A DNA stretch of 64,000 nucleotides from Geovibrio ferrireducens (GTDB taxonomy: Bacteria; Chrysiogenota; Deferribacteres; Deferribacterales; Geovibrionaceae): NCBI RefSeq assembly GCF_026226615.1, contig NZ_JAJAPB010000004.1, positions 62,001 to 126,000 on the forward strand, in the 5' to 3' direction. Below the pieces are notes generated by a model, which was given only the letters and a program-made list of their open reading frames with translations, was not told the DNA's origin and did not search any database. Position numbers and translations under genes: made by a program. This document shows, piece after piece, positions 1 through 64,000 of the stretch (position 1 is its first letter; each line of letters opens with the position of its first letter).

Positions 1-329
1 AGTATCTGCGGGTAATCGTAAGGTACACAGTATATCTTCCCGTTCGGTGCAAGAACAGCACCGGCCCATTTTTTTGCACCTGTGAAACCCCCTATTAACA
101 CTGTGGTGTTATCTGCGGGGTCTATAACAAGTACAGAATCAGCATTGAATGGAGGGCAATATATCTTTCCGTTCGGTGCAAGCACTCCGCCCCTCCACTT
201 TGCAGAACCGCTGAAACTGCCAATAAGCTCTGTAGTGTTACCTGAGGAGTCTATAACAAGTACAGAATTGGCATTGTAAGGAGGGCAATATATCTTTCCG
301 TTCGGTGCAAGCACACCGCCTCCCCATTT
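1..329 (-). repeat. 129-bp in-frame tandem repeat (43 aa unit), at least 2.5 copies
   Basis: Units run 329-201, 200-72 and 71-1 (cut by the edge) on the minus strand. The block ggagggcaatatatctttcc recurs at 151 and 280 exactly 129 bp apart, and a more diverged copy starts at 22. Each unit encodes W-x-G-x-VLAPNGKIYC followed by VLVID. Near-identity at DNA level points to recent expansion or gene conversion. How many more units lie outside the window is unknown. Confidence 0.85.
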
Positions 330-593
330 TCCTGTTCCGCTCAGATTCCCGAACAGCAGTCCGCCGCCCAATGCTCCCGCAGGATCTGTTGATGCGTAAC
401 CTTCAAGGGGATTGGAGTACGGCGTGTTCCCTGCCGCCGCAACACCATCCAGATTAACCTTCAGTCTGCCCGACTGACTGTCAAAAACAAGATTCAGCAC
501 CTCATCCTCTGTTTTATATTTTGCCTTAAGACGCTGATCAGCAGAATCAAAAACGCTGTTCAGTATCTCAGCGGATGTTTTTCTCTTCCCCAT
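1..593 (-). CDS. Repeat-containing tail-fibre-like protein, 3' end beyond window (partial)
   Basis: An open frame starts at the ATG at 593 (GGGAGG 6 nt upstream) and runs off the left edge with at least 197 codons. The first ~65 residues are a Lys-rich head with two related stretches ending in VFDS. A tandem array of 43-residue repeats follows, with the core NGKIYCPP and VLVID; this is a beta-propeller-like pattern found in phage fibre and surface proteins. It is the next gene after the endolysin/holin pair and continues the same minus-strand operon. A tail fibre or receptor-binding role is inferred from position and repeats; the C-terminus is unseen. Confidence 0.6.
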   Translation of the reverse strand, partial: MGKRKTSAEILNSVFDSADQRLKAKYKTEDEVLNLVFDSQSGRLKVNLDGVAAAGNTPYSNPLEGYASTDPAGALGGGLLFGNLSGTGKWGGGVLAPNGKIYCPPYNANSVLVIDSSGNTTELIGSFSGSAKWRGGVLAPNGKIYCPPFNADSVLVIDPADNTTVLIGGFTGAKKWAGAVLAPNGKIYCVPYDYPQI

Positions 594-604
594 GCTGTCC
601 TCCC

Positions 605-814
605 TTAAAGCTTCTTTTTAACTTCGCCGAGATCCACCATTCCAAGAGAAGCGGCAACCTCACTCACTATGCGGTCATCGATTGTAGTTTTTGTTGAGGC
701 GGCAAGCTCCTTAAGCACCTCGATCACAACCAGAGTAATTATTTTTTCCGTAAGAAAAGCCTTTGCCACACCGAGCATTGCGCCCGAAAACATCTTAACC
801 AGTATTGGAATCAT
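605..814 (-). CDS. Small hydrophobic holin-like protein
   Basis: A 69-residue protein. The first ~40 residues are hydrophobic/amphipathic (start MIPILVKMFSGAMLG, then an IITLVVIEVL stretch) and the tail is charged (EVKKKL). The ATG overlaps the endolysin stop codon (ATGA-type coupling) and has a strong GGAGGGGG ribosome site. A short membrane protein translationally coupled to a cell-wall peptidase fits a holin or lysis accessory protein. No family signature is recognised, so the function is inferred from size, hydrophobicity and position. Confidence 0.5.
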   Translation of the reverse strand: MIPILVKMFSGAMLGVAKAFLTEKIITLVVIEVLKELAASTKTTIDDRIVSEVAASLGMVDLGEVKKKL

Positions 815-1239
815 TTTCCCCCTCCCGCGTGTTTATACGCTTTTTCAAAACTCACATATTCCCCGCCTATCCTGCCCCAGCGGGCGGAATAGCCCCTTAT
901 ATCAAGATGGAAGCCCGGCGTGTTCCAGTCGGGATAAATCCCAAGCCCCACATAAGCCGCACTCACCTGTCCCAGAATCTCTGTCCCGTGCAGTGCTTTG
1001 AGAAGGCTGTCCACGGCTTCAGGAAACTTCATCCCTTCGATATGGAAATCCGCGGCATCACCTTTGTAGTGTCTGCTGCCGGAAGCGTGCCCCCCTTCCT
1101 CATAGCCGCAGTGGATTACAAACGGCCTGCCCACCTTCTCCCTGAGCCTGTCAAGGAGCAGGAGCAGCGCAGGGTTCATCCTCTCTGCCTTTCCCCATTT
1201 TTCGTTCTCGGTAAAATACTTAAGATTCTTCCATATCAT
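811..1239 (-). CDS. Peptidase M15-type endolysin
   Basis: A 142-residue peptidase M15_3-like enzyme, expected to cleave peptidoglycan cross-links to release particles. The zinc-site motifs are visible: SRHYKGDAADFH (H57, D61, D64 region) and GFHLDIRG (H111, D113), the SxHxxGxAxD and HxD pattern of this family. There is no signal peptide, as expected for a phage endolysin that needs a holin. It overlaps the upstream tail gene by 20 bp and the downstream holin-like gene by 4 bp. A second candidate start (M21) would still keep the catalytic domain. Confidence 0.85.
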   Translation of the reverse strand: MIWKNLKYFTENEKWGKAERMNPALLLLLDRLREKVGRPFVIHCGYEEGGHASGSRHYKGDAADFHIEGMKFPEAVDSLLKALHGTEILGQVSAAYVGLGIYPDWNTPGFHLDIRGYSARWGRIGGEYVSFEKAYKHAGGGK

Positions 1240-2233
1240 TACTTCCTCCCCCGTTTTTTACTTTAATAAGAACAACGTCCGCTGCCGCAGCACCCATACC
1301 GAGATCTACAGTTCCATCTGAGCATGGAAAAACATGCTTTCTCAGCCATTCCCTGCCGCAGAGATACACCGCAAATCCGGTATCTGCCGCGTCTGTTCCG
1401 GTTACGCAGGAAGCCAGCAGAAATTCGCCGCCGCTGTTTCTCCCGCCGTAAAACCCGCCGAATGAGCGTATCTTCTCCCCGCTGTAGACCGGGTAAACAA
1501 ACCAGTCCTCCCGAAAACGGGCGGTTTCGTCATATTCCGAACCGAAACCGAAGCGGTATGAGCGCTCCACCGTCCACCTGTCCCCGTCTATGATTGCCTG
1601 AGCTGTATGCTCATAAAAACATGCGCTGAATCCGGCGTATGCGGACTGGCTGAAAAGAGTGAACCAGCCTCCCCATGTATCCAGCACGCAGAAATCGTAA
1701 TATTCGCTGTCTGCTGAAATTAACCCGCCGTTCAGGCTGAGCCTGTGTGAGGTTATGCTCAGGCACGCATCCTGCTGAACTTTTTCGGATTCGATTCCGT
1801 AGCCGCCGCTCTCCGCAAGAGGCTCAACCCTTATATAGCTGTCCTCAAACTCAGCCTCCGTGACAAATTCACAGGGGACTATCTCTCCGTCATCCGCTAT
1901 GTACCAGCCGCCCTCAGCCGGGTATGCCACCCTGTATGTGAAACAGGGCCTTGCCCCCCCTGCGAAGCCGATAACCAGAGGCACACCTCCGATAAAGCAG
2001 ACGATAACCTCATCCCCGGCTGTGAATACACCGCCGGAGCCTTTCACTGAGCCGTCCGGAGAAGCCTCCTCGTCCCCTTTGCAGCGGTAGAACAGAGGCA
2101 CGCCCTGATACACTGCCGAGTCCGCGTCCACGTCAGCCTTATCCGTCTCTGTATTAACGGAGAGGATCACCCCTTTCCTGAACTCAGTGCCGGAGACTGC
2201 CTCGCCTATGTTCCGCAGAGGATATTTTTCCAT
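1220..2233 (-). CDS. Phage tail/baseplate protein, unknown family
   Basis: About 337 residues. The start is taken as the ATG at 2233, whose TGATG overlap with the stop of the upstream gene and GGAGGGG site favour it over the GTG one codon earlier. The N-terminal ~100 residues have an OB-fold-like pattern rich in V, G and D (EFRKGVILSVN, GDEVIVCFIGGVPLVIGFAGG), like the gpV/gp5-type spike OB folds. The rest is aromatic and glycine-rich. It sits directly before the endolysin. A baseplate spike or distal tail role is plausible but not proven. Confidence 0.5.
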   Translation of the reverse strand: MEKYPLRNIGEAVSGTEFRKGVILSVNTETDKADVDADSAVYQGVPLFYRCKGDEEASPDGSVKGSGGVFTAGDEVIVCFIGGVPLVIGFAGGARPCFTYRVAYPAEGGWYIADDGEIVPCEFVTEAEFEDSYIRVEPLAESGGYGIESEKVQQDACLSITSHRLSLNGGLISADSEYYDFCVLDTWGGWFTLFSQSAYAGFSACFYEHTAQAIIDGDRWTVERSYRFGFGSEYDETARFREDWFVYPVYSGEKIRSFGGFYGGRNSGGEFLLASCVTGTDAADTGFAVYLCGREWLRKHVFPCSDGTVDLGMGAAAADVVLIKVKNGGGSNDMEES

Positions 2234-3108
2234 CACACCCCTCCGTAAAAGCTGAACGGAACTATGATGTCATCCTCATCAAGGGAATCCCGCGAGGAAG
2301 CCAGAGAAGCCTTGCCTGTGGTCAGTGCATTTCCATTCAGCCCTTTTTTCACCACTGCCGCCCGCTCCCCGATTAAGAAGCGGGTGAAGTCCGCCGCTTT
2401 CAGAGCATAAGGCTGCCCCCTGAACTCCACAGCCCAGCGGAAATCAGAATGGGCAAACCTTTCCGGCTCAAACTCTGTCCCTTCCCCGCCTTCGTAAAAG
2501 GCTCCGTCACTGTAAAGGCCGCATCCGGCAATCACTGCCGATGTCCACACTGATGTCTCAAATACGGACGAACGGTACATGAACTCCTCAGCACTTCCTG
2601 CAAGGGTGAACATCACTGACACAGTTTCCCCCGGAGCAGCGCCCGTATCACTGAACATCAGCCTGAAATTTTCCGGGCTTGAACCCGTATACTCCGGCAC
2701 AGTCCGGCTTATCTCCCCTATTCTCCCCGGAGTAATGTAGCTGACAGAGCCTCCGCCCATACGTATCACATAACCGCCGAACCCGCTGAACGCCAGTCGG
2801 GGAAAGCTGAAAACAAGCTCTCCCTCCTCCGCAGAATAGCTCAGTGCCCCCTTGCGCAGGGGCGACTTGGCGCATGGCGGGTTATGCAGGAGAAACTCAT
2901 CACTCTCCGTTCCGTCAGAGAGGAGAACAGTCATAGCATCCGCATGTGCTGTGCCGTCCTGATCCATGTACGCATCCATAAACAGGGGCAAAGCCAGCCC
3001 CTGAATCCCGTCCGTATCATCAAACTCAATCCCCGTGCTCCGCCCTTTTACGGTGCAGAGCCCCTCCGGCCGCCAGTTTTCCCTGCTGAGATATAGGTTC
3101 AGTTCCAT
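2233..3108 (-). CDS. Phage structural protein, unknown family
   Basis: 291 residues, mostly predicted beta structure (alternating hydrophobics, many G, S, E), with no signal peptide or membrane segment. Its ATG lies on the stop codon of the upstream gene and its stop overlaps the next start, so it is tightly coupled inside the tail operon. I do not recognise a domain. Position between a PEGA-like tail protein and an OB-like protein suggests a distal tail, baseplate or host-contact component. Confidence 0.45.
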   Translation of the reverse strand: MELNLYLSRENWRPEGLCTVKGRSTGIEFDDTDGIQGLALPLFMDAYMDQDGTAHADAMTVLLSDGTESDEFLLHNPPCAKSPLRKGALSYSAEEGELVFSFPRLAFSGFGGYVIRMGGGSVSYITPGRIGEISRTVPEYTGSSPENFRLMFSDTGAAPGETVSVMFTLAGSAEEFMYRSSVFETSVWTSAVIAGCGLYSDGAFYEGGEGTEFEPERFAHSDFRWAVEFRGQPYALKAADFTRFLIGERAAVVKKGLNGNALTTGKASLASSRDSLDEDDIIVPFSFYGGV

Positions 3109-3824
3109 TATTCGATCCTGAAACTGTCATTTTTAAGGTTGTCCTTATCAGTGTCCAGATAGCCGTCCTTGCGCACAAGGAGGCTGTACTGCCCCTTCTT
3201 CAGTCTGCCCAGATTCAGCATTCCGCCGCCGTCTGTCACGCCTCTGAAAGTGCCGTTCATGAAAACCTGCGCATGGGGAATAATCTCCCTTGAGGCAGCG
3301 TCTCTTGCGGTGAGTATCACCAGACGGGAGGAGAGATCAGTCTCATCCCCTGTGTAGTCGAGTACGCAGTATGCTGCCCCTTTAGCGCTGGAAGCTTTCA
3401 GAATCACGTACCGTGCGGAAAACCCTGTGATCTCGATGAGATCATATGACGTTTCATATTCAACGGAAACGGAGTCCAGCCTGTTTTCCCGGAACCTCAC
3501 TGAACGGCCGCCCACAAAGGGGGACGAGCCATCCGCCGCACGGGAAACATTCAGAACACGCACCACAGGATATTTCAGCCTGCCGGAAGACTGATCCGCA
3601 AAAGGGATATGTTCCATGTGCAGTTCGCTGAGACCGTAAGCCGAATATTTCCACGAACCGCCGGAGACTGTGATCTCCGCATTCAGCCCGGCGGGATATA
3701 TCCGCACGTATGACTTTTCTCCGGCTGAATAGAGACTTTTGTTTCCGCCCCGTTCGTAATCCTCTGTCAGGAGGAGCTCCCCTTCCCTGCTTTCCGTGCC
3801 GAAGCCAACAATGAGTGAACCCAT
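3108..3824 (-). CDS. Phage tail protein with C-terminal carboxypeptidase-regulatory/PEGA-like domain
   Basis: 238 residues. The N-terminal ~150 residues are a beta-rich domain of unknown family that resembles the neighbouring product at 3828-4331 (both have a K-Y-P-V-[VR]-E/V-stretch after a 'HIPFADQ' or 'FIPFTES' segment). This suggests paralogy. The last ~75 residues carry VFMNGTFRGVTDGGGMLNLG followed by a KKGQYSLLVRKDGY segment, the hallmark of CarboxypepD_reg/PEGA-like beta-sandwich domains used for surface adhesion. The gene is co-directional and tightly packed in the structural operon. A host-recognition or tail decoration role is inferred. Confidence 0.55.
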   Translation of the reverse strand: MGSLIVGFGTESREGELLLTEDYERGGNKSLYSAGEKSYVRIYPAGLNAEITVSGGSWKYSAYGLSELHMEHIPFADQSSGRLKYPVVRVLNVSRAADGSSPFVGGRSVRFRENRLDSVSVEYETSYDLIEITGFSARYVILKASSAKGAAYCVLDYTGDETDLSSRLVILTARDAASREIIPHAQVFMNGTFRGVTDGGGMLNLGRLKKGQYSLLVRKDGYLDTDKDNLKNDSFRIE

Positions 3825-3827
3825 AAT

Positions 3828-4331
3828 CTATTCCTGAAAGACGTAAATAAGCACGGGGTACTCAGGTCTGCTTTTCTTCGGCAGTGTTATGCCGAACCTT
3901 TTGAAGCCTGATGAATATGTCAGTTCAAGAAGCCCTACACCGCTCTCACCGGCGGCATCCGGTTCAATTTCGCATGAGACCGAGTACGCACCGCTTTTCT
4001 TAACATTGCCGAGGGATTTCCCAAGCCATACGGAGGAGACTATTTCCCTCACGGGGTATTTCGCCCCTGCCTCGTCTGATTCGGTAAACGGAATGAACTC
4101 GCCGCTCACGGTTTCCGTGCCCAGTCCGTGCTCTGTGATGCTTCCGTCAGATGAGACAGCCCGCACAGAAGCGGGCAAAGGGGAGTAAGCCCTGAAATAT
4201 GCCGTTTCTCCGTAGCGGAAAAACTTCTTCACACTGCCGGAGGAATCAAGATTCATATCTTCATCCAGCTCTATTACCGTTTTCTCCCCGCCCTTTGCGG
4301 GTGTGACAAAACTAACTGTTACCTCAGCCAT
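3828..4331 (-). CDS. Phage tail protein, paralogue-like of the next gene
   Basis: 167 residues with a strong ribosome site (GGGAGGAATAA before ATG). It is beta-rich with no membrane segment. Segments such as GEFIPFTES and KYPVREIVSSVWLG mirror HIPFADQ and KYPVVRVLNVSR in the downstream protein, so the two probably share a fold and arose by duplication; this one lacks the C-terminal PEGA-like domain. No family is recognised. The role in the particle is inferred only from operon context. Confidence 0.45.
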   Translation of the reverse strand: MAEVTVSFVTPAKGGEKTVIELDEDMNLDSSGSVKKFFRYGETAYFRAYSPLPASVRAVSSDGSITEHGLGTETVSGEFIPFTESDEAGAKYPVREIVSSVWLGKSLGNVKKSGAYSVSCEIEPDAAGESGVGLLELTYSSGFKRFGITLPKKSRPEYPVLIYVFQE

Positions 4332-6002
4332 TTATTCCTCCCTCAGGTAAAGCTTTGTTTTCTGGATTATCTTCAGCGGGGCGGATGTTATCTCAACTGA
4401 TGAGGCAACACAGTACCCCTCGCCCGCTGATGTCCGCATCAGAAGCGCATCCCCCGAAGCCGCAGCCGGGCTGAAAAGGTGTGTAACTTCCAGATATGCC
4501 CCTCCGCAGAGGCTGCGTTTAAGATTCTGAGCCCTTGCTGCCGCAGCGGACGGGTCATCGGTCAGCTTCTGCCGGAACTCCTTTACCGCCGTGCCGGAAC
4601 CTGCGCAAAAGACGGTTTTCACCGCTTCGGCTTGCAGAACCGCATCCTTCTCAGCCCCTTCATACAGCAGGCAGTCATGCCGGATGGTTTCATACCTGAC
4701 ATTCCTGACGAAGCTGCCCCCGTCATGCACATAAACACTGCGCCCTTCCGCCGCGTCCGCTCCGTTTAAGAGTCTGAGAACAGGGTAGGAAGCCTTGCCC
4801 GCGCCGCCGGAGAAGCGGATTTTTTCTTCATATTCAGTGACCCTGTGCACGGCAGACTTAAAAACTGCCGCATCCGTACTTATCTTCACATCCCCGTTCG
4901 CATAAACCGATGCGGAGGCAAAGTTCCCGTAGGCAGTCTTCTTCTCATCAGGTTCTATCACAGGGTCTGTCGAGAAGCCTGACACCACCCTGATTCCGCT
5001 GTATTTCGGAGGCTCGCAGGTTCTCACCGCCTCAAAAAATGTGCCCGGACGAAGGCTGTTTTCCGCCGAATACGGATTCACAACTCGGTTAAGCCCGTCC
5101 GCACCCATGCGCACCGATGCTCCGCACTCATCAGCAAGCGCCCGCAGAAGCTCAGATTCTGAGAAACTGCCCCTTATCAGCGGAACAGAGAAATCCGGCA
5201 CACTCCAGACAGCGCTCCCTGCCAGAGCCGATGCGGATGAATCAGTCCTGAAAACCGATCTCCTGCCCGCATAGGGCGGTTCATCCAGAATCCCGGCAGC
5301 GCGCCCGCTGATTTTCACCGTGTGTCCGGCTCTCTTTATTTTTTCGATCACAAAAAAGTATGAGGAGCCCTCCATGACAAATTCCGCCTCTGAACCCTTT
5401 TCTGCGGGCTCTGTGACAACAGCGCTGAATGAAGGGAAAGGATCTTTGCCGTAAAAACCGATTGCAGCACTTACGAGTTTGTCTGTAAGCTCCTTTCCGT
5501 TCAGCATAAAGCGTAAGGAGCACTGAATAATGCCTATGTCATCATCTGCTGATGATTTGATAAAAAGCGAACTGCTGAGGGAGTTTAAGGAGATCTCGCC
5601 TCTCAGGGACATAAATCCGCAAAGCCCGGAATCGCCTATGGTGCTTGCGCTCCTCACCTGCCCCGAAAGCCCGCCTGAAATACTCAGACACGCTTTCAGG
5701 GAGCTTCCCGCAGAGACGGCATTTGCCGCTTTCAGGTTTCCCCCAGCAGCGTCAGTCATTGCGCCGGAAATGATGATCCATCCGCTCAGGTCTGTACTGT
5801 ATGAACCTGACACATAACAGTAATCATCCAGTCCGGCAGACTGCGCTATCACGGACAAACCGCCGGAGGATAAAGCCCCTTTCAGATCTGATGATGACCC
5901 GCATCCGGCGGAAAGCCGCAGAGACACTGCGCCGCTTAAGCTCAGGCCGGATGATGAAAAACCGTCTGTTCCGGGAACAAGCGCCCCCGCCACCCTGTAC
6001 AT
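4332..6002 (-). CDS. Large phage tail/baseplate protein
   Basis: 556 residues. The first ~160 residues are low-complexity, Ser/Gly/Leu-rich, with recurring SLSG/ISG motifs that look like beta-repeats. The C-terminal ~380 residues look like a globular baseplate-hub or late-control-type (gpD/gp27-like) protein: regularly spaced beta strands, SESELLRALADECGASVRMG, and a terminal strand-rich domain. The start overlaps the upstream stop region. No tape-measure-like protein precedes it. The hub assignment is tentative and rests on pattern and gene order. Confidence 0.4.
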   Translation of the reverse strand: MYRVAGALVPGTDGFSSSGLSLSGAVSLRLSAGCGSSSDLKGALSSGGLSVIAQSAGLDDYCYVSGSYSTDLSGWIIISGAMTDAAGGNLKAANAVSAGSSLKACLSISGGLSGQVRSASTIGDSGLCGFMSLRGEISLNSLSSSLFIKSSADDDIGIIQCSLRFMLNGKELTDKLVSAAIGFYGKDPFPSFSAVVTEPAEKGSEAEFVMEGSSYFFVIEKIKRAGHTVKISGRAAGILDEPPYAGRRSVFRTDSSASALAGSAVWSVPDFSVPLIRGSFSESELLRALADECGASVRMGADGLNRVVNPYSAENSLRPGTFFEAVRTCEPPKYSGIRVVSGFSTDPVIEPDEKKTAYGNFASASVYANGDVKISTDAAVFKSAVHRVTEYEEKIRFSGGAGKASYPVLRLLNGADAAEGRSVYVHDGGSFVRNVRYETIRHDCLLYEGAEKDAVLQAEAVKTVFCAGSGTAVKEFRQKLTDDPSAAAARAQNLKRSLCGGAYLEVTHLFSPAAASGDALLMRTSAGEGYCVASSVEITSAPLKIIQKTKLYLREE

Positions 6003-6005
6003 GGC

Positions 6006-6965
6006 CTAGTCCGTTATCCAGTCAAGACGGATGAAGTTATCCGCCTCACGTTCCGTTTCTGCGGGTACAATCTCCTTAAGCCAGAAACCCTTCGCAGCGG
6101 CGCGTGTGCTGAACGTGAGCCTGTCCCCCGCCTGCCATGAGCCGCCCCAGCTCTGATGCGGCACAGCGAAATAGAAATCCCCCGCAGCCGTATTCATAGC
6201 CTGATAGTTTGCCGTTATGCTTCCGGAAGGCAGGCTGCCTGCCTGCGCACCCGAAACACTGAAAGCGGATGATGAAACAAACGTAACTGTCCATTCATCC
6301 TCCGCCGCACCGCGGTTGGAAACTATTATCCCGTCCGCACTGAAGGTTCCGCCTGATGACACTGCGCTTACGTTCTCTGCCTTTGCTTCCAGATTTCCAA
6401 GCTCAACGCATACCCCCGCATAGGTTTCTGATGCGGCAAAATTGTCCGGCGCCTGAGAGGCAAGCCCTATCAGAGCAACATTCCCTGTCCAGTCCGCTCC
6501 TGTTATCCTTGCGGTGAACATGCCGCCTGAATCCGCCTTGACCATGAGAAGCGCGCCCGCGGGTACTGCGTAGTCGCTGTGTTCAAAAAGCACCTGAACA
6601 GAGGCATCCCCCGCTGTGATGTCCGCATACAGCCTTCCGCCGCCTGTCCAGCCTTCCGCGGTGAGTTCCCCTTCGGTCTCCGCATGGTTCAATGCTGCCT
6701 TTATGTAAAACCTGTCCCCTCCGGCACTGGGCACTGTGAGCGCCACAGCCGCATCAAAAGCGGGTTCCGCCCCTGCTGCCCTGTTGGCAATGTAAGCCTT
6801 GCGCAGGCGTGTTTTTCCGTTCGTGCGCTCAAAGGCGGTCACTCTGGGAAAAAGATTGAACTTCACCCCGCTCACAACCTCCCTTGATATATCCATATGC
6901 CCGCCGTTTTCCGCCGTATCAGTGACGGTTTTTGAGCGGTAGAATTTTATGTCCCCGGTCTGCAT
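6006..6965 (-). CDS. Phage tail-associated protein (family with IKFYRS...NGG start)
   Basis: 319 residues; strong site AGGGGGAAAT before ATG. The start MQTGDIKFYRSKTVTDTAENGG, followed by REVVSGVKFNLFP, is a pattern I associate with structural proteins of Mu-like and other phages in deltaproteobacteria-like hosts, though I cannot name a Pfam family. The rest is beta-rich, with small alternating hydrophobics and many Gly/Ser/Ala. Position, mid tail operon, supports a virion structural role. Confidence 0.45.
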   Translation of the reverse strand: MQTGDIKFYRSKTVTDTAENGGHMDISREVVSGVKFNLFPRVTAFERTNGKTRLRKAYIANRAAGAEPAFDAAVALTVPSAGGDRFYIKAALNHAETEGELTAEGWTGGGRLYADITAGDASVQVLFEHSDYAVPAGALLMVKADSGGMFTARITGADWTGNVALIGLASQAPDNFAASETYAGVCVELGNLEAKAENVSAVSSGGTFSADGIIVSNRGAAEDEWTVTFVSSSAFSVSGAQAGSLPSGSITANYQAMNTAAGDFYFAVPHQSWGGSWQAGDRLTFSTRAAAKGFWLKEIVPAETEREADNFIRLDWITD

Positions 6966-6973
6966 ATTTCCCC

Positions 6974-7348
6974 CTAAACTGTTTTCAGCCTTATTTTTCC
7001 GTAAAAGCAGTCCTTCTCCCCGCAGCCGCTTGCAGGGCGGACGGGCCTGAGCTCCAGAGCGGGCGCATCCTCATGACGGAAGCGGACTCTGAACTCCCTG
7101 CCTCTGTGTGAGAACAGATACACCCCGCCCGCGGCGCAGGCGGCATCCTTAAGCTGCTGCGCCTCATACGGGCTGAGCCATCCGTCATCCTCTGCGGATT
7201 CGAGATCTATGCCGAAGCTCACTCCGGCCTCAGTGAAGACTGCCGATGTTCCGTCCGCGCAGGGAACGGAAACGGCGGAGGGAAGCCCCGCCGAAAACTC
7301 ATTTGTCCACACCATCCCCTCAAGCGGTATGCCGCACAGATAAACCAT
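6974..7348 (-). CDS. Small phage structural protein, unknown family
   Basis: 124 residues; ATG preceded by a GGGGGCGGGG tract. Soluble and moderately acidic, with three cysteines near residues 90-115 (ASGCGEKDCFYGK and an earlier C). The R-rich middle (FSHRGREFRVRFRHED) looks like a beta hairpin. It sits in the structural operon between two fibre-like products. No known domain is seen. Confidence 0.4.
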   Translation of the reverse strand: MVYLCGIPLEGMVWTNEFSAGLPSAVSVPCADGTSAVFTEAGVSFGIDLESAEDDGWLSPYEAQQLKDAACAAGGVYLFSHRGREFRVRFRHEDAPALELRPVRPASGCGEKDCFYGKIRLKTV

Positions 7349-7358
7349 CCCCGCCCCC

Positions 7359-8015
7359 TTAAACCGTGTACCAGTCTGTGCCGTTTGAAATTATCTGCAC
7401 CCTGTCCCACTGGGCGGAAAGCAGAATATCCGCACTCTGGGTGTCTATGAGCTCACCGGAACCGGCGGACACACGCACCGCCGCTCCGCCTGCGTCTATG
7501 CGCTTTATCATAAACACCCGCCCGGCATTTGCTGTCGGCGCGGGCAGGGTTATTTTTATGTCCGCTATTCCGGCGTTAACCATCACAGCCCTTTCCGCAC
7601 CTGTCATGGCGTAGTTTGCCGCCTTCACGCTCACAGTGCCGACGCGCTCCGTCTGTGCCGCATTTGCCTTGAGTTCTATCTCAGCCTCAAGCTCGTTCAG
7701 CTTCCCGGCGGTTATTACATGGGCTATCCGGCTGCCCGCAGGCCAGTTCCGCTTCTGTGTCCCCTCTTTTCCGCCGTAGCAGTTAAAGGAGCTTTCAAAG
7801 CCTTCAAAACCGAAGGGAACCAGTTCAACAATCTCCCGCTCAGGATCGTCCAGAGGGGAAGCCGTTCCTCCGCCCCATATCACAGCCCTGAAACTGCCTG
7901 ACTGGGAAAAGCCCGCATAATCCGTGACTGTGAGCTGCGCAGGCTGCACCGTCTGGTTCAGTTCATATGCCAGAGTGCTCACGGCGAAGTTGGTATTTTT
8001 CAGAACAATTGCCAT
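7359..8015 (-). CDS. Phage fibre/appendage-like protein
   Basis: 218 residues. The C-terminal ~80 residues (ADIKITLPAPTANAGRVFMIKR, a DTQSADILLSAQWD segment, SNGTDWYTV end) are typical of the trimeric tail-fibre 'knob/stem' modules seen in many phages, where a sugar-binding beta domain ends in NGT-x-W. A short helical stretch (LNELEAEIELKANAAQTERV) before it could be a coiled-coil trimerisation segment. Placed between tail-completion genes and tail genes, it is more likely an appendage or accessory fibre than a tube protein. Confidence 0.5.
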   Translation of the reverse strand: MAIVLKNTNFAVSTLAYELNQTVQPAQLTVTDYAGFSQSGSFRAVIWGGGTASPLDDPEREIVELVPFGFEGFESSFNCYGGKEGTQKRNWPAGSRIAHVITAGKLNELEAEIELKANAAQTERVGTVSVKAANYAMTGAERAVMVNAGIADIKITLPAPTANAGRVFMIKRIDAGGAAVRVSAGSGELIDTQSADILLSAQWDRVQIISNGTDWYTV

Positions 8016-8019
8016 TTCT

Positions 8020-8400
8020 TTATCCTTTAAGTCTCAGTCTGAAATCTATCCGGCAGAGGTTCGCCCCCTTGCCGGAGGAGAGGCCGGAAACCCGCCAGAA
8101 GGCAGGGGAGAGTTCTCTCAATGCACCAAAAACCGCATCCAGAACTTCACCCGTTGTTTTCACTGAGTTCTCCCCCCTGCCCGGAGCAGAGGTTTTAAGA
8201 ACCACGGAAAAGACCGGTTCACGCCTGAGCGCACTTCCCGAAGGCTGCCCCTCCTCCCCTGTGTAGACCACGGCGGCTCCCGGTTCCCTCAAAATATCCT
8301 CCGCCGCCTTATCAGGCGGCCCGCCGTGGATAAGCACATGCCTGAATATGCCTGTAGCCTCCAGAAGCTCCGCTGTCATCCGTGCCGTTTCATAAACCAT
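8020..8400 (-). CDS. Phage tail-terminator/neck protein, Mu gp37 (DUF1834)-like
   Basis: About 126 residues starting from the ATG at 8400; a TTG three codons upstream is an alternative. The pattern (N-terminal helix METARMTAELLEATGIFRHVL-type, a central GAAVVYTGEE strand, then FSVVLKT and a final RIDFRLRLKG strand) resembles small tail-completion proteins. It directly follows a DUF1320-like connector, the same order as gp36-gp37 in Mu. Assignment is by order and shape, not by a strong motif. Confidence 0.45.
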   Translation of the reverse strand: MVYETARMTAELLEATGIFRHVLIHGGPPDKAAEDILREPGAAVVYTGEEGQPSGSALRREPVFSVVLKTSAPGRGENSVKTTGEVLDAVFGALRELSPAFWRVSGLSSGKGANLCRIDFRLRLKG

Positions 8401-8422
8401 AGTTCCCAAACCTCACCTTTTA

Positions 8423-8767
8423 TCAGTCAAAGCCTTTCCAGCTTTCTTTCCCCTGAGCCGAAGCCGCATCGGGATAAACAGCAGGGGCGAGAGGTTTAAG
8501 CACAAGGACAGCCTCATCACGGTACTGCTCCGCCGTCACCCAGTCAGCCGAGTAGGAATAAAGCTCGCTCAGCGCGGCCTTCACCACGGCGAGACGTATA
8601 ACGGAGTCGGATTCGTCAAAGTCCACACCGTAGCCCTCTGTTATCCCCCTCACTCTCTCCCTTCCGTTTTCCAGAAAGGTTTCGGCCACTGCGTCATCCC
8701 CGCCTGTTATCGCGTCAAAGTCCTCCGGCTGAATATGCTGTTTCAGTTCGTCAACCGTCAGTTCCAT
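8423..8767 (-). CDS. Head-tail connector, Mu gp36 (DUF1320)-like
   Basis: 114 residues, mostly helical and acidic. It begins MELTVDELKQHI and has a mid-protein helix VIRLAVVKAALSELYSY, as in DUF1320/gp36 and other phage head-completion proteins, which cap the portal after packaging. It lies 4 bp downstream of the major capsid gene, where phages normally encode connectors. Confidence is moderate because the family is poorly conserved. Confidence 0.5.
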   Translation of the reverse strand: MELTVDELKQHIQPEDFDAITGGDDAVAETFLENGRERVRGITEGYGVDFDESDSVIRLAVVKAALSELYSYSADWVTAEQYRDEAVLVLKPLAPAVYPDAASAQGKESWKGFD

Positions 8768-8771
8768 GGCG

Positions 8772-9758
8772 CTATTCCGTTACCGTTGCCCAGTTTATTG
8801 CCCTAGTGTAAGGCACGGGGAGGGGTTTGCTCTCAGCCACAAGCTCGATTGAGGATGTGCGTTTGTCCTCAACGGGCTTCACGAAAAAGGGCATTGAGAC
8901 AAGGTTGCTGTCCAGATCGTCCAGAACCGCGTAAATGAGTTCAAAGGGAGCATCCATCGCAACAGCGAGGAGTTTTCCGTCATCCACCACCTTAACGGGG
9001 CTGCCGGTTGCGGGGTCGATGTAGGCGGAGTTCATCAGCTCTATCCTGTAACCGCCGATAAGAATTGATTTTTCATCCATGGAGGCGATCACGTTTCTGC
9101 CCTCGAATGCCTGAACAAGCTTGGAAAGCGCCATAAACGCCTTTTTGCCGGCCCAGAACCTTACTCCCTCGCCGTATCTGCTGGTTTCCTGAATGTCCGC
9201 TTCCATTTCGATGAGGGTTTCAAGGATGTCGTCGATCGCAACCTGAGAATGGTCCCAGAGAACTGACGGGGTGTAGGAGAGCGTGGAGCCGAAATCCACC
9301 TCGTATGTTCCGTAGCCGCCGTCCATAACCATCGGGTAGCTTATTTTTCCGGTGAGGCTCTGAGCGGCCAGTGCCTCGGTGGAGGCGCGCACAACTCTTC
9401 TGAGTCTGTCGATTTTGTTATTGATGAGAAGCTGAACCCCTGTCCTGTCAAGTAGCTTGAAGTTATTAACCTCAACGCCGTTAAGCCTCTCTGAGGGTCT
9501 GAACGGCTGAGGCTCTATGTGGGTTATCTGCCCGGTGTCACCGTAAAGAGGTGTGGGCGCGGAGCCTCTTCTGCTTACCGCTATATTTGTTATGGGCTGC
9601 TGGAGGTCACTCACCGCAACTGTGGGCAGGGGGTGGTTTCTCCTCTTCTCCGTTCTGTAAACCGAGTCAAGAACGGGAGATTTAAGCTCCGGCATGTCCG
9701 TAAGGGTTCTTATCAGCGAATCCCTTGAAAAAAAGCTGCTTATATCAAACTGAAGCAT
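8772..9758 (-). CDS. Major capsid protein (lambda gpE/phage_cap_E-like)
   Basis: 328 residues; AAGGAGG 7 nt before ATG. It resembles the lambda-type major capsid protein E family: N-terminal segment SFFSRDSLIRTL, an E-loop-like basic/charged region (YRTEKRRNHPLPTVAVSDLQ), then QPFRPSERLNGVEVNNF, a spine-helix-like segment and a C-terminal FVKPVEDKRTSSIELVAESK-type strand. It would form the icosahedral shell. The preceding gene is a gpD-like decoration protein, exactly the lambda D-E order. This is the strongest evidence that the operon encodes a DNA-packaging head rather than a tailocin. Confidence 0.85.
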   Translation of the reverse strand: MLQFDISSFFSRDSLIRTLTDMPELKSPVLDSVYRTEKRRNHPLPTVAVSDLQQPITNIAVSRRGSAPTPLYGDTGQITHIEPQPFRPSERLNGVEVNNFKLLDRTGVQLLINNKIDRLRRVVRASTEALAAQSLTGKISYPMVMDGGYGTYEVDFGSTLSYTPSVLWDHSQVAIDDILETLIEMEADIQETSRYGEGVRFWAGKKAFMALSKLVQAFEGRNVIASMDEKSILIGGYRIELMNSAYIDPATGSPVKVVDDGKLLAVAMDAPFELIYAVLDDLDSNLVSMPFFVKPVEDKRTSSIELVAESKPLPVPYTRAINWATVTE

Positions 9759-9771
9759 GTTTCAAACCTCC

Positions 9772-10134
9772 TTAAAACGCCCAGATCTGCGTATTTGTTT
9801 CCAGCGCCTTCACCGCAGCCGTCTCAGCCTTGGCGCCGCCGTTTTTCAGTGCGCTCCTGATAACCGTTCCGTGTACAAGAACACTTCCGAGGCTGTCTTT
9901 TGCCGTATCAACGGTGAAGATGCTCACCCCCACCGGAACAGAGAGCGTGCCTTCGTCCTGTGCATCATAAAAGTCCGCCCTGCCGTCAGCATTGAGGGCA
10001 ACTATCTCCCCGGCTTCGATTTTTCCGTTGTCCGCCTTAAAAGGCATTACCTTCACCACCGCAGGGTGGCGGCCGTCAATTATCCCGGCGGAACCCATGT
10101 CGCGCCTGTCGATTACTCCGTCAAACTTTGCCAT
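9772..10134 (-). CDS. Head decoration protein (lambda gpD-like)
   Basis: 120 residues. The pattern matches head-decoration protein D (HDPD): an N-terminal extension, then GEIVALNADGRADFYDA, GVSIFTVD, a GSVLVHGTVIRS strand typical of the family, and a terminal helix with ALETNTQIWAF. gpD-like trimers stabilise the expanded capsid at threefold sites. ATG preceded by GGAGGGGAGAAG. It sits between the protease and the capsid gene, as in lambda-like modules. Confidence 0.8.
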   Translation of the reverse strand: MAKFDGVIDRRDMGSAGIIDGRHPAVVKVMPFKADNGKIEAGEIVALNADGRADFYDAQDEGTLSVPVGVSIFTVDTAKDSLGSVLVHGTVIRSALKNGGAKAETAAVKALETNTQIWAF

Positions 10135-10146
10135 CTTCTCCCCTCC

Positions 10147-10830
10147 TTAAATTTTCCCGAAAATTCCCTTCGGCTCTGCCGAAACGCCCCTTTCGGGCAG
10201 GTTCATTTTTCCCGCTTTCACAGGCTCCGGCAGGGATGAAAAAACATCCTTAAGCACACTCACCGCGTCCGCCTCGTGCCCGTCTGCGAAGTTCACAGTA
10301 CCCTCAAGGTTTTCCGCAAACTCCATCACAAGCTCCAGCTTGGCGGCGGGGATTTTCCCCTCGCATGCGCATCTGAGATCGCTGAGTTTTTTCTCCCTCT
10401 TTTCCCTGCGGAGTGCTTCAAGCTCGCTGAAATAAGCGGGTATGGCTCCTGCAAAGGTCAGGAAATCGCCGCTGTCCCCCATCTCCACAACCTCAAGGCC
10501 GCGTATCTTAGGAGGCAGAGCACCCAGAAACGCAAGGTGGTGCAGGTAAAGCCTGCCGTCTGCGTCCCTCTTTGCGCCTATTGACCAGTTGCGGTACTCC
10601 CCTTTTTCATAGGCTTCCGTGAGCCAGTCCCCCAGCTCCGCCTCCCCCATGAGAACCCCTTTTTCCGCCCAGATATTTTTCACCCATCCGGCCGCGGGCA
10701 TATTTCCGGCTATCTCGTGCCCCACAGTTACGGGCACTTTACCGCCGAAGCTTTTCTCCATCTGCTCCAGATCCGCCTCGGTAAGGGTCACCTCGCCGTA
10801 TCTGCCTGTTTTAGCCATTTCAAGAATCAT
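10147..10830 (-). CDS. Prohead (capsid assembly) protease, Mu I-like
   Basis: 227 residues from the ATG at 10830, which has AAGGAGG 6 nt upstream; an ATG 12 codons earlier has no ribosome site. It resembles Mu I/assemblin-fold maturation proteases: VPVTVGHE (candidate catalytic His), AGWVKNIWAEKGVLMGEAEL, GEYRNWSIGAKRD (candidate Ser), then LHHLAFLGALPPKIRGL in the place where Mu I has VALTNxPA. The C-terminal charged helical part could act as scaffold. First gene of the left module; its promoter region is shared with the divergent TPR lipoprotein. Confidence 0.7.
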   Translation of the reverse strand: MILEMAKTGRYGEVTLTEADLEQMEKSFGGKVPVTVGHEIAGNMPAAGWVKNIWAEKGVLMGEAELGDWLTEAYEKGEYRNWSIGAKRDADGRLYLHHLAFLGALPPKIRGLEVVEMGDSGDFLTFAGAIPAYFSELEALRREKREKKLSDLRCACEGKIPAAKLELVMEFAENLEGTVNFADGHEADAVSVLKDVFSSLPEPVKAGKMNLPERGVSAEPKGIFGKI

Positions 10831-10880
10831 CACATTCCTCCTTAGCCGATGAGGGAATATAAACATTTAACAAACAATAC

Positions 10881-10896
10881 TTGTTATAGCGTGTAA
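10881..10896 (-). promoter_or_regulatory. Candidate shared control motif upstream of the capsid module
   Basis: In the 162-bp divergent gap between the protease gene and the TPR lipoprotein, the plus strand reads TTGTTATAGCGTGTAA, 51 bp upstream of the protease ATG. A related 16-mer, TTGTTACGCCGTGTGA, lies 61 bp upstream of terS (40759-40774); 12 of 16 positions agree. Read along the transcript, the core also contains a -10-like TATAAC. No clear -35 is seen. The rest of the gap is AT-rich with no other clear element. Function is inferred. Confidence 0.35.
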
Positions 10897-10992
10897 TAAT
10901 TACAAAAATTAACTGTATAAATTCTTATAAAAAACTTCTGTTATTTGTGAACAAGGGGTAATATTATTAATGAAGCCGAATATGGAGATATT

Positions 10993-11949
10993 ATGAGACT
11001 TTATATATTGATCACGGCGGCAGCCCTTGCAGCATGTGCGCCAAAAGCCGCTGTTGAGTTTCAGAAAAACGGACAGGAAGCCCTCGAATCCGGTAATGCC
11101 GCTCTGGCTGCGGGGTATTTTGAAAAAGCCGTGCAGGAGCACGATTCCGGCGAAAACAGAACCCTATTGGGGGATGCCTACTTTGCCATGAAGGAATATG
11201 ACAAAGCCTTTTACGAATACACCAGAGCACTGGGCAGAAATAAAAACACCCCCTACCTCCACTACAGAAGAGGGGAAATCCTTTTCTTACTCGGAAAATA
11301 CAATGACGCTGTCATGGAACTTGATGAAGCGCTGACTCAGAAGCCGAAGACCTATGCACGGGCAAATACCCTGACAGGCCTTGCATATGCCGAACTGGGG
11401 AACACCAGACAGGCGTTCTTCTACCTGAACAGAGGAATAGAAGCTCAGGGCGAAAGTGCTGAGGCTTACCTCGGCAGGGCAAAAGCATATATGAAATCCG
11501 GAAGCCCCGAACAGGCCATAGTGGACGTGACCCGCGCCATACAGATTGACCCTAAAAATGCCGAAAGCTACTTCCTGCGGGCGCAGGTGCTCTTTGCTGT
11601 TTCAAAAACCGGTGACGGAATCAGGGATCTGGAAACGGCAATTATTCTGGATCATACTATGGAAAAAGCCTTTTCTCAGGCTGCATGGGTTCTCTCCACC
11701 CACCCTGACCCCTATTTCAGGAACGGGGCAAAGGCTGTGCTCTACGGACGCAAGGCCTACGCACTGAAACCGGATAACGAAAACGCAATCAGGCTTGCCG
11801 CCGCTTATGCGGAAAATGACGAATTTGACAAAGCTGTCTCAGTCATTGATGAACAAATCTCCGGGGAAAAGGATCTTGTGGAGGTGGACGGACTCAGGGT
11901 CTGGAAGGAAATGTACGGCAAGGGAATAAAATACAGACGAGATAAATAG
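10993..11949 (+). CDS. TPR-repeat lipoprotein
   Basis: 318 residues with a short lipoprotein signal (lipobox LAAC, Cys15) followed by tandem tetratricopeptide repeats from about residue 22 to 300 (recurring G-x-x-x-x-x-x-G-x-Y-x-x-A pattern such as DAYFAMKEYDKAFYEYTRAL and YNDAVMELDEAL). It is probably anchored to a membrane and used as a protein-interaction scaffold. ATG preceded by GGAGATATT. Divergent from the phage structural module and not obviously part of it. Specific partner unknown. Confidence 0.85.
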   Translation: MRLYILITAAALAACAPKAAVEFQKNGQEALESGNAALAAGYFEKAVQEHDSGENRTLLGDAYFAMKEYDKAFYEYTRALGRNKNTPYLHYRRGEILFLLGKYNDAVMELDEALTQKPKTYARANTLTGLAYAELGNTRQAFFYLNRGIEAQGESAEAYLGRAKAYMKSGSPEQAIVDVTRAIQIDPKNAESYFLRAQVLFAVSKTGDGIRDLETAIILDHTMEKAFSQAAWVLSTHPDPYFRNGAKAVLYGRKAYALKPDNENAIRLAAAYAENDEFDKAVSVIDEQISGEKDLVEVDGLRVWKEMYGKGIKYRRDK

Positions 11950-12037
11950 GGTTGCCCGAAACGGCAAGCTGTGTTAATTTTCAGACTGTATTATTTTCTT
12001 CCGTAAGATAATCTGCTGATAAGGAAATCTAAGCCGT

Positions 12038-13039
12038 ATGTACGATCTTTTCAAAGAAGATTTTCTGGTTACGGGCGAAAAAGCCGATATGCTCCGGCAG
12101 AAGATGTGGGGCAAAAAGGTTTTTTATGTCAATAACCTCCATATAAACTACACTGACATATGCGTGAGTAAGTGCCGCTTCTGCGCCTTTGCCAAGGATG
12201 AAGGCGATGAAACAGCCGTGTTCATGGATGTGGATGACATTATAAAATATGTCGCCGCCAAGGCTCCGAGCGCAAGCGAGCTTCATATTGTCGGCGGTCT
12301 GCACCCTTCAAAAAAATTCAGCTACTACACAGATATGGTAAAAGGGCTGAAAACCGCTTTCCCCGAAAAAACGATCAAAGGGTTCAGCGCGGTTGAAATA
12401 GACTATTTTGCGTCCATATCCGGGCTTTCTCTGACTGAAGTGCTGAGAAATCTTAAAAACGCAGGGCTTGAAATGATGCCGGGCGGCGGGGCTGAGATAT
12501 TTGAACCGAGGGTGCGTAAAGAGATATGCCCTGAAAAAATACCTGCGGAAAGATGGCTTGAGGTGCATGAAACAGCCCACAGGGAAGGGATTTTCACCAA
12601 CGCCACCATGCTCTACGGTCACATTGAAACCGGAGAGGACAAGATGCGCCATCTTGAAAAAATCCGTGAACTTCAGGAGAAAACGGGCGGCTTTCTGGCA
12701 TTTATACCCCTTTCTTTCCACCCGCAGAACACTTTCCTGAGCCATATAAAACCCTCAACAGGCATGGACGACCTCATGACAGTGGCTGTCAGCCGCCTTG
12801 TTCTGGACAATGTGCCCCACATAAAAGCATACTGGGTTATGCTGGGCGAGAAGACAGCACAGGTCGCCCTCCGTTTCGGCGCGGATGACCTTGACGGAAC
12901 CATAATAAAAGAGAACATTACCCACGCCGCCGGCGCAACAAGCAGCGCAGGGCTCACGGAGGACGAACTGAAAAATATGATAATCTCAGCGGGGCTTGAG
13001 CCTGTGAAACGCGATGCTTTCTACAGGACGATAAGCTGA
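12038..13039 (+). CDS. mqnE: Aminofutalosine synthase MqnE (radical SAM)
   Basis: 333 residues. Catalyses the radical SAM addition step that forms aminofutalosine in the futalosine route to menaquinone. The cluster motif CVSKCRFC (C-x3-C-x2-C) lies near residues 45-52, followed by HIVGGLHP, typical of MqnE (MqnC has a QGG variant), then MMPGGGAEIF and GADDLDGTI. The length is normal for MqnE. It is followed after 2 bp by an unknown gene and then a MEMO-family gene, so the three are probably co-transcribed. The pathway assignment implies menaquinone-based respiration. Confidence 0.9.
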   Translation: MYDLFKEDFLVTGEKADMLRQKMWGKKVFYVNNLHINYTDICVSKCRFCAFAKDEGDETAVFMDVDDIIKYVAAKAPSASELHIVGGLHPSKKFSYYTDMVKGLKTAFPEKTIKGFSAVEIDYFASISGLSLTEVLRNLKNAGLEMMPGGGAEIFEPRVRKEICPEKIPAERWLEVHETAHREGIFTNATMLYGHIETGEDKMRHLEKIRELQEKTGGFLAFIPLSFHPQNTFLSHIKPSTGMDDLMTVAVSRLVLDNVPHIKAYWVMLGEKTAQVALRFGADDLDGTIIKENITHAAGATSSAGLTEDELKNMIISAGLEPVKRDAFYRTIS

Positions 13040-13041
13040 CG

Positions 13042-13857
13042 ATGGCCGAGTTCATTTTCCTCAACCCCACCCCTAACCTGCTGAAAGTTGCGGACTATGT
13101 GAAGTTCTCCGGAAGAAGCGTGCGGATCGCCTCCAACAACCAGTTTCCGCCCATAACCTCCGCCAATATCCATTTTTTCCACGGCGGAACATACTCCACA
13201 GCAAGAAAAAGCCCGAACCCGAAGGAAGTGCCTGCGGATTTCTGCATGAAAATGAAGAAAAACATCTTCAACTTCCTCTACGGAAGAAAAATCCGCAGCG
13301 AACTTGCCGCACTGGGCGAAAGCTTCGGCCAGGGTAATATAACCGACCTCTGCCTGATGAAAACTCAGGGAGTTTATTCCCACGATATAAAAAGCACTCA
13401 GGATGAATCCGTCACCCACCAGACTCTCCTGAACGAATACCCTAACTCGTTCATTGTGACCGGCTACATGGAATCACTGAGCGGAACTGAAAAAATGCAG
13501 ATGTACGATACTGATTTCAGCCTCCGTGAAGCCTTCGGGAATGATTTTTTTGTGGTCTTCACCAAAAATGACAGGATAGAGGTCTGTGCCCACGGAAACA
13601 GGCTTATAACAGTGGGCAGAAAAAACACCGAGCATATCAACGCACTGGCGGAAACATTCCCCATGCTGAAACAGTTCTCTTTCAAGAGAGTTAAAGAACT
13701 GGTAATATCAAGAAACAGGCAGCCATGGGCGTACAAGGTGATAGATAAGCGCATAATTCTGCTGAACGATTTCAGCTATTTCAGCCTTTCCCTCAAGCTG
13801 CCGGATTTATGGTATGAAAAGGCAGGCAGGCTGTTATGTTCAGAAAAGCTGCGGTAG
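13042..13857 (+). CDS. Conserved-looking protein of unknown function in the mqnE operon
   Basis: 271 residues, soluble, no signal peptide, no recognised motif. Basic overall, with a run of K/R around KMKKNIFNFLYGRKIRSEL and a predicted mixed alpha/beta fold. It starts 2 bp after mqnE and overlaps the MEMO-family gene by 22 bp, so translation is coupled on both sides. That suggests a role linked to menaquinone synthesis or to the MEMO protein, but nothing in the sequence identifies a reaction. It does not look like MqnA, B, C or D to me. Confidence 0.7.
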   Translation: MAEFIFLNPTPNLLKVADYVKFSGRSVRIASNNQFPPITSANIHFFHGGTYSTARKSPNPKEVPADFCMKMKKNIFNFLYGRKIRSELAALGESFGQGNITDLCLMKTQGVYSHDIKSTQDESVTHQTLLNEYPNSFIVTGYMESLSGTEKMQMYDTDFSLREAFGNDFFVVFTKNDRIEVCAHGNRLITVGRKNTEHINALAETFPMLKQFSFKRVKELVISRNRQPWAYKVIDKRIILLNDFSYFSLSLKLPDLWYEKAGRLLCSEKLR

Positions 13858-14627
13858 CAGGACTTTTTTACCCGTCATCCTCAGAGGAAGCAGAAAGGTT
13901 CATCTCAGAAAACCTGACAGATGCGCCTCCCGCTGAAGCTCTGGCGGTTATGCTCCCCCATGCGGGCTGGGTGTATTCCGGCAGAACGGCGGTCAAAACT
14001 GCGTCAATGGTAAAAATCCCGGACAAGGTAATATTAATCGGCCCCAACCACACAGGCATGGGCGCGCGCATCTCCGTTTATCCGGATGGAAGCTGGGAAA
14101 CCCCCTTCGGCGATGTGCTGATTGATGCCGCAACAGCCTCCAAACTAACATCCTCCAAGCTCTGTACCGCAGACACAGCTGCGCATATCAATGAGCATTC
14201 TCTGGAAGTTATTGTCCCCATACTGAAATACTTAAACCCTGATGTGCGGATAACCCCCGTTACAGTAATGGGGCTGAGTATGGAGACATGCGCTGCGCTT
14301 GGGGAACTTCTGGCTTCCGTCTGCGATGATGAAACACTTGTTGCCGTAAGCTCTGACATGAACCATTTTGAGAATGCGTCCGTTACGGAGAGGAAGGATG
14401 CTGCCGCTCTTCAAGCTGTTCTCGCGCTTGATGAAAAAGCGCTTGCAAGAACTGTGTCCGGGATGAATATTTCTATGTGCGGGGCTGTTCCCGCCGCTGC
14501 CGCCATCTGTTACTGCAAACTGAAAGGCTGCACAAAAACTGAGCTCACCGAGCACACCCACAGCGGTTACGTAAGCGGCGACTATGACAGGGTTGTCGGC
14601 TATGCCGGTGTTATTTTTCATAAATAA
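13836..14627 (+). CDS. amrB: MEMO1-family protein (AmmeMemoRadiSam system protein B)
   Basis: 263 residues matching the MEMO family: RKAAVAGLFYP at the N-terminus, LPHAGWVYSG, LIGPNHTG, HSLEVIVPIL and VAVSSDMNHF, with the His/Asp/Cys positions that form the dioxygenase-like pocket (H in PHAG, H in PNHTG, H in NEHS, Cys in MSMCGAVP). In many anaerobes it occurs with AMMECR1 and a radical SAM partner (the AmmeMemoRadiSam set), but neither is adjacent here. The start overlaps the upstream gene by 22 bp. The biochemical role of bacterial members is unsettled. Confidence 0.85.
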   Translation: MFRKAAVAGLFYPSSSEEAERFISENLTDAPPAEALAVMLPHAGWVYSGRTAVKTASMVKIPDKVILIGPNHTGMGARISVYPDGSWETPFGDVLIDAATASKLTSSKLCTADTAAHINEHSLEVIVPILKYLNPDVRITPVTVMGLSMETCAALGELLASVCDDETLVAVSSDMNHFENASVTERKDAAALQAVLALDEKALARTVSGMNISMCGAVPAAAAICYCKLKGCTKTELTEHTHSGYVSGDYDRVVGYAGVIFHK

Positions 14628-14642
14628 ATCAAGGATGATGCA

Positions 14643-15512
14643 ATGAAAGTCAAAAGCGCTGTTTTCCCCGTGGCAGGTTTCGGAACAAGGCTCCTGCCGG
14701 CAACAAAGGCGATCCCCAAGGAGATGGTGACGCTGATCGATAAACCCCTTATCCAGTACGGGGTGGAAGAAGCGCTGAACGGCGGTATTGAACGCATTAT
14801 CTTTGTCACAGGACGCACAAAAAAATCCATGGAAGACCACTTTGACCGTGATCCGAACCTTGAGGCGGCACTGGCTGAGGCGGGCAAGGAAGAACTGCTC
14901 AGGGAAGTGCGCAAGATCTCTGATATGTGCGATGTAGTGTATATCCGCCAGAAGGAGCCCAGAGGTCTGGGGCATGCTGTGCTGTGCGCGAAGGATATTG
15001 TGGGGCGTGACCCTTTCGCAGTGATACTGCCGGACGACATTATCCTCTCAGAAAAATCGGTCATAGGCGAAATGACAAAGGAATTTGACAAGGTGAAGGC
15101 GCCCGTGATCTCCATAATGCAGGTTCCCCTCACCGATACCCACAAATACGGAATAGTCAAAGTTGAAAAGCAGATAGATGAAAGACTGTACAAACTCGGC
15201 TATATGGTTGAAAAACCAAAGACCAACCCGCCGAGCGACCTTGCCATTATAGGCAGATACATACTGACTCCGGAAATAATGGATGAGCTGGAAACCACCG
15301 CAGCAGGTGCGGGGAACGAGATCCAGCTTACGGATGCCATACATGCGGTTGCGGAAAAAAGCGGTGTCTACGGCTACCGCTTCGAAGGGCAGAGGTTTGA
15401 CTGCGGCAATAAGCACGGCCTGATAGAGGCCACAGTCCATTTCGCCCTTTCAAGGGATGACACCAGAGATGCCATGATGGATTTAATGTCGGTTCTTTGC
15501 AGAACAAGGTGA
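14643..15512 (+). CDS. galU: UTP-glucose-1-phosphate uridylyltransferase GalU
   Basis: 289 residues. Makes UDP-glucose for envelope polysaccharides. Nucleotidyltransferase signature AVFPVAGFGTRLLPATKAIPKEM at the N-terminus (here split: AVFPVAGFGTRLLP then ATKAIPKEM), LIDKPLIQYGVEEA, and FAVILPDDI for the metal-binding Asp region; full length for GalU. It lies 15 bp after the MEMO gene and 4 bp before an Hsp20 gene, so it may share their transcript. Confidence 0.92.
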   Translation: MKVKSAVFPVAGFGTRLLPATKAIPKEMVTLIDKPLIQYGVEEALNGGIERIIFVTGRTKKSMEDHFDRDPNLEAALAEAGKEELLREVRKISDMCDVVYIRQKEPRGLGHAVLCAKDIVGRDPFAVILPDDIILSEKSVIGEMTKEFDKVKAPVISIMQVPLTDTHKYGIVKVEKQIDERLYKLGYMVEKPKTNPPSDLAIIGRYILTPEIMDELETTAAGAGNEIQLTDAIHAVAEKSGVYGYRFEGQRFDCGNKHGLIEATVHFALSRDDTRDAMMDLMSVLCRTR

Positions 15513-15516
15513 AACA

Positions 15517-15927
15517 ATGAGCAGTGAAAACGACTCTATATCAAAGATACGATTCATCCACGGCCTTATGAAAAAGGAGGTGGAGGAGCTTCTTAAGCTT
15601 ATGGAGCGTACCAAAAGCCCCATAACGGAAACCGGAACACCGCCTCTGGACACCATGATCAGAGGGGATGACGTTATTATTACCGCGGAATTACCCGGTT
15701 TGACATCTAATGACTTTACTGTATATCTTTACGAAAATCTTCTTATAATAGAAGGAATAAGAAAACGATACTGTACGGACAAACAGATTTTTTTCATCCG
15801 CGCGGAGAGAGAGTTCGCACCTTTTAAAAGGATAATGCAGCTTCCGTTCCCCGTGGATAAAGACAACACACAGGCTGTACTGAAGAACGGTGTTCTTACA
15901 GTTACGCTGAGAAAAACAGAAAATTAA
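15517..15927 (+). CDS. Small heat shock protein (Hsp20/alpha-crystallin)
   Basis: 136 residues with an alpha-crystallin domain: DVIITAELPGLTSNDFTVYL, NLLIIEGIRKR, FERIMQLPFPV-like segment and the C-terminal GVLTVTLRKTEN (the A-x-x-x-N-GVL signature: AVLKNGVLTV). A holdase that binds unfolding proteins. Placed directly before lon (18 bp gap), with a second Hsp20 gene beyond lon on the opposite strand. The N-terminal arm is short and charged. Confidence 0.88.
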   Translation: MSSENDSISKIRFIHGLMKKEVEELLKLMERTKSPITETGTPPLDTMIRGDDVIITAELPGLTSNDFTVYLYENLLIIEGIRKRYCTDKQIFFIRAEREFAPFKRIMQLPFPVDKDNTQAVLKNGVLTVTLRKTEN

Positions 15928-15945
15928 GATACAGGAGAGGGTAAA

Positions 15946-18363
15946 GTGGAACAGTTTGAATCGGATGTGAAAATACCGGAACAATTGCCCTTGCTGCCTG
16001 TAAGGGACATAGTTGTTTTCCCCTATATGGTTCTGCCGCTGTTTGTGGGCAGGGAAAGCAGCATTGCGGCAGTGAATGACGCGCTCAGCGCAGACAGGCT
16101 TATATTCCTCGCCTGCCAGAAGGATGCCTCGCAGGAGGAACCGGCAGAGGACGAGATAAACCGCATAGGCACAGTGGCGGTTATACTCAGAATGCTGAAA
16201 CTGCCTGATGAGCGCATAAAGATTCTTGTTCAGGGCGTTAAAAGAGCGACAATAGAAGAATACATACAGATGAAGCCCTTCGCCAAGGTGAAGGTGAGCA
16301 CATTCAATGAGGAACCGGGGGAAGACAACCTCGCATCGGAAGCGCTCATCAGGCACGTTAAGGAACAGCTTCATAACGCGGTAAGCCTCGGAAAGCCCAT
16401 GCTGCCCGATCTCCTCGCCGTTATAGAGACAATAGACGATGCAGGCAAGCTCGCCGACATCATAGTCTCCAACCTCGGCCTCAAAATGGAAGAGGCGCAG
16501 GAGGTTCTGGAAGAGGACGACACCATAGAGCGCCTGAAAAAAGTCAGCGAGTTCCTTACCCGCGAGATCTCTATCCTTGAGGTTCAGCAGAAGATAATGA
16601 ACGAGGCGCGCGGCGAGATAGACAAAAGCCAGAAGGAATATTTCCTCCGCGAACAGCTTAAGGCGATCAAGAAAGAGCTCGGCGAAGAGGACGATTTTCA
16701 GATCGAGATAGAAGAATACGAAAAGAAGATCAAAAAAGCCAAAATGCCGAAGGAAATAGCAGAGGAAGCAGACAAGCAGCTTAAGCGTCTCGCCCGTATG
16801 CACCCTGATTCGGCAGAATCGACAGTGGCGAGAACCTTCCTTGACTGGCTTGTGGAGCTTCCCTGGAGCAAGGCAAGCAAAGAGAAGCTGGATCTCAAAA
16901 CCGCCAAAAAGATACTCAATGACGACCATTTCGGACTTGAAGAGGTGAAGGAGCGTATTCTGGACTTCCTCGCTCTGCGCAAGCTGAAAAAAGATATGAA
17001 AAGCCCCATACTCTGCTTTGTGGGCCCTCCGGGGGTTGGTAAAACATCTCTCGGAAAATCAATCGCCAGCGCTATGGGCAGGGAATATGTCCGCATGAGT
17101 CTCGGCGGGATGAGAGACGAAGCGGAGATCAGAGGCCACAGAAGAACATACATCGGCGCTCTGCCCGGAAAGATAATACAGAGTATGAAAACCGCAGGAA
17201 CCAACAACCCGCTTATCATGCTGGACGAGATAGACAAGCTCGGCAGCGATTTCAGAGGGGATCCGGCATCAGCCCTCCTTGAAGTCCTTGACCCGGTGCA
17301 GAATGTCAACTTTGTGGATCATTTCCTCGGAGTGCCTTTTGATCTCTCCAAGGTGCTGTTCATCACCACTGCGAACTACCTTGACCCGATTCCCCACGCC
17401 CTGCGTGACAGGATGGAGATAATCCAGCTTCCCGGCTACACAGAGGAAGAAAAGCTGAAAATAACAGAAAAATACCTCATCCCCAGACAGATAAAAGAGA
17501 ACGGCCTCACTCCGGAGCAGATAAAGTTCTCAAAAGCGGCTGTGATGCACATAATAAAAAGCTACACCCGCGAATCCGGCCTGAGGAATCTTGAACGCAG
17601 CATAGGAACGGTTTGCCGCAAGGTTGGCCGCAAAATTGTGGAAGGAAACGGCAGCAGCTTCCAGATTACACCGAAACTTGCCGAAAAATTCCTCGGCACT
17701 GTGAAATACCTCGGTGAAGATGAGCTTAAGGACAACGAAGTCGGCACGGCGACAGGCCTCGCATGGACACCCGTAGGCGGTGATGTCCTCTTCATAGAGT
17801 GCACAAAATATCAGGGCAAGGGGAACCTGCTTGTGACAGGGCAGCTTGGCGATGTTATGAAGGAATCCTCACGTGCGGCGTATACTTATGTACGCACAAT
17901 CGCCGCCGGATACGGTATTGACCCGGAGGATTTCAACAAGTTTGACATCCATGTGCATGTCCCTGCCGGAGCCATCCCCAAGGACGGCCCCTCCGCGGGG
18001 ATTACAATGGGAACAGCCCTCCTCTCTGCGCTGACAGGCAGACCTGTAAACAAATCGGTCGCTATGACCGGTGAGATAACGATCACCGGCAAGGTGCTGC
18101 CAATAGGCGGACTTAAGGAAAAACTTCTCGCCGCCAAAAGGCACGGTATCACCAAGGTAATTATCCCCAAAAAGAACGAGAAGGATATTACCACCATGCC
18201 TAAATATGTGAAAAGCTCCCTTGAGATAGTCCCGGTGGAGAAGTTCGAGGAGGTGGCGGAACTTGCCCTGCTTCCCGCTCCGCCTAAACCCGCTGAGGAA
18301 ACTGCGGCTCCTGCGGAGAAAAAACCGAGAGCTAAAAGAAAGCCTGCGGAAAAACAGGCATAA
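15946..18363 (+). CDS. lon: ATP-dependent protease Lon
   Basis: 805 residues starting at a GTG with GGAGAGG upstream. N-terminal substrate-binding domain (LPLLPVRDIVVFPYM), a long coiled-coil, AAA+ module with Walker A GPPGVGKTSLGKS and Walker B LIMLDEIDKLG, sensor/arginine finger region, and a C-terminal serine-lysine protease domain with the catalytic GPSAGITMG (Ser) and GEITITGKVLPIGGLKEKLLAA (Lys). Normal length, with a Lys/Pro/Ala-rich tail of about 30 residues. Cytosolic quality-control protease; the flanking Hsp20 genes make a proteostasis group. Confidence 0.97.
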   Translation: MEQFESDVKIPEQLPLLPVRDIVVFPYMVLPLFVGRESSIAAVNDALSADRLIFLACQKDASQEEPAEDEINRIGTVAVILRMLKLPDERIKILVQGVKRATIEEYIQMKPFAKVKVSTFNEEPGEDNLASEALIRHVKEQLHNAVSLGKPMLPDLLAVIETIDDAGKLADIIVSNLGLKMEEAQEVLEEDDTIERLKKVSEFLTREISILEVQQKIMNEARGEIDKSQKEYFLREQLKAIKKELGEEDDFQIEIEEYEKKIKKAKMPKEIAEEADKQLKRLARMHPDSAESTVARTFLDWLVELPWSKASKEKLDLKTAKKILNDDHFGLEEVKERILDFLALRKLKKDMKSPILCFVGPPGVGKTSLGKSIASAMGREYVRMSLGGMRDEAEIRGHRRTYIGALPGKIIQSMKTAGTNNPLIMLDEIDKLGSDFRGDPASALLEVLDPVQNVNFVDHFLGVPFDLSKVLFITTANYLDPIPHALRDRMEIIQLPGYTEEEKLKITEKYLIPRQIKENGLTPEQIKFSKAAVMHIIKSYTRESGLRNLERSIGTVCRKVGRKIVEGNGSSFQITPKLAEKFLGTVKYLGEDELKDNEVGTATGLAWTPVGGDVLFIECTKYQGKGNLLVTGQLGDVMKESSRAAYTYVRTIAAGYGIDPEDFNKFDIHVHVPAGAIPKDGPSAGITMGTALLSALTGRPVNKSVAMTGEITITGKVLPIGGLKEKLLAAKRHGITKVIIPKKNEKDITTMPKYVKSSLEIVPVEKFEEVAELALLPAPPKPAEETAAPAEKKPRAKRKPAEKQA

Positions 18364-18376
18364 AATAAGTATGGGA

Positions 18377-18445
18377 GAGACTGCTTCACTTCGTTCGCAA
18401 TGACAGCGGTCGTTACTGCAAGGAGCAAAGCTGCGCGGCAGTCTC
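18377..18445. repeat. REP/MITE-like imperfect palindrome
   Basis: A 69-bp element between lon and the following terminator, bounded by the perfect 8-bp inverted ends gagactgc and gcagtctc, with an imperfectly self-complementary interior. It contains ttcacttcgttcgcaatgac, a sequence very common in repeated intergenic palindromes of many bacteria (its conceptual translation reads CHCERSEA). It is likely one copy of a dispersed family; I see no second copy in this window. Confidence 0.6.
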
Positions 18446-18475
18446 CGGTTTTTAAGCATTTGAGCAGACATCAGA

Positions 18476-18497
18476 AAGCCCCCGGAAACGGGGGCTT
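18476..18497. terminator. Bidirectional terminator between lon and hsp20
   Basis: Perfect 9-bp stem aagcccccg/cgggggctt closed by a GAAA tetraloop, lying between two convergent genes. The U-tract is weak on both strands (ttatttggttt on plus), so efficiency is uncertain, but the position and stability fit a shared intrinsic terminator. Confidence 0.7.
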
Positions 18498-18504
18498 ATT
18501 TGGT

Positions 18505-18948
18505 TTACTTAGATTCGATCTGTATTTTCTTTTCTTCGATTACTGATTTCAGAGGAATCCTGACTTCGAGTACGCCGTTTTTAAACACGGCTTTGACATT
18601 TTCAGCGTCCGTACCCTTGGGCAGGGCAAACTGTCTGACAAATCTGCCGAAAACTCTTTCACGTCTGTGGAATCCTTTTTCGGTTTCCTCTTTTTCCTCT
18701 GTCCTCTCACCCCTGACGGCAAGAATACCATCATTAATGGTGACTTCAATATCCTTCTCCTCCATTCCGGGAAGGTCTGCGGTCACAACCAACTGTCCGT
18801 TTTTTTCAATAATGTCAACATCAGGTCTGAACCCGCCGGGCATAGATTCACCGTCACCGAACCTGTCCATAAATCTGCCCATCTCCCTGTTGAGATCCAG
18901 AAGGCTTCTGAAGGGAGAAAAGAAAAGTTCATCGCGTTTTTTAAGCAT
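18505..18948 (-). CDS. Small heat shock protein (Hsp20), second copy
   Basis: 147 residues from the ATG at 18948, which has GGAGGTGGAAAA upstream; the longer frame adds 11 unlikely residues. A canonical bacterial class A Hsp20: FRPDVDIIEKNGQLVVTADLPG, DIEVTINDGILAVRGER, FGRFVRQFALP and the signature AVFKNGVLEVRIP. The last residues (KKIQIESK) carry the I-x-I anchor motif used for oligomer assembly. It is more typical than the shorter Hsp20 upstream of lon, so the two are probably not redundant. Confidence 0.92.
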   Translation of the reverse strand: MLKKRDELFFSPFRSLLDLNREMGRFMDRFGDGESMPGGFRPDVDIIEKNGQLVVTADLPGMEEKDIEVTINDGILAVRGERTEEKEETEKGFHRRERVFGRFVRQFALPKGTDAENVKAVFKNGVLEVRIPLKSVIEEKKIQIESK

Positions 18949-18986
18949 TTTTCCACCTCCATAGGTAATGTGTTTTAACAATATAC

Positions 18987-19014
18987 AAAATATATCTTAG
19001 CCCTATCGTGTCAA
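18987..19014 (-). promoter_or_regulatory. Candidate sigma-70-like promoter for hsp20
   Basis: On the minus strand TTGACA (19014-19009) is followed after 16 bp by TATTTT (18992-18987), about 40 bp upstream of the hsp20 ATG. No CIRCE element is seen. Extension of the -35 to CTTGACA is compatible with either sigma-70 or a heat-shock sigma factor, but no CCCCAT-like -10 is present. Confidence 0.45.
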
Positions 19015-19132
19015 GTTATTTTATATCAATAAGTCATATCTGACTTTTTTTCGAAACAAATAATTATATTCTGGCTAATTTTGCACTTTGCGCTATATTG
19101 CTAAACTGAATATATGATATTTACAAATAATA

Positions 19133-19151
19133 AGTTAGCATGTATCTAACT
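19133..19151. promoter_or_regulatory. Inverted repeat upstream of histidine kinase
   Basis: AGTTAG-N7-CTAACT, a perfect 6-bp inverted repeat centred about 34 bp before the TTG start at 19176. It could be an operator for the kinase gene or a weak hairpin in its leader; the rest of the 180-bp gap is AT-rich with no clear strong promoter. Confidence 0.35.
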
Positions 19152-19175
19152 ATCCGATACCAAGCGGAGCATTAA

Positions 19176-20318
19176 TTGAAAAGCAACACGGACGCAACCG
19201 GTTCCAGATATTCAGAAAATATGACTGACACTTTTACGGCGGCTTTGGCGGATGAATATTTCCGTCTCTTCAGCCCTGCGTTCTGTATTCTGGATAAAAA
19301 GGGGCACATCCTCCGTGCAAGCCGCAGCTTCCGCGAAATCTTCGCTCAGGAAGCAGATCCGCTTTCATTCGACAATATCAGCAGTTTCCTCTCACGGAAA
19401 AGCGCTGCTGTCCTCAAGGCACTCCTCAAAGAACCTGAAAAAGGCAAAGCAAAGCTGAAAGCCTTTGACACTGAGGGCAGAAAGCTGCACCTAAAAGTAC
19501 GCATTTCAGCGCCGGAGAACAGCACCGGGATATTCTTTCTGTTCTTTGAGGATGTCACCAAAACAAAAGAGCTGAAAAAGAAACAGAAAAAGCAGGAAAA
19601 GCTTCTTATACAGCAGTCAAAAATGGCTGCAATGGGTGAAATGCTGGGTGTTATAGCCCACCAGTGGAAGCAGCCGCTGAACAACCTTGCCATCATAGCC
19701 CAGACCATAGGCGATGACTTTGACCACGGAGACCTCGATTCGGCAGCCGTTGAGGAACACATAGACTCAATCAACTCACAGATTCTGTTTATGAGCACGA
19801 CAGTGGATGATTTCAGACGTTTCTTCATCCCGCAGAAGACACCCAGCAGGTTCAGTGTGATGCCCGCTGTTGAAGAGATAGTTTCTCTGATCAATCCTCA
19901 GCTCAAAGCCTGCAATATAGATGTCAGGCTCAGTGCGGGAGAAAACTGCGGGGAGATACTGGGCTACAGAAACGAGTTTAAGCAGGTTATCCTCAACCTC
20001 GTGGTGAACGCCAAGGATGCTATAATCCACAGACGGGAAGAGGATGAGAGATTCAGAACCGGACAGGGAATAATCGAAATAAACATTTCATGCACAGATA
20101 AAAACTGCACCCTTAGCGTAAAGGACAACGGCATGGGGATAAGCCCTGATGCGATGAAAAAACTCTTCAAACCCTATTTCACCACAAAAAATGATAACGG
20201 AACAGGCATAGGCCTCTACCTTTCAAAAACCATAATCGAAAACAAAATGCACGGCAGGCTGAGTGTCGGCAGTTCAGCCTCCGGCGCTTCGTTCACAATA
20301 ATACTCCCCTTTGTTTAG
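19176..20318 (+). CDS. PAS-domain sensor histidine kinase (soluble)
   Basis: 380 residues from a TTG with GGAG upstream; the next Met would be at residue 16. PAS domain at about 25-130 (FCILDKKGHILRASRSF), then a charged helix and HisKA with the H-box AHQWKQPLNN (H162), then HATPase: N-box NLVVNAKDAI, G1 DNGMGI, G2 GTGIGLYLSKTI. All catalytic boxes are intact. No membrane segment, so it senses a cytoplasmic signal. No response regulator is adjacent. The AHQWxQPLN H-box is the HisKA subtype common in epsilon-, delta-proteobacteria and Deferribacterota. Confidence 0.9.
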   Translation: MKSNTDATGSRYSENMTDTFTAALADEYFRLFSPAFCILDKKGHILRASRSFREIFAQEADPLSFDNISSFLSRKSAAVLKALLKEPEKGKAKLKAFDTEGRKLHLKVRISAPENSTGIFFLFFEDVTKTKELKKKQKKQEKLLIQQSKMAAMGEMLGVIAHQWKQPLNNLAIIAQTIGDDFDHGDLDSAAVEEHIDSINSQILFMSTTVDDFRRFFIPQKTPSRFSVMPAVEEIVSLINPQLKACNIDVRLSAGENCGEILGYRNEFKQVILNLVVNAKDAIIHRREEDERFRTGQGIIEINISCTDKNCTLSVKDNGMGISPDAMKKLFKPYFTTKNDNGTGIGLYLSKTIIENKMHGRLSVGSSASGASFTIILPFV

Positions 20319-20323
20319 AAAAC

Positions 20324-20357
20324 AAAAAAAGCCCTCTTCCCGTGGCGGAAAGAGGGC
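20324..20357 (-). terminator. Intrinsic terminator of the glnK-amtB operon
   Basis: Stem gccctctt (20331-20338) with aagagggc (20350-20357). On the minus strand it is followed by a run of seven U (from aaaaaaa at 20324-20330), so it terminates leftward transcription from amtB. Confidence 0.8.
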
Positions 20358-20372
20358 AATGTAACGGTCAGG

Positions 20373-20394
20373 TAGTCTGCCCTCAGGCAGACTA
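20373..20394. terminator. Second hairpin between histidine kinase and amtB
   Basis: Perfect 9-bp stem tagtctgcc/ggcagacta with a 4-nt loop. It is followed on the plus strand by a moderately U-rich tract (ttctatttgatt), so it may end transcription of the histidine kinase, while the neighbouring hairpin serves the opposite strand. Confidence 0.55.
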
Positions 20395-20410
20395 TTCTAT
20401 TTGATTCCTA

Positions 20411-21739
20411 CTATTTTATAAGTGATTTGGCATATTCGGGGTAAGCATCCACACCGTGTTCGTGCTTATCAAGACCCTCAAGCTCTTCTGTTTCGGAAAC
20501 TCTGATTTTGATGAAGATATTGATGATTTTGAAAGCGATGAAGGATACGCCGAATGCCCATACGAATGCCGCAACTATACCGATGATCTGAGGCAGTATA
20601 ACGGGGCTGAGTCCGCCTGCTTCGAAGTCATAGTTAAAGAGACCGGCAGCGAGGGTTCCCCATACACCGCATACGCCGTGAACGGAAATTGCACCCACCG
20701 GGTCGTCAACTCTGATTTTGTCGAAGAATATTACGCTGAACACAACCAGAAAACCCGCGATAGCGCCGATGAGCACCGCAAAAGCCGGTGTGACGTTTGC
20801 GCAGCCTGCCGTAATACCGACAAGACCAGCAAGAGCACCGTTGAGAGACATGCCCGCATCAAACTTTTTGTAAAGGATTACAGTTGTGAAAAGAGCCACA
20901 AGAACGCCTGCCGCCGGAGCAAGTGTGGTGTTGACCGCGATGAGAGGCAGAGCTGTGTCTGCAGCAGTTTCAGAACCGACGTTGAATCCGTACCAGCCAA
21001 ACCAGAGTATGAAAACGCCTATTGTTGCAAGGGGTATGTTGTGTCCGGGGATGGCTCTGACGGAACCGTCTTTGGCATATTTACCGATTCTGGGTCCCAC
21101 AACTATAGCACCCGCAAGCGCTGCCCAGCCGCCCACTGAGTGAACAACCGTGGAGCCTGCGAAATCTATAAAGCCGAAAGCCTCTATCCAGCCTTCGCCG
21201 TGGAAAAGTGAACCCCAGTACCAGCTTCCTGCTATGGGGTAGATAATCGTTGTCATAACAAGGCTGAAAAGAAGATAAGCCTTAAGGTTAGTTCTCTCTG
21301 CCATAGCTCCTGAAACTATTGTAGCCGCTGTGGCGCAGAAAACTGTCTGGAAGATCCAGAAAGCCAGTGTCCAGTTGTCCTGCATATCCCAGTTTGAAAG
21401 AAAGAAACCTTCCGTACCGAAAAAGCCTGTCGTGGTAGCGCCGAACATAAGACCGAAACCTACAGCCCAGTATCCGATCGCGCCCATCGAGAAGTCCATA
21501 AGGTTTTTCATTATTATGTTAACGGCGTTTTTTGCTCTGGTGAAGCCTGTCTCGACCATTGCGAAACCAAGCTGCATAAAAAAGACCATGAATGCTGCAA
21601 TAAGTGTCCAGAGCCAGTCCGCATTTGCCTGAACGGCATCAACGGAAGCCTGAACCCCTTCAAGAGTCAGGGGTTCGTCATCTGCGAAGCCGGACGCTGC
21701 CATAAGCATAAGTCCGAGCATTATAATAATTTTTTTCAT
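20411..21739 (-). CDS. amtB: Ammonium transporter AmtB
   Basis: 442 residues from the ATG at 21739 (GGAGGATAT upstream). A cleaved signal peptide (MKKIIIMLGLMLMAASGFA) precedes eleven predicted membrane helices, as in AmtB with periplasmic N-terminus. Signature stretches: DWLWTLIAAFMVFFMQLGFAMVE, GYWAVGFGLMFG, AGSTVVHSVGGWAAL and the twin-His pore segments (HSVGG and VHGVCGVWGTL). It moves NH3/NH4+ across the inner membrane and is gated by the PII protein encoded directly upstream. Standard glnK-amtB pair. Confidence 0.95.
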   Translation of the reverse strand: MKKIIIMLGLMLMAASGFADDEPLTLEGVQASVDAVQANADWLWTLIAAFMVFFMQLGFAMVETGFTRAKNAVNIIMKNLMDFSMGAIGYWAVGFGLMFGATTTGFFGTEGFFLSNWDMQDNWTLAFWIFQTVFCATAATIVSGAMAERTNLKAYLLFSLVMTTIIYPIAGSWYWGSLFHGEGWIEAFGFIDFAGSTVVHSVGGWAALAGAIVVGPRIGKYAKDGSVRAIPGHNIPLATIGVFILWFGWYGFNVGSETAADTALPLIAVNTTLAPAAGVLVALFTTVILYKKFDAGMSLNGALAGLVGITAGCANVTPAFAVLIGAIAGFLVVFSVIFFDKIRVDDPVGAISVHGVCGVWGTLAAGLFNYDFEAGGLSPVILPQIIGIVAAFVWAFGVSFIAFKIINIFIKIRVSETEELEGLDKHEHGVDAYPEYAKSLIK

Positions 21740-21767
21740 ATATCCTCCTTGCACCTGTATAGCCGGA

Positions 21768-22118
<351 letters not shown>

Positions 22119-22141
22119 TTATTCCGGTGATGTTTTTAAGG

Positions 22142-22159
22142 AAGCAACAGATGTGCCAA
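22142..22159 (-). promoter_or_regulatory. Sigma-54 (-24/-12) promoter of glnK-amtB
   Basis: On the minus strand: TTGGCAC-atctg-TTGCTT, an essentially perfect RpoN promoter (TGGCAC-N5-TTGC), 36 bp upstream of the glnK ATG. This predicts nitrogen-limitation control through an NtrC-type activator. Confidence 0.88.
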
Positions 22160-22197
22160 GAATGGTTTTACGATTAGCAGGAATGGTTTACTGATTA
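22160..22197. promoter_or_regulatory. Direct repeat abutting the sigma-54 promoter
   Basis: Two copies of a ~17-bp sequence, gaatggttttacgatta (22160-22176) and gaatggtttactgatta (22181-22197), start 21 bp apart, i.e. on the same face of the helix. They lie immediately upstream of the -24 element, closer than usual NtrC enhancers, so they may bind a second regulator. The remaining gap to 22272 is AT-rich with nothing else clear. Confidence 0.5.
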
Positions 22198-22272
22198 TTG
22201 AAAAATAATGACGCAAAAAGAGTGATTAAAAAATAACCACTCACTGACTAAAAACAGAACTGAAAAAATTGA

Positions 22273-22680
22273 TTATTCGTTAAGCATAAAATAAACTGCG
22301 CCTGTTTTGCCAAGCTTGCCTGTGTTGGCTATGAACATCGCCGTATCGCTTTCTGAATAGGGGTATTCCCTGTAGGTTACCTTTACTTTTTCCGTGCCCT
22401 GAGGGATCACAAGCTTATATGCTCTCTCATCTCCGGGTTCCAGCGCAAGACCCACACTGGCAAAAGAGCCGATGACGGCATCATCCTTTATATATTCAGC
22501 ACTTACCTGAAGGCGGGAAACCTTCTCGAAATAAGTGTTCCGCACACTGAGAACCTCTTCCTCAAGCTTCAGAGCGAAGCCGGGAATATCATAAACCGCT
22601 CCCTTACTTATCATTTCAGGCTCTCTGGGAGCGCACGACAGAAGCATTAAGAATATCGGTAAAAATATAAACTTTCTCAT
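22273..22680 (-). CDS. Small lipoprotein of unknown function
   Basis: 135 residues from the ATG at 22680; a TTG 21 bp upstream is a poorer start. Signal peptide with lipobox LLSC (Cys16). The mature part is a beta-rich domain of ~110 residues (VSRLQVSAEYIKDD, VKVTYREYPYSESDTAMFIAN) that resembles the FxLYD/YcfL-like lipoprotein fold. No close family is named. Possibly envelope-anchored; its role is unknown. Confidence 0.75.
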   Translation of the reverse strand: MRKFIFLPIFLMLLSCAPREPEMISKGAVYDIPGFALKLEEEVLSVRNTYFEKVSRLQVSAEYIKDDAVIGSFASVGLALEPGDERAYKLVIPQGTEKVKVTYREYPYSESDTAMFIANTGKLGKTGAVYFMLNE

Positions 22681-22809
22681 GGGTATAAAAATAATACTCA
22701 AGTTGTCTTTTTCAAGGGGTGTTTTGAGATTATACTCTTTAAGAAATATTGCAGTTTCGGATAATGAGGAGTATGCTTCTCAACTTATAATACAACTTAA
22801 GGTGCAGGT

Positions 22810-24477
22810 ATGGACAGTACATCACTCAAACCCAGTCTGCTCACCGAACTTAAGAAAGGTTACGGCGCAGAGACACTGAGACGGGATTTCTTCTCCGGTC
22901 TCACTGTAGGCATCGTTGCGATCCCCCTTGCCATGGCGTTTGCAATCGCCAGCGGAACCACGCCCGATAAAGGGCTTTTTACCGCAGTTATCGCAGGTTT
23001 TTTCATCTCGCTTCTGGGCGGCAGCCGCTATCAGATAGGCGGCCCCACCGGAGCGTTTGTCATTATTATTTATGCCGTGATAGAGAAGCACGGCTACGAC
23101 GGGCTGATACTCGCCACTATAATAGCGGGAGTACTCCTTATTATATTGGGGCTTATCAGGGTGGGGTCATACATCAAGTTTATCCCTTACCCGGTCACAA
23201 CAGGCTTCACCGCTGGCATAGCGCTGGTGATTTTCTCCACTCAGGTCAAGGACTTCTTCGGACTCTCCATTGAAAAACTGCCGCCTGAGTTCCATGAAAA
23301 ATGGATGGAATACTTCATCAATTTCAACACATTCAGCCCAGCGGCAACGGCAGTGGGCATTGCGACAGTGGCAATCATTGTTTCTGTCCGCAGGTTTGCG
23401 CCGAAAATTCCCGCCCATGTGGCTGCAATTTTCACACTCACCGCCGCAGCATGGATATTCGGCATTCCCGCCGAAACCGTAGGCGACCGCTTCGGCACAC
23501 TCCCCTCCGGCTTCCCTATGCCGCAGCTGCCCGCATGGAGCCTTGAAAAAGTCCGTGCTGTGTTCCCCGATGCCATAACCATAGCTCTTCTGGCAGGGAT
23601 TGAGTCACTCCTTTCCGCAGTGGTTGCAGACGGTATGACAGGGAGCAGACACAGGTCAAACACTGAGCTTGTGGCGCAGGGAACCGCGAACATAATGTCC
23701 GCATTCTTCGGCGGAATGCCCGCCACAGGCGCAATAGCCAGAACTGCCACAAACATTAAAACAGGGGCGAGAACTCCTGTTTCCGGTTTAATCCACGCTC
23801 TTACAGTGCTTATTTTTATCCTGTTCCTCTCCGGCGTTGCGGAAAGAATCCCCCTTGCCGCTCTCTCCGGCGTTCTCTTTGTTGTGGCGTGGGATATGAG
23901 CGAGCTTAAGAGCTTCCGCAGGCTGCTCAACGCGCCGAAAAGCGACAGCGGCGTGCTTGTGCTGACATTTCTTCTCACTGTTCTGGTGGATCTCACCGTT
24001 GCCGTGCAGGTCGGCGTTGTTCTGGCTGCTCTCCTTTTTATGAAGCGCATGAGCGACGTAACCCATGTTGACTATCTCACCGGAGAAGATGCGGCAGAGA
24101 ATAAAAACGATCCGGACAGAATATCTCTCTACAATGTTCCCAAAGGTGTTGAGATATACGAAATAGACGGCCCCTTCTTTTTCGGTGTGGCAGACAGGCT
24201 GGCGGGGATGCTCACATATCTCCAGAAATCGCCCAAGGTATTTATATTGAGGATGCGCAAGGTTCCGGCAATTGATGCCACAGGAATACATGCCCTTGAG
24301 GAGTTTCATCACAAGTGTATGAATCACAATGTGCCCCTCGTGCTTTCCGGTGTTCAGGAGCAGCCTCACAAGGCTCTGAGAAAGTTCGGCTTTCTGAATG
24401 AAATAGGCGAGGAGAATGTCACAGACCATATCTCCAAGGCGCTCATCAGGGCTGAGGCGATCATAAATAAAGAGTAA
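22810..24477 (+). CDS. SulP-family anion transporter with STAS domain
   Basis: 555 residues. The membrane part (about 25-420) has SulP hallmarks: FFSGLTVGIVAIPLAMAFAIASG, LLGGSRYQIGGPTGAFV, GMPATGAIARTATNIKTGARTPVSG. The C-terminal STAS domain (about 440-550) carries EIDGPFFFGVADRL and the helix VPAIDATGIHALEEF. It would import an anion such as sulfate or bicarbonate; the sequence does not settle which. Monocistronic, with ffh downstream under its own promoter. Confidence 0.88.
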   Translation: MDSTSLKPSLLTELKKGYGAETLRRDFFSGLTVGIVAIPLAMAFAIASGTTPDKGLFTAVIAGFFISLLGGSRYQIGGPTGAFVIIIYAVIEKHGYDGLILATIIAGVLLIILGLIRVGSYIKFIPYPVTTGFTAGIALVIFSTQVKDFFGLSIEKLPPEFHEKWMEYFINFNTFSPAATAVGIATVAIIVSVRRFAPKIPAHVAAIFTLTAAAWIFGIPAETVGDRFGTLPSGFPMPQLPAWSLEKVRAVFPDAITIALLAGIESLLSAVVADGMTGSRHRSNTELVAQGTANIMSAFFGGMPATGAIARTATNIKTGARTPVSGLIHALTVLIFILFLSGVAERIPLAALSGVLFVVAWDMSELKSFRRLLNAPKSDSGVLVLTFLLTVLVDLTVAVQVGVVLAALLFMKRMSDVTHVDYLTGEDAAENKNDPDRISLYNVPKGVEIYEIDGPFFFGVADRLAGMLTYLQKSPKVFILRMRKVPAIDATGIHALEEFHHKCMNHNVPLVLSGVQEQPHKALRKFGFLNEIGEENVTDHISKALIRAEAIINKE

Positions 24478-24528
24478 ACCCGCCCTTAACCGCAAATGCC
24501 GCTCTGAGAAGGGCGGCATAAAAAGCGG

Positions 24529-24557
24529 TTGACAGACACGCCCCTTTCACATATAAA
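24529..24557 (+). promoter_or_regulatory. Sigma-70 promoter of the ffh-rpsP operon
   Basis: TTGACA (24529-24534), 17-bp spacer, TATAAA (24552-24557), about 75 bp upstream of ffh. A near-consensus housekeeping promoter. A GC-rich inverted repeat (atgccgc/gcggcat, 24496-24519) between the SulP stop and this promoter has no U-tract and may be a weak terminator for the SulP gene. Confidence 0.8.
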
Positions 24558-24631
24558 TTTTAGTTCCCGCATACACACGGGGAAGGTGCGTATTTTTACG
24601 CCCTTAAGCATCAGGAAGGTAAAAACGGACA

Positions 24632-25981
24632 ATGTTCAACACTTTGAATGAAAAACTCAACGCGGTATTCAAGGGTATGCGCAAGCAGATCCGTATATCT
24701 GAGGAGAACATACAGGAAGCTCTGAAGCAGGTGCGTATCGCTCTTCTGGAAGCTGATGTTAACTTCAAGGTTGTTAAGAGATTCATAGAAAATGTCCGCG
24801 AAAAAGCCCTCGGTGAAAAGGTTCTGAAAAGCCTCACCCCCGATCAGGTTTTCATAAAGATAGTCCACGACGAGCTGGTTAATGTTCTGGGCGGCGATGA
24901 CCCTGCCGCTAAAATAAACCTTAACTCTAAACCGCCCACAATAATAATGATGGCAGGTTTGCAGGGTGCGGGTAAAACAACAACCTCCGGCAAGCTGGCA
25001 CGTTTCTTTATGAAAAGCGGCAAGTCGGTTCTTCTTGTTGCGGCGGATGTTTACAGACCCGCAGCCATAGACCAGCTTGAAGTTCTGGGCAGGCAGATCA
25101 AGGCTGATGTTTATACTGACAGAAGCACTAAGGACGTGGTGAAGATAGCTTCGGACGCCCTAGTATACGCAAAAAAGACAGCAAAAGATCTTATGATCAT
25201 AGACACCGCAGGCCGTCTTCATATTGATGAAACACTCATGGACGAGCTTGTGAGAACAAAAGACGCAGTTAATCCGGACGAAATCCTTTTCGTCGCTGAT
25301 GCCATGACCGGTCAGGACGCTGTGACAGTTGCCAAGACATTCAACGACAAACTTGATGCGACAGGCATAATCCTTACCAAAATGGACGGTGACGCAAGAG
25401 GCGGCGCTGCACTCTCTATCAAGGAAGTTACGGGCAAGCCCCTTAAATTCATAGCCATAGGCGAAAAGCTGGAAGACTTTGAACAGTTCTATCCGGACAG
25501 AATGGCATCCAGAATACTCGGCATGGGCGATGTTATCTCCCTTGTTGAAAGAGCTCAGGACGCCATAGACCCTGATGAGGCGGATGATCTCGCAAACAAG
25601 ATCCAGAAGAAAGGTATGGATTTTGAAGATATGCTGAAGCAGTTTAAGATGATAAAACGTATGGGCTCCCTCGAAAGCATTATGCGGCTCATACCCGGAC
25701 TCTCGGCTGCGGGTCCGATGAATGTGGACGAAAAACAGATTAAGCGTATCGAAGCCATCATCCAGTCTATGACACCACTGGAACGCAAAAATGCAAAAAT
25801 CCTCAACTCCAGCAGGAAAAAGCGTATTGCAAGGGGAAGCGGTTCATCTGTCAACGAAATCAACAAACTCTGCACTCAGCTTGAGCAGATGAATAAAATG
25901 ATGAAGCGCATGAAGCAAAAATTAGGCTCCGGCAAAGACCTGAGCAAAATGAATATGAAAGATATTTTTAAAAATATGTAA
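24632..25981 (+). CDS. ffh: Signal recognition particle protein Ffh
   Basis: 449 residues. N domain, SRP GTPase G domain (GLQGAGKTTTSGKLARF, DTAGRLHIDE, TKMDGDARGG) and a Met-rich C-terminal M domain that binds signal peptides and 4.5S RNA (MNKMMKRMKQKL, GSGSSVNEINKL). Works with FtsY, encoded at 54827-55864. First gene of the ffh-rpsP-khpA-rimM-trmD-rplS cluster, an arrangement common in bacteria. Confidence 0.97.
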   Translation: MFNTLNEKLNAVFKGMRKQIRISEENIQEALKQVRIALLEADVNFKVVKRFIENVREKALGEKVLKSLTPDQVFIKIVHDELVNVLGGDDPAAKINLNSKPPTIIMMAGLQGAGKTTTSGKLARFFMKSGKSVLLVAADVYRPAAIDQLEVLGRQIKADVYTDRSTKDVVKIASDALVYAKKTAKDLMIIDTAGRLHIDETLMDELVRTKDAVNPDEILFVADAMTGQDAVTVAKTFNDKLDATGIILTKMDGDARGGAALSIKEVTGKPLKFIAIGEKLEDFEQFYPDRMASRILGMGDVISLVERAQDAIDPDEADDLANKIQKKGMDFEDMLKQFKMIKRMGSLESIMRLIPGLSAAGPMNVDEKQIKRIEAIIQSMTPLERKNAKILNSSRKKRIARGSGSSVNEINKLCTQLEQMNKMMKRMKQKLGSGKDLSKMNMKDIFKNM

Positions 25982-25999
25982 ATCACGGAGGTACATCTA

Positions 26000-26266
26000 G
26001 TGGCAACAAAGATCAGACTCATGAGAATGGGTCGCAAAAAAAGACCTTTCTACAGAATAGTAGTGGCAGACAGCAGAGAAAGAAGAGACGGAAACTTCAT
26101 CGAAATTCTTGGGTACTACAACCCTATCACAGAACCCGCAGAAGTGAAAATTGATGAAGAAAAAGCCATAAAATGGCTTAAAGTCGGCGCAGTGCCCACT
26201 GACACAGCTAAAAATCTTCTTTCAAAAGAAGGCATTATAAAAAAATTCCACGAAACCGGTGCCTGA
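26000..26266 (+). CDS. rpsP: Ribosomal protein bS16
   Basis: 88 residues from a GTG start with GGAGGT upstream. Classic S16: [23 protein letters not shown], then [10 protein letters not shown] and [12 protein letters not shown]. 30S assembly protein. It lies 19 bp after ffh and 29 bp before khpA. Confidence 0.97.
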
Positions 26267-26294
26267 GTAAATTTATATCAGAAGAGGTGAAGCC

Positions 26295-26528
26295 GTGAAG
26301 GAACTCGTAGAATTCATCGTCAAATCGCTCGTGGACAAACCGGACGCCGTCAGAATCGAAGAAGTTGAAGGGGAAAAAGCTTCTATCATTGAACTTCGCG
26401 TGGATAACGGCGACCTCGGCAAGGTAATCGGAAAGCAGGGCAGAACCGCAAAAGCCATAAGAACAATCCTTAACGCCTCCGGTGTTAAGGCGGGCAAAAA
26501 AGTGGTTCTTGAAATCCTCGAAGATTAA
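26295..26528 (+). CDS. khpA: KH-domain RNA-binding protein KhpA
   Basis: 77 residues from a GTG with AGAGGTG upstream. Single KH domain with the GxxG loop in [15 protein letters not shown], as in YlqC/KhpA. Usually encoded between rpsP and rimM, as here. It probably binds RNA, often with a KhpB partner, which is not in this window. Confidence 0.93.
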
Positions 26529-26609
26529 CACCGAATTTCTCTTTCATCCGGACTGTCGGCGGGACATACGGAAAAAAGAGATTACAGCATTTGAACAATA
26601 CCGGTAATT

Positions 26610-26640
26610 CAGCCGGAGAAACCTCCGGCTGAATTTTTTT
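26610..26640 (+). terminator. Terminator or attenuator between khpA and rimM
   Basis: Perfect 9-bp stem (cagccggag/ctccggctg) with an aaac loop followed by aattttttt. A strong intrinsic terminator inside an otherwise continuous operon implies partial read-through or a separate promoter for rimM-trmD-rplS. The 60 bp between it and rimM hold only a weak promoter candidate. Confidence 0.8.
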
Positions 26641-26702
26641 CCTTAAGTTAAGCGGCTTCCTCTTTTGAGAAACTAAAGTCTTTTATATTTCCAAGGTTAA
26701 TA

Positions 26703-27215
26703 ATGAATTTTGTAAGAGTCGGGTTTATAACCGGTTCGCATGGACTGGACGGAACAGTTAAGATAGCGCCCAACACAGACAACCCGCAGGTTTACGCGGA
26801 TATGGAATATCTTATGACCGCAAAAAACGGAGCCATAAAAGGCTCATACGAAATAGAATATCTGCAGGAGCACGGCAACGCCATACTCGTGCAGCTCAAA
26901 AATATCGATACAAAGGAAAAGGCTAATGCTCTCAAAGGGCTGGAGGTCGTAATTCCTGAGGATGTTCTGCCTGAGGAGGACGAGGGCAGCATCTACTGGC
27001 ATAAAATCGAAAACGCCGAAGTGGTTGACGAAAACGGAAACTACATAGGCAGACTCACAGATTATCTTGAAACAGGCAGCAATGATGTTTTCATTATCAC
27101 CGAAGGTGAGAAAAGCTGGATGATCTCCAACAACGAACATCACGTGCTTAAGATAGACACGGCAAACAGACGGATCACCGTCGACAGAGCAGGACTTGTA
27201 AGTGAAGAGATATAA
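26703..27215 (+). CDS. rimM: 16S rRNA processing protein RimM
   Basis: 170 residues. N-terminal RimM domain ([20 protein letters not shown]-type: [15 protein letters not shown]) and C-terminal PRC barrel ([32 protein letters not shown]). Assists 30S maturation with S19. Its stop overlaps the trmD start, so the two are coupled. Confidence 0.95.
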
Positions 27216-28506
27216 CATCCTCACAATCTTCCCGAAAATGTTTGAATCCGCCCTCGCTTTCGGAGTTGTCTCCAAGGCGGCGGACAAAGGGATTCTTGAA
27301 ATAAACCCCGTTGACATAAGAGAATGCGCATACGATAAGCACCGCTCCACTGACGACTGTCAGTACGGAGGCGGTCACGGCCTTGTTATGAAGGCTGAGC
27401 CTGTTGTGGAGTCTGTCAGGGCGGTTAAGGCGAAAGACCCTTCCACACGGGTTATAATGCTTGATCCCAGAGGCAGAACCTTCGATCAGAAAGAGGCCGA
27501 AAGGCTCCTTGAATATGATAGCCTAACATTCATCTGCGGCAGATACGAAGGTGTGGATGAAAGGATATATGATCTTGTTGCGGATGAATCACTCTCTCTG
27601 GGTGACTTCATTCTCACCGGAGGCGAACTTGCCGCCATCACAATAATTGATGCTGTGGCAAGACTTATCCCCGGTGTGCTTGGGGATGAGAACTCACCTG
27701 TTGAGGACTCCTACTCCACAGGGCTGCTGGAATATCCGCACTATACAAGACCCGCAGAATACGAAGGACTTAGCGTGCCGGAAGTTTTAATGAACGGCAA
27801 CCACGCAGAGATAGACCGCTGGAGAAGGGAGCAGTCGCTTAAGCTCACCTTTGACAGAAGACCGGAACTTCTGCGCAAAGCCCCGCTGAATGATCATGAC
27901 AGAGCATTTTTACGCAAACTAACACTTGACAAAATAAAATCCAGAAGGTTATATGTAGCTCTTCTTCATTATCCGATGAAAGATAAGGAGAAGGATGTCG
28001 TTGCCACTTCCATAACAAATATGGATCTGCATGACATCTCCAGAAGCTGCACCACCTACGGTGTCAGAAAATACTTTGTAGTCACCCCCCTCTCAGCCCA
28101 GCGTGAAATCGCATCCAGGGTCATAGACCACTGGCTGGAAGGCTACGGCGCGACTTACAACGCAAACCGGAAACAGGCGTTCATGGGCACAGCCCTGAAA
28201 GAAAGCCTTATGGAAGTTTTAGAAGAAATCGAACGCGCGGAGGGTCAGCGACCCCGCATCGTAGCCACTACCGCGCGCACCGATAGAGCCAATATAAGCT
28301 ATCCGCAGTTGGCGCAAGCCTCCCTTGATGAACCATGCCTTCTCATGTTCGGAACGGGTTGGGGCTTTACGGAAGATGTTTTTCGTCTCGCTGACAACAT
28401 CCTCCAGCCGATTGACGGTACAGGTGAGTTTAATCACCTTTCCGTGCGGAGCGCTGTGGCAATTATACTGGACAGATTGAACAGGAACTCAGGAGGTCTG
28501 TTGTGA
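27202..28506 (+). CDS. trmD: TrmD tRNA m1G37 methyltransferase fused to a second SPOUT-like RNA methyltransferase domain
   Basis: 434 residues from a GTG, against about 230-250 for ordinary TrmD. Residues 1-240 are canonical Trm[38 protein letters not shown] and the R-R-P-E-LL tail. Residues ~250-434 look like the Methyltrn_RNA_4 (TM1570-like) SAM-dependent RNA methyltransferase family: [67 protein letters not shown], including the trefoil-knot-type GTGWG loop. In some bacteria this family is a separate gene next to trmD; here it is one frame. Target of the second domain unknown. Confidence 0.93.
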
Positions 28507-28859
28507 AGAACAAACTGATCGCGTCAATCGAAGCTGAACAGATTAAAAAGGAACTCCCTTCGTTCCGCCCCGGCGATACTGTTAAGGTAAACTTCAGAAT
28601 CGTGGAAGGCAACAAGGAACGTGTTCAGCCTTACGAAGGACTTGTAATAAGAATTCACAGAAACGGCGCTTCATCCACTTTCACAGTCAGAAAGATGGTA
28701 GGCGACATCGGCGTGGAAAGGATTTTCCCCTTCTACTCACCCAGAATCGAAAGCGTTGAGGTTACCCGCACAGGTAAAGTAAGACAGGCTCGTCTGTACT
28801 ACATGAGAAACCTCAAAGGCAAAGCTGCGAGAATCAAAGAACGCAGGAAAGGCTTCTAA
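28503..28859 (+). CDS. rplS: Ribosomal protein bL19
   Basis: 118 residues from a GTG that overlaps the trmD stop (GTGA). L19 signature: [64 protein letters not shown]. Lies at the 30S-50S interface. Last gene of the ffh operon. Confidence 0.97.
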
Positions 28860-28895
28860 GCTCAGGCTTGGAAAAATTAACGAATTTCCGCAAAT

Positions 28896-28919
28896 GCCTG
28901 TCTTTTTAAAAACACAGGC
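28896..28919 (+). promoter_or_regulatory. Hairpin in the rplM leader
   Basis: GCCTGT and ACAGGC enclose a self-complementary tttttaaaaa core, giving a long stem 25 nt upstream of the rplM ATG. Ribosomal-protein leaders often bind their own product; this could be an L13-type autoregulatory structure or a simple processing/terminator hairpin. It lacks a U-tract after the stem. Confidence 0.35.
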
Positions 28920-28943
28920 GGCTGTAATAAAGAGGATGTTAAA

Positions 28944-29372
28944 ATGAAGAGCTATTGGGCAAAACCTGATGACCTCGAAAAAAAATGGTTCCTTGTAAAT
29001 GCTGACGGACTCGTTCTCGGCAGACTCGCAAGCAATATAGCCATGATCCTTATGGGGAAAAACAAACCCCAGTACACTCCCACTATTGACACGGGAGACT
29101 TTGTTGTTGTTGTAAACGCCGAAAAATTCGCTGTTACAGGCAACAAAATGGTCGACAAAAAATACTACAGACACTCAGGCTACATCGGCGGTCTTAAAGA
29201 AAGAAGACTCGAAGAAATGCTTGATAAAAAACCTGAAGAAGTTATCAGACTTGCCGTTAAACGTATGCTTCCTAAAACAAAACTTGGCAGCGCCATGCTT
29301 AAGAAGCTTAAAATTTACAGCGGCGAAGCTCACCCCCATGAGGCTCAAACGCCTGAAAAATTAGAGCTTTAG
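28944..29372 (+). CDS. rplM: Ribosomal protein uL13
   Basis: 142 residues with L13 motifs: [82 protein letters not shown]. Starts within an 84-bp gap after rplS and is followed 10 bp later by rpsI, the usual pair. Confidence 0.97.
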
Positions 29373-29382
29373 GAGGCAGTTC

Positions 29383-29772
29383 ATGGCTGGATACAACTAC
29401 GGAACCGGTAGAAGAAAAACCTCTATTGCAAGAGTTTTCATAAAACCCGGAAATGGCACTGTTACTATCAACGGAAAAGAGCCTGCGGCTTACTTCCAGA
29501 GGGATTCACTGATTCAGATCAGCCTTCAGCCCCTTGCAAAACTTAATGTTGAAAAGAAATTCGATGTTCTTGTTACTGTAAAAGGCGGCGGCAAAGGCGG
29601 TCAGGCCGGAGCGATCAGACACGGACTCGCAAGAGCCCTTACTGAGTTCGATGGTGAATTCAGAGCTCCCCTCAAAAAAGAAGGCTTCCTCACAAGGGAT
29701 GCAAGAGCTGTGGAAAGAAAGAAACCCGGCCTTCCCAAAGCAAGGAAAAGCCCTCAGTTCTCCAAACGTTAA
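29383..29772 (+). CDS. rpsI: Ribosomal protein uS9
   Basis: 129 residues with S9 motifs: [41 protein letters not shown], and the C-terminal [11 protein letters not shown] that reaches the P-site tRNA. Preceded by GGAGGCAGTTC. Last gene before a strong terminator. Confidence 0.97.
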
Positions 29773-29793
29773 TCAATTATCGCAAGATACTCA

Positions 29794-29821
29794 AAGGAGC
29801 CGGAAACGGCTCCTTTTTTTT
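29794..29821 (+). terminator. Intrinsic terminator of rplM-rpsI
   Basis: Perfect 9-bp stem aaggagccg/cggctcctt with a GAAA tetraloop followed by an unbroken T run. Same architecture as the terminator after the dual-HTH regulator at 36341. Confidence 0.92.
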
Positions 29822-30991
29822 GTTGATAACGCAGGGGAAACAGCAGATGTAAACAAGCTTCCCGTTGACGCAGCTTCCTGTAAACTTCTTAATCCATGCC
29901 GGCCGCCATCACTCTATAAACATTTTTCCGTTTAATTTCATGCAGTTCTTCCCGCAGCCCGCACAGCATAATTTCCAAGAAACACTCCATTCTATGTAAC
30001 AAGCCCGGTGTAATAGTCTTAAGTTAAGGTAAGCGTTCCGTTATTTATTCACCGATTTTCAACAGACAAAAACGCTCGGTTTTATGATTACATTTATCAA
30101 TAGATACAGGAAAGGCTCCCCGGACAGTTCTATAAAAAATGTGACTTTTACCGCATTTTAAAGGCAAAAAATACGCAACAAATTTTGTCGAGTTTTCAAC
30201 AATCAGGATGTGGAAAGAGTGTGGATAAAAAAATCTCAAATCAACAATGAGTTCTGCTTAACATAACTTAACACGGGATTTTTCCACATGTTATCCGTAA
30301 CTTATAACATTTTCAATATTGACTTGGGTTTTCCGCTGTCAAGCATTTTTTTCTCCACAGATTTGTGGAATCTGTATTGAAATTAATGTCAGACCTATGT
30401 GAAAACCCTCTCAAATCCGGGTTTGAGCTAAAGTGTTTAATTTTTAGACATCATAGAACCGGCGAAAAAATAATTTCAACTCTGTCCCGATAATACATAT
30501 ATTCGGATTATAGAATACTATTGCTTTTTCTAATGATAGGTTTTTTCATTAAACTGCATTTTTTTAATATGATATTTACAGGTTAACGATGTTGAAAGTT
30601 TGTGGAAAAATTTCTGCTGCTGATGCCCTGTATACAGCAATTACAGAATATAACATAATATATCCTTTTATATCAAGCATATAGCGGAAGACCTGATTCT
30701 AAGAGGGTTTAGGGTGTCAAGCACTTTTTTCTCCACAGATTTGTGGAATAGTTGTGCAGATCACTCTCATTCGTTTTGCGGATTTGCTCAGGAAAAGGCT
30801 TCCCGCTGATCGGTTATTTTTTAGACACCTGAAACCTGATTAAAAAAAATTAAGCTTAAAATATCTTAACCACGAAAAAACAGATTCAGGTTATTTTATC
30901 CGCTCAAAGTGCCTGTCTGCAATGCCTTTGCGGCAATACAATACAAGTGCCCGTCAGTCGCCGGAACAGCCTCCTCTCCATATCCGGGCAT
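29822..30991. other. AT-rich non-coding region with DnaA-box-like sites (candidate origin-like region)
   Basis: About 1.2 kb without a convincing gene. It holds one perfect DnaA box (TGTGGATAA, i.e. TTATCCACA, at 30220-30228), boxes fitting TTWTNCACA at 30280-30288 (TTTTCCACA) and 30601-30609 (reverse), near matches at 30045-30053, 30209-30217, and paired TTCTCCACA/TGTGGAAT sites in two 34-bp repeats. AT-rich tracts around 30440-30590 could serve as an unwinding element. Against an origin: neighbouring genes converge on it from both sides and no dnaA or dnaN is present. It could instead be a DnaA-titration or regulatory region. Confidence 0.4.
30338..30749. repeat. 34-bp direct repeat with a Dna-A-box-like palindrome, two copies
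   Basis: Copies at 30338-30371 and 30716-30749 match at 33 of 34 positions. Each begins GTCAAGCA, has a T run, and ends with TCCACA-gatt-TGTGGA, a perfect 6-bp inverted repeat of two face-to-face TCCACA half-boxes. A shorter motif, tttttagacay, follows both copies about 60-100 bp downstream. Conservation in non-coding DNA suggests protein binding. Confidence 0.8.
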
Positions 30992-31023
30992 AAAAAAAGC
31001 CGCGGAACAGTCTCCCGCGGCTT
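30992..31023 (-). terminator. Intrinsic terminator of the DUF2062-flhG-cheWZ operon
   Basis: Stem aagccgcgg (30997-31005) with ccgcggctt (31015-31023). On the minus strand it is followed by seven U. It lies 27 bp beyond the stop of the CheW-CheZ gene. Confidence 0.88.
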
Positions 31024-31049
31024 CGTATTTTCATTTATTATCTTACCGG

Positions 31050-32936
31050 TCAGTTGAGTCCGAACTCAGCCAGCAGCATGTCTATATCGTCCTGCGAGGC
31101 CCCGCTTATGCTTTCCCCTGTTTCATCTTTTTTGGCTTTGATAATGCCAAGAATAGCGCCGATACGCGCTCCGACTTCTTCCACAGACTTTATGACCTTT
31201 CTTAATTTCTGCTCAGTTATATCCTGAAACTCAAGGGCGTGGAGTATTCCGAAGCCAAGGCTTTCAGCCAGTTCTATATCGGACTCAATTCTGTCTATCT
31301 TTTTCAGCAGGCTTTTCGCATCCTTTTTATAAACAAGATCTTCATAATCTTCTATGTCACTGAGGAACTGAGAGTAGAAAGCGGTCATTTTATCGGCAGC
31401 TTCCATAAGGTTCATGGTAGCTTCCTCTGTCTTCTCATTTACCTGCACAAGGGACTGTACAACAACGGGCATGCTGTCTTTAGACATTATGATTGTCGGG
31501 TCGACTTCATCCACTTTTGTTTTGGTATCAAGAATTAATCTGAGAAGTTCGCCGATCTCGCCTTTGATGTCAATACCGAGATCAATCGCATCACCATTGA
31601 TTATTTTGCGGGAGAGATCTTTCAGTTCTTCAAGGGAATCAGCCTCAATGAACAGCCCCTTCCCCCTGGAAGGGGTCTGCACAGGCTCAGGTTCCGCTTT
31701 GAGAGTAACTGTTTCAGGTTCATATGATACCTCAGGCTCAGGTTCTGCCTGCACATCGAAGGATTCCGCCTCGCGGAGAATATCGTCTATATCTTCTGTC
31801 AGGATGGCTTCGGGATCATCAAGAGCAACTGTGGTGCTCTGAGCGGTGAGGAGCTCCTCCATTGAAGGTCCGAAAAGTTCTTCTTCAGCAGGCTCATCTG
31901 CGGCTTCAAACTCCGTATCTACGGTTTCAGCCGCCTGATCAGCGAAGAATGAGGAGACATTGAACTCCTCATCCTCTAATTTTTCATTTTTTTTTTCCTG
32001 CTCTTTCTTCTGTCTGTTGAGTTCTTCTGTTTCTTTTTCTCTCTTAGCGAGTTCCATCGCTATGAGAGCGTCAAGCTCGTCCTGCACCACATGACCTTCG
32101 TCACCGTTGATCACATGGTCGCTCTGGCTGAGTGCATCTTTAAGTATATCTTCTACGTCCGCATCCCCCTCAGCTTCATGGAATTCGGGCGTCACCTTTT
32201 TTTTGTTGAGTTCATCCGTTTCCTGTTCTCTTTTAGCAAGTTCCCTTGCGATGAGCTCGTCAATATTGTCAAGATCATCACCGGCAGAGGATTCATCGGA
32301 GGCTGAAATATCCTCTGATTCAGAGTCTTCATCATCTTCTATCTCATTCTCAACCGTTTCGGCCACATCGTCATAGTTTATCATGGGTTTAGCCTCAATA
32401 GCAGCCTGACCCATGAAGCGTCTTCTCAGGTCACTCTCAACTGCGGCTTTGCCCTCAACTATAACTGTGTCTATATCAAGGAGGATTATGAGTCTGTCAT
32501 CGTACTTGCAGATTCCCAGGATGTACTCCTGACCTATGGAACCGACAAGCGGGGGTGTGGGGTCTACCATGTTTTTGCTGATGCGGATAACTTCCGTAAC
32601 CTCATCCACAACGAAGCCTATGTGCTCGCTCTCAAAGCGGACAACGATAATTCTCGTTTCCTTGTCAAAATCCATTTTATCGAGATTGAACCTCACCCTG
32701 AGATCCACAACGGGAATAACCTTGCCCCTGAGATTCATAACTCCGAGTACAAAGGAATCCGTCCGCGGAACGGATGTGATCTCAACAGTGCGGATGATCT
32801 CCTGAATTTTGAGAACATCTATGGCATATTCTTCGTCTCCGAGTTTGAGTCCGACAAGCTGGACTATTTCTCCTTCTTCAAGTGAATCAAACTCTTCATC
32901 CAATCCCGCTGGATTTACCGGCTTAAGATTGCTCAT
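31050..32936 (-). CDS. CheW-CheZ fusion protein with acidic repeat linker
   Basis: 628 residues. Residues ~20-165 are a CheW domain (VQLVGLKLGDEEYAIDV, VMNLRGKVIPVVDLR, DKETRIIVVRF, GFVVDEVTEVIRI). Residues ~200-440 are an acidic low-complexity linker with two amphipathic repeats of the form DELxALIAxELAKRExET. The C-terminal ~170 residues look like CheZ: long helices, the phosphatase signature FQDITEQ (570-576; the E. coli catalytic D143/Q147 pair aligns with D572/Q576) and the CheY-binding tail SQDDIDMLLAEFGLN (614-628, cf. SQDQVDDLLDSLGF). It would place CheY-P phosphatase on the receptor-kinase array. Operon with a FlhG-like ATPase; such a fusion is unusual. Confidence 0.8.
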   Translation of the reverse strand: MSNLKPVNPAGLDEEFDSLEEGEIVQLVGLKLGDEEYAIDVLKIQEIIRTVEITSVPRTDSFVLGVMNLRGKVIPVVDLRVRFNLDKMDFDKETRIIVVRFESEHIGFVVDEVTEVIRISKNMVDPTPPLVGSIGQEYILGICKYDDRLIILLDIDTVIVEGKAAVESDLRRRFMGQAAIEAKPMINYDDVAETVENEIEDDEDSESEDISASDESSAGDDLDNIDELIARELAKREQETDELNKKKVTPEFHEAEGDADVEDILKDALSQSDHVINGDEGHVVQDELDALIAMELAKREKETEELNRQKKEQEKKNEKLEDEEFNVSSFFADQAAETVDTEFEAADEPAEEELFGPSMEELLTAQSTTVALDDPEAILTEDIDDILREAESFDVQAEPEPEVSYEPETVTLKAEPEPVQTPSRGKGLFIEADSLEELKDLSRKIINGDAIDLGIDIKGEIGELLRLILDTKTKVDEVDPTIIMSKDSMPVVVQSLVQVNEKTEEATMNLMEAADKMTAFYSQFLSDIEDYEDLVYKKDAKSLLKKIDRIESDIELAESLGFGILHALEFQDITEQKLRKVIKSVEEVGARIGAILGIIKAKKDETGESISGASQDDIDMLLAEFGLN

Positions 32937-32947
32937 TGAACACCCCT

Positions 32948-33832
32948 TTACAGCTTTGAAACGAGCTGCTGTCTTACGTCATCAATGCAGGAATTAAGTT
33001 CCCTGCTGACGAGGCTTGTGTAGAAAGGTTTTAAGAGCTTAATGCTCTCGCTTACTTTAACATCATAAGGTATGAACCCTATTTTTTCAATATCTATGCT
33101 GAGGTATTTTTTCGCAACTGTTTCAAAACCATAAAAAACATTAAGCTCTTTTTTGGTTTTCAGCATATTCAGAATGATGCCGACCCTGTATGAGGAGGCC
33201 ACTTCTTCTGTTTTTGCAACATATGCAGGGTCAATCTCCCTTACTGCTTCCCTTATGGATGCGAGGCTGGGGAAGTTCATACTCTTGCTGCGTATTTTTT
33301 TGCATATATCGGCGAACCGGTAATCTTTTCTCAAAAGCTGCTCGACCTTCCTGTACAGAGCTATCTTAAGAAAGCCGTACGAGTTTTCCAGAGAGGTGGG
33401 CTCGCTGTTCATTATCATGACTTTTTTATCGGCAGAGTTGAAAAAATCTATCATGTTATAGCTTGTTCCTGCGCCAAGATCCATAACAACATATTCGTAA
33501 TCAAGGGTTTTGAGTCTGTTGAGTATTTTCAGCTTCTCATAGTTGGTTATATGAGCCATACCGAGCACATCGCCTGTGCCGCCGATAAAATCAACTCCGG
33601 CAGGGCTCTTCTGTATTATGTCACCAATGCGGAAGCTTTCCTTGAGAAAATTGTACAGCCCTGTGCCCGGAAGCTTAAGCCCTACAAAATCATGAAGATT
33701 TGCACCGCCTAAATCCGCATCAACAAGAAGAACCTTTTTCCCCGCAGCAGTGAGGGACATAGCCACATTCGCGGAAAAAAAACTCTTACCTACCCCGCCT
33801 TTACCGCTGGCAACGGAAATTATCTCGGCCAT
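32948..33832 (-). CDS. MinD/ParA-family ATPase, FlhG-like
   Basis: About 294 residues from the ATG at 33832; in-frame TTGs upstream are less likely. Deviant Walker A SGKGGVGKSFFSANVA, switch segment LLVDADLGGANLHDFVG and Walker B VVMDLGAGTSYN; the EPTSLENSYGFLKIALYRKVEQLL stretch is typical of FlhG/MinD relatives in deltaproteobacteria-like groups. Probably positions flagella, chemoreceptor arrays or similar polar structures, given the CheW-CheZ gene 11 bp downstream. No clear membrane-targeting C-terminal helix. Confidence 0.85.
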   Translation of the reverse strand: MAEIISVASGKGGVGKSFFSANVAMSLTAAGKKVLLVDADLGGANLHDFVGLKLPGTGLYNFLKESFRIGDIIQKSPAGVDFIGGTGDVLGMAHITNYEKLKILNRLKTLDYEYVVMDLGAGTSYNMIDFFNSADKKVMIMNSEPTSLENSYGFLKIALYRKVEQLLRKDYRFADICKKIRSKSMNFPSLASIREAVREIDPAYVAKTEEVASSYRVGIILNMLKTKKELNVFYGFETVAKKYLSIDIEKIGFIPYDVKVSESIKLLKPFYTSLVSRELNSCIDDVRQQLVSKL

Positions 33833-33854
33833 AACTCCCCGCAACAAATGTATT

Positions 33855-34295
33855 TCAGGTGTTTTCTCTGTATTTCACAGCAATGTAATATATCACAAAA
33901 TATGTTATAACAGCAAATATTAATCCTACCAGATGAGTCCCCACGAAAAAAGGGAGCAGTATTGACCTTGCCGCCTCGAAAATTTCCGCCAGTGAAATGT
34001 TTGCCCAGTCAATATCTATAGGGGTATCATCGCGCAGAACCCATTTGCCGAACCTATAACAGAGTGCGTATACAAAAACAATGGTCAGAGGGTTGGTGAT
34101 ATAAGCACCCAGAAGCAGAGGGTACATCGGCAGGCTGAATATAAAGGATATGCCTATGGCCAGCGCAGTGTGGAACCCCACGTATGGGGAAAAACCTATG
34201 AAAACCCCCACTGCTGATGAGATGGCAAGAACCTGAGGGGAACAGTCAAGCTGAAACAGCTTCCTGAACTTCTTGCGAATCATATTGAACGCCAT
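33855..34295 (-). CDS. DUF2062 membrane protein
   Basis: 146 residues; three to four predicted membrane helices. Matches DUF2062: SPQVLAISSAVGVFIGFSPYVGFHTALA, then PMYPLLLGAYITNPLTI. The family has no settled function. First gene of the operon leading to flhG-like and cheWZ genes. Its start lies 87 bp from the XRE gene, with a terminator between. Confidence 0.85.
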   Translation of the reverse strand: MAFNMIRKKFRKLFQLDCSPQVLAISSAVGVFIGFSPYVGFHTALAIGISFIFSLPMYPLLLGAYITNPLTIVFVYALCYRFGKWVLRDDTPIDIDWANISLAEIFEAARSILLPFFVGTHLVGLIFAVITYFVIYYIAVKYRENT

Positions 34296-34321
34296 ATATT
34301 TTAACCGCCGCTGTTATCTGT

Positions 34322-34349
34322 AAGAAAACTGCGCACAGACGCAGTTCTT
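34322..34349 (-). terminator. Intrinsic terminator after the XRE/S24-like gene
   Basis: Inverted repeat aactgcg-cacaga-cgcagtt, extended by an aag/ctt pairing across a small bulge. On the minus strand the stem runs into TTTTCTT. It separates the XRE gene from DUF2062. Confidence 0.6.
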
Positions 34350-34382
34350 GAAGATTATAGATGAGCAGAGCAGATTTTAAAA

Positions 34383-34982
34383 CTATATTTTCTGCGGCAG
34401 CAATGACTTTTTACTGAATATCTCTGTAACTGTACCCACATGCCTTATATCGGGCTCACCCACACTGATAGTCTCATAGGCATTATTTTCAGGCACAAGA
34501 AGACCTTCTCCGTCTTTCAGCAAATATTTGCGGATAAACGGCCGCCCTTCAGCGCCTATAAAGAGAACATAGCTTCCGTTTCTGAGTTTTCCGCTGTCTT
34601 TGATCCATAAAGCGATATCCCCTTCCGATATTACAGGGTGCATAGCATCGCAGACCACTATATGGGCATATCTGTCCGGATTGTTCAGAGTAAACGGAGT
34701 CTTAATGATTTCTGCTGCGGGGAGGAAAATGTCATACTCAGATTTCTGGAAGAGAGGCTGAAACATTTCGCCCGTACCGTGATAAATCCAGTCCGCCGAT
34801 ACGCCGTACTCATCCATAAGGAGGCGCAGATTGCTCTCACTGATGAATCTGTCGCCCGATTCCCAGTTCTGGACGGATCTGTAAGATGAGTAAATTCTCT
34901 CGGCGAACTCCCTCTGGGTGAGTCCCAGAAAAGTCCTTAGCTGCTTAATTCTTTTTCCGATTTCCTTGTTTTTTCGACACAT
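34383..34982 (-). CDS. XRE/cI-like regulator with S24-like domain lacking the catalytic serine
   Basis: 199 residues. HTH_3 at about 8-65 (IGKRIKQLRTFLGLTQREFAERIY, SVQNWESG), the architecture of phage cI/LexA-type repressors. The C-terminal domain (~105-195) keeps the S24 fold pattern, but the motif normally GDSMxP reads CDAMHP: Ala113 replaces the nucleophilic Ser, while a Lys (K152) is present. It should therefore bind DNA and dimerise but not self-cleave. An operator-like palindrome lies upstream. Transcribed alone, next to two related regulators and the packaging module. Confidence 0.88.
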   Translation of the reverse strand: MCRKNKEIGKRIKQLRTFLGLTQREFAERIYSSYRSVQNWESGDRFISESNLRLLMDEYGVSADWIYHGTGEMFQPLFQKSEYDIFLPAAEIIKTPFTLNNPDRYAHIVVCDAMHPVISEGDIALWIKDSGKLRNGSYVLFIGAEGRPFIRKYLLKDGEGLLVPENNAYETISVGEPDIRHVGTVTEIFSKKSLLPQKI

Positions 34983-34998
34983 TTATTCGTTTTATTCC

Positions 34999-35033
34999 TT
35001 GACACCCTACACTCATGGGTGTACCTTATACAC
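34999..35033. promoter_or_regulatory. Operator-like palindromes and promoters upstream of the XRE gene
   Basis: Overlapping inverted repeats: ACACCC-N9-GGGTGT (35002-35022) and GTGTA-N5-TACAC (35019-35033). On the minus strand an extended -10 (TGtgTATAAG, 35034-35025) lies inside the second palindrome, about 45 bp before the XRE ATG. On the plus strand TTGACA (34999-35004) is a possible rightward -35. The layout fits autoregulation by the repressor. The 500-bp gap to 35527 otherwise holds only the tRNA. Confidence 0.55.
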
Positions 35034-35223
35034 ATTAACACCATAGCAAAAATATATATTATTGCAAAATGAAAACTTTTACAAGAGAATAGCTTGCGGT
35101 ATGAGAAAAGGCAATAGTCTGTTCACATTTCAGGAATCGTAAGGCAGAAAAAAACCGGAAAACGGTTGTGTTAATTTTTTGAGACGGTAAGTTTTTCAGC
35201 TTCAGCAACAACACCGGAAAAAA

Positions 35224-35297
35224 TCGGGATGGGGGGATTTGAACCCCCGACCCCTGGTTCCCGAAACCAGTACGCTACCAAGCTGCGCTACATCCCG
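35224..35297 (-). tRNA. tRNA-Pro (CGG)
   Basis: 74 nt on the minus strand. Acceptor CGGGATG/CATCCCG, anticodon stem CTGGT/ACCAG with loop TTCGGGA (anticodon CGG, reads CCG), T-arm GGGGG-TTCAAAT-CCCCC. CCA is not encoded; the 3' end runs into a T-rich tract that can act as terminator. It sits between regulators 34383 and 35527. tRNA genes are frequent phage attachment sites, but I see no flanking direct repeat or integrase. Confidence 0.95.
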
Positions 35298-35491
35298 TTG
35301 AGTGATAACTTAGCACATTTTCTCTTTCTTTTGCAAGAATATATACGAAGAAAAGACCATGTGTAAATATATATTTGATATCGGCAGGACAAACAGAAAA
35401 CTTTTTTTGTTTATCTGATATCTTCATCCCTGTACTTTTAACCTAATTGACGCTATGTGGATGCAATCGACTGCCTATAACAACTAGTATA

Positions 35492-35520
35492 TTTACACAA
35501 AAAATATTATAAGGTAATGT
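35492..35520 (+). promoter_or_regulatory. Promoter giving a predicted leaderless mRNA for the dual-HTH regulator
   Basis: TTTACA (35492-35497), 17-bp spacer, TAATGT (35515-35520). A start site 7 nt after the -10 would fall on the A of the ATG at 35527. A short AAGG at 35511-35514 lies 12 nt before the ATG and inside the spacer, so it would not be transcribed from this promoter. CTATAACAA (35475-35483), also found in the capsid-module control region, lies just upstream. Confidence 0.5.
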
Positions 35521-35526
35521 TAGGCT

Positions 35527-36336
35527 ATGATTGGAGAAAAACTTAGAAGACTAATTAAACGTAAAGGAATCAAGCAGGTTGAGGTATGCAGAGCCGTGGG
35601 ACTTTCACCCTCCAGACTTTCCAACTACCTCAGCGGCAGCAGAGAGCCCGATCTTGAAACTCTTTCAAAAATTGCACGCTTTCTCGAAGTTAAGCTTGAT
35701 TATTTCGCCTTTGGCGACTCCATCAAGAACACCAAGGAAATAGGCGAGCGAATCAAAAAAATCCGTGAAATGAGAGGACTTACCAAAAAAGATCTCTCTG
35801 ATTCCACCGGGTATGACCTCACCTTCTTTGCCGCTCTTGAATTAGGGCACGGTGAATTTGAAAGAGAAACTATCGAAACCATAGCACAGATACTTAAGTA
35901 CGGTGCTGATGAGCTCATAGGAAGCTGCGAACAGAATACGGAAGCCCTTTCCGCTGTTATGGAGAATGAGGTTGTGGATTACTTCCCCGCTTCTCCGGAA
36001 ACACAGTACCACCTGGACGACATAGCATCCGCCAGGACAGAGGCGCTTAAAACACCTTTCTGGACAGTGGTTACAGACGGCAGGTTTGCTCCGAAAATCA
36101 ACGAGAATGAGCTTGTTTTCGTTGAAAAGATAACGGGCTTTCCCGCTGACAGGGAATCAGTATTTTTTGCTTCGGAAGGCACGCTGCGGCTTATGCGCTG
36201 TTTTGAGTACCCTGATTCGGTGCTCCTTGCGCCTGAGTCAAAGGCCGGCGAACCCATAAGCCTTAATAAAAATGAGGAAATGAAACCCGGCAGCCGCTGC
36301 TACAAAATTCACTGGATTGCCAAAAAACCCGACTGA
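35527..36336 (+). CDS. Dual-HTH XRE regulator with degenerate S24-like domain
   Basis: 269 residues. Two tandem HTH_3 domains at about 1-60 (IGEKLRRLIKRKGIKQVEVCRAVG, SRLSNYLSG) and 70-130 (IGERIKKIREMRGLTKKDLSDSTG), then an S24-like C-terminal domain whose nucleophile motif reads TDGRFAP (183-189), without Ser, and whose Lys position is Arg-like (RLMR). The first HTH is clearly paralogous to the gene at 36435. It faces away from the cI-like gene across the tRNA. Two DNA-binding modules in one chain suggest binding to paired sites. Confidence 0.85.
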   Translation: MIGEKLRRLIKRKGIKQVEVCRAVGLSPSRLSNYLSGSREPDLETLSKIARFLEVKLDYFAFGDSIKNTKEIGERIKKIREMRGLTKKDLSDSTGYDLTFFAALELGHGEFERETIETIAQILKYGADELIGSCEQNTEALSAVMENEVVDYFPASPETQYHLDDIASARTEALKTPFWTVVTDGRFAPKINENELVFVEKITGFPADRESVFFASEGTLRLMRCFEYPDSVLLAPESKAGEPISLNKNEEMKPGSRCYKIHWIAKKPD

Positions 36337-36340
36337 TAAT

Positions 36341-36367
36341 AAGGAGCCTTTTAGGCTCCTTTTTTTG
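36341..36367 (+). terminator. Intrinsic terminator of the dual-HTH gene
   Basis: Perfect 9-bp stem aaggagcct/aggctcctt with a 3-nt loop followed by TTTTTT, 5 bp beyond the stop codon. Confidence 0.92.
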
Positions 36368-36399
36368 CATACATTTCATTCACGCTAAGAGAATCTTTA

Positions 36400-36428
36400 T
36401 TGACAAACAGTCTATCCTGAGCCATAAT
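36400..36428 (+). promoter_or_regulatory. Promoter giving a predicted leaderless mRNA for the second XRE gene
   Basis: TTGACA (36400-36405), 17-bp spacer, CATAAT (36423-36428). A start 7 nt after the -10 is exactly the A of the ATG at 36435. No ribosome-binding site is seen before the ATG (ccagc). This is the same geometry as at 35492-35527. Confidence 0.65.
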
Positions 36429-36434
36429 TCCAGC

Positions 36435-36956
36435 ATGATTGGGAAAAGACTGAGACAACTGTTAGCCTCACACAACATGACGCAAGCCGAGCTTTGCAGG
36501 AAACTGGGCATCTCTCCGGGAAATATGTCCAACTTTATAAACGACCAGAGGAATCCCAGCCTTGAGACTCTCTCACGCATTGCCGGGTATTTCTCTGTTA
36601 ATATTGATTCTTTTGTGTCAGAAGCACCTGTTGCCCGCTCAGGACCCAGACTTTTATCATCTCTGAGTGAAAATACTCTGAACACTGCGGGCAGATTCTG
36701 GGTAAAGATTGACACTGATGCTTTTTCCTCTGCATTCCGCAGAGAAACGCTTATATTCATTGATAAAGAAGCGGAAATAAATCACAGAGACTGCACACTG
36801 GTCATAAACAGCGGCAGACCGGAGATTTACAGATTTCTGGTGAAAAACAGAGGGGCTATACTAATACCGTTCAGAAAAACCGAAATGCCCCTTGAAATAA
36901 AAAAACACAGCAAAACAACGCTGTACAAGATACTTTTCTCGGCAGTATCTCCCTAG
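36435..36956 (+). CDS. XRE regulator with degenerate S24-like domain, paralogue of the dual-HTH gene
   Basis: 173 residues. One HTH_3 (1-60: IGKRLRQLLASHNMTQAELCRKLG, GNMSNFIND, PSLETLSRIAGYF) and a compact C-terminal S24-like domain. The expected nucleophile motif reads TDAFSS (94-99), with Ala where Ser should be, and the Lys position reads YRF. It is therefore not expected to self-cleave. The N-terminus aligns over ~60 residues with the 35527 product. The stop overlaps the convergent PilZ gene by 4 bp. Confidence 0.82.
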   Translation: MIGKRLRQLLASHNMTQAELCRKLGISPGNMSNFINDQRNPSLETLSRIAGYFSVNIDSFVSEAPVARSGPRLLSSLSENTLNTAGRFWVKIDTDAFSSAFRRETLIFIDKEAEINHRDCTLVINSGRPEIYRFLVKNRGAILIPFRKTEMPLEIKKHSKTTLYKILFSAVSP

Positions 36957-37324
36957 ACCACTTCTGTTCCGCTCCCCATGAGAAACCCGGCGAGGAACTT
37001 GGTAAACACCCTGCGCTCACCCTCTTCAAAACTCACAAACTCCAGTGCGGCGAATCTTGATATGTCGTTGTTTCTTTCAGTATCAGGCTCAATGCGCCAG
37101 ACTTTAGCCTTTGCGGTTATGCCGCTGTTATCCGCACAACCCTGAAAGCAGATCCGGAGTTCATAAAAGTCATATATATTTATAGCTTCATCAGTGCGGA
37201 TCTTAATCCCGCCTATGCTTATATCCTTTATTTCGGCATCGATAAAAGAGAAGCCGTCCTCTTTTCTCAGCCGTACACTTACGGGAACATCTTCAAACCT
37301 GTGGAATCTTCTTCTTTCTATCAT
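36953..37324 (-). CDS. PilZ-domain protein (c-di-GMP receptor)
   Basis: 123 residues, a single PilZ domain. The c-di-GMP-binding motifs are both present: RRRFHRFE (RxxxR, near the N-terminus) and DISIGGIKI (D/NxSxxG). Stand-alone PilZ proteins relay c-di-GMP to motility or secretion machinery; the window also encodes a GGDEF cyclase (50327). Convergent with the XRE gene by 4 bp. Partner unknown. Confidence 0.88.
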   Translation of the reverse strand: MIERRRFHRFEDVPVSVRLRKEDGFSFIDAEIKDISIGGIKIRTDEAINIYDFYELRICFQGCADNSGITAKAKVWRIEPDTERNNDISRFAALEFVSFEEGERRVFTKFLAGFLMGSGTEVV

Positions 37325-37387
37325 ACCGCACCTGATAACTGTTTAAAAATATTACCCTGATAAAGCACAGACTTCAAGAACACAGCC

Positions 37388-37717
37388 TTACTTAACCTCA
37401 CAGAAACAGCTTGAGCTGCTCCCCTTTGCGAAGTTGACTATAAGGCTTTTACCGTCCGGAACGGAGAACCATTCGCAACAGTTGATCTCATAGCTGCCTG
37501 TTATTAGCTGCGCGCTGATGCTAAGCCCTCCGGCTGTGCCCTTTATGTTCACAGACTGCTTAGGCTTAACCAGCACGTAATCCTCATTTCTGTTAAACTG
37601 AGTCTGCACTCTTACTCCGAGAAGCACCTCAGACCTGTTTTCGAACTTAATATCGGCAAATGCCGCCGCGGAAAACAGCAAAACGCACACCGCGCAAAAA
37701 ATAATCATTCTCTTCAT
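37388..37717 (-). CDS. Small exported protein of unknown function
   Basis: 109 residues with a clear signal peptide (MKRMIIFCAVCVLLFSAAAFA, cleavage after A-F-A) and a ~85-residue beta-rich mature domain with four cysteines (EINCCEW and SCFCEVK) that could form disulfides. No family is recognised. It lies 60 bp beyond the stop of the portal gene on the same strand, so it may be read from the packaging operon or be independent. Confidence 0.7.
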   Translation of the reverse strand: MKRMIIFCAVCVLLFSAAAFADIKFENRSEVLLGVRVQTQFNRNEDYVLVKPKQSVNIKGTAGGLSISAQLITGSYEINCCEWFSVPDGKSLIVNFAKGSSSSCFCEVK

Positions 37718-37777
37718 AATCTCCCAAAATTAGCATGACAGAAGCATATTGTGAAGGAAAAAAGTCTGTATGCCCGT

Positions 37778-38893
37778 TTATTTCAGCGGTATTCCGAATC
37801 TCCTTGCCGCTTCGGCGAAATCCACATCCATTCCGGCCTGTGCCGCTTCCCGTATTGTTGCCCAGTCGGCATATTCCTTCTCTTCAAAAACAAATGAAGG
37901 AAGCTTGCACCTGCTGCCGAAATTAAGTTCCGCAATCCATCTGACAAGGGTTGAGCTGACTGTGTCGGCCAGTGATGCGGCTGTTTTTGCCGCTTTTATG
38001 CCGAATGTTTTTGAATGTTCCCTGGCGAGGGCATACGAAGCCCCGGAGCCTGTATCGCTTGTGAGTATCTCCCCTGTTACAGCCTTGGAGATTTCGGCAT
38101 TGCAGACTTCAATCAGCTTCGCGAAGTCATCAGAGCTCCCCCTGCTTTCAAGCACCTGAACGCTGTCCACATTGGCAAGCGCCACAGCCGCATCATTCTG
38201 GATTCCGCTCAGTGAATCAGCCAGAATCTGAGCCCTGCGCCGCGTTTCCTCCCCTCCGTCCGAGCTGAACATGGCAAGAACAGTGGGTACGCCGAATTTC
38301 TCAGCCACTGTGAGCCAGAAACGGAAACCCGCTTTCTTGAACATCCACGGCCAGTAGCATTTGGAAAGAACCGGGCTGCCGTAAGGATTTTCATTTCTGG
38401 GCATGTGTCTGTGAATGATGAACTTGTACTGCTCATCCAATGACACGCTCCTGCCGCCGTCCGTCATAAAAAGATTTCCTTCGGAATCAAAGGCGAACCT
38501 TGCCGGGTTACGGTTCAGAAGTCTGTCCGCCAGCCAGTGTGCTCCGTCCTTTTTCCACACTATTTCAGTGACAGAGAAACCGTACTCCACTGCGGAAAGC
38601 ATCTCCTCCAGTTCCTGAAGGAAATTAGGCATGGCTTTGAGATTTTTCCTCACAAATTCCGCCGCTTTGGAGGCCTCTTTAGTGGAATCCGCCGGAATTA
38701 TGCTCCATTCATATGCCAGAACACCGTGCCTCAGCTGCTCCAGCTTCGCAGATATATGCGCATCGGTGAGCATTTCATCAAAAACCGACAGTCTCAGACC
38801 GTTCTTTGATAAAATTATGTCCGGATTCGGCATAAAATTTAAAAATGCTGAAAACTCCGCTGCCGCAGAAATATTTTTTGTAAGATTATTCAT
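37778..38893 (-). CDS. Phage portal protein (DUF935, Mu gp29-like)
   Basis: 371 residues. Matches DUF935/Mu gp29 portal proteins: PDIILSKNGLRLSVFDEML, RHGVLAYEWSIIPAD, MPNFLQELEEMLSAVEYGFSVTEIVW, HRHMPRNENPYGSPVLSKCYWPWMFK, GFRFWLTVAEKFGVPTVLA and AREHSKTFGIKAA. The dodecameric portal is the DNA entry/exit channel of the head. Shorter than Mu gp29 (~510), so the C-terminal extension is missing. It directly follows terL, the normal order, but the next virion gene (protease) is 27 kb away. Confidence 0.85.
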   Translation of the reverse strand: MNNLTKNISAAAEFSAFLNFMPNPDIILSKNGLRLSVFDEMLTDAHISAKLEQLRHGVLAYEWSIIPADSTKEASKAAEFVRKNLKAMPNFLQELEEMLSAVEYGFSVTEIVWKKDGAHWLADRLLNRNPARFAFDSEGNLFMTDGGRSVSLDEQYKFIIHRHMPRNENPYGSPVLSKCYWPWMFKKAGFRFWLTVAEKFGVPTVLAMFSSDGGEETRRRAQILADSLSGIQNDAAVALANVDSVQVLESRGSSDDFAKLIEVCNAEISKAVTGEILTSDTGSGASYALAREHSKTFGIKAAKTAASLADTVSSTLVRWIAELNFGSRCKLPSFVFEEKEYADWATIREAAQAGMDVDFAEAARRFGIPLK

Positions 38894-38906
38894 ATGTTTC
38901 CCCCCT

Positions 38907-40304
38907 TTAATATCCTCTGAATATTGAACCCGCCTGTCTCAGTGTGCCGGAGTGCGCTCCTTCGGGCATAGCCCTTGCCCCCCCTTCGCTCAATGCCTGA
39001 GTCATAGCATCAACCATATCGTCATGCCTGCCGAAGGGAAAGGACGCTGCCTCCTCAACCAGCTCCGCAGAGAAAGCCTTATCCTCCGGCAGGTAAACAT
39101 TGCCCGCCTCAAGCAGAGGCTGAACTGCGTAAGCCCTCGAAATTTTAGAACCCTTCGGCTCCACAGCGATCATCCCCTGAACCTCTTTTCTCAGTGCTGA
39201 GAGAACTGCCGAACCGTTCGCCTTGTCCTCAACATACTTTGCCTTAGCCTGCGGCCAGCGGGCGGTGAGGTTTTTTACCGCACGGACAGTGGCGGAAAAA
39301 TCCATCCTGTCCCGCACCATGTCTGCAAGATACCTGCATGAGCCTTTCACAGCCCAGACCTGCCCCACCACATAGTCCGCACCTTCGCCCCCTTTGAAGC
39401 TCATGTCCCATGACTGAAACCAGATGTCCGGATCTGCCGGAAGAGTTCTGTAGTAACGCCACCACTCACGCCGGAGCACCGTTCCCGAATCCGGTGACGG
39501 TTCCTGCATGTAAAGAGCATTCCACACCCTTGAGCCCACGGACTGCTTTATGCGCTCCAAAGCATGCTCACCGTATTTTTCAGGCCACAGCGGTTCCCCC
39601 GCCTTCCGGAACGGTTCATCCGACTCAGCAACCGCAGGCAGCTTCAGTATCTTCCATTCTTCCGGATATTCCGTCAGAAGCCTGCCCGCCAGATCATCCT
39701 CATGCCATCTGGTCTGAACAAGAATTATCCTTCCGTTTTTCTCAAGCCGTGTGAACAGGGTGGATCTGTACCAATCCCAGAGTTTGTCCCTGTATACCGC
39801 GGAGGAAGCCTGCTCTGCGTTTTTCACAGGGTCATCAATGATAATCAGATGCCCCCCCTGACCGGTGATCGACCCTCCGGCTCCTGCGGCAAGGTAACGT
39901 CCGCCATCTGCCAGTTCCCATCTTGAGGCGGATCGTACACCCGGCTTTACCCCTCTGCCGCCGAAAACATTCACAAACAGTCCGGATGCAGCCAGATCCC
40001 GCACTCTTCTGCCGAAGCTTTCCGCCAGATCTGCGCTGTATGAGCAGGCTATGACATTAAGTCCGGGGTTGCGCCCCATGAACCATGCGGGGAAACGGAC
40101 TGAGGTTATTTCGCTCTTGCCGTGCCGTGGCGGCATCATTACCACCAGCCTGTCCGTTTCGCCTTTTTCCACAAGCTCAAGCTCACGGGCTAGCAGCCTG
40201 TGATGCCAGTTCGGCATAAAATCCCTGAAACTCAGCATGCAGTAGGAAATCAGTGAGCCTTTCGCTTTCCGGCAGGCCTCACTTCTCAAATCCGTCCGCA
40301 TCAT
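38907..40304 (-). CDS. terL: Terminase large subunit
   Basis: 465 residues. ATPase domain with Walker A in MMPPRHGKSE (~58-65) and Walker B LIIIDD (153-158), coupling motif region QTRWHEDDL; nuclease domain with the RNase H-type acidic residues in SWDMSFK (D300), KYVEDKANG (E359/D360) and GRHDDMVDA (D428/D429). All residues needed to pump and cut DNA appear intact, so the enzyme looks functional. It overlaps terS by 26 bp and lies 13 bp before the portal gene. Confidence 0.95.
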   Translation of the reverse strand: MMRTDLRSEACRKAKGSLISYCMLSFRDFMPNWHHRLLARELELVEKGETDRLVVMMPPRHGKSEITSVRFPAWFMGRNPGLNVIACSYSADLAESFGRRVRDLAASGLFVNVFGGRGVKPGVRSASRWELADGGRYLAAGAGGSITGQGGHLIIIDDPVKNAEQASSAVYRDKLWDWYRSTLFTRLEKNGRIILVQTRWHEDDLAGRLLTEYPEEWKILKLPAVAESDEPFRKAGEPLWPEKYGEHALERIKQSVGSRVWNALYMQEPSPDSGTVLRREWWRYYRTLPADPDIWFQSWDMSFKGGEGADYVVGQVWAVKGSCRYLADMVRDRMDFSATVRAVKNLTARWPQAKAKYVEDKANGSAVLSALRKEVQGMIAVEPKGSKISRAYAVQPLLEAGNVYLPEDKAFSAELVEEAASFPFGRHDDMVDAMTQALSEGGARAMPEGAHSGTLRQAGSIFRGY

Positions 40305-40698
40305 CCCCCATTACCCTTTCAGCGTCTTCCTTTGTGCATTCGTACATATCATCAAGGGCACTGTTCACCTGCACCTTGCCGATGATGTCGTCCGGTTTTG
40401 TGAGCCCCACATCCCTGTAGACCTTAAGCATTTTGGAGTGTGTCTCCAGATCCCGGACGTTTTTGCACTCTTCAAGCATGCTGTCCGCCTTTTCCACACC
40501 CTTAAGGGCAACATCCTGAACGGCCTTAAGGATTCTGATACGCTTTTTGCGCCCTGCTTCCAGACTGTTTTCCCATTTTTCTTTCTTTATGCGTTTTCTG
40601 ATTTCATCCGCACTGCATCCGAACAGACCTGCGAGGCTGTCCGGTTCAGTGTTTCCGGTTTCATATTCTTCTCTGATTTTTACCCAGTCGAACCCCAT
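40279..40698 (-). CDS. Terminase small subunit-like protein
   Basis: 139 residues. N-terminal winged/HTH-like segment (DSLAGLFGCSADEIRKRIKKEKW) as in DNA-recognising small terminases, then a charged helical oligomerisation region (ILKAVQDVALKGVEKADSML, RDLETHSKMLKVY). It precedes terL and overlaps it, as in nearly all tailed phages. In a gene transfer agent, this subunit sets the loss of packaging specificity. GGTGGGGAG abuts the ATG. Confidence 0.7.
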   Translation of the reverse strand: MGFDWVKIREEYETGNTEPDSLAGLFGCSADEIRKRIKKEKWENSLEAGRKKRIRILKAVQDVALKGVEKADSMLEECKNVRDLETHSKMLKVYRDVGLTKPDDIIGKVQVNSALDDMYECTKEDAERVMGDDADGFEK

Positions 40699-40719
40699 CT
40701 CCCCACCGAAACAAGCATT

Positions 40720-40774
40720 TTGTTACGGACAGAAATATAGCGTATAAAAGAGGATGCGTTGTTACGCCGTGTGA
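40720..40774 (-). promoter_or_regulatory. Candidate control region of the packaging module
   Basis: The 90-bp gap upstream of terS has two copies of TTGTTACG (plus-strand 40720-40727 and 40759-40766, 39 bp apart). The second extends to TTGTTACGCCGTGTGA (40759-40774), 12/16 identical to the motif upstream of the capsid module. Between them the minus strand reads ACGCTATATT, also echoing ACGCTATAAC at the capsid module, a possible -10. No good -35 is seen. Confidence 0.4.
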
Positions 40775-40787
40775 CTGATAAGGATTT

Positions 40788-42617
40788 TTAAGGAATGATT
40801 ATTCTGAAACGGGTTCCCTTGGCCGAAGGAACAGCCTCCACCCTGCCGTTGAAATTTTTCTCGATCAGTTTGCTGGAAATATAAAGCCCCATACCCTTTT
40901 TAAGGTTCGGAGTGCTCAGCGGATCTTCCAGGGCAGAAACGCATGCCTCGCGGAATTTGCCCGTACTGTCCTCAATTGCTATAACGCAGCCGCCGTTCTC
41001 CTCACCCATGCCGAGGGTGATTGTACCCACGCCTACGCCGTTTGTTTCAACCAGTTCGCGGGAAACCATGAGAATATTAAGCAGCACCTGCTTGAGTACC
41101 GAGGCTGAGCCTGTGACCTGTCTTTTTGATGTATCACTGTAGAAAACGAAGCCCACACCGTCTTTTTCATAATAAGTCGAAACAAAAGAGTGCACCTCAT
41201 CAAGCAGAGGCATTACCTCGAATGAATCCTCCCCGCTTTTATCAGTGGCTACAAAGCTCAGAAACCTGTCCACGGATTCCATCATAAGCTTTATCTGGTT
41301 TCTGCATGTGTTTATGCATTCTGCGAGGTATTTTTCATCCTCTATGCCGGATGAAATTTCCTCCTTGATGTTCTGCATGTTGATATGCACAAGGCTCAGA
41401 GGCTCACGCCAGTGGTGTGAGACAGAGGCCACCATCTCGCCTATGGAGTACAGCTTCATCTGCTGGATCATAAACTCCTTCTGTGTTTCAAGCCTTTCAG
41501 CCTCCTCCTCTGATCTCCTTTTCAGGTCTTCCTTGCAGCTTTCAAGCCTGAGAAGCACACCGTCAGTTTCCTCAAGGTGTCTGTTATACTCAAGTATAAG
41601 CTCCTTAAGCTCTGCCACATAACCGCTGTTTTCCCTGAGACTGATCTTTTTGGATTCCCCGAAGAGGCGCATAACCTCAGAATAGGGGATCTCAAACCTG
41701 CGCCGGAAAATTCCGAATACGTAGTACATGAACAGACCGGAGAAAAGGAGTGTCATAGCCGCAAGCATCATTGAGCCCTGCTTCATTCTGTTTATGCCTT
41801 CCGGGTTAAGAACGGCCTTGATCCCTATCTTCTCCCACGGGAAAAGCTGCTCCGCATCGCACCTGAATGTTTTATAAACAGAATCCTCCATAAAAAAAGT
41901 CTGCTCCTCGTGCACGTCAGCGAACACGGCAAAATCATCCGGGCTGAGCTCTGCTCCGTAAACCGCCGCAGAATCCACCGCCGATGTTCCCAGAGAGTAC
42001 ACGCCTATGTCTGTAAAGAGACTGCTTTCTCCGTGTATATTCTTCATACGGGAGGCTATTTCATCACCGAAGGAATACTCTGTCATAACTGCGGCGTATT
42101 TTCCCTGCTCAGGCGACCACTCAAAGCTCATTATCTCCGAAGCTTTTTTGGAGTACGAGTATCTTATGCGTGTCACTCCGCCGGGGTTCTCCCTTGCCGT
42201 GTCAAAATCCTTTGCAGCCGGTGTGAGAGCCCAGTCATCGGAGGCTCCCGCACTCTTTCCGCTGTAGAGCATGCGTCCGTCCATGCCGAAAATCATTATG
42301 GCGTAAGGCCTCTTTGTTGAGGCTGAATAGCCGTCCGCCAGTATGGATGCCTCTCTGCCGTCCGCAGGAAAGCTGTGGAGCACATCGCGCACATGGTGTC
42401 TGGTTACATCTGAAACGGCGTTAAGCCTTATGCTGAAAGTGTCTGCGGCTGATTTGACCGTTTCTTCCAGAAGCCCCGCCAGCCCTTTGTAAGTGTCCTC
42501 AGTTTTGGCCACGGCAAGGCGGACACTCAGATAATGATCCGCAATGACAAGGCAGACAAGGAAAAAGAAAAGAAAAATAAAGCTGTGAACCAGAAGTTTT
42601 TTCAGCGGTATCTTCAT
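40788..42617 (-). CDS. Membrane sensor histidine kinase (active-type H-box, degenerate N-box)
   Basis: 609 residues. TM at ~7-27 and ~283-303 flank a ~255-residue periplasmic sensor (dCache-like), then a short cytoplasmic coiled coil and HisKA with H-box SVSHHWREPLSL (H401) and a HATPase. The N-box reads LNILMVSREL, lacking the second Asn of NLxxNAxDA, and G1 reads EDSTGK; G2 GMGLYIS is kept. It may therefore be a weak kinase. The start overlaps the stop of the preceding kinase-like gene by 4 bp (ATGA), so the two proteins are made together. Confidence 0.85.
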   Translation of the reverse strand: MKIPLKKLLVHSFIFLFFFLVCLVIADHYLSVRLAVAKTEDTYKGLAGLLEETVKSAADTFSIRLNAVSDVTRHHVRDVLHSFPADGREASILADGYSASTKRPYAIMIFGMDGRMLYSGKSAGASDDWALTPAAKDFDTARENPGGVTRIRYSYSKKASEIMSFEWSPEQGKYAAVMTEYSFGDEIASRMKNIHGESSLFTDIGVYSLGTSAVDSAAVYGAELSPDDFAVFADVHEEQTFFMEDSVYKTFRCDAEQLFPWEKIGIKAVLNPEGINRMKQGSMMLAAMTLLFSGLFMYYVFGIFRRRFEIPYSEVMRLFGESKKISLRENSGYVAELKELILEYNRHLEETDGVLLRLESCKEDLKRRSEEEAERLETQKEFMIQQMKLYSIGEMVASVSHHWREPLSLVHINMQNIKEEISSGIEDEKYLAECINTCRNQIKLMMESVDRFLSFVATDKSGEDSFEVMPLLDEVHSFVSTYYEKDGVGFVFYSDTSKRQVTGSASVLKQVLLNILMVSRELVETNGVGVGTITLGMGEENGGCVIAIEDSTGKFREACVSALEDPLSTPNLKKGMGLYISSKLIEKNFNGRVEAVPSAKGTRFRIIIP

Positions 42618-44686
42618 TTCGGCACACTCTTCTCAAGCCCGCAGGCAGCAGTGTTTTTATCCAGATAAATATCTATGTTCAGCCCTTCGGCAGAGCTTGT
42701 GATTTCTGTTCTGCCCTTCATGACCGTGTTAAAAAGCTCCACAGCCATGTAGAGATTAAAATACTCCATGCTGCCTTTTGAATCTGACAGATAGGGGTCA
42801 TTGACCGCCCTGATCTCATCTGAGCACATGCCGCCGCTGTTGTCGCTCACGTTGATGCGCACAGCCTCGCCTTCATCGTACATAACAACTGAGATGAACG
42901 GTATGAAGGCGGAATCCCCCGCTTTCTTTTCATCAAGCAGCCTCTTGCTGTTGTGGAAAACACTCAGCACAGCAAGCTTGAACTCGGCAGGGTAGCCGCA
43001 TATGGTAAAACCGAAGCTGGGACATTCCGGAACGCACTCCGGATAACCCGCGCCGCAGCATCTGTCCAGATTTTTCATCACATCCACCTTCACCGGCTCA
43101 TCATATCCCTGAAGGCGGCATGTGAAGCTTAAATGGATGTCTCCCGAAAGCATATGCGGGGCGACCATACGCATGGTGTCTTCCAGAGTCTGGCGGAGAT
43201 CGAAAAGCTTTTTTTCCAGCGAAGGTCTGAAAAAGTCACGCAAACCCTCTATGGTCGAGGACATATAAAGCACCTGCTCCATACACTCCGAGGCTATTTT
43301 CTCCAGCTTTTCCCTGTTCTCCTCAAAGTTTCCGGTCATGGCGGATATATTTTCCACATACTGCCCCAGAACCTTAAGGGGAAGCTGCCAGAGATAAGCC
43401 ACTGAGTGGGTCATTTCGCCCATTGTGGCTAGCATTGACTGACGGATTATAAGCTGTTCGTTCGCCTTTCTTGTGGAAACCTCAGCCTTAATTCTCTGCT
43501 CCAGTTCCTCATTAAATTTCTCAGCATAGGACAGAAGCTCCTGCTGCCTGTCCAGATGACCGTTATAAAGCTCGGCCAGATGCGCCAGATCCTTTTCACC
43601 GGACAGAATGCTTTTCTCCGTTATTTTCTCTGAGTTTTTCACCTTGGCTATCATATTGCCGAAGGGGATTACAAAGCGGGAGTTCAGCCGCCTGTAAAAG
43701 AGGACAAGGGCCGCAACTGCCACAACCACGGAGAAAAGCTTAATGAAAAAGCTTAAAAGCCCGTAGCGGCGCTCATCAGTGGTGTCAAAAATTATCCGGT
43801 AGACTATCCGGTGATCCAGATCCTTCAGTTCTGCCGCGGAATCGGGGACACGGGCGGCCACATAGTAGCTTTTGCTTGTTCCGGTGAGCAGGCTGCCGGA
43901 TGTTTTCTCTGTCATCCGGCCGTTTTTTATGGTTTCAAGAACAATGTCCGGGTCAGTATCCTTCTCCGGGTTGTCTGAGCTTATATTGAAAATGAGGTTG
44001 CTGCCCCCTTCCCTGTTATAAAAAACCAGAATGGCATCAACTGACTTTATGTACTCGGACAGGCCGACTATTTTCTCCAGCCTTTCACGCACCACTTTGA
44101 GGTCCGCCAGAAAAAGCGCGGTCTGGAGATATATGTCCCGCTCTTTTATATAAGACATGGTGTAGGCGCGCAGCACTCTGCCTGAGCGCTCGTACACGGG
44201 ATAGTCCAGCAGAACGCCCCCTTTCTCCTTAGCCCTGCGCAGGGTTTCCTTGGCGTTGGGGAACTTGCTTATATCAAGCCCCAGTTCGGTGGGGTACGTG
44301 GTGGTGAAAATAACCCCCTCACCTGTGAGCATGGCTATCTCTATCTCGGTGTTAAGCTCTTCCTCGTGCTCCTGTTTACGGTTCATAAGATATTCGTAGG
44401 AGGGTATGCCGTATTCGGCTATGAAATCGTGCAGTTTCTGATGATCCTGCACCATATGAAGACGCACATGGATATTTGCAGGGGACTGGAACTCCTTGTA
44501 GTAGCCGATATTTTCATCGACCATCCGCACAGCCTCCGCCGTTATGCTGCGGACGTTCAGCTCAAAGTTCCTGTAGTTTAAAAAATAATTAACGAGAATC
44601 AGAGATACTGCCGCAAGCACAAGAATCAGGCAGTTTGCAGTCAAAAGCTTGCGGAGGCTTATCCCCTTCTGTTTACCAGCAGACAT
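42614..44686 (-). CDS. Pseudo-histidine kinase sensor with Cys cluster
   Basis: 690 residues. TM at ~12-35 and ~310-332 flank a ~275-residue periplasmic sensor domain; a cytoplasmic helix leads to a HisKA-like segment. The H-box reads HSVAYLWQLPL: Tyr431 (TAT) stands where AHQWxQPL has the phospho-accepting His. N-box (SVFHNSKRL) and G2 box (SMEYFNLY) are also degraded, while G1 keeps DNSGG. Residues 523-563 add six cysteines (CC at 543-544, then C551, C555, C563) just before the N-box, a possible metal or redox site. Coupled by ATGA to the next kinase; probably a sensory partner. Confidence 0.85.
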   Translation of the reverse strand: MSAGKQKGISLRKLLTANCLILVLAAVSLILVNYFLNYRNFELNVRSITAEAVRMVDENIGYYKEFQSPANIHVRLHMVQDHQKLHDFIAEYGIPSYEYLMNRKQEHEEELNTEIEIAMLTGEGVIFTTTYPTELGLDISKFPNAKETLRRAKEKGGVLLDYPVYERSGRVLRAYTMSYIKERDIYLQTALFLADLKVVRERLEKIVGLSEYIKSVDAILVFYNREGGSNLIFNISSDNPEKDTDPDIVLETIKNGRMTEKTSGSLLTGTSKSYYVAARVPDSAAELKDLDHRIVYRIIFDTTDERRYGLLSFFIKLFSVVVAVAALVLFYRRLNSRFVIPFGNMIAKVKNSEKITEKSILSGEKDLAHLAELYNGHLDRQQELLSYAEKFNEELEQRIKAEVSTRKANEQLIIRQSMLATMGEMTHSVAYLWQLPLKVLGQYVENISAMTGNFEENREKLEKIASECMEQVLYMSSTIEGLRDFFRPSLEKKLFDLRQTLEDTMRMVAPHMLSGDIHLSFTCRLQGYDEPVKVDVMKNLDRCCGAGYPECVPECPSFGFTICGYPAEFKLAVLSVFHNSKRLLDEKKAGDSAFIPFISVVMYDEGEAVRINVSDNSGGMCSDEIRAVNDPYLSDSKGSMEYFNLYMAVELFNTVMKGRTEITSSAEGLNIDIYLDKNTAACGLEKSVPK

Positions 44687-44744
44687 ATTTCTCCGAAATA
44701 ATAAACTTAACTAAAAACGATAATAAATATTAGCAGATTTAGAT

Positions 44745-46361
44745 TTATTTTCTAACTATATTTACAAAAGTATCATAGTAGGCTATTCCGTTTCCGCTGT
44801 CAGTCAGGATGAAAGGAGTTGCATTATTGATATAACCTTCTGTCATTCTGCGGTTTTTATAAGCAAAAACAACATTGTCCGGTATGTCTCCGCTTATGCC
44901 CGCAATCCCGGTGAAACAGCCGGGCAGGCCGGAAATTTCAACACGGTCACCCTCTGCAAGCTGTTCCTTTGCCGCAGTTTCGGGGGATATGAACACGCGG
45001 GAATCATTCTCGCCCAGAGACGGAGGGATCTGTGAATTGAGATAAGCAGTGTGGGAGCCTGTGATCAGCCTGTAGCCGCTGTGCTCATACGGAACTGCGC
45101 TCTCAAGAGGTTTTACCGAATATTTCCGCACCGGGGGAGTTTTGCGTTCCACCCTGTCAGGTTCTGTGACATCCATTTTCACACCGAGAAGCCCCGCCAG
45201 TTCCGCCGCAAGCTCGCTGTCGGAAGGGAGACCGGCGAATTTGCCCCGCACTGAAGGTCTGTCATTAAAAAAGTAGCTGCCCATAATATCCTTCTGGGCG
45301 AACATGCCCCCGGCGCGGATAAACACATCCGCATGCTTTGAGGTCTCGGTTATGTTGGTATCTATGCTGATCAGCTTCACTTTTTCCAGAGCCCTGTGCC
45401 ATTTTTCAGCCTCAGGGAAGGTCACGGCAGGGTTTGCGCCCACTATCACCATCACCGGGAACCGCTCAAGAGCATCCGGCAGGAGAGAGATATTCACCTT
45501 GCGCACGGGCTCCTTCGGGACTCCGGCAAGCTCCATCTTGGAGCCTCTGCCATAAAAAAGCAGGTGCTCGTTCCCCGTCTCCGCCGCCAGCCTGTTTATC
45601 CAGCGCACCGCAGCCATTCCGTTTTTGTAGCGCTGGAGCCCGAAGCCTGTTATGAATGCCGTTCTGCCTCTTTTTATATAGCCCGCGAAGAGCTCGAACT
45701 CCTCATCCGTGAGCCCTGTTTCTTTGACCAGTTCCCTGCGTCTGTCAGAATCTCCGGCGAGGTATGCCTCGCACAGAAGTCCGTCACAGGCAGGCTTGAT
45801 CCGTATGAAATCAGTTGCGGAGGGTGCAGTTTCCGTCCGTATGGGATCTATATAGAGAATCCGTTTCCCGGCTTTTTTAAGCTTGAGAAGATAAGAGAAA
45901 AAGTGCTGGCTGACCGCCTTTGCGTTTCTGCCGAAAATGATGATATTGTCCGCATCCTCAAGATTCCGGACGGGAGGGTTTTCGCACACGCCGAAGTCAA
46001 GCTCGTGGGCGCTTTCCCCGGTTATGTCGCAGGGGCTGCCGTCTATGAAGACTGCTCCCTTTATGTTTGAAAAAAGAACATCCCACCAGCCCATGGCGTA
46101 GCCGAGGCTGCCTGAACCGCGCATATACAGAAATTCCCTCCCGCTGAGGGATTTTATGAGCTCCGCCGCTTTTTTCAGTGATTCAGGCTCAAACTCCGCC
46201 CCGTGGGTTATCTCCCTTTCGTAAAAGCCTTTCAGCTTGGAACAGACAAAGCCGTTGCGTCCGTCTTTTTCTTCGGCGGGCTTAAAAACAGGCACTCCGT
46301 CCTTTTCCTCAATATAAAAATCACAGAGATCGGGGCAGTCCTTGGAGCAAAATGTTCTCAT
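44745..46361 (-). CDS. Short molybdopterin oxidoreductase
   Basis: 538 residues, against about 680-900 for most members. N-terminal [4Fe-4S] motif C5-x3-C9-x3-C13-x26-C40, then molybdopterin-binding blocks (GSGSLGYAMGWWD, IFGRNAKAVSQHFF, YIDPIRTETAPSATDFIRIKP, VGANPAVTFPEAEKW) and a C-terminal dinucleotide-binding domain (LITGSHTAYLNSQIPP, RVFISPETAAKEQLAEGDRV). DGSPCDITG could supply a Cys ligand to Mo/W. No signal peptide and no partner subunits adjacent, so it is likely cytoplasmic. Substrate unknown. Confidence 0.85.
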   Translation of the reverse strand: MRTFCSKDCPDLCDFYIEEKDGVPVFKPAEEKDGRNGFVCSKLKGFYEREITHGAEFEPESLKKAAELIKSLSGREFLYMRGSGSLGYAMGWWDVLFSNIKGAVFIDGSPCDITGESAHELDFGVCENPPVRNLEDADNIIIFGRNAKAVSQHFFSYLLKLKKAGKRILYIDPIRTETAPSATDFIRIKPACDGLLCEAYLAGDSDRRRELVKETGLTDEEFELFAGYIKRGRTAFITGFGLQRYKNGMAAVRWINRLAAETGNEHLLFYGRGSKMELAGVPKEPVRKVNISLLPDALERFPVMVIVGANPAVTFPEAEKWHRALEKVKLISIDTNITETSKHADVFIRAGGMFAQKDIMGSYFFNDRPSVRGKFAGLPSDSELAAELAGLLGVKMDVTEPDRVERKTPPVRKYSVKPLESAVPYEHSGYRLITGSHTAYLNSQIPPSLGENDSRVFISPETAAKEQLAEGDRVEISGLPGCFTGIAGISGDIPDNVVFAYKNRRMTEGYINNATPFILTDSGNGIAYYDTFVNIVRK

Positions 46362-46368
46362 AAATTAT

Positions 46369-47313
46369 CTACCTTATATCAATCACGTATTTTTCGGTTA
46401 TGTTGTCCTCGTTCATACCCATACCGGGCAGAACCTGCGCCCCTCGTATGGCAGCGTCAAGCGGTATGCAGAGCTCCCCGCCCTCCTCCTCGAAATGCAG
46501 CGCCGCAGAAAGTGAGGCTGATTTAACCGCCTTGAATGTGAGGACAGAGGCCTTGAATGTTCTCACGCCTATCACATTCCCCTGCTCGATATAGCATGTG
46601 AGGGTTCCGCCCCTGCTGTTCTCTGCGGAGCAGGCTTCGTAATATTTATAATCCATATTCTTTGTCATCTTTTCAAACTCTTTCCTGTCAGGAAAAAGGT
46701 AAATATTCAGAGGTTCAGCCGCGGAAAACTCCACAGTGTATTCGCTCCGGCCGCTTCCTCCTTCAAATGAGACAGCCCATGCGGTGTTTGCGGGCAGAAA
46801 TGTTCTTGTGTCAGAAACGGTGAGTCTGCTTCCATACTCCTCCGCCACTGTGTTTTCAAACCTTACACGGTCTATTCCGCATACTCTGGAGTACATGTGG
46901 GTGTCGGTCGCCACAAGCTGGCTCTCCACACCTATGTTCCACAGCAGGGATGAAACAAGGATAGCCAGATCCTCACAGTCACCCGCCATCAGTGCGAGAG
47001 TTTCCTCCGGTTTCTGAATAAGCTCAAATCCTGCCGGGTCGCTCAGATAGCTGACCTTCTGCTGAACAAAGGCGTAAACCCTCGCCGCTCTGCACTCGGT
47101 ATCAGCACATCCGGCAGTGAGCTCCGCGGCAATAGCCCTTAGCTGCGGGCTGTTTTTATCCACTGCTTTAACATAAGGCTGAAACCCTTTCCGCGTATAT
47201 CTTTCAGGCATTTCACCCTTATATACCGGAATTTCTTTCCTGCCGCCGAGAAAAAATACGGCAAATGCTGCAAGAAAAAGCACCAGCGAGAGACCAAGCA
47301 TTTTAGGGCGCAT
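46369..47313 (-). CDS. Transglutaminase-like membrane-anchored protein
   Basis: 314 residues. N-terminal signal anchor (residues 5-23), then a transglutaminase/cysteine-protease-like core: YAFVQQKVSYLSDP, AGDCEDLAILVSSLLW (candidate nucleophile C113), ATDTHMYSRV (candidate H139) and a later Asp. The C-terminal ~130 residues are beta-rich. It overlaps the M1-ChaN-PDZ gene by 1 bp and is the downstream gene of that pair, so the two probably act together in the periplasm. Role unknown. Confidence 0.75.
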   Translation of the reverse strand: MRPKMLGLSLVLFLAAFAVFFLGGRKEIPVYKGEMPERYTRKGFQPYVKAVDKNSPQLRAIAAELTAGCADTECRAARVYAFVQQKVSYLSDPAGFELIQKPEETLALMAGDCEDLAILVSSLLWNIGVESQLVATDTHMYSRVCGIDRVRFENTVAEEYGSRLTVSDTRTFLPANTAWAVSFEGGSGRSEYTVEFSAAEPLNIYLFPDRKEFEKMTKNMDYKYYEACSAENSRGGTLTCYIEQGNVIGVRTFKASVLTFKAVKSASLSAALHFEEEGGELCIPLDAAIRGAQVLPGMGMNEDNITEKYVIDIR

Positions 47314-50117
47314 TAAAGCTCCATATCCACAGTCATTTCGCTGCCGTCACGCCTGATTTTCAGGGTAACAGTATTCCCCGGCTTCATATAAAACAGGGCT
47401 ATTTTCAGATCCTCAAGGGAGTTAACCTCAAAGAAGTCTATGCCGATTATCACATCCCCTGTCCTGAGCCCTGCCTTTTTCGCAGGGGTATCATCGCCTA
47501 TGTCGGTAACCTCCGGCGCTGTTTCGGGATTTTTCACAGCTACACCCAGCTTGGGAGCAGCCGCGCCGTCCAGCCTGCCGGGATAAAGCACAAAATCTGC
47601 TATGCCTTTTTCTGCGGGCTCGTCCTGAACTATGGAAATATATTTCATCCCTGTACGCCTTTTAACCCTTTCAGGCACACCGTAACCCTTTCTTATGTGG
47701 CCGTTTCCGGCGAGGACAACAACTATGCCCTCATTATTTTTCACGTAATCCGCCACTGTCTCGGCCATTGTTTCATCCCAGAGAAGCTGCGCCTCAAGGA
47801 AATTCTCGAAGACCTGCCTTGAGGGGTGCATATTGTATATCCATTTGAGATCCTCCCTGTAGCGTGGGTCTGTGTAGTCCAATTCAGATGCCGTGTGCTC
47901 CCGTTCATCGGCGGAGAGCGTGAAGAGGCCGTCAGAGGCGGTCTTCTTGGTCGCCTCCGTAGGAGCATTCAGCGCAATTATCCTTATGCCGTGCTCTCTG
48001 GCATAGGTAAGGATCGGTTTATACAGGTGATAGTCATACCGCCAGCGGGTGAAATATTCCGTCTGTTTCAGCATCATCCGTTCGTCTGTAAGTCCCTCTG
48101 TGTAATCATCCAGAGCCTTCTGGAAAGGACGCTGGAACATCTCCATCCCTATTGTGATTCTGCCGTATTTCTCATGCAGGAGTTTTATCATGGCAAGCTG
48201 GTTTGCGTGGTGGGAGTGCTCGTCATGCTTCTCGCCGATGAAGACAAGCCTTGTTCCCTCAGCTTCCGCCGCTATCTCCTCAAGGCTCATGGCTGCGGAG
48301 ACTCTGAAAGCGAACTCCCTGTTCTTTATCTCATAGATAACGCCGTCTTCAGTGCGTTCAGTCTCTTTTTTCACATTGCGCCCCTTAACAAAAACAAGCT
48401 CGCTGTATTTTCCGTAATGCGGCAGCCTGCGGCATACGCCTTCAAGCCCGTCCTTATCACCGCTGACAGAAATCACCGAGTTATCCGCACTGAAAGGGTT
48501 TTTATAAGCCTTTATCAGCAGTCCTGCACCCTTTTCAGGCGCACGGCCGAAGTATTTTCCGTAAAAACTGTCCGGCACTCCGGCAAGCATTACGGAATGA
48601 TCCTTATAATCCTCAAGCCTGAACCCGTCATAGGAAACGCGCTTTACTTCGCCCTGCTCACTCACATCCGCAAGGCAGTCAAACCCGTCTGCACCTGTGA
48701 CAAACACTTTTTTTGACGCACCCAGATATGCGGCAAGCACAGGCGGTATCTCAGAGGCATAGAGAACACGGGGCACATCATAGTAAGGGTCCAGCGCAAA
48801 GCTCAGCGGCTCCGTATCTGTGGCAAGCTCAAACAGTTTGCTTGCGTTGTCGCTGCGGAGAATGAAATCCTTCTGCCCTGTGACTGTCTTGATGCTCACT
48901 GGCACATCGGCTATGAAGCCGCCCCCATTCCTCACGAGGTTAAAGGAGGTAATGTAGCGCCCGTTTTCCGATTTTATGTCAATTTTCTCAGCCGAATATT
49001 CCGGCAGACCTTTTGAGCTTATCCATGTATCAAAAAGAATACCCGCCTCTTCCCCTGAGGTTTTCAAAAATGCGCTCTTCCAGTCTTCCCATGAGGCTCT
49101 CCTGCCTGTATTTTCCTTCACAAACAGCCTGACAGCCTCAAGGAACCTGTCGTTTCCGTAAGTGCGTTTAAGCATATGGAAAAACATCATCGACTTATTA
49201 TAGCCCACAGCGGAACCGGCCTTTCCGTGGCGGGAACGGAACTCGGTGAGCGGAAAATCCGTCTTATTATCAGTGTATGCAGCGTAAGAGATCAGTGCGT
49301 TTTTGCGGTATTCCTTCCCTTTCCACTTAAGCTCGTCATAGTAGTAATCAGCCATGTATGTGGTTATGCCCTCAGCCCAGTTGCCCTTATCGTAATCAAT
49401 GCCCACTGAGCCTCCGAACCACTGGTGGAGTATTTCATGCCCCAGAGAGGTTTCTGTTATGAAAGGCAGGGGTATTACAGCGGAACCCAGAGTTGTGAAC
49501 CCTTCAAACGCATATCCCACCGGATAGGGAACCTCAACCGCGGTGAAGGCCTCGTAAGGATATTTCCCGATGAGTTCTGTGTACATTTTTATGTATTCAG
49601 CGCTTTTACGCAGATATTCCTCCGCAAAAGCGGCGTTATTCACTGAAAATACTGTCCTGACAGTCACACCTTCTGACTTGATGCTCCGCATGGCGGCATC
49701 CTTTACTATCACAAGTGCCGGCTGTTCTGCCGCGCCCCTGCTTCTGAAAGTAAATACTCCGTTCAGAGCCGACAGTTCCTCTCCTTCAAAAACCGGGTAT
49801 AAGCCTTTTGGAAGGGTGAGTTTAAGCATATAATAGGCTTCGTCTTTCGGTGCAGGGAACCATGAACCGAAGGCACTGCGCGGTGTACCCTCAAAGCTTA
49901 TCTCAGTTCTGCCCGCAGGGAGGGTGAAAGTTCCGTCCGTCACCTCAGCGCCTTTGATGCTGAGACCTGCTGCATCAAATCCGGCAGGTTTATCCGACTT
50001 CCAAGCCGCTCTGCCTTTCACCTCTGTTCCGGAGTATGTCAGCTCAAGGCTGTATATGTTTGCCGCAAAAGCATTAAGAGATACAAAAACAACCATAAGA
50101 GCAAGAATATGTTTCAT
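47313..50117 (-). CDS. M1 peptidase - ChaN (haem-binding) - PDZ fusion
   Basis: 934 residues with an N-terminal signal peptide (about 1-18). Residues ~20-400: M1-type metallopeptidase with HEILH (227-231) and E249 (HExxH-x17-E, NWAEG), and FEGFTTLG in the place of GAMEN. Residues ~625-850: ChaN/Cofac_haem_bdg-like domain (RLVFIGEKHDEHSHHANQ, GMEMFQRPFQ, ALNAPTEATKK, VVLAGNGHIRKG). Residues ~855-934: PDZ domain (GAKKAGLRTGDVIIGID-type). The three modules are rarely joined. It is probably periplasmic, cutting peptides or binding haem; coupled to a transglutaminase-like gene. Confidence 0.82.
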   Translation of the reverse strand: MKHILALMVVFVSLNAFAANIYSLELTYSGTEVKGRAAWKSDKPAGFDAAGLSIKGAEVTDGTFTLPAGRTEISFEGTPRSAFGSWFPAPKDEAYYMLKLTLPKGLYPVFEGEELSALNGVFTFRSRGAAEQPALVIVKDAAMRSIKSEGVTVRTVFSVNNAAFAEEYLRKSAEYIKMYTELIGKYPYEAFTAVEVPYPVGYAFEGFTTLGSAVIPLPFITETSLGHEILHQWFGGSVGIDYDKGNWAEGITTYMADYYYDELKWKGKEYRKNALISYAAYTDNKTDFPLTEFRSRHGKAGSAVGYNKSMMFFHMLKRTYGNDRFLEAVRLFVKENTGRRASWEDWKSAFLKTSGEEAGILFDTWISSKGLPEYSAEKIDIKSENGRYITSFNLVRNGGGFIADVPVSIKTVTGQKDFILRSDNASKLFELATDTEPLSFALDPYYDVPRVLYASEIPPVLAAYLGASKKVFVTGADGFDCLADVSEQGEVKRVSYDGFRLEDYKDHSVMLAGVPDSFYGKYFGRAPEKGAGLLIKAYKNPFSADNSVISVSGDKDGLEGVCRRLPHYGKYSELVFVKGRNVKKETERTEDGVIYEIKNREFAFRVSAAMSLEEIAAEAEGTRLVFIGEKHDEHSHHANQLAMIKLLHEKYGRITIGMEMFQRPFQKALDDYTEGLTDERMMLKQTEYFTRWRYDYHLYKPILTYAREHGIRIIALNAPTEATKKTASDGLFTLSADEREHTASELDYTDPRYREDLKWIYNMHPSRQVFENFLEAQLLWDETMAETVADYVKNNEGIVVVLAGNGHIRKGYGVPERVKRRTGMKYISIVQDEPAEKGIADFVLYPGRLDGAAAPKLGVAVKNPETAPEVTDIGDDTPAKKAGLRTGDVIIGIDFFEVNSLEDLKIALFYMKPGNTVTLKIRRDGSEMTVDMEL

Positions 50118-50326
50118 TTTCCACCTTTTGACCGAACAGTATCTGTTAGTTTCACATATTTAAATGTCAGATCAAAGACAATTTTCATCACATTAATACT
50201 TTGATTTTTTTTATTTTTGTTTTGCAGAAGTTTATAAAATTAAGAGGGCTAAATTCAGCTTGCAAAGAATCGGTTTTGAGTAAAAAATAAGTAAAGAAAT
50301 ACTCAATCTTATTTCAGGGGTCGTAA

Positions 50327-52183
50327 ATGCAGTTTTTCAGAGATGTTTCTCTCAGGGTTAAGCTTCTGGGCATTTATTTTTTCGGGCTGATTATGCTCGG
50401 AGTGGTGGGTTACGGGCTTTTTATTTATACCGAAGTGCAGAATTATTACACGGACAAATCCGTTTTCAGCTCGCAGGGCAGGTATTTTCAGGAAAAATCG
50501 TTCCGCCATATGAAATACACCATGGATCTGCACGGCATACTCACCCGCCTGTACTCCGCTGCGGGGGATCCGGCGAACAACAAGGAGAACATAGTCAAGG
50601 AGTTCATCAGCAATGTGCTCATACTCAGTGACGACAGCTACTCATTCGCCATATTCGACTTCAACGGCAGCCTTGTAGCGGCGAACGGAAGCGATTTTAA
50701 AAAGCTCATGGAATCAAACAGCGAAAACAGAACCAAGCTGAACGGACTCATAAAAAGAGCCTTTGAATCCCGCATGCACGGAGCATTCGCCGACTTCACC
50801 TCGGAAAGCGGAACCGTAAGCTACTTCATAAACACCATGTACTTTGAGCCGCTGGACTACTACATTCTTTCTCTGGATAAAACCCAGAGAACGGAAGAAA
50901 ATATTGACGCCATACTCCACGAAAAGCGGATGCGCATCATAAAATCCGTAGTGATATGCCTTATACTCGGTCTTGCCGCCACAACGGTTGTGGTGGGGAT
51001 ACTCTACACCTATCTCAAAGGGATGACCAAAAATATCAACAGGATAACCCGCAGCATACAGGATCTGGGCTCGGCCGGAATAATAGAAACCAAGCTGGAG
51101 GCTGTGAACAGGGATGAAATAGGACGAATGATAGCCGCATTCAACGACTATCTACAGAAGCGGCTCAACATGGAACAGTTTAAGCAGCTTATAGAAGAGG
51201 ATAAAAACATATATGACGTTTATGTCAGGGTTTTCGGCCTTTTAAACAGCTTCGGATTCCATGATTTCGCCATATACGAAGTGGACGAGGCCAAGAACAA
51301 GATAAACTATCTCAATCACGAGGTCTGCGGCGATGTCTGCACCCTTGAACCCATGCCCTGCTCGGACGACATACTGATCAGCCCGGAGGAGTGCAGGTGC
51401 AAAAGACTGGCGCAGACTGTTTTCGGTTCAGCCGATTTCAGAGCCTGTCCCAAGTTTCTCGGTTATGAAACGGGGAGAAAGCACATGTGCATGCCCATTA
51501 TCATAGCGGGTTCGGTGGGCGAGGTTGTGCATGTCACCGTGAAGCCGGAAAATGAAGAGATGCTGAAAAATGCCCTGCCCCTGCTTCAGGATTACCTTAA
51601 AAACGCATCCCCTGTCATAGAAAGCAAGAAACTGCTGAAAAACCTCCGTGAAACCACGCTGAAAGATCCGCTGACGGGGCTCAACAACCGCAGGTTCCTT
51701 GAGGAATACACGGAAATTCTCACCGCAGACACCAAACGCAGGCAGAAAAACATGGGCATACTTATGTGTGACCTCGACTACTTCAAAAAGGTGAATGACG
51801 ACCTCGGACACGAAACAGGAGACAGGGTACTCCAGATCCTTGCGACTATCATGAAGGGTTCCGTCCGCTCATCAGACATAATAATCCGCTACGGCGGCGA
51901 GGAGTTCCTGATAATCATAAAAGATGCTGAGGATGACGAAAGCGTTATGAGCGTGGCTGAGAAAATCAGGCAGAATATGGAAGCCCACGAAATGCGCATA
52001 AGCCCGAATGTGACACTGAAAAAGACCCTGAGCATAGGCGTTTCCATTTTCCCCAAGGATACGGAGAACTTCTGGCAGGCTATAAAATTTGCGGATATTT
52101 CACTCTACAAGGCAAAAGAGGCGGGCAGAAACAGGGTAATGCGCTTCACCAAGGATATGTGGACGCACGATACTGAATATTAA
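50327..52183 (+). CDS. Membrane diguanylate cyclase with Cys-rich sensor
   Basis: 618 residues. TM at ~12-33 and ~205-228 flank a periplasmic sensor of ~170 residues; HAMP at ~230-280; then a Cys-rich GAF-like domain (~290-430) with C334, C338, C345, C356, C358, C374, C388; then GGDEF (~440-610) with active-site GGEEF (523-527) and product-inhibition I-site RSSD (514-517). The enzyme should make c-di-GMP and be feedback-inhibited. The cysteine set may bind a metal or sense redox. Stop codon shared in convergent overlap with the ROK kinase gene. Confidence 0.92.
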   Translation: MQFFRDVSLRVKLLGIYFFGLIMLGVVGYGLFIYTEVQNYYTDKSVFSSQGRYFQEKSFRHMKYTMDLHGILTRLYSAAGDPANNKENIVKEFISNVLILSDDSYSFAIFDFNGSLVAANGSDFKKLMESNSENRTKLNGLIKRAFESRMHGAFADFTSESGTVSYFINTMYFEPLDYYILSLDKTQRTEENIDAILHEKRMRIIKSVVICLILGLAATTVVVGILYTYLKGMTKNINRITRSIQDLGSAGIIETKLEAVNRDEIGRMIAAFNDYLQKRLNMEQFKQLIEEDKNIYDVYVRVFGLLNSFGFHDFAIYEVDEAKNKINYLNHEVCGDVCTLEPMPCSDDILISPEECRCKRLAQTVFGSADFRACPKFLGYETGRKHMCMPIIIAGSVGEVVHVTVKPENEEMLKNALPLLQDYLKNASPVIESKKLLKNLRETTLKDPLTGLNNRRFLEEYTEILTADTKRRQKNMGILMCDLDYFKKVNDDLGHETGDRVLQILATIMKGSVRSSDIIIRYGGEEFLIIIKDAEDDESVMSVAEKIRQNMEAHEMRISPNVTLKKTLSIGVSIFPKDTENFWQAIKFADISLYKAKEAGRNRVMRFTKDMWTHDTEY

Positions 52184-53052
52184 CCCTGAACCATGCACAG
52201 GGCGGCGGCTCCCAAAAGCCCTGCCCTGTTCTTTGCGGCGGCGGTTTCTATCACAACCTTGTCTTTAAGTGCGGGGAAGACTATCTTTGAAAACACCTTC
52301 ACAGCGGTGTGCAGGTAAGCATCCGACATTTCCGAAAGCCCGCCCCCTATCTTTATCTTAAGCGGGGCAAACAGATTGGCAATGCTCGCCATCCCGTGGG
52401 CAAGGCTGTTTGCATATTTTTCAAAGGCCAGCTCCGCCACCTTGTCACCCATCTTAAACTGCTTATACACATCTGCCGCCTTGAGGAACTTCACATCAGC
52501 GCTGAGTTCGTTGTAGCTGCGCACAAGGCCGCTCATGCTGCAGTAATACTCAAAGCAGCCGCGCTTGCCGCAGCCGCATTTCTCGCCGTTGAAATTAAGG
52601 GTGATGTGCCCCACCTCAAATGCCGCAGACTCTGATGTAACAAGGGTTCCGTCCAGTATCAGCCCGCCGCCGACACCTGTTCCCAGCGTGAGCAGTATCA
52701 TGTTTCCGGTGCTTTCGGTCTCAAAGAAGATATATTCGCCCAGAGCGGCAAGGTTCGCATCGTTTTCTATACTCACCGGAAGCTCAGTGAGGGCGGCTAT
52801 ATCCGCCTCAAGGGGATGCCCGTTCAGAACCGGGAGATTAGGGCAGTATGCGCTGCCGTCACTGACATTGCCGGGAATGCCTATGCCCACAGCGGAGCAG
52901 GAGTTGCCGAGGGAAAAATCCCGGATAGCTTTTATGAGCTCTTCATAGGTCTGGGGTGTTTTTTCGGACTCATATTCAAGGAAGATTCCGTTCTCGTCCA
53001 CCACGCCCATTTTAAGGTTTGTGGCGCCTATATCAAAGCAAGCGTATTTCAT
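52180..53052 (-). CDS. ROK-family sugar kinase (glucokinase-like)
   Basis: 290 residues. ROK pattern: phosphate loop FDIGATNLKMGVVD, ADP site TLGTGVGGGLILDG, and the Zn-binding EVGHITLNFNGEKCGCGKRGC. Catalytic Asp lies in ENDANLAALGE. It phosphorylates glucose or a related hexose; a carbohydrate-linked regulator HTH is absent, so it is an enzyme, not a repressor. Starts on the stop of the SPL-like gene (coupled). Confidence 0.9.
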   Translation of the reverse strand: MKYACFDIGATNLKMGVVDENGIFLEYESEKTPQTYEELIKAIRDFSLGNSCSAVGIGIPGNVSDGSAYCPNLPVLNGHPLEADIAALTELPVSIENDANLAALGEYIFFETESTGNMILLTLGTGVGGGLILDGTLVTSESAAFEVGHITLNFNGEKCGCGKRGCFEYYCSMSGLVRSYNELSADVKFLKAADVYKQFKMGDKVAELAFEKYANSLAHGMASIANLFAPLKIKIGGGLSEMSDAYLHTAVKVFSKIVFPALKDKVVIETAAAKNRAGLLGAAALCMVQG

Positions 53053-54077
53053 TATTTCATCCTGATAAACGGAAAGAGGGATTCAAGCTCCTCCCTTTCG
53101 CCGGGGTCAAAGCCCATGAGTTTTTCCCAGAGAGATGAATGCTCCATGCAGAAGTATATGAAAACATTTTTCCATCTCTTCCTTAAAGATCCTACCACAC
53201 TTTCAAGCATATGCGCCCTAAGAGGTTTGAAATAGCGCATCTTGCCGTCCAGCCCCTTTGTGTAGTCCCCTTTGAGCAGCATGCTGCCGCCGAACTTATC
53301 CCGCACTGTCGGGAGGAGTTCCGGCATGAAGCGGAATGTGGAAACGCTTATGAACTGCACGGCAGACTCATCAACATATCCGGCAAGCTGTTCAGCGAGT
53401 GCGTCATAATCCTTTTCAAACCCTTCGTAATATATCACCGGGTCAAAGTGAAAGGAAACCCTGTAGCCGTATGCGGAAAGATCCCTTGCCGCACTGAGCC
53501 GCGCTTTCAGAGGCGCTGCCCCGTGTTCCTCAAGCTTTATCACATGCTCAGGGTTCAGACTCCAGCTTACCACAATATTCTTCGGGTTTAAGTTAAAGAG
53601 TTTTGAAACATTTGCGGACTTGGTCTTAAGCTCAAACTGTATGTTGTCATACTCATTCACCACAGGCACAAGAATTTCGCTCAGTCCAAGCACATTGTCC
53701 AGTGCGAGACTGTCCGAAAGCTCACCCGTGCCGAGGCGCACCCGCTCACCCTTCGCTCCGAGATCTCTTATTTCAGACACTATGGCATCAGTGTCCCCGT
53801 AAACCTTTATGTACGAGTGATTAAGATATGACTGGAGTATGCAGTATGAACAGTCGAACGGGCAGCCCTCCGCCGCATCCGTGACGTAATAATTGCAGCA
53901 TCGGTATATCTTGGTGGCGGGGCATCTGTGCACGTAATTATTGCGGGAGGAAGATATGAGGATATTCTTCTTGCTGTCATCCGGGATGAAGCCGTCCTCA
54001 ACTGAAACCACTTCATTTTCCCGCGCGATTTTACGGGCAAGGGGCAGGTTTTCTGCTGATTTCTCAATATATATCAT
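53052..54077 (-). CDS. Spore-photoproduct-lyase-like radical SAM protein
   Basis: 341 residues. Cluster motif GCPFDCSYC (C72, C76, C79), GERVRLGTGELSDSLALD, ELKTKSANVSKLF, VVSWSLNPEHVIKLEEHGA and SFHFDPVIYYEGFEKDY, all typical of SplB-like radical SAM enzymes. In non-sporulators these are often of unknown substrate, possibly DNA-lesion or other pyrimidine chemistry. Overlaps the preceding unknown gene by 14 bp and shares its start/stop junction with the ROK kinase. Confidence 0.85.
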   Translation of the reverse strand: MIYIEKSAENLPLARKIARENEVVSVEDGFIPDDSKKNILISSSRNNYVHRCPATKIYRCCNYYVTDAAEGCPFDCSYCILQSYLNHSYIKVYGDTDAIVSEIRDLGAKGERVRLGTGELSDSLALDNVLGLSEILVPVVNEYDNIQFELKTKSANVSKLFNLNPKNIVVSWSLNPEHVIKLEEHGAAPLKARLSAARDLSAYGYRVSFHFDPVIYYEGFEKDYDALAEQLAGYVDESAVQFISVSTFRFMPELLPTVRDKFGGSMLLKGDYTKGLDGKMRYFKPLRAHMLESVVGSLRKRWKNVFIYFCMEHSSLWEKLMGFDPGEREELESLFPFIRMK

Positions 54078-54846
54078 TATCTTTCAGGAACTTAAAAAGC
54101 TCATCCGCCTTAGCTCTGTTTTCAAAGAGCCTTTCGCATTTTTCAGCATACTCGCCGAAGGAGGAGGCTGTGAAGGTGAAGGTTATTTCCGGTGTTTCAA
54201 AGCCGCAGCGGCTTGAGGCCTCTGCGCCTAAACCCGAAGCCAGCCCGCGGAACTTTTCCTCAAAGCCTGTTCTCAGGCTTCTGCGTTCTGTTTCGAGCTT
54301 GTTTATCAGTGACATATCGGAAGGGTCAATGTCCCTGTCCGCGTAGTCAGTCAGGATCTCCGCCGCTGTCCTGAATGCGGATACGGAAGGCTGGGACTTG
54401 GAAAAAATATGAAGGAACTCTTTATGGGATTCAGGCAGCGAGGCATACATTCCGGCTGTTTTCATGGACGGCTCCTTCGCTCTTACATACTCAAGGAAGG
54501 TTTCCGGCGCGCTGCATAATATTTTCAGGGATGAGGCATTTTTCGCGCCCTTTACCCGGTCTGACACTGCTTTGATTTTATCAGGCTGACTGAAGCCCTC
54601 GGCAAGGATAATCATGCGCCCCAGATCAGCAATATCAGGCTCGCCGTGGAGACTGAGGGAAAGATCAAAGGCTTCGTTGATATTCAGCAATCCCGCATGA
54701 AAAAACGCATCAGCCTCTCTGCCGAATCCGCTCAGTCTGTACATCACGCCGTTTATCTCAGCCGTGACAGGGGGAAACGGGCTTTCCTGCTCTCTGTCCT
54801 TCCAGCGGAAATCGGCCGTTTTATAATCAGCCTTTATCAGCTTCAT
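54064..54846 (-). CDS. Protein of unknown function downstream of ftsY
   Basis: 260 residues from the ATG at 54846, inside the 3' end of ftsY; a longer frame would read through ftsY and is unlikely. Soluble, mostly helical, acidic, with no recognised motif (NINEAFDLSLSLHGEPDIADLG, SMKTAGMYASLPESHKEFLHIF are representative). Sits in an ftsY - unknown - SPL - ROK run with overlapping ends, suggesting one transcript. Function unknown. Confidence 0.65.
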   Translation of the reverse strand: MKLIKADYKTADFRWKDREQESPFPPVTAEINGVMYRLSGFGREADAFFHAGLLNINEAFDLSLSLHGEPDIADLGRMIILAEGFSQPDKIKAVSDRVKGAKNASSLKILCSAPETFLEYVRAKEPSMKTAGMYASLPESHKEFLHIFSKSQPSVSAFRTAAEILTDYADRDIDPSDMSLINKLETERRSLRTGFEEKFRGLASGLGAEASSRCGFETPEITFTFTASSFGEYAEKCERLFENRAKADELFKFLKDNDIY

Positions 54847-55864
54847 CACTGTCCGTGCGGAAGAGCGCTTCCACAAAGCTTTCGGCATCAAACGGACGCA
54901 AGTCGTCCATGCCTTCGCCGAAGCCGATGAACTTGACGGGAATCCTGAGCTCATCCACAATGCCTATAATAGCCCCGCCCTTGGCTGTTCCGTCCAGCTT
55001 GGTGAGGATTATGCCGGTAATCCCGACCTCCTCGTGGAACTTCTTGGCCTGTGCAAGAGCGTTCTGACCGCTTGTGGCATCCAGCACCAGAAGCACCTCG
55101 TGGGGCGCTGAGGGCATCTCCTTTCTGATTACTCTGAATATTTTCTCAAGCTCCTTCATAAGGTTGAACTTATTATGGAGCCTGCCTGCCGTGTCCGCTA
55201 TGAGCACATCAAAACCCTTTGCCTTTGCCGACTGCACAGCATCGTATATAACTGCCGCCGGGTCAGAACCCTCTGCCTGACGGATTATGGGCACACCTGC
55301 CCTTTCCGCCCAGACAGCAAGCTGATCCACCGCCGCCGCACGGAATGTGTCACCGGCAGCAAGGACAGTCTTAAGGCCTGAGTCCTTAAACATTTTCGCA
55401 AGTTTGGCTATGCTTGTGGTTTTCCCGGTTCCGTTCACGCCTACAACTATGACCATGTAAGGCTTTTCTTCCACCTGATTCAGGCTGTTGTCCATGCTGA
55501 TGATTTCCAGAATCTTCCTTTTCAGGCTGTTTCTCAGTTCCGCCGGGTCTTTCAGTGTTTTTCTGGAAACCTCTTCACGGACGCTCTCTATTATCTTCAT
55601 GGAAGTCTGAACACCCATGTCGGAGGTTATGAGGAGCTCTTCAAGCTCTTCCAGCAGATCTTCATCTATTGTCTTACGGCCCAGAAAAATGTTCTCAAGT
55701 CCGCCTGTGAATTTATCGGATGTTTTGGAAAGCCCGGCTTTAAGCTTGCCCAGAAAGCTTTGGGATGATTCCGCCTCTGCCACCGGGGCTGCTTCCGGCA
55801 CTGATGGTGCTTCCGTTTCCGGTGTGCTGTTTTTTTTCTTCCTGAATATATCAAAAAATGCCAT
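54827..55864 (-). CDS. ftsY: SRP receptor FtsY
   Basis: 345 residues. A short acidic A domain (~1-45), N domain and SRP-type GTPase: GVNGTGKTTSIAKLAKM, DTAGRLHNKFNLMKELEKI, VLLVLDATSGQNALAQAK, TKLDGTAKGGAIIGIVDEL, IGFGEGMDDLRPFD. Docks the SRP-ribosome complex at the membrane with Ffh. Normal length for this group. Confidence 0.96.
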   Translation of the reverse strand: MAFFDIFRKKKNSTPETEAPSVPEAAPVAEAESSQSFLGKLKAGLSKTSDKFTGGLENIFLGRKTIDEDLLEELEELLITSDMGVQTSMKIIESVREEVSRKTLKDPAELRNSLKRKILEIISMDNSLNQVEEKPYMVIVVGVNGTGKTTSIAKLAKMFKDSGLKTVLAAGDTFRAAAVDQLAVWAERAGVPIIRQAEGSDPAAVIYDAVQSAKAKGFDVLIADTAGRLHNKFNLMKELEKIFRVIRKEMPSAPHEVLLVLDATSGQNALAQAKKFHEEVGITGIILTKLDGTAKGGAIIGIVDELRIPVKFIGFGEGMDDLRPFDAESFVEALFRTDSDEADKG

Positions 55865-55987
55865 TAATTAATGCTCCGCAGACTTTTTTTCAAGCCACAC
55901 AAGTAAAAACTGTTGCCAGTTTTTTGTCAATATGATTTATTGGTTCAATAGTCAGTTGAAAAATGATGTTTTCTTAAATATTAATTG

Positions 55988-56016
55988 TTTATAAATAAGA
56001 CCGACCGGGGTATAAT
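55988..56016 (+). promoter_or_regulatory. Promoter of the chemoreceptor gene
   Basis: TTTATA (55988-55993), 17-bp spacer, TATAAT (56011-56016), giving a leader of about 67 nt. This is sigma-70-like; no sigma-28 (TAAA-N15-GCCGATAA) element is seen, although chemotaxis genes often use it. The remaining ~170 bp back to ftsY is AT-rich. Confidence 0.7.
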
Positions 56017-56089
56017 ATGCCCGATTTCTGTTGCCTGAACTGAAATATTATTCATAATTTATAGATAACACAGCCGATGGAGTGTGCAT

Positions 56090-58042
56090 ATGAAACTTAC
56101 TATAAAATACAAGATAATCGTTGCGTTCAGCCTTCTTTCGCTCGTTACAATTCTTTTTCTGGCCATCACAACCTACAGCAACGCAAAGAAAATGTCATAC
56201 TCCATGATTGAAAACGACCTCAAACACACCACAGACACTTTTGCCTCCATCGTTCTGGCATCCATAAACGCGTCTGCAAAAGGCTACATCGAAGGGGCTG
56301 TGGATTCCGGGCTGAACACCATAAACCTCACCTACATGAACTCACTCAGAGGCGGCTACAGCGAAAAAGTGGCTATGTATGACGCTTCACAGGCTCTTCT
56401 GGAGCAGGATATACTTGAGCATGGCTACTTCATAATCCTCAACAGTGAGGGAGTTGTCATTTACGACAGAAAAAGGGATGAAATCGGCAAAAACCTTTCA
56501 AACGCTGAAGGATTTGCAGAACTGATAAAAGAGCGCAGCGGCTATGCGCACGTAACACTGAACGGTGTCCCGTCACTGGGCGCGGCAGGTTACTTTGAAG
56601 AGTGGGGATGGATAGTACTGGGAACAGTACCTGTTTCAGACTTTAAAACAATGCTCAACCCCAGAGATTTCAGAGACTATATCCTCTCTGTAAAAATAGG
56701 CGACACCGGCTACGGTTATGTGCTTGACGCAGAAGGAACCCTGATGGTTCACCCCGCCCTTGAAGGCAAAAACCTCATAGACAGCAGGGACTCAGACGGC
56801 AGAATGTTTATAAAAGAGATAGTGACCAATAAAAGCGGCAAAATAGTTTACCCTTGGAAAAACCCGAACGAGACCAACGCAAGAGACAAAATAGTTATTT
56901 ACAAATACATACCCGAAGTCGACTGGATAATAGCCGCCGGAAGTTACATAGAGGAGCTTGAGGCCCCCCTTATCCGCATGAGGAATATGATAATGATAGA
57001 AACGCCCATCATTCTGGCGCTTTTCATCCTTACCAGCTACTTCGCCGCCTCCACAATAACCCGGCCGCTGCTCGGTTTCGTCACAGTTTTCAGAGAGATA
57101 GCCGAAGGGGATCTCACTAAGAAAATCATGGTGAAATCCACCGATGAGATAGGCACTGTTGCCCGTGAATTTAACATCTTCGTGGATAATATACGTGAAA
57201 CCATGCTCAGCGTCAAAGATGCAACGAACACCGTTGCCTCGGCCACTAATGAGCTTTCCAGCACAGCGGAGGAACTCTCCGCCACAGCAAACTCCCAGTC
57301 GGCACAGGTGGGCGATATAGCAAACGGCATGAGAGATGTTACACATTCCGCGGAGGAAGTGGTTTTCCATGTTGAAACCACCGGCAAGAAGGTTGAGGAA
57401 GCACTTGTTGTCACTGAAAAAGGAAAAGAATTTGTTCAGCAGACAGTGCGCAGAATATCAGGCATAAAAACAACAACAGCGGGACTCTCCGAAACAATAT
57501 CAAAACTTGGCAAATCATCCGAGGAGATTGGGAACATTATCAGTGTGATAAACGATATAGCAGACCAAACCAACCTGCTTGCCCTTAATGCCGCAATAGA
57601 GGCAGCAAGAGCAGGTGAAGCGGGAAGAGGCTTTGCCGTTGTTGCGGATGAAGTGCGCAAACTCGCTGAACGCACACAGAACGCCACAAAGGAAGTGGGT
57701 GATATAATAGCCTCACTCCAGAAAGAAACCGAAATGGCGGAAGCGGGCATGCAGCAGGCTGAGAAAAGCGTTGATCAGGGAATCGGCGCGGCTGAGGAGA
57801 CAAGGCACGTATTTGATGAAATCGTCACCGCAGCGGAGCAGATTCACCACGAAACTTCATCAGTCATGGAGCTTGTTCAGCGTCAGACCGGCTCCACAAT
57901 GAACGTAAATGAGAGCCTTCAGGGTGTGGCGACAGCAGTGGAGCAGAGTTCAGCAGCCTTTGCAGAAGTCACCCAGACGGTGAATAACCTTCAGATTCAG
58001 ACTGAGAACCTCACAATGCTTATAGCAAGGTTTAAGGTTTAG
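56090..58042 (+). CDS. Methyl-accepting chemotaxis protein (dCache sensor)
   Basis: 650 residues from the ATG at 56090 (GGAG 7 nt upstream); an in-frame GTG lies two codons earlier. TM at ~10-30 and ~300-322 flank a ~270-residue periplasmic double-Cache-like domain ([36 protein letters not shown]). HAMP follows ([20 protein letters not shown]), then a cytoplasmic signalling domain with the conserved hairpin tip [45 protein letters not shown]-type segment (positions ~485-525). No C-terminal CheR pentapeptide. Ligand unknown. Confidence 0.92.
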
Positions 58043-58107
58043 CAGAGCAACGGACTCCAAGTGTGAAAACAGTTTGAATTTAACGCAATATACTCTACAA
58101 TCTCTCT

Positions 58108-61100
58108 ATGCGCTTTAAATCCATCACACTCCAAGGTTTTAAATCATTTGTCGACAAGACCGCCGTGGATTTCCCCGACGGCATTACCTGCGTTGTTGGG
58201 CCGAACGGCTCCGGCAAAAGCAACATAATGGATGCCATACGCTGGGTTTTCGGCGAGCAGAGCCCCAAAGAGCTCCGCGGGAATGACATGGAAGATGTTA
58301 TCTTCGGCGGCTCCGCCAAGCGCAAGGCATCCGGCTTCGCAGAAGTGTCCCTGACGGTGAGCGACCTGCCGGAGAGTGTGACGGCAAAATGGGGAACCCT
58401 CTCCGAAGTTACTGTAACAAGAAAGTTTTACCGCACAGGCGAGCGTGAATACAAAATCAACAACCGCAAGTGCCGCCTTAAAGACATCCGTGAAATTTTT
58501 TACGATACAGGCATGGGAGCCAGAAGCATATCCATAATCGAACAGGGGAAAGTGGAGAAAATTATTCAGGCCACCCCGGAGGAACTACGCCTCTTTCTGG
58601 AAGAAACCGCAGGTGTGGTGCGGTTCAAGGAACGCAAGAAGGAAGCCGAGCGCAGACTTCATCAGACAAAGGATAACCTCGGACGCGTAAACGACATAAT
58701 CAGCGAAATCCGCAGCCATATAGACACACTCACCAGACAGGTGGAAACCGTTAAGAAGTTCCGTGAGTTTGCAGGGCGGAAGACTGAACTTGACAAAAAC
58801 ATCATCCTTTACAAATACATAAAGCTTAAAGAAGATTCATCCGCCCTCACGGAAGAGATAAACCGCGAAAAGGTGGGCATGGCGGGCATAATCGCCGAAT
58901 TTGAAAACCTTGTAAAAACCGAAACCGAAAAGGAAAGAAAGCTCAACTCCCTCCGCGGCAGTTTCAGGGAAACAAATGAAAAAATGCTCTTCCTCGGTGA
59001 TTCCATAGCGAATATCTCAGGCGATGTGCGGCTTCTGGAAAGTGAAATAGCCGGGGCAGAAAGCACAAAAGAGCGCCTTCACAGGGAGATAGAGGACTTT
59101 GAACGCAAGTTCAGGGAGCTTACCTCCTCCCGCGTGAGAATACTTTCATCAAAGGAAGAAACAGAGAAAAACAAGGCCAAACTCAGGGAGAGCCTTGAGG
59201 AACTCGAAGAGAAAATCGAAGAATATACCCGCATGCGGGACGACCTGAAATACGATATTGACGGGCTTGAGGACGAATACCTTGAGCTTACGCAGAAGCT
59301 TACATCCATCAACAATTCCGTATTCGAAAAAGAGACAACCATCAACCGCCTTGAGGCCGACAGGAAACGCTTTACCCTTGAAAAGGATGACCTTGAGGCT
59401 GAGATAGCCAAAGCCGTTCAGAGAGCCGAAGACGCTCAAAGAGAATTCGAGGAAACGAGAGACGCACTTAAGCACCTGACAGACGAGATAAAATCAATCA
59501 GGGCGGAACTCAGCGAAATAAAGACCCTTGAAGCGGATGCCAAGGCTGAAACTGACGGACTGCGCCTTGAGAAAAACTCCCTTGAAAGCAGAACCGCTGT
59601 CCTGAAAGAGCAGATAGAAAACGCCGCAGTGGGGGACAGCGGGGAATACCTCAAGAGATTTGAATCATCACTTCTTATTGATATGATTGATGAATCCGCC
59701 GAACCGCCCATGCACGCCGCAGACATACTTGTTTTCAGGGCGGAGCAGAAATCCATGGTTCTGGCGACTGTCAGGGAGATGACCGGCTCACTCCGCTTCA
59801 CCTTTTCAGACAGTGCGGATGAACTGATTAACGAACTCACAGAACAGGAAAAAATAACAGAAAACATCATAAAGACAGGCAGCCTCTACCGGAAGATAGG
59901 TGACGATGACAAAGGCGTGGTGATCCTTAAGCTCAAGACCGAGCTTAAAACAGCCGAAGATAAGCTGGAAACTGTCACGGCTGATTTTGAGGATGCGGAA
60001 GCCAGATACGAAGGTCTCGCCGCCAAAACTGCCGAGACCGCTGAGATTCTTTCAGAAAAAGAGACCCGCAAGTCCACCCTTGAAACCGAGGCGAAAAACA
60101 CATCACGCATGCTTGACGAGGCTGTGGCGGTGAAGGAAAAGCTCTCCCGCCGGGGCGAGATAATCGACAAGGAGACAGAGTTCGTTGCCCGTGAGCTTGA
60201 GCGCATGGAAAAAGAGCTCACATCCCTCAGAGAACAGCGTGAGAAAACCGCGGAGGAGCAGAGAGAGAAAGAGGATGAGAAACAGCTTCTGGATGAACGT
60301 CTTGAAGATGTGAATACCCTCTATGAAGATGCAAAGGATGAGCTTAACGCTCTTAAAATAGAAGAAAGGGGCTTCACCGAACAGATCAGCGCCCTCACCC
60401 GCGAGCTTCACTTCACTGACAGGGAAATAAGCGAAACCACACAGAAAACAGGCGAAGCCAAGCAGCGCCTCAGCAAGCTGCTCACTGTTGATATAATCAA
60501 CTTCCGCGAGCGGCTGGAGGCTAAAAAGAGCGAGTACGCCTCACTTATGAAACAGCAGCAGGAGCTCCGCTCAAGCGCATTAAACACTGACAGGGAAGTG
60601 GCTGAGCAGGAAAAGGAGCTTGAAACTCTCAAGAAAGAGATAGAGAAAGCCAACCGTGAGGTTGAGAAGCTCCGCAGCGTGGTCACCGATTCCGAAATTA
60701 AGCGTGAGCGTGTTTTAGCTGAGATGCAGAGCCTGTCCGAAAACTTCACCGAGAAGTTCGAGGCGGATATTAACACCGAAAAGCCTGATCTTTCCTCATT
60801 TCAGCCGAACAAGGCAAAAGCCGAGCTGGACGCCGTTACTAAGCTCATTGATGAGCTGGGGCCGCTGAACATGGCCGCTGAGCAGGAACATGACGAAGTA
60901 TGCAAGCGAAATGAATTTCTCACCCAGCAGAGAACCGACCTTGAGGATGCCATAGCCAGCATACATGAACTTATAAGCGAAATAGACGACAGCACGGCAG
61001 CCCTTTTCAGGGATACATTTGAAGGAGTGCGCGACAACTTCAAGAAGGTTTTCGACATTCTCTTCGGCGACGGCAGGGCGGAACTCCGCCTCAGCGAGCC

Positions 61101-61461
61101 GGACAACTTCCTCACCAGCGGTGTGGAGATCTTTGTTCAGCCGCCGGGCAAAAAACTTGTGAATATGAACCTTCTTTCAGGGGGAGAAAAGGCGATGAGC
61201 GCGTGCACACTCCTTTTTGCTCTGTTCCTTTACAAACCTACGCCTTTCTGCTTCCTGGATGAGATAGATGCGCCTCTGGACGAGGCTAACATAGATAAAT
61301 TCATGAAGGTGGTTAAAACCCTTTCGGGGGACACCCAGTTTGTCATAATCACCCACAGTCAGAAGACAATGGCCGAGGCGGACAGCCTCTACGGAGTGAC
61401 GATGCAGGAACCGGGTGTCTCAAAAATGCTCTCGGTGCGCCTCAGCGACCTTAAGCTTTAG
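58108..61461 (+). CDS. smc: Chromosome segregation protein SMC
   Basis: 1117 residues. N-terminal ATPase half with Walker A [21 protein letters not shown] (here residues 31-39 of the loop), arm coiled coils, hinge at about 510-610, second coiled coil, and C-terminal half with signature [17 protein letters not shown] and Walker B [14 protein letters not shown]. It forms a DNA-loop-extruding dimer. The hinge is short and lacks the glycine-rich pattern I expect for SMC hinges, so the dimer interface may be unusual. Overlaps the convergent helicase by 11 bp. Confidence 0.95.
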   Translation: [1117 protein letters not shown]

Positions 61462-63004
61462 CCTCTCCCGCGTTTTTTCTGCGGGGTTTTCTTCCGCCGG
61501 GCTTAGTGGGCTTGTTCCCTGCTCTGCCGGAAGTTTTTATGACAGGTCTTTCTTTTTTCTCCGGTTTCCTTACCTGTTCAGGCAGTTCCGCCAGAAGTTC
61601 CTCATCAGGGTAGATGTAGTTCATTTTAACGCCCGTATGTTCTTCCAGAGCGGGAATAAGCATTGATTCCTCTTCACAGGCGAATATAACGGATATGCCG
61701 GATGCTCCAGCCCTTGCTGTACGGCCTATTCTGTGCACATAGCTGTCAGGGTCCTCAGGCAGGTTGTAGTTAAAGACATGGGTAACGCCTTCGACATGGA
61801 TTCCCCTCGCAGCAACATCAGTCGCCACCAGAACCTGTATTTTGCCGGTTCTGAATTCTTCAAGGGTGTTGATCCTCTTTGTCTGGCTGACATCACCGGA
61901 AAGCATTCTGCACTCAAGCCCAAGAGAATAAAGCTTGTCTGTGAGGTTGCGGGTCTGATCCCTTCTGTTGCAGAACACTATGACGCTTTTGAGGTCGTAG
62001 TGTCTGATATAGTTGTAAAGCACCTTGAACTTGTCATCGCTTTCGATTATGTAGGCAAGCTGCTCTATCCTGATGTTGGTCACGTTTTCAGGCTCTATCT
62101 CCACTGTGAAAGGTTCCTTGGTCCATCTGGAAGCAAGTTCCGCCACCACGGGGGTGAGAGTTGCGCTGAAAAGCATTGTCTGCCTGTTCTCTTTCTGGGG
62201 AAGGTAGTTGATTATCCTGCGGATGTCCGGAATAAAGCCCATATCCAGCATTCTGTCCGCCTCATCAATGATAAGTATCTCCACTTTGGAGAGATTAACC
62301 TTGCTGTTCTGGCGAAAATCAAGGAGCCTGCCGGGTGTGGCCACAACTATATCCACAAGCTTTTCCTCAAGGGCTCTTTTCTGTTTTTCATACCCCATAC
62401 CGCCGAATACAGCCAGAACCTCGATGTCGGTATATTTGGAAAGGCCGAGAGCATCCTTCTCTATCTGCAGCACAAGCTCCCTTGTGGGTGCGAGCACAAG
62501 CACTCTGGGGTTTCCGGGCTTGCGGTTTTCGATGGGGTTTTTCTGGATGTGCCTGAGAGCCGAAAGGAGGAATGCGGCTGTTTTGCCTGTTCCTGTCTGC
62601 GCTTTTCCGCTTACGTCCCTGCCCTCGAAAGCCTGCGGGAGTATTTCCGCCTGAATGTCCGTGCAGTACTTGAAGCCCTGATCATAAATAGCTCTTAAAA
62701 GCTGTTCAGAAATGTCCAGATCATGGAAGCGGACTTTTCCTTCAGCAGATTCCACAGTGAATGACGAAGGATCCCACGGTTCAAATACCTTGGGCTCTTT
62801 TTTGGGCTTAGGCTGAGCCTGTACAACCCTGATTTTTTCCTTAGGAGGCGCAGTTCTCACCTTCTCCCTTGTCGGTTTTACAGCAGGTTTATGATACTGC
62901 TGCACTTCTTTTTTCGCATCCGGCATGATTTCTCTCACGCGGATCGCCGCTGCCTTCTTTCTTCCGAAAAGGGAGCGGATTTTTTGTTTTAAACGTCTTA
63001 GCAA
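61451..63004 (-). CDS. DEAD-box RNA helicase (RhlB/RhlE-like)
   Basis: 517 residues from a TTG with GAGGTGG upstream. A basic Lys/Pro-rich N-terminal extension of ~75 residues is followed by a Q-motif (FHDLDISEQLLRAIYDQGF), Walker A AQTGTGKTAA, PTRELVLQ, DEADRMLDMGF (DEAD), SAT, and HRIGRTARAG. A basic C-terminal tail (KPTKPGGRKPRRKN) may bind RNA. Likely acts in ribosome assembly or mRNA decay. Convergent overlap with smc. Confidence 0.93.
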   Translation of the reverse strand: MLRRLKQKIRSLFGRKKAAAIRVREIMPDAKKEVQQYHKPAVKPTREKVRTAPPKEKIRVVQAQPKPKKEPKVFEPWDPSSFTVESAEGKVRFHDLDISEQLLRAIYDQGFKYCTDIQAEILPQAFEGRDVSGKAQTGTGKTAAFLLSALRHIQKNPIENRKPGNPRVLVLAPTRELVLQIEKDALGLSKYTDIEVLAVFGGMGYEKQKRALEEKLVDIVVATPGRLLDFRQNSKVNLSKVEILIIDEADRMLDMGFIPDIRRIINYLPQKENRQTMLFSATLTPVVAELASRWTKEPFTVEIEPENVTNIRIEQLAYIIESDDKFKVLYNYIRHYDLKSVIVFCNRRDQTRNLTDKLYSLGLECRMLSGDVSQTKRINTLEEFRTGKIQVLVATDVAARGIHVEGVTHVFNYNLPEDPDSYVHRIGRTARAGASGISVIFACEEESMLIPALEEHTGVKMNYIYPDEELLAELPEQVRKPEKKERPVIKTSGRAGNKPTKPGGRKPRRKNAGEAKA

Positions 63005-63085
63005 ATGCCACCTCTACTTTACTGCTCGTGTTTACCGTCCATGGAAACACTCGCCACACGCTCGCGCCGTGATGAACACGGCTGC

Positions 63086-63283
63086 GCTTCGCACGGCGAA
63101 CTTCCTTCCATGGAAGTTTGTGAGCCTATATATAATCGTATTCCGTTCTCTGTTACGTTTGCTGCTCCCGCATACGCTGCGGTACGCACTCCGCGTGTGC
63201 CTCCATGCACATCAGGCAAGTTCCAGCTTCGCACGGCGGACTTCCTTCCATGGAAGTTTGTGAGCTTATATAAATCGTATTCC
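63086..63283. repeat. Two copies of a ~58-bp palindrome-bearing repeat
   Basis: Copies at 63086-63144 and 63226-63283, 140 bp apart and almost identical. Each starts gcttcgcacggcg, contains the perfect palindrome CTTCCATGGAAG and ends in tcgtattcc. A degenerate third half-copy (gtccatggaaacactcgcc) lies at 63037. The 500-bp gap between the helicase and the next gene otherwise holds a short possible ORF at 63367 and no clear promoter. Confidence 0.7.
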
Positions 63284-63366
63284 CGATCCCGGTTTATGCC
63301 GCAGCCCGCCGTCAGGAGACCGCAGACTTCAAATAACAAAATAATCCAGCAGGAGTGTAAAACTAT

Positions 63367-63432
63367 ATGAAGAAAAAGCAAAGGATTTTATACGATCCGC
63401 AGTACGATAACTTTTACAAATATACCCTTTAA
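63367..63432 (+). CDS. Possible very small protein (21 aa)
   Basis: Frame MKKKQRILYDPQYDNFYKYTL then TAA, with an AGGAG site 9-10 nt upstream of the ATG. It has many aromatic and basic residues and no similarity I can name. Short frames arise by chance, so this is only a candidate; the ribosome site is the sole support. Confidence 0.25.
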   Translation: MKKKQRILYDPQYDNFYKYTL

Positions 63433-63506
63433 AAAAATAAATAACTTCCTAAACTAATAGTTCTGAACTATATCTATCAAAAAAATAACCAATTTCTGCG
63501 ATGTTG

Positions 63507-64000
63507 AATGGCTAATTTAAATGAACTTGTGAATACGGACAAACTGAAAAAGCAGCTGGAGCAGTTTTCGGATTTTTCAGGCTTCCCTGCCAGCGTACAC
63601 GGTGCTGACGGGGAAATCCTCGTAAAAGCTGACGGTAATACATTTGCCGAAATGCTCCCGGCAGTTTTTGCGAAGGCCGGGGCGGATAACATAATAAAAG
63701 GTATTCTGCGGACAAAAAACGGCGGGATATTCGCCATAAATTCCACAGAAATTGATAATTTTCCGAAAATCTTCTCTGCTGTTTACTCCGAAAGCGATAT
63801 TGAACCGGGCAGACTTAAATCCGCTGCCGCTTATGTCTCCACCCTCACTCAGGGATGCCTTGCGGACAATCTGGTCAGTGCTGCTCACTCCGACCTGTAC
63901 TGCGACAATGTCCGCATGCTCCGTACATTTTACGCCACTGTCGAACAGAGCCCTATATCAATTGCAGTTACAGACAGAAACGGAACCATAGAATATGTTA
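63507..64000 (+). CDS. Sensor protein with PAS domain (partial, 3' end beyond window)
   Basis: The frame opens at ATG 63507, preceded by an in-frame TGA, and continues past the right edge (164 codons seen). The first ~120 residues look like a small sensory input domain (FSDFSGFPASVHGADGEILVKADG, PocR/Cache-like feel, with several Cys). The segment SPISIAVTDRNGTIEYV at the edge is the start of a PAS domain. Output domain unseen; a histidine kinase or GGDEF protein would be typical. Confidence 0.65.

Follow-up and report, generated by a model that had tools for sequence, protein, structure and literature searches.

A lineage-fixed pseudo-histidine kinase coupled to a second degenerate kinase in Geovibrio ferrireducens

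Our analysis of a 64,000-nucleotide stretch of the Geovibrio ferrireducens genome (hereafter the window) indicated that the protein HK1 is a true pseudo-histidine kinase whose losses, judged from its sequence and those of its relatives, are real, conserved and coherent. The gene for HK1 overlaps that of a second kinase-like protein, HK2, and with moderate confidence we read the pair as an orphan membrane receptor, in which HK1 would be a DivL-type pseudo-histidine kinase and HK2 its PhyT/ChpT-like, His-bearing partner. HK1 appears to represent an independent DivL-style switch from His to Tyr, and a living relative that still carries the His makes the order of the losses readable. The coordinates of both proteins and of their main features are given in Table 1.

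Table 1. Features of the HK1-HK2 gene pair, in positions of the window
Feature	Coordinates	Strand	Remarks
HK1: membrane sensor, DHp and degenerate CA; pseudo-histidine kinase	42614..44686	-	690 aa
HK1 sensor and TM region	43742..44599	-	residues 30-315; slow-evolving, dN 0.06-0.10
HK1 DHp domain	43217..43471	-	residues 406-490; dN 0.05-0.07, like active paralogues
Tyr431 codon TAT, replacing the phospho-acceptor His	43394..43396	-	
Cys insert, beta2-beta3 hairpin of HK1 CA	42998..43120	-	C523, C543, C544, C551, C555, C563; conserved in the genus
N579, catalytic N-box Asn of HK1, kept	42950..42952	-	
HK1 G1 box DNSGG	42830..42844	-	Asp and second Gly present; first Gly replaced by Ser
HK1 G2 box, gone	42752..42763	-	YFNL vs family GIGL
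ATGA stop/start overlap of HK1 and HK2	42614..42617	-	present in all 3 congeners
HK2: sensor and DHp (His401 present), followed by a CA without N-box Asn, G1 Gly and F-box, though with G2	40788..42617	-	
HK2 His401 (SHHWREPL)	41415..41417	-	conserved in 4/4 genomes
HK2 Val518 at the catalytic N-box Asn position	41064..41066	-	Val in the genus, Gln in the sister genus; Asn in 43/43 others

The HK1 frame is uninterrupted from its ATG. As the initial annotation had reported, the H-box reads AYLWQLPL with Tyr431 at the phospho-acceptor site, and the box cited there for comparison, in the open reading frame at 19176, is indeed AHQWKQPL. The same annotation held both the N-box and the G2 box to be degraded; this stood for G2, where both Gly are gone, but in the N-box only the first Asn has changed (to Ser), N579 being kept. 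The losses thus comprise the His, the first G1 Gly, the TTK of the F-box/lid and both G2 Gly, with the G1 Asp (D615) retained. In a sample of 43 other HQW-type kinases from the phylum, 43/43 have the His, the N-box Asn, the Asp of G1, the Thr of the lid and the first Gly of G2, and 41-43 have the other scored G1, lid Lys and G2 residues; Tyr431 occupies the His position in 3/3 congeners. The suggestion that kinase chemistry was lost coherently, rather than through one error, is strongly supported, as is the stability of the loss.

The CA domain of HK1 is barely recognised by Pfam (14.5 bits, cut-off 26.4). Its predicted fold is intact: pLDDT in the CA core of the AF2 model is mostly 87-96, and the model matched PDB structures at Z 17-18 over about 150 residues. 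With the family alignment, these results place HK1 in the histidine kinase superfamily (a DHp helical pair followed by a HATPase_c-type fold) and outside the active histidine kinases, since the phospho-acceptor His is absent and the G1/TTK/G2 set incomplete. HK1 does show the conserved non-His acceptor site on a retained HK fold, which is one of the marks of DivL-type pseudo-histidine kinases. Because N579 and D615 are kept, weak nucleotide binding or trans-phosphorylation may still be possible. No fold was assigned to the sensor, where the model is of low confidence at residues 110-194 and kinase matches dominated the match lists. Sensors of the same type (residues 1-350) are also found within the order on proteins with other outputs, one being a HisKA_3-like kinase, others having a PICSSCKKIR-type motif at their end.

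Of 60 related genomes searched, only those of two congeners (identities of 84% and 79%) and of one sister genus (39%) yielded a full-length HK1 orthologue. Orthology follows from a gene order that the congeners and the sister genus have in common between the oxidoreductase gene upstream and the packaging genes downstream, and from a DHp-CA tree in which the four HK1 proteins group at 98/93 and the four HK2 proteins at 100/100. Conservation in orthologues had been named as the check on Tyr431 and the cysteines, and both congeners are identical to HK1 at Tyr431 and at all six Cys. The sister-genus protein is, by its motifs, a complete kinase, with the His (IAHQWKKPL), the Asn, DNGGG, TTK and GIGL. 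The initial annotation had taken a His in orthologues as a sign of recent mutation or error; none occurs in the congeners, and the one in the sister genus indicates ancestry. Tyr is therefore derived and lineage-fixed, considering that the syntenic orthologue and 43/43 relatives have His and 3/3 congeners have Tyr. A sequencing error or recent mutation at Tyr431 was rejected, since three genomes separated by dS above 1 all have this residue.

The tree also bears on the origin of the switch. HK1 does not belong to the DivL orthologue group; its closest relative is the His-bearing syntenic orthologue within the HQW kinases of Deferribacterota, which argues that Tyr arose independently of DivL (DivL itself was left out of the tree). 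The stem branch of the genus measures 1.8 in HK1, compared with 0.75 for the sister-genus row. As for HK2, the N-box Asn is missing in both genera, so that its loss is likely older than the losses in HK1. From these residue patterns, the likely order is that the ATP site of HK2 was lost first and the His and lid of HK1 afterwards.

Selection has not acted evenly along HK1. Overall dN/dS is about 0.08 in the single congener pair with unsaturated dS, which indicates a functional gene; several comparisons have dS close to saturation, which makes absolute ratios rough, and regions were compared within the same genes and the same genomes. Specifically, dN in the CA core after the insert is 0.23-0.34, as against 0.05-0.19 in eight active paralogues, and 50/108 core positions are variable compared with 198/862 in the same eight paralogues pooled (Fisher p = 1e-6). 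Variation in the core is thus twice that of the family, against tight constraint on the sensor and DHp. The relaxed core and the long stem branch are what would be expected of a decaying, non-functional gene (a pseudogene in progress). Nonetheless, we consider this very improbable given the low overall dN/dS, a frame that is open in three species at dS above 1, the strong constraint on sensor and DHp, the fixed Cys and the preserved coupling to HK2.

The initial annotation described the ATGA coupling of HK1 to the next gene, which we confirmed and found to be kept across the genus, and proposed that HK1 gates the neighbouring kinase. The latter fails as written, as HK2 itself lacks the N-box Asn, the G1 glycines (replaced by Thr/Lys or Thr/Ser) and the F-box. 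HK2 is probably not a stand-alone kinase, to judge by these motifs, and neither HK1 nor HK2 looks able to autophosphorylate alone. The structure model of HK2 predicts an intact fold, and its CA is not relaxed (dN 0.10-0.13), which suggests that HK2 is kept for some function. With no complete active site in either protein of this genus, the pair probably signals by contact or by phosphate relay, and not in the way of ordinary kinases. No receiver domain is encoded in the 64-kb window, and 78 are encoded elsewhere in the genome. The signalling repertoire of the host is large, with about 25 HQW-type kinases alongside those 78 receiver domains in 2.97 Mb.

It is conceivable that the two proteins form an obligate complementary heterodimer, in which the CA of HK1 would phosphorylate His401 of HK2 in trans, so that two half-kinases make up one kinase. 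Their residues are partly complementary (Asn, Asp and the second G1 Gly in HK1; His and G2 in HK2), the ATGA overlap favours 1:1 synthesis, and the sister genus combines a complete HK1 with an HK2 that has the His and no Asn. However, both G2 Gly and the TTK of the F-box/lid are gone from the CA of HK1, and the core evolves at twice the rate seen in active paralogues when a catalytic CA should be constrained. With the G2 box and lid missing and the domain relaxed, we regard the half-kinase arrangement as unlikely.

The systems closest to the pair are pseudokinases and phosphotransfer proteins. DivL of Caulobacter crescentus has Tyr550 and no kinase or phosphatase activity, and binds or senses DivK~P (PMC4211667); like HK1, it has Tyr at the phospho-acceptor position and keeps the HK fold, and the HK1 model matched 4q20 at Z 17.2 and rmsd 3.9 over 171 residues. 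DivL works in published tests without kinase activity, a parallel that we propose for HK1. The two proteins differ in that HK1 belongs to the HQW-type lineage, has a tandem degenerate partner and a Cys insert, and has lost more of the ATP site (G2, F-box). The Y550H variant of DivL is reported to recover autophosphorylation when stimulated by DivK~P. The fixation of Tyr in the genus might also be taken to mean that Tyr431 is itself phosphorylated, in a tyrosine kinase-like use of the HK fold. We consider this extremely improbable, considering that the ATP site of HK1 is eroded and that DivL, the precedent, works without phosphorylation of its own Tyr (PMC4211667; PMC9491836, citing Reisinger 2007).

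HK2 shares with PhyT/PhyP, ChpT and Spo0B a retained acceptor His (4/4 genomes) and lost ATPase motifs, and in this respect resembles that class although its G2 box is kept, a feature that, with its coupling to a pseudokinase, sets it apart from them. PhyT is membrane-anchored and His-bearing, has a degenerate ATPase domain and relays phosphate (PMC5898713), and for HK2, too, a membrane anchor and a periplasmic sensor are predicted. ChpT is folded like a kinase, keeps the acceptor His and cannot autophosphorylate (PMC3433190). A pseudokinase acting through a paralogue is known from C. glutamicum, where ChrS works through HrrS (PMC9491836). RetS-GacS resembles the HK1-HK2 pair in its proposed action via DHp contact, and RetS structures were among the matches listed for both models; unlike RetS-GacS, the pair has no hybrid receivers, and the partner is degenerate too.

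Taken with these precedents, the orphan-receptor reading would run as follows. HK1 descends from an active HQW-type kinase, which could at that stage have phosphorylated itself and HK2, and HK2 was probably already without the N-box Asn, though still with its His, before HK1 changed. The split of the genus from its sister genus was followed in HK1 by the loss of the acceptor His, of the ATP lid/F-box and of G2; its periplasmic sensor has stayed under constraint, and DHp helices and Cys insert have been retained. In its present form, HK1 may, like DivL and RetS, use DHp contacts to convey the state of its sensor, and perhaps that of the insert. The His of HK2 may serve in phosphotransfer or as a phosphatase site and, as with PhyT and ChpT, be supplied by other kinases or response regulators. 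The residue losses, their conservation and likely order and the shift in constraint are shown by the sequences, whereas the source feeding this His and a role for the Cys are inferred. The two proteins may form a heteromer; we assume a heterodimer from coupling and adjacency only. Against the receptor-pair reading, the HK1 and HK2 genes are separated in the sister genus by a gene for an RRM protein, so that close coupling is confined to this genus.

The six Cys that the initial annotation placed beside the ATP-binding fold of HK1 were confirmed, and are flanked by the beta2 strand and the N-box helix. We rejected the idea that the cluster is a novelty of the pseudokinase, since it is present in active paralogues of the same genomes and in the His-bearing orthologue. 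The latter carries four Cys of the cluster, which therefore predates the loss of HK1 kinase activity. Active HQW-family kinases have a hairpin of about 32 residues, frequently with the pattern CxC-x(n)-C-x(n)-C, and two Cys are invariant across 14 active HQW kinases (examples picked for their Cys). HQW-type kinases with a long Cys insert in Deferribacterota, Nitrospirota, Nitrospinota and Myxococcales share the DHp/CA lineage and insert position of HK1 and, unlike HK1, have His, Asn, G1, F-box and G2 intact. When 75 HQW-family sequences were surveyed (mostly from other phyla, with few Deferribacterota), the hairpin had 12-15 residues and 0-1 Cys in most, and 7/9 long hairpins had 2-4 Cys (Deferribacteraceae, Nitrospirota, Nitrospinota, Myxococcales). 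When HK1 is taken together with four paralogues that bear Cys, 1/21 of the Cys columns are variable compared with 82/171 other insert columns (p = 6e-5), which indicates that the Cys are under selection in the active kinases too.

From such sequence patterns, it would be natural to read the Cys of HQW kinases as a metal site, a disulfide or a redox switch. Long CA hairpins rich in Cys and His (such as CHAHGR...C) occur in HQW kinases of Nitrospirota, Nitrospinota and Myxococcales, and suggest a wider metal-site-like insert across the family. A search of the available literature returned nothing relevant on a Cys cluster in the HK catalytic domain or on HQW H-boxes; many kinases of anaerobes that are ordinary in other respects carry such a selectively conserved cluster in this domain, and it is apparently undescribed.

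The metal or redox sensing that the initial annotation inferred for HK1 gains indirect support from the selective conservation of the Cys and from an insert that is better conserved than the ATPase core. It is possible, and we put it forward tentatively, that the insert is a metal or redox sensor (a thiolate site) and HK1 a Cys-based sensor subunit with the CA merely a scaffold. This would be consistent with the invariance of 6/6 HK1 Cys in the genus, with the low variation of Cys columns and with the Cys-rich long inserts of other lineages, where short hairpins mostly have 0-1. The HK1 insert is also slower than the ATPase core, most active paralogues showing the reverse (fast insert, slow core): it is less variable than theirs (12/47 vs 112/276 positions in the pooled paralogue inserts, a borderline difference at p = 0.05) and the core more so. 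On the other hand, the insert is of low confidence in the AF2 model, the six HK1 Cys by themselves are not significant (p = 0.15), and Cys generally changes slowly as a residue. A fuller version, in which the ATPase domain of HK1 has turned into a Cys-based metal/redox sensing subunit and forms with its His-bearing, ATP-dead partner a two-part receptor with neither subunit a kinase, seems to us rather improbable.

Directly downstream of the kinase pair lies a stand-alone Mu-type terS-terL-portal module (37778-40698, minus strand). Regulation of this module by the pair is unsupported; the module occurs without these kinases in the six genomes examined from two further genera. The Mu-type portal is found in 12/12 genomes of the family and almost nowhere else in the order, and terL is under strong purifying selection (dN/dS 0.04). 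HK97 capsid is absent in 12/12 family genomes, and Mu head genes occur in only a few of them, apparently belonging to separate prophages. It is possible that the module belongs to a gene transfer agent with an unrecognised capsid, or that it is a domesticated packaging module; a search of the available literature found nothing relevant on a gene transfer agent in Deferribacterota. Three Xre/S24-type repressor genes (34383-36956) adjoin the packaging module, and both the congeners and the sister genus have them in an identical order.
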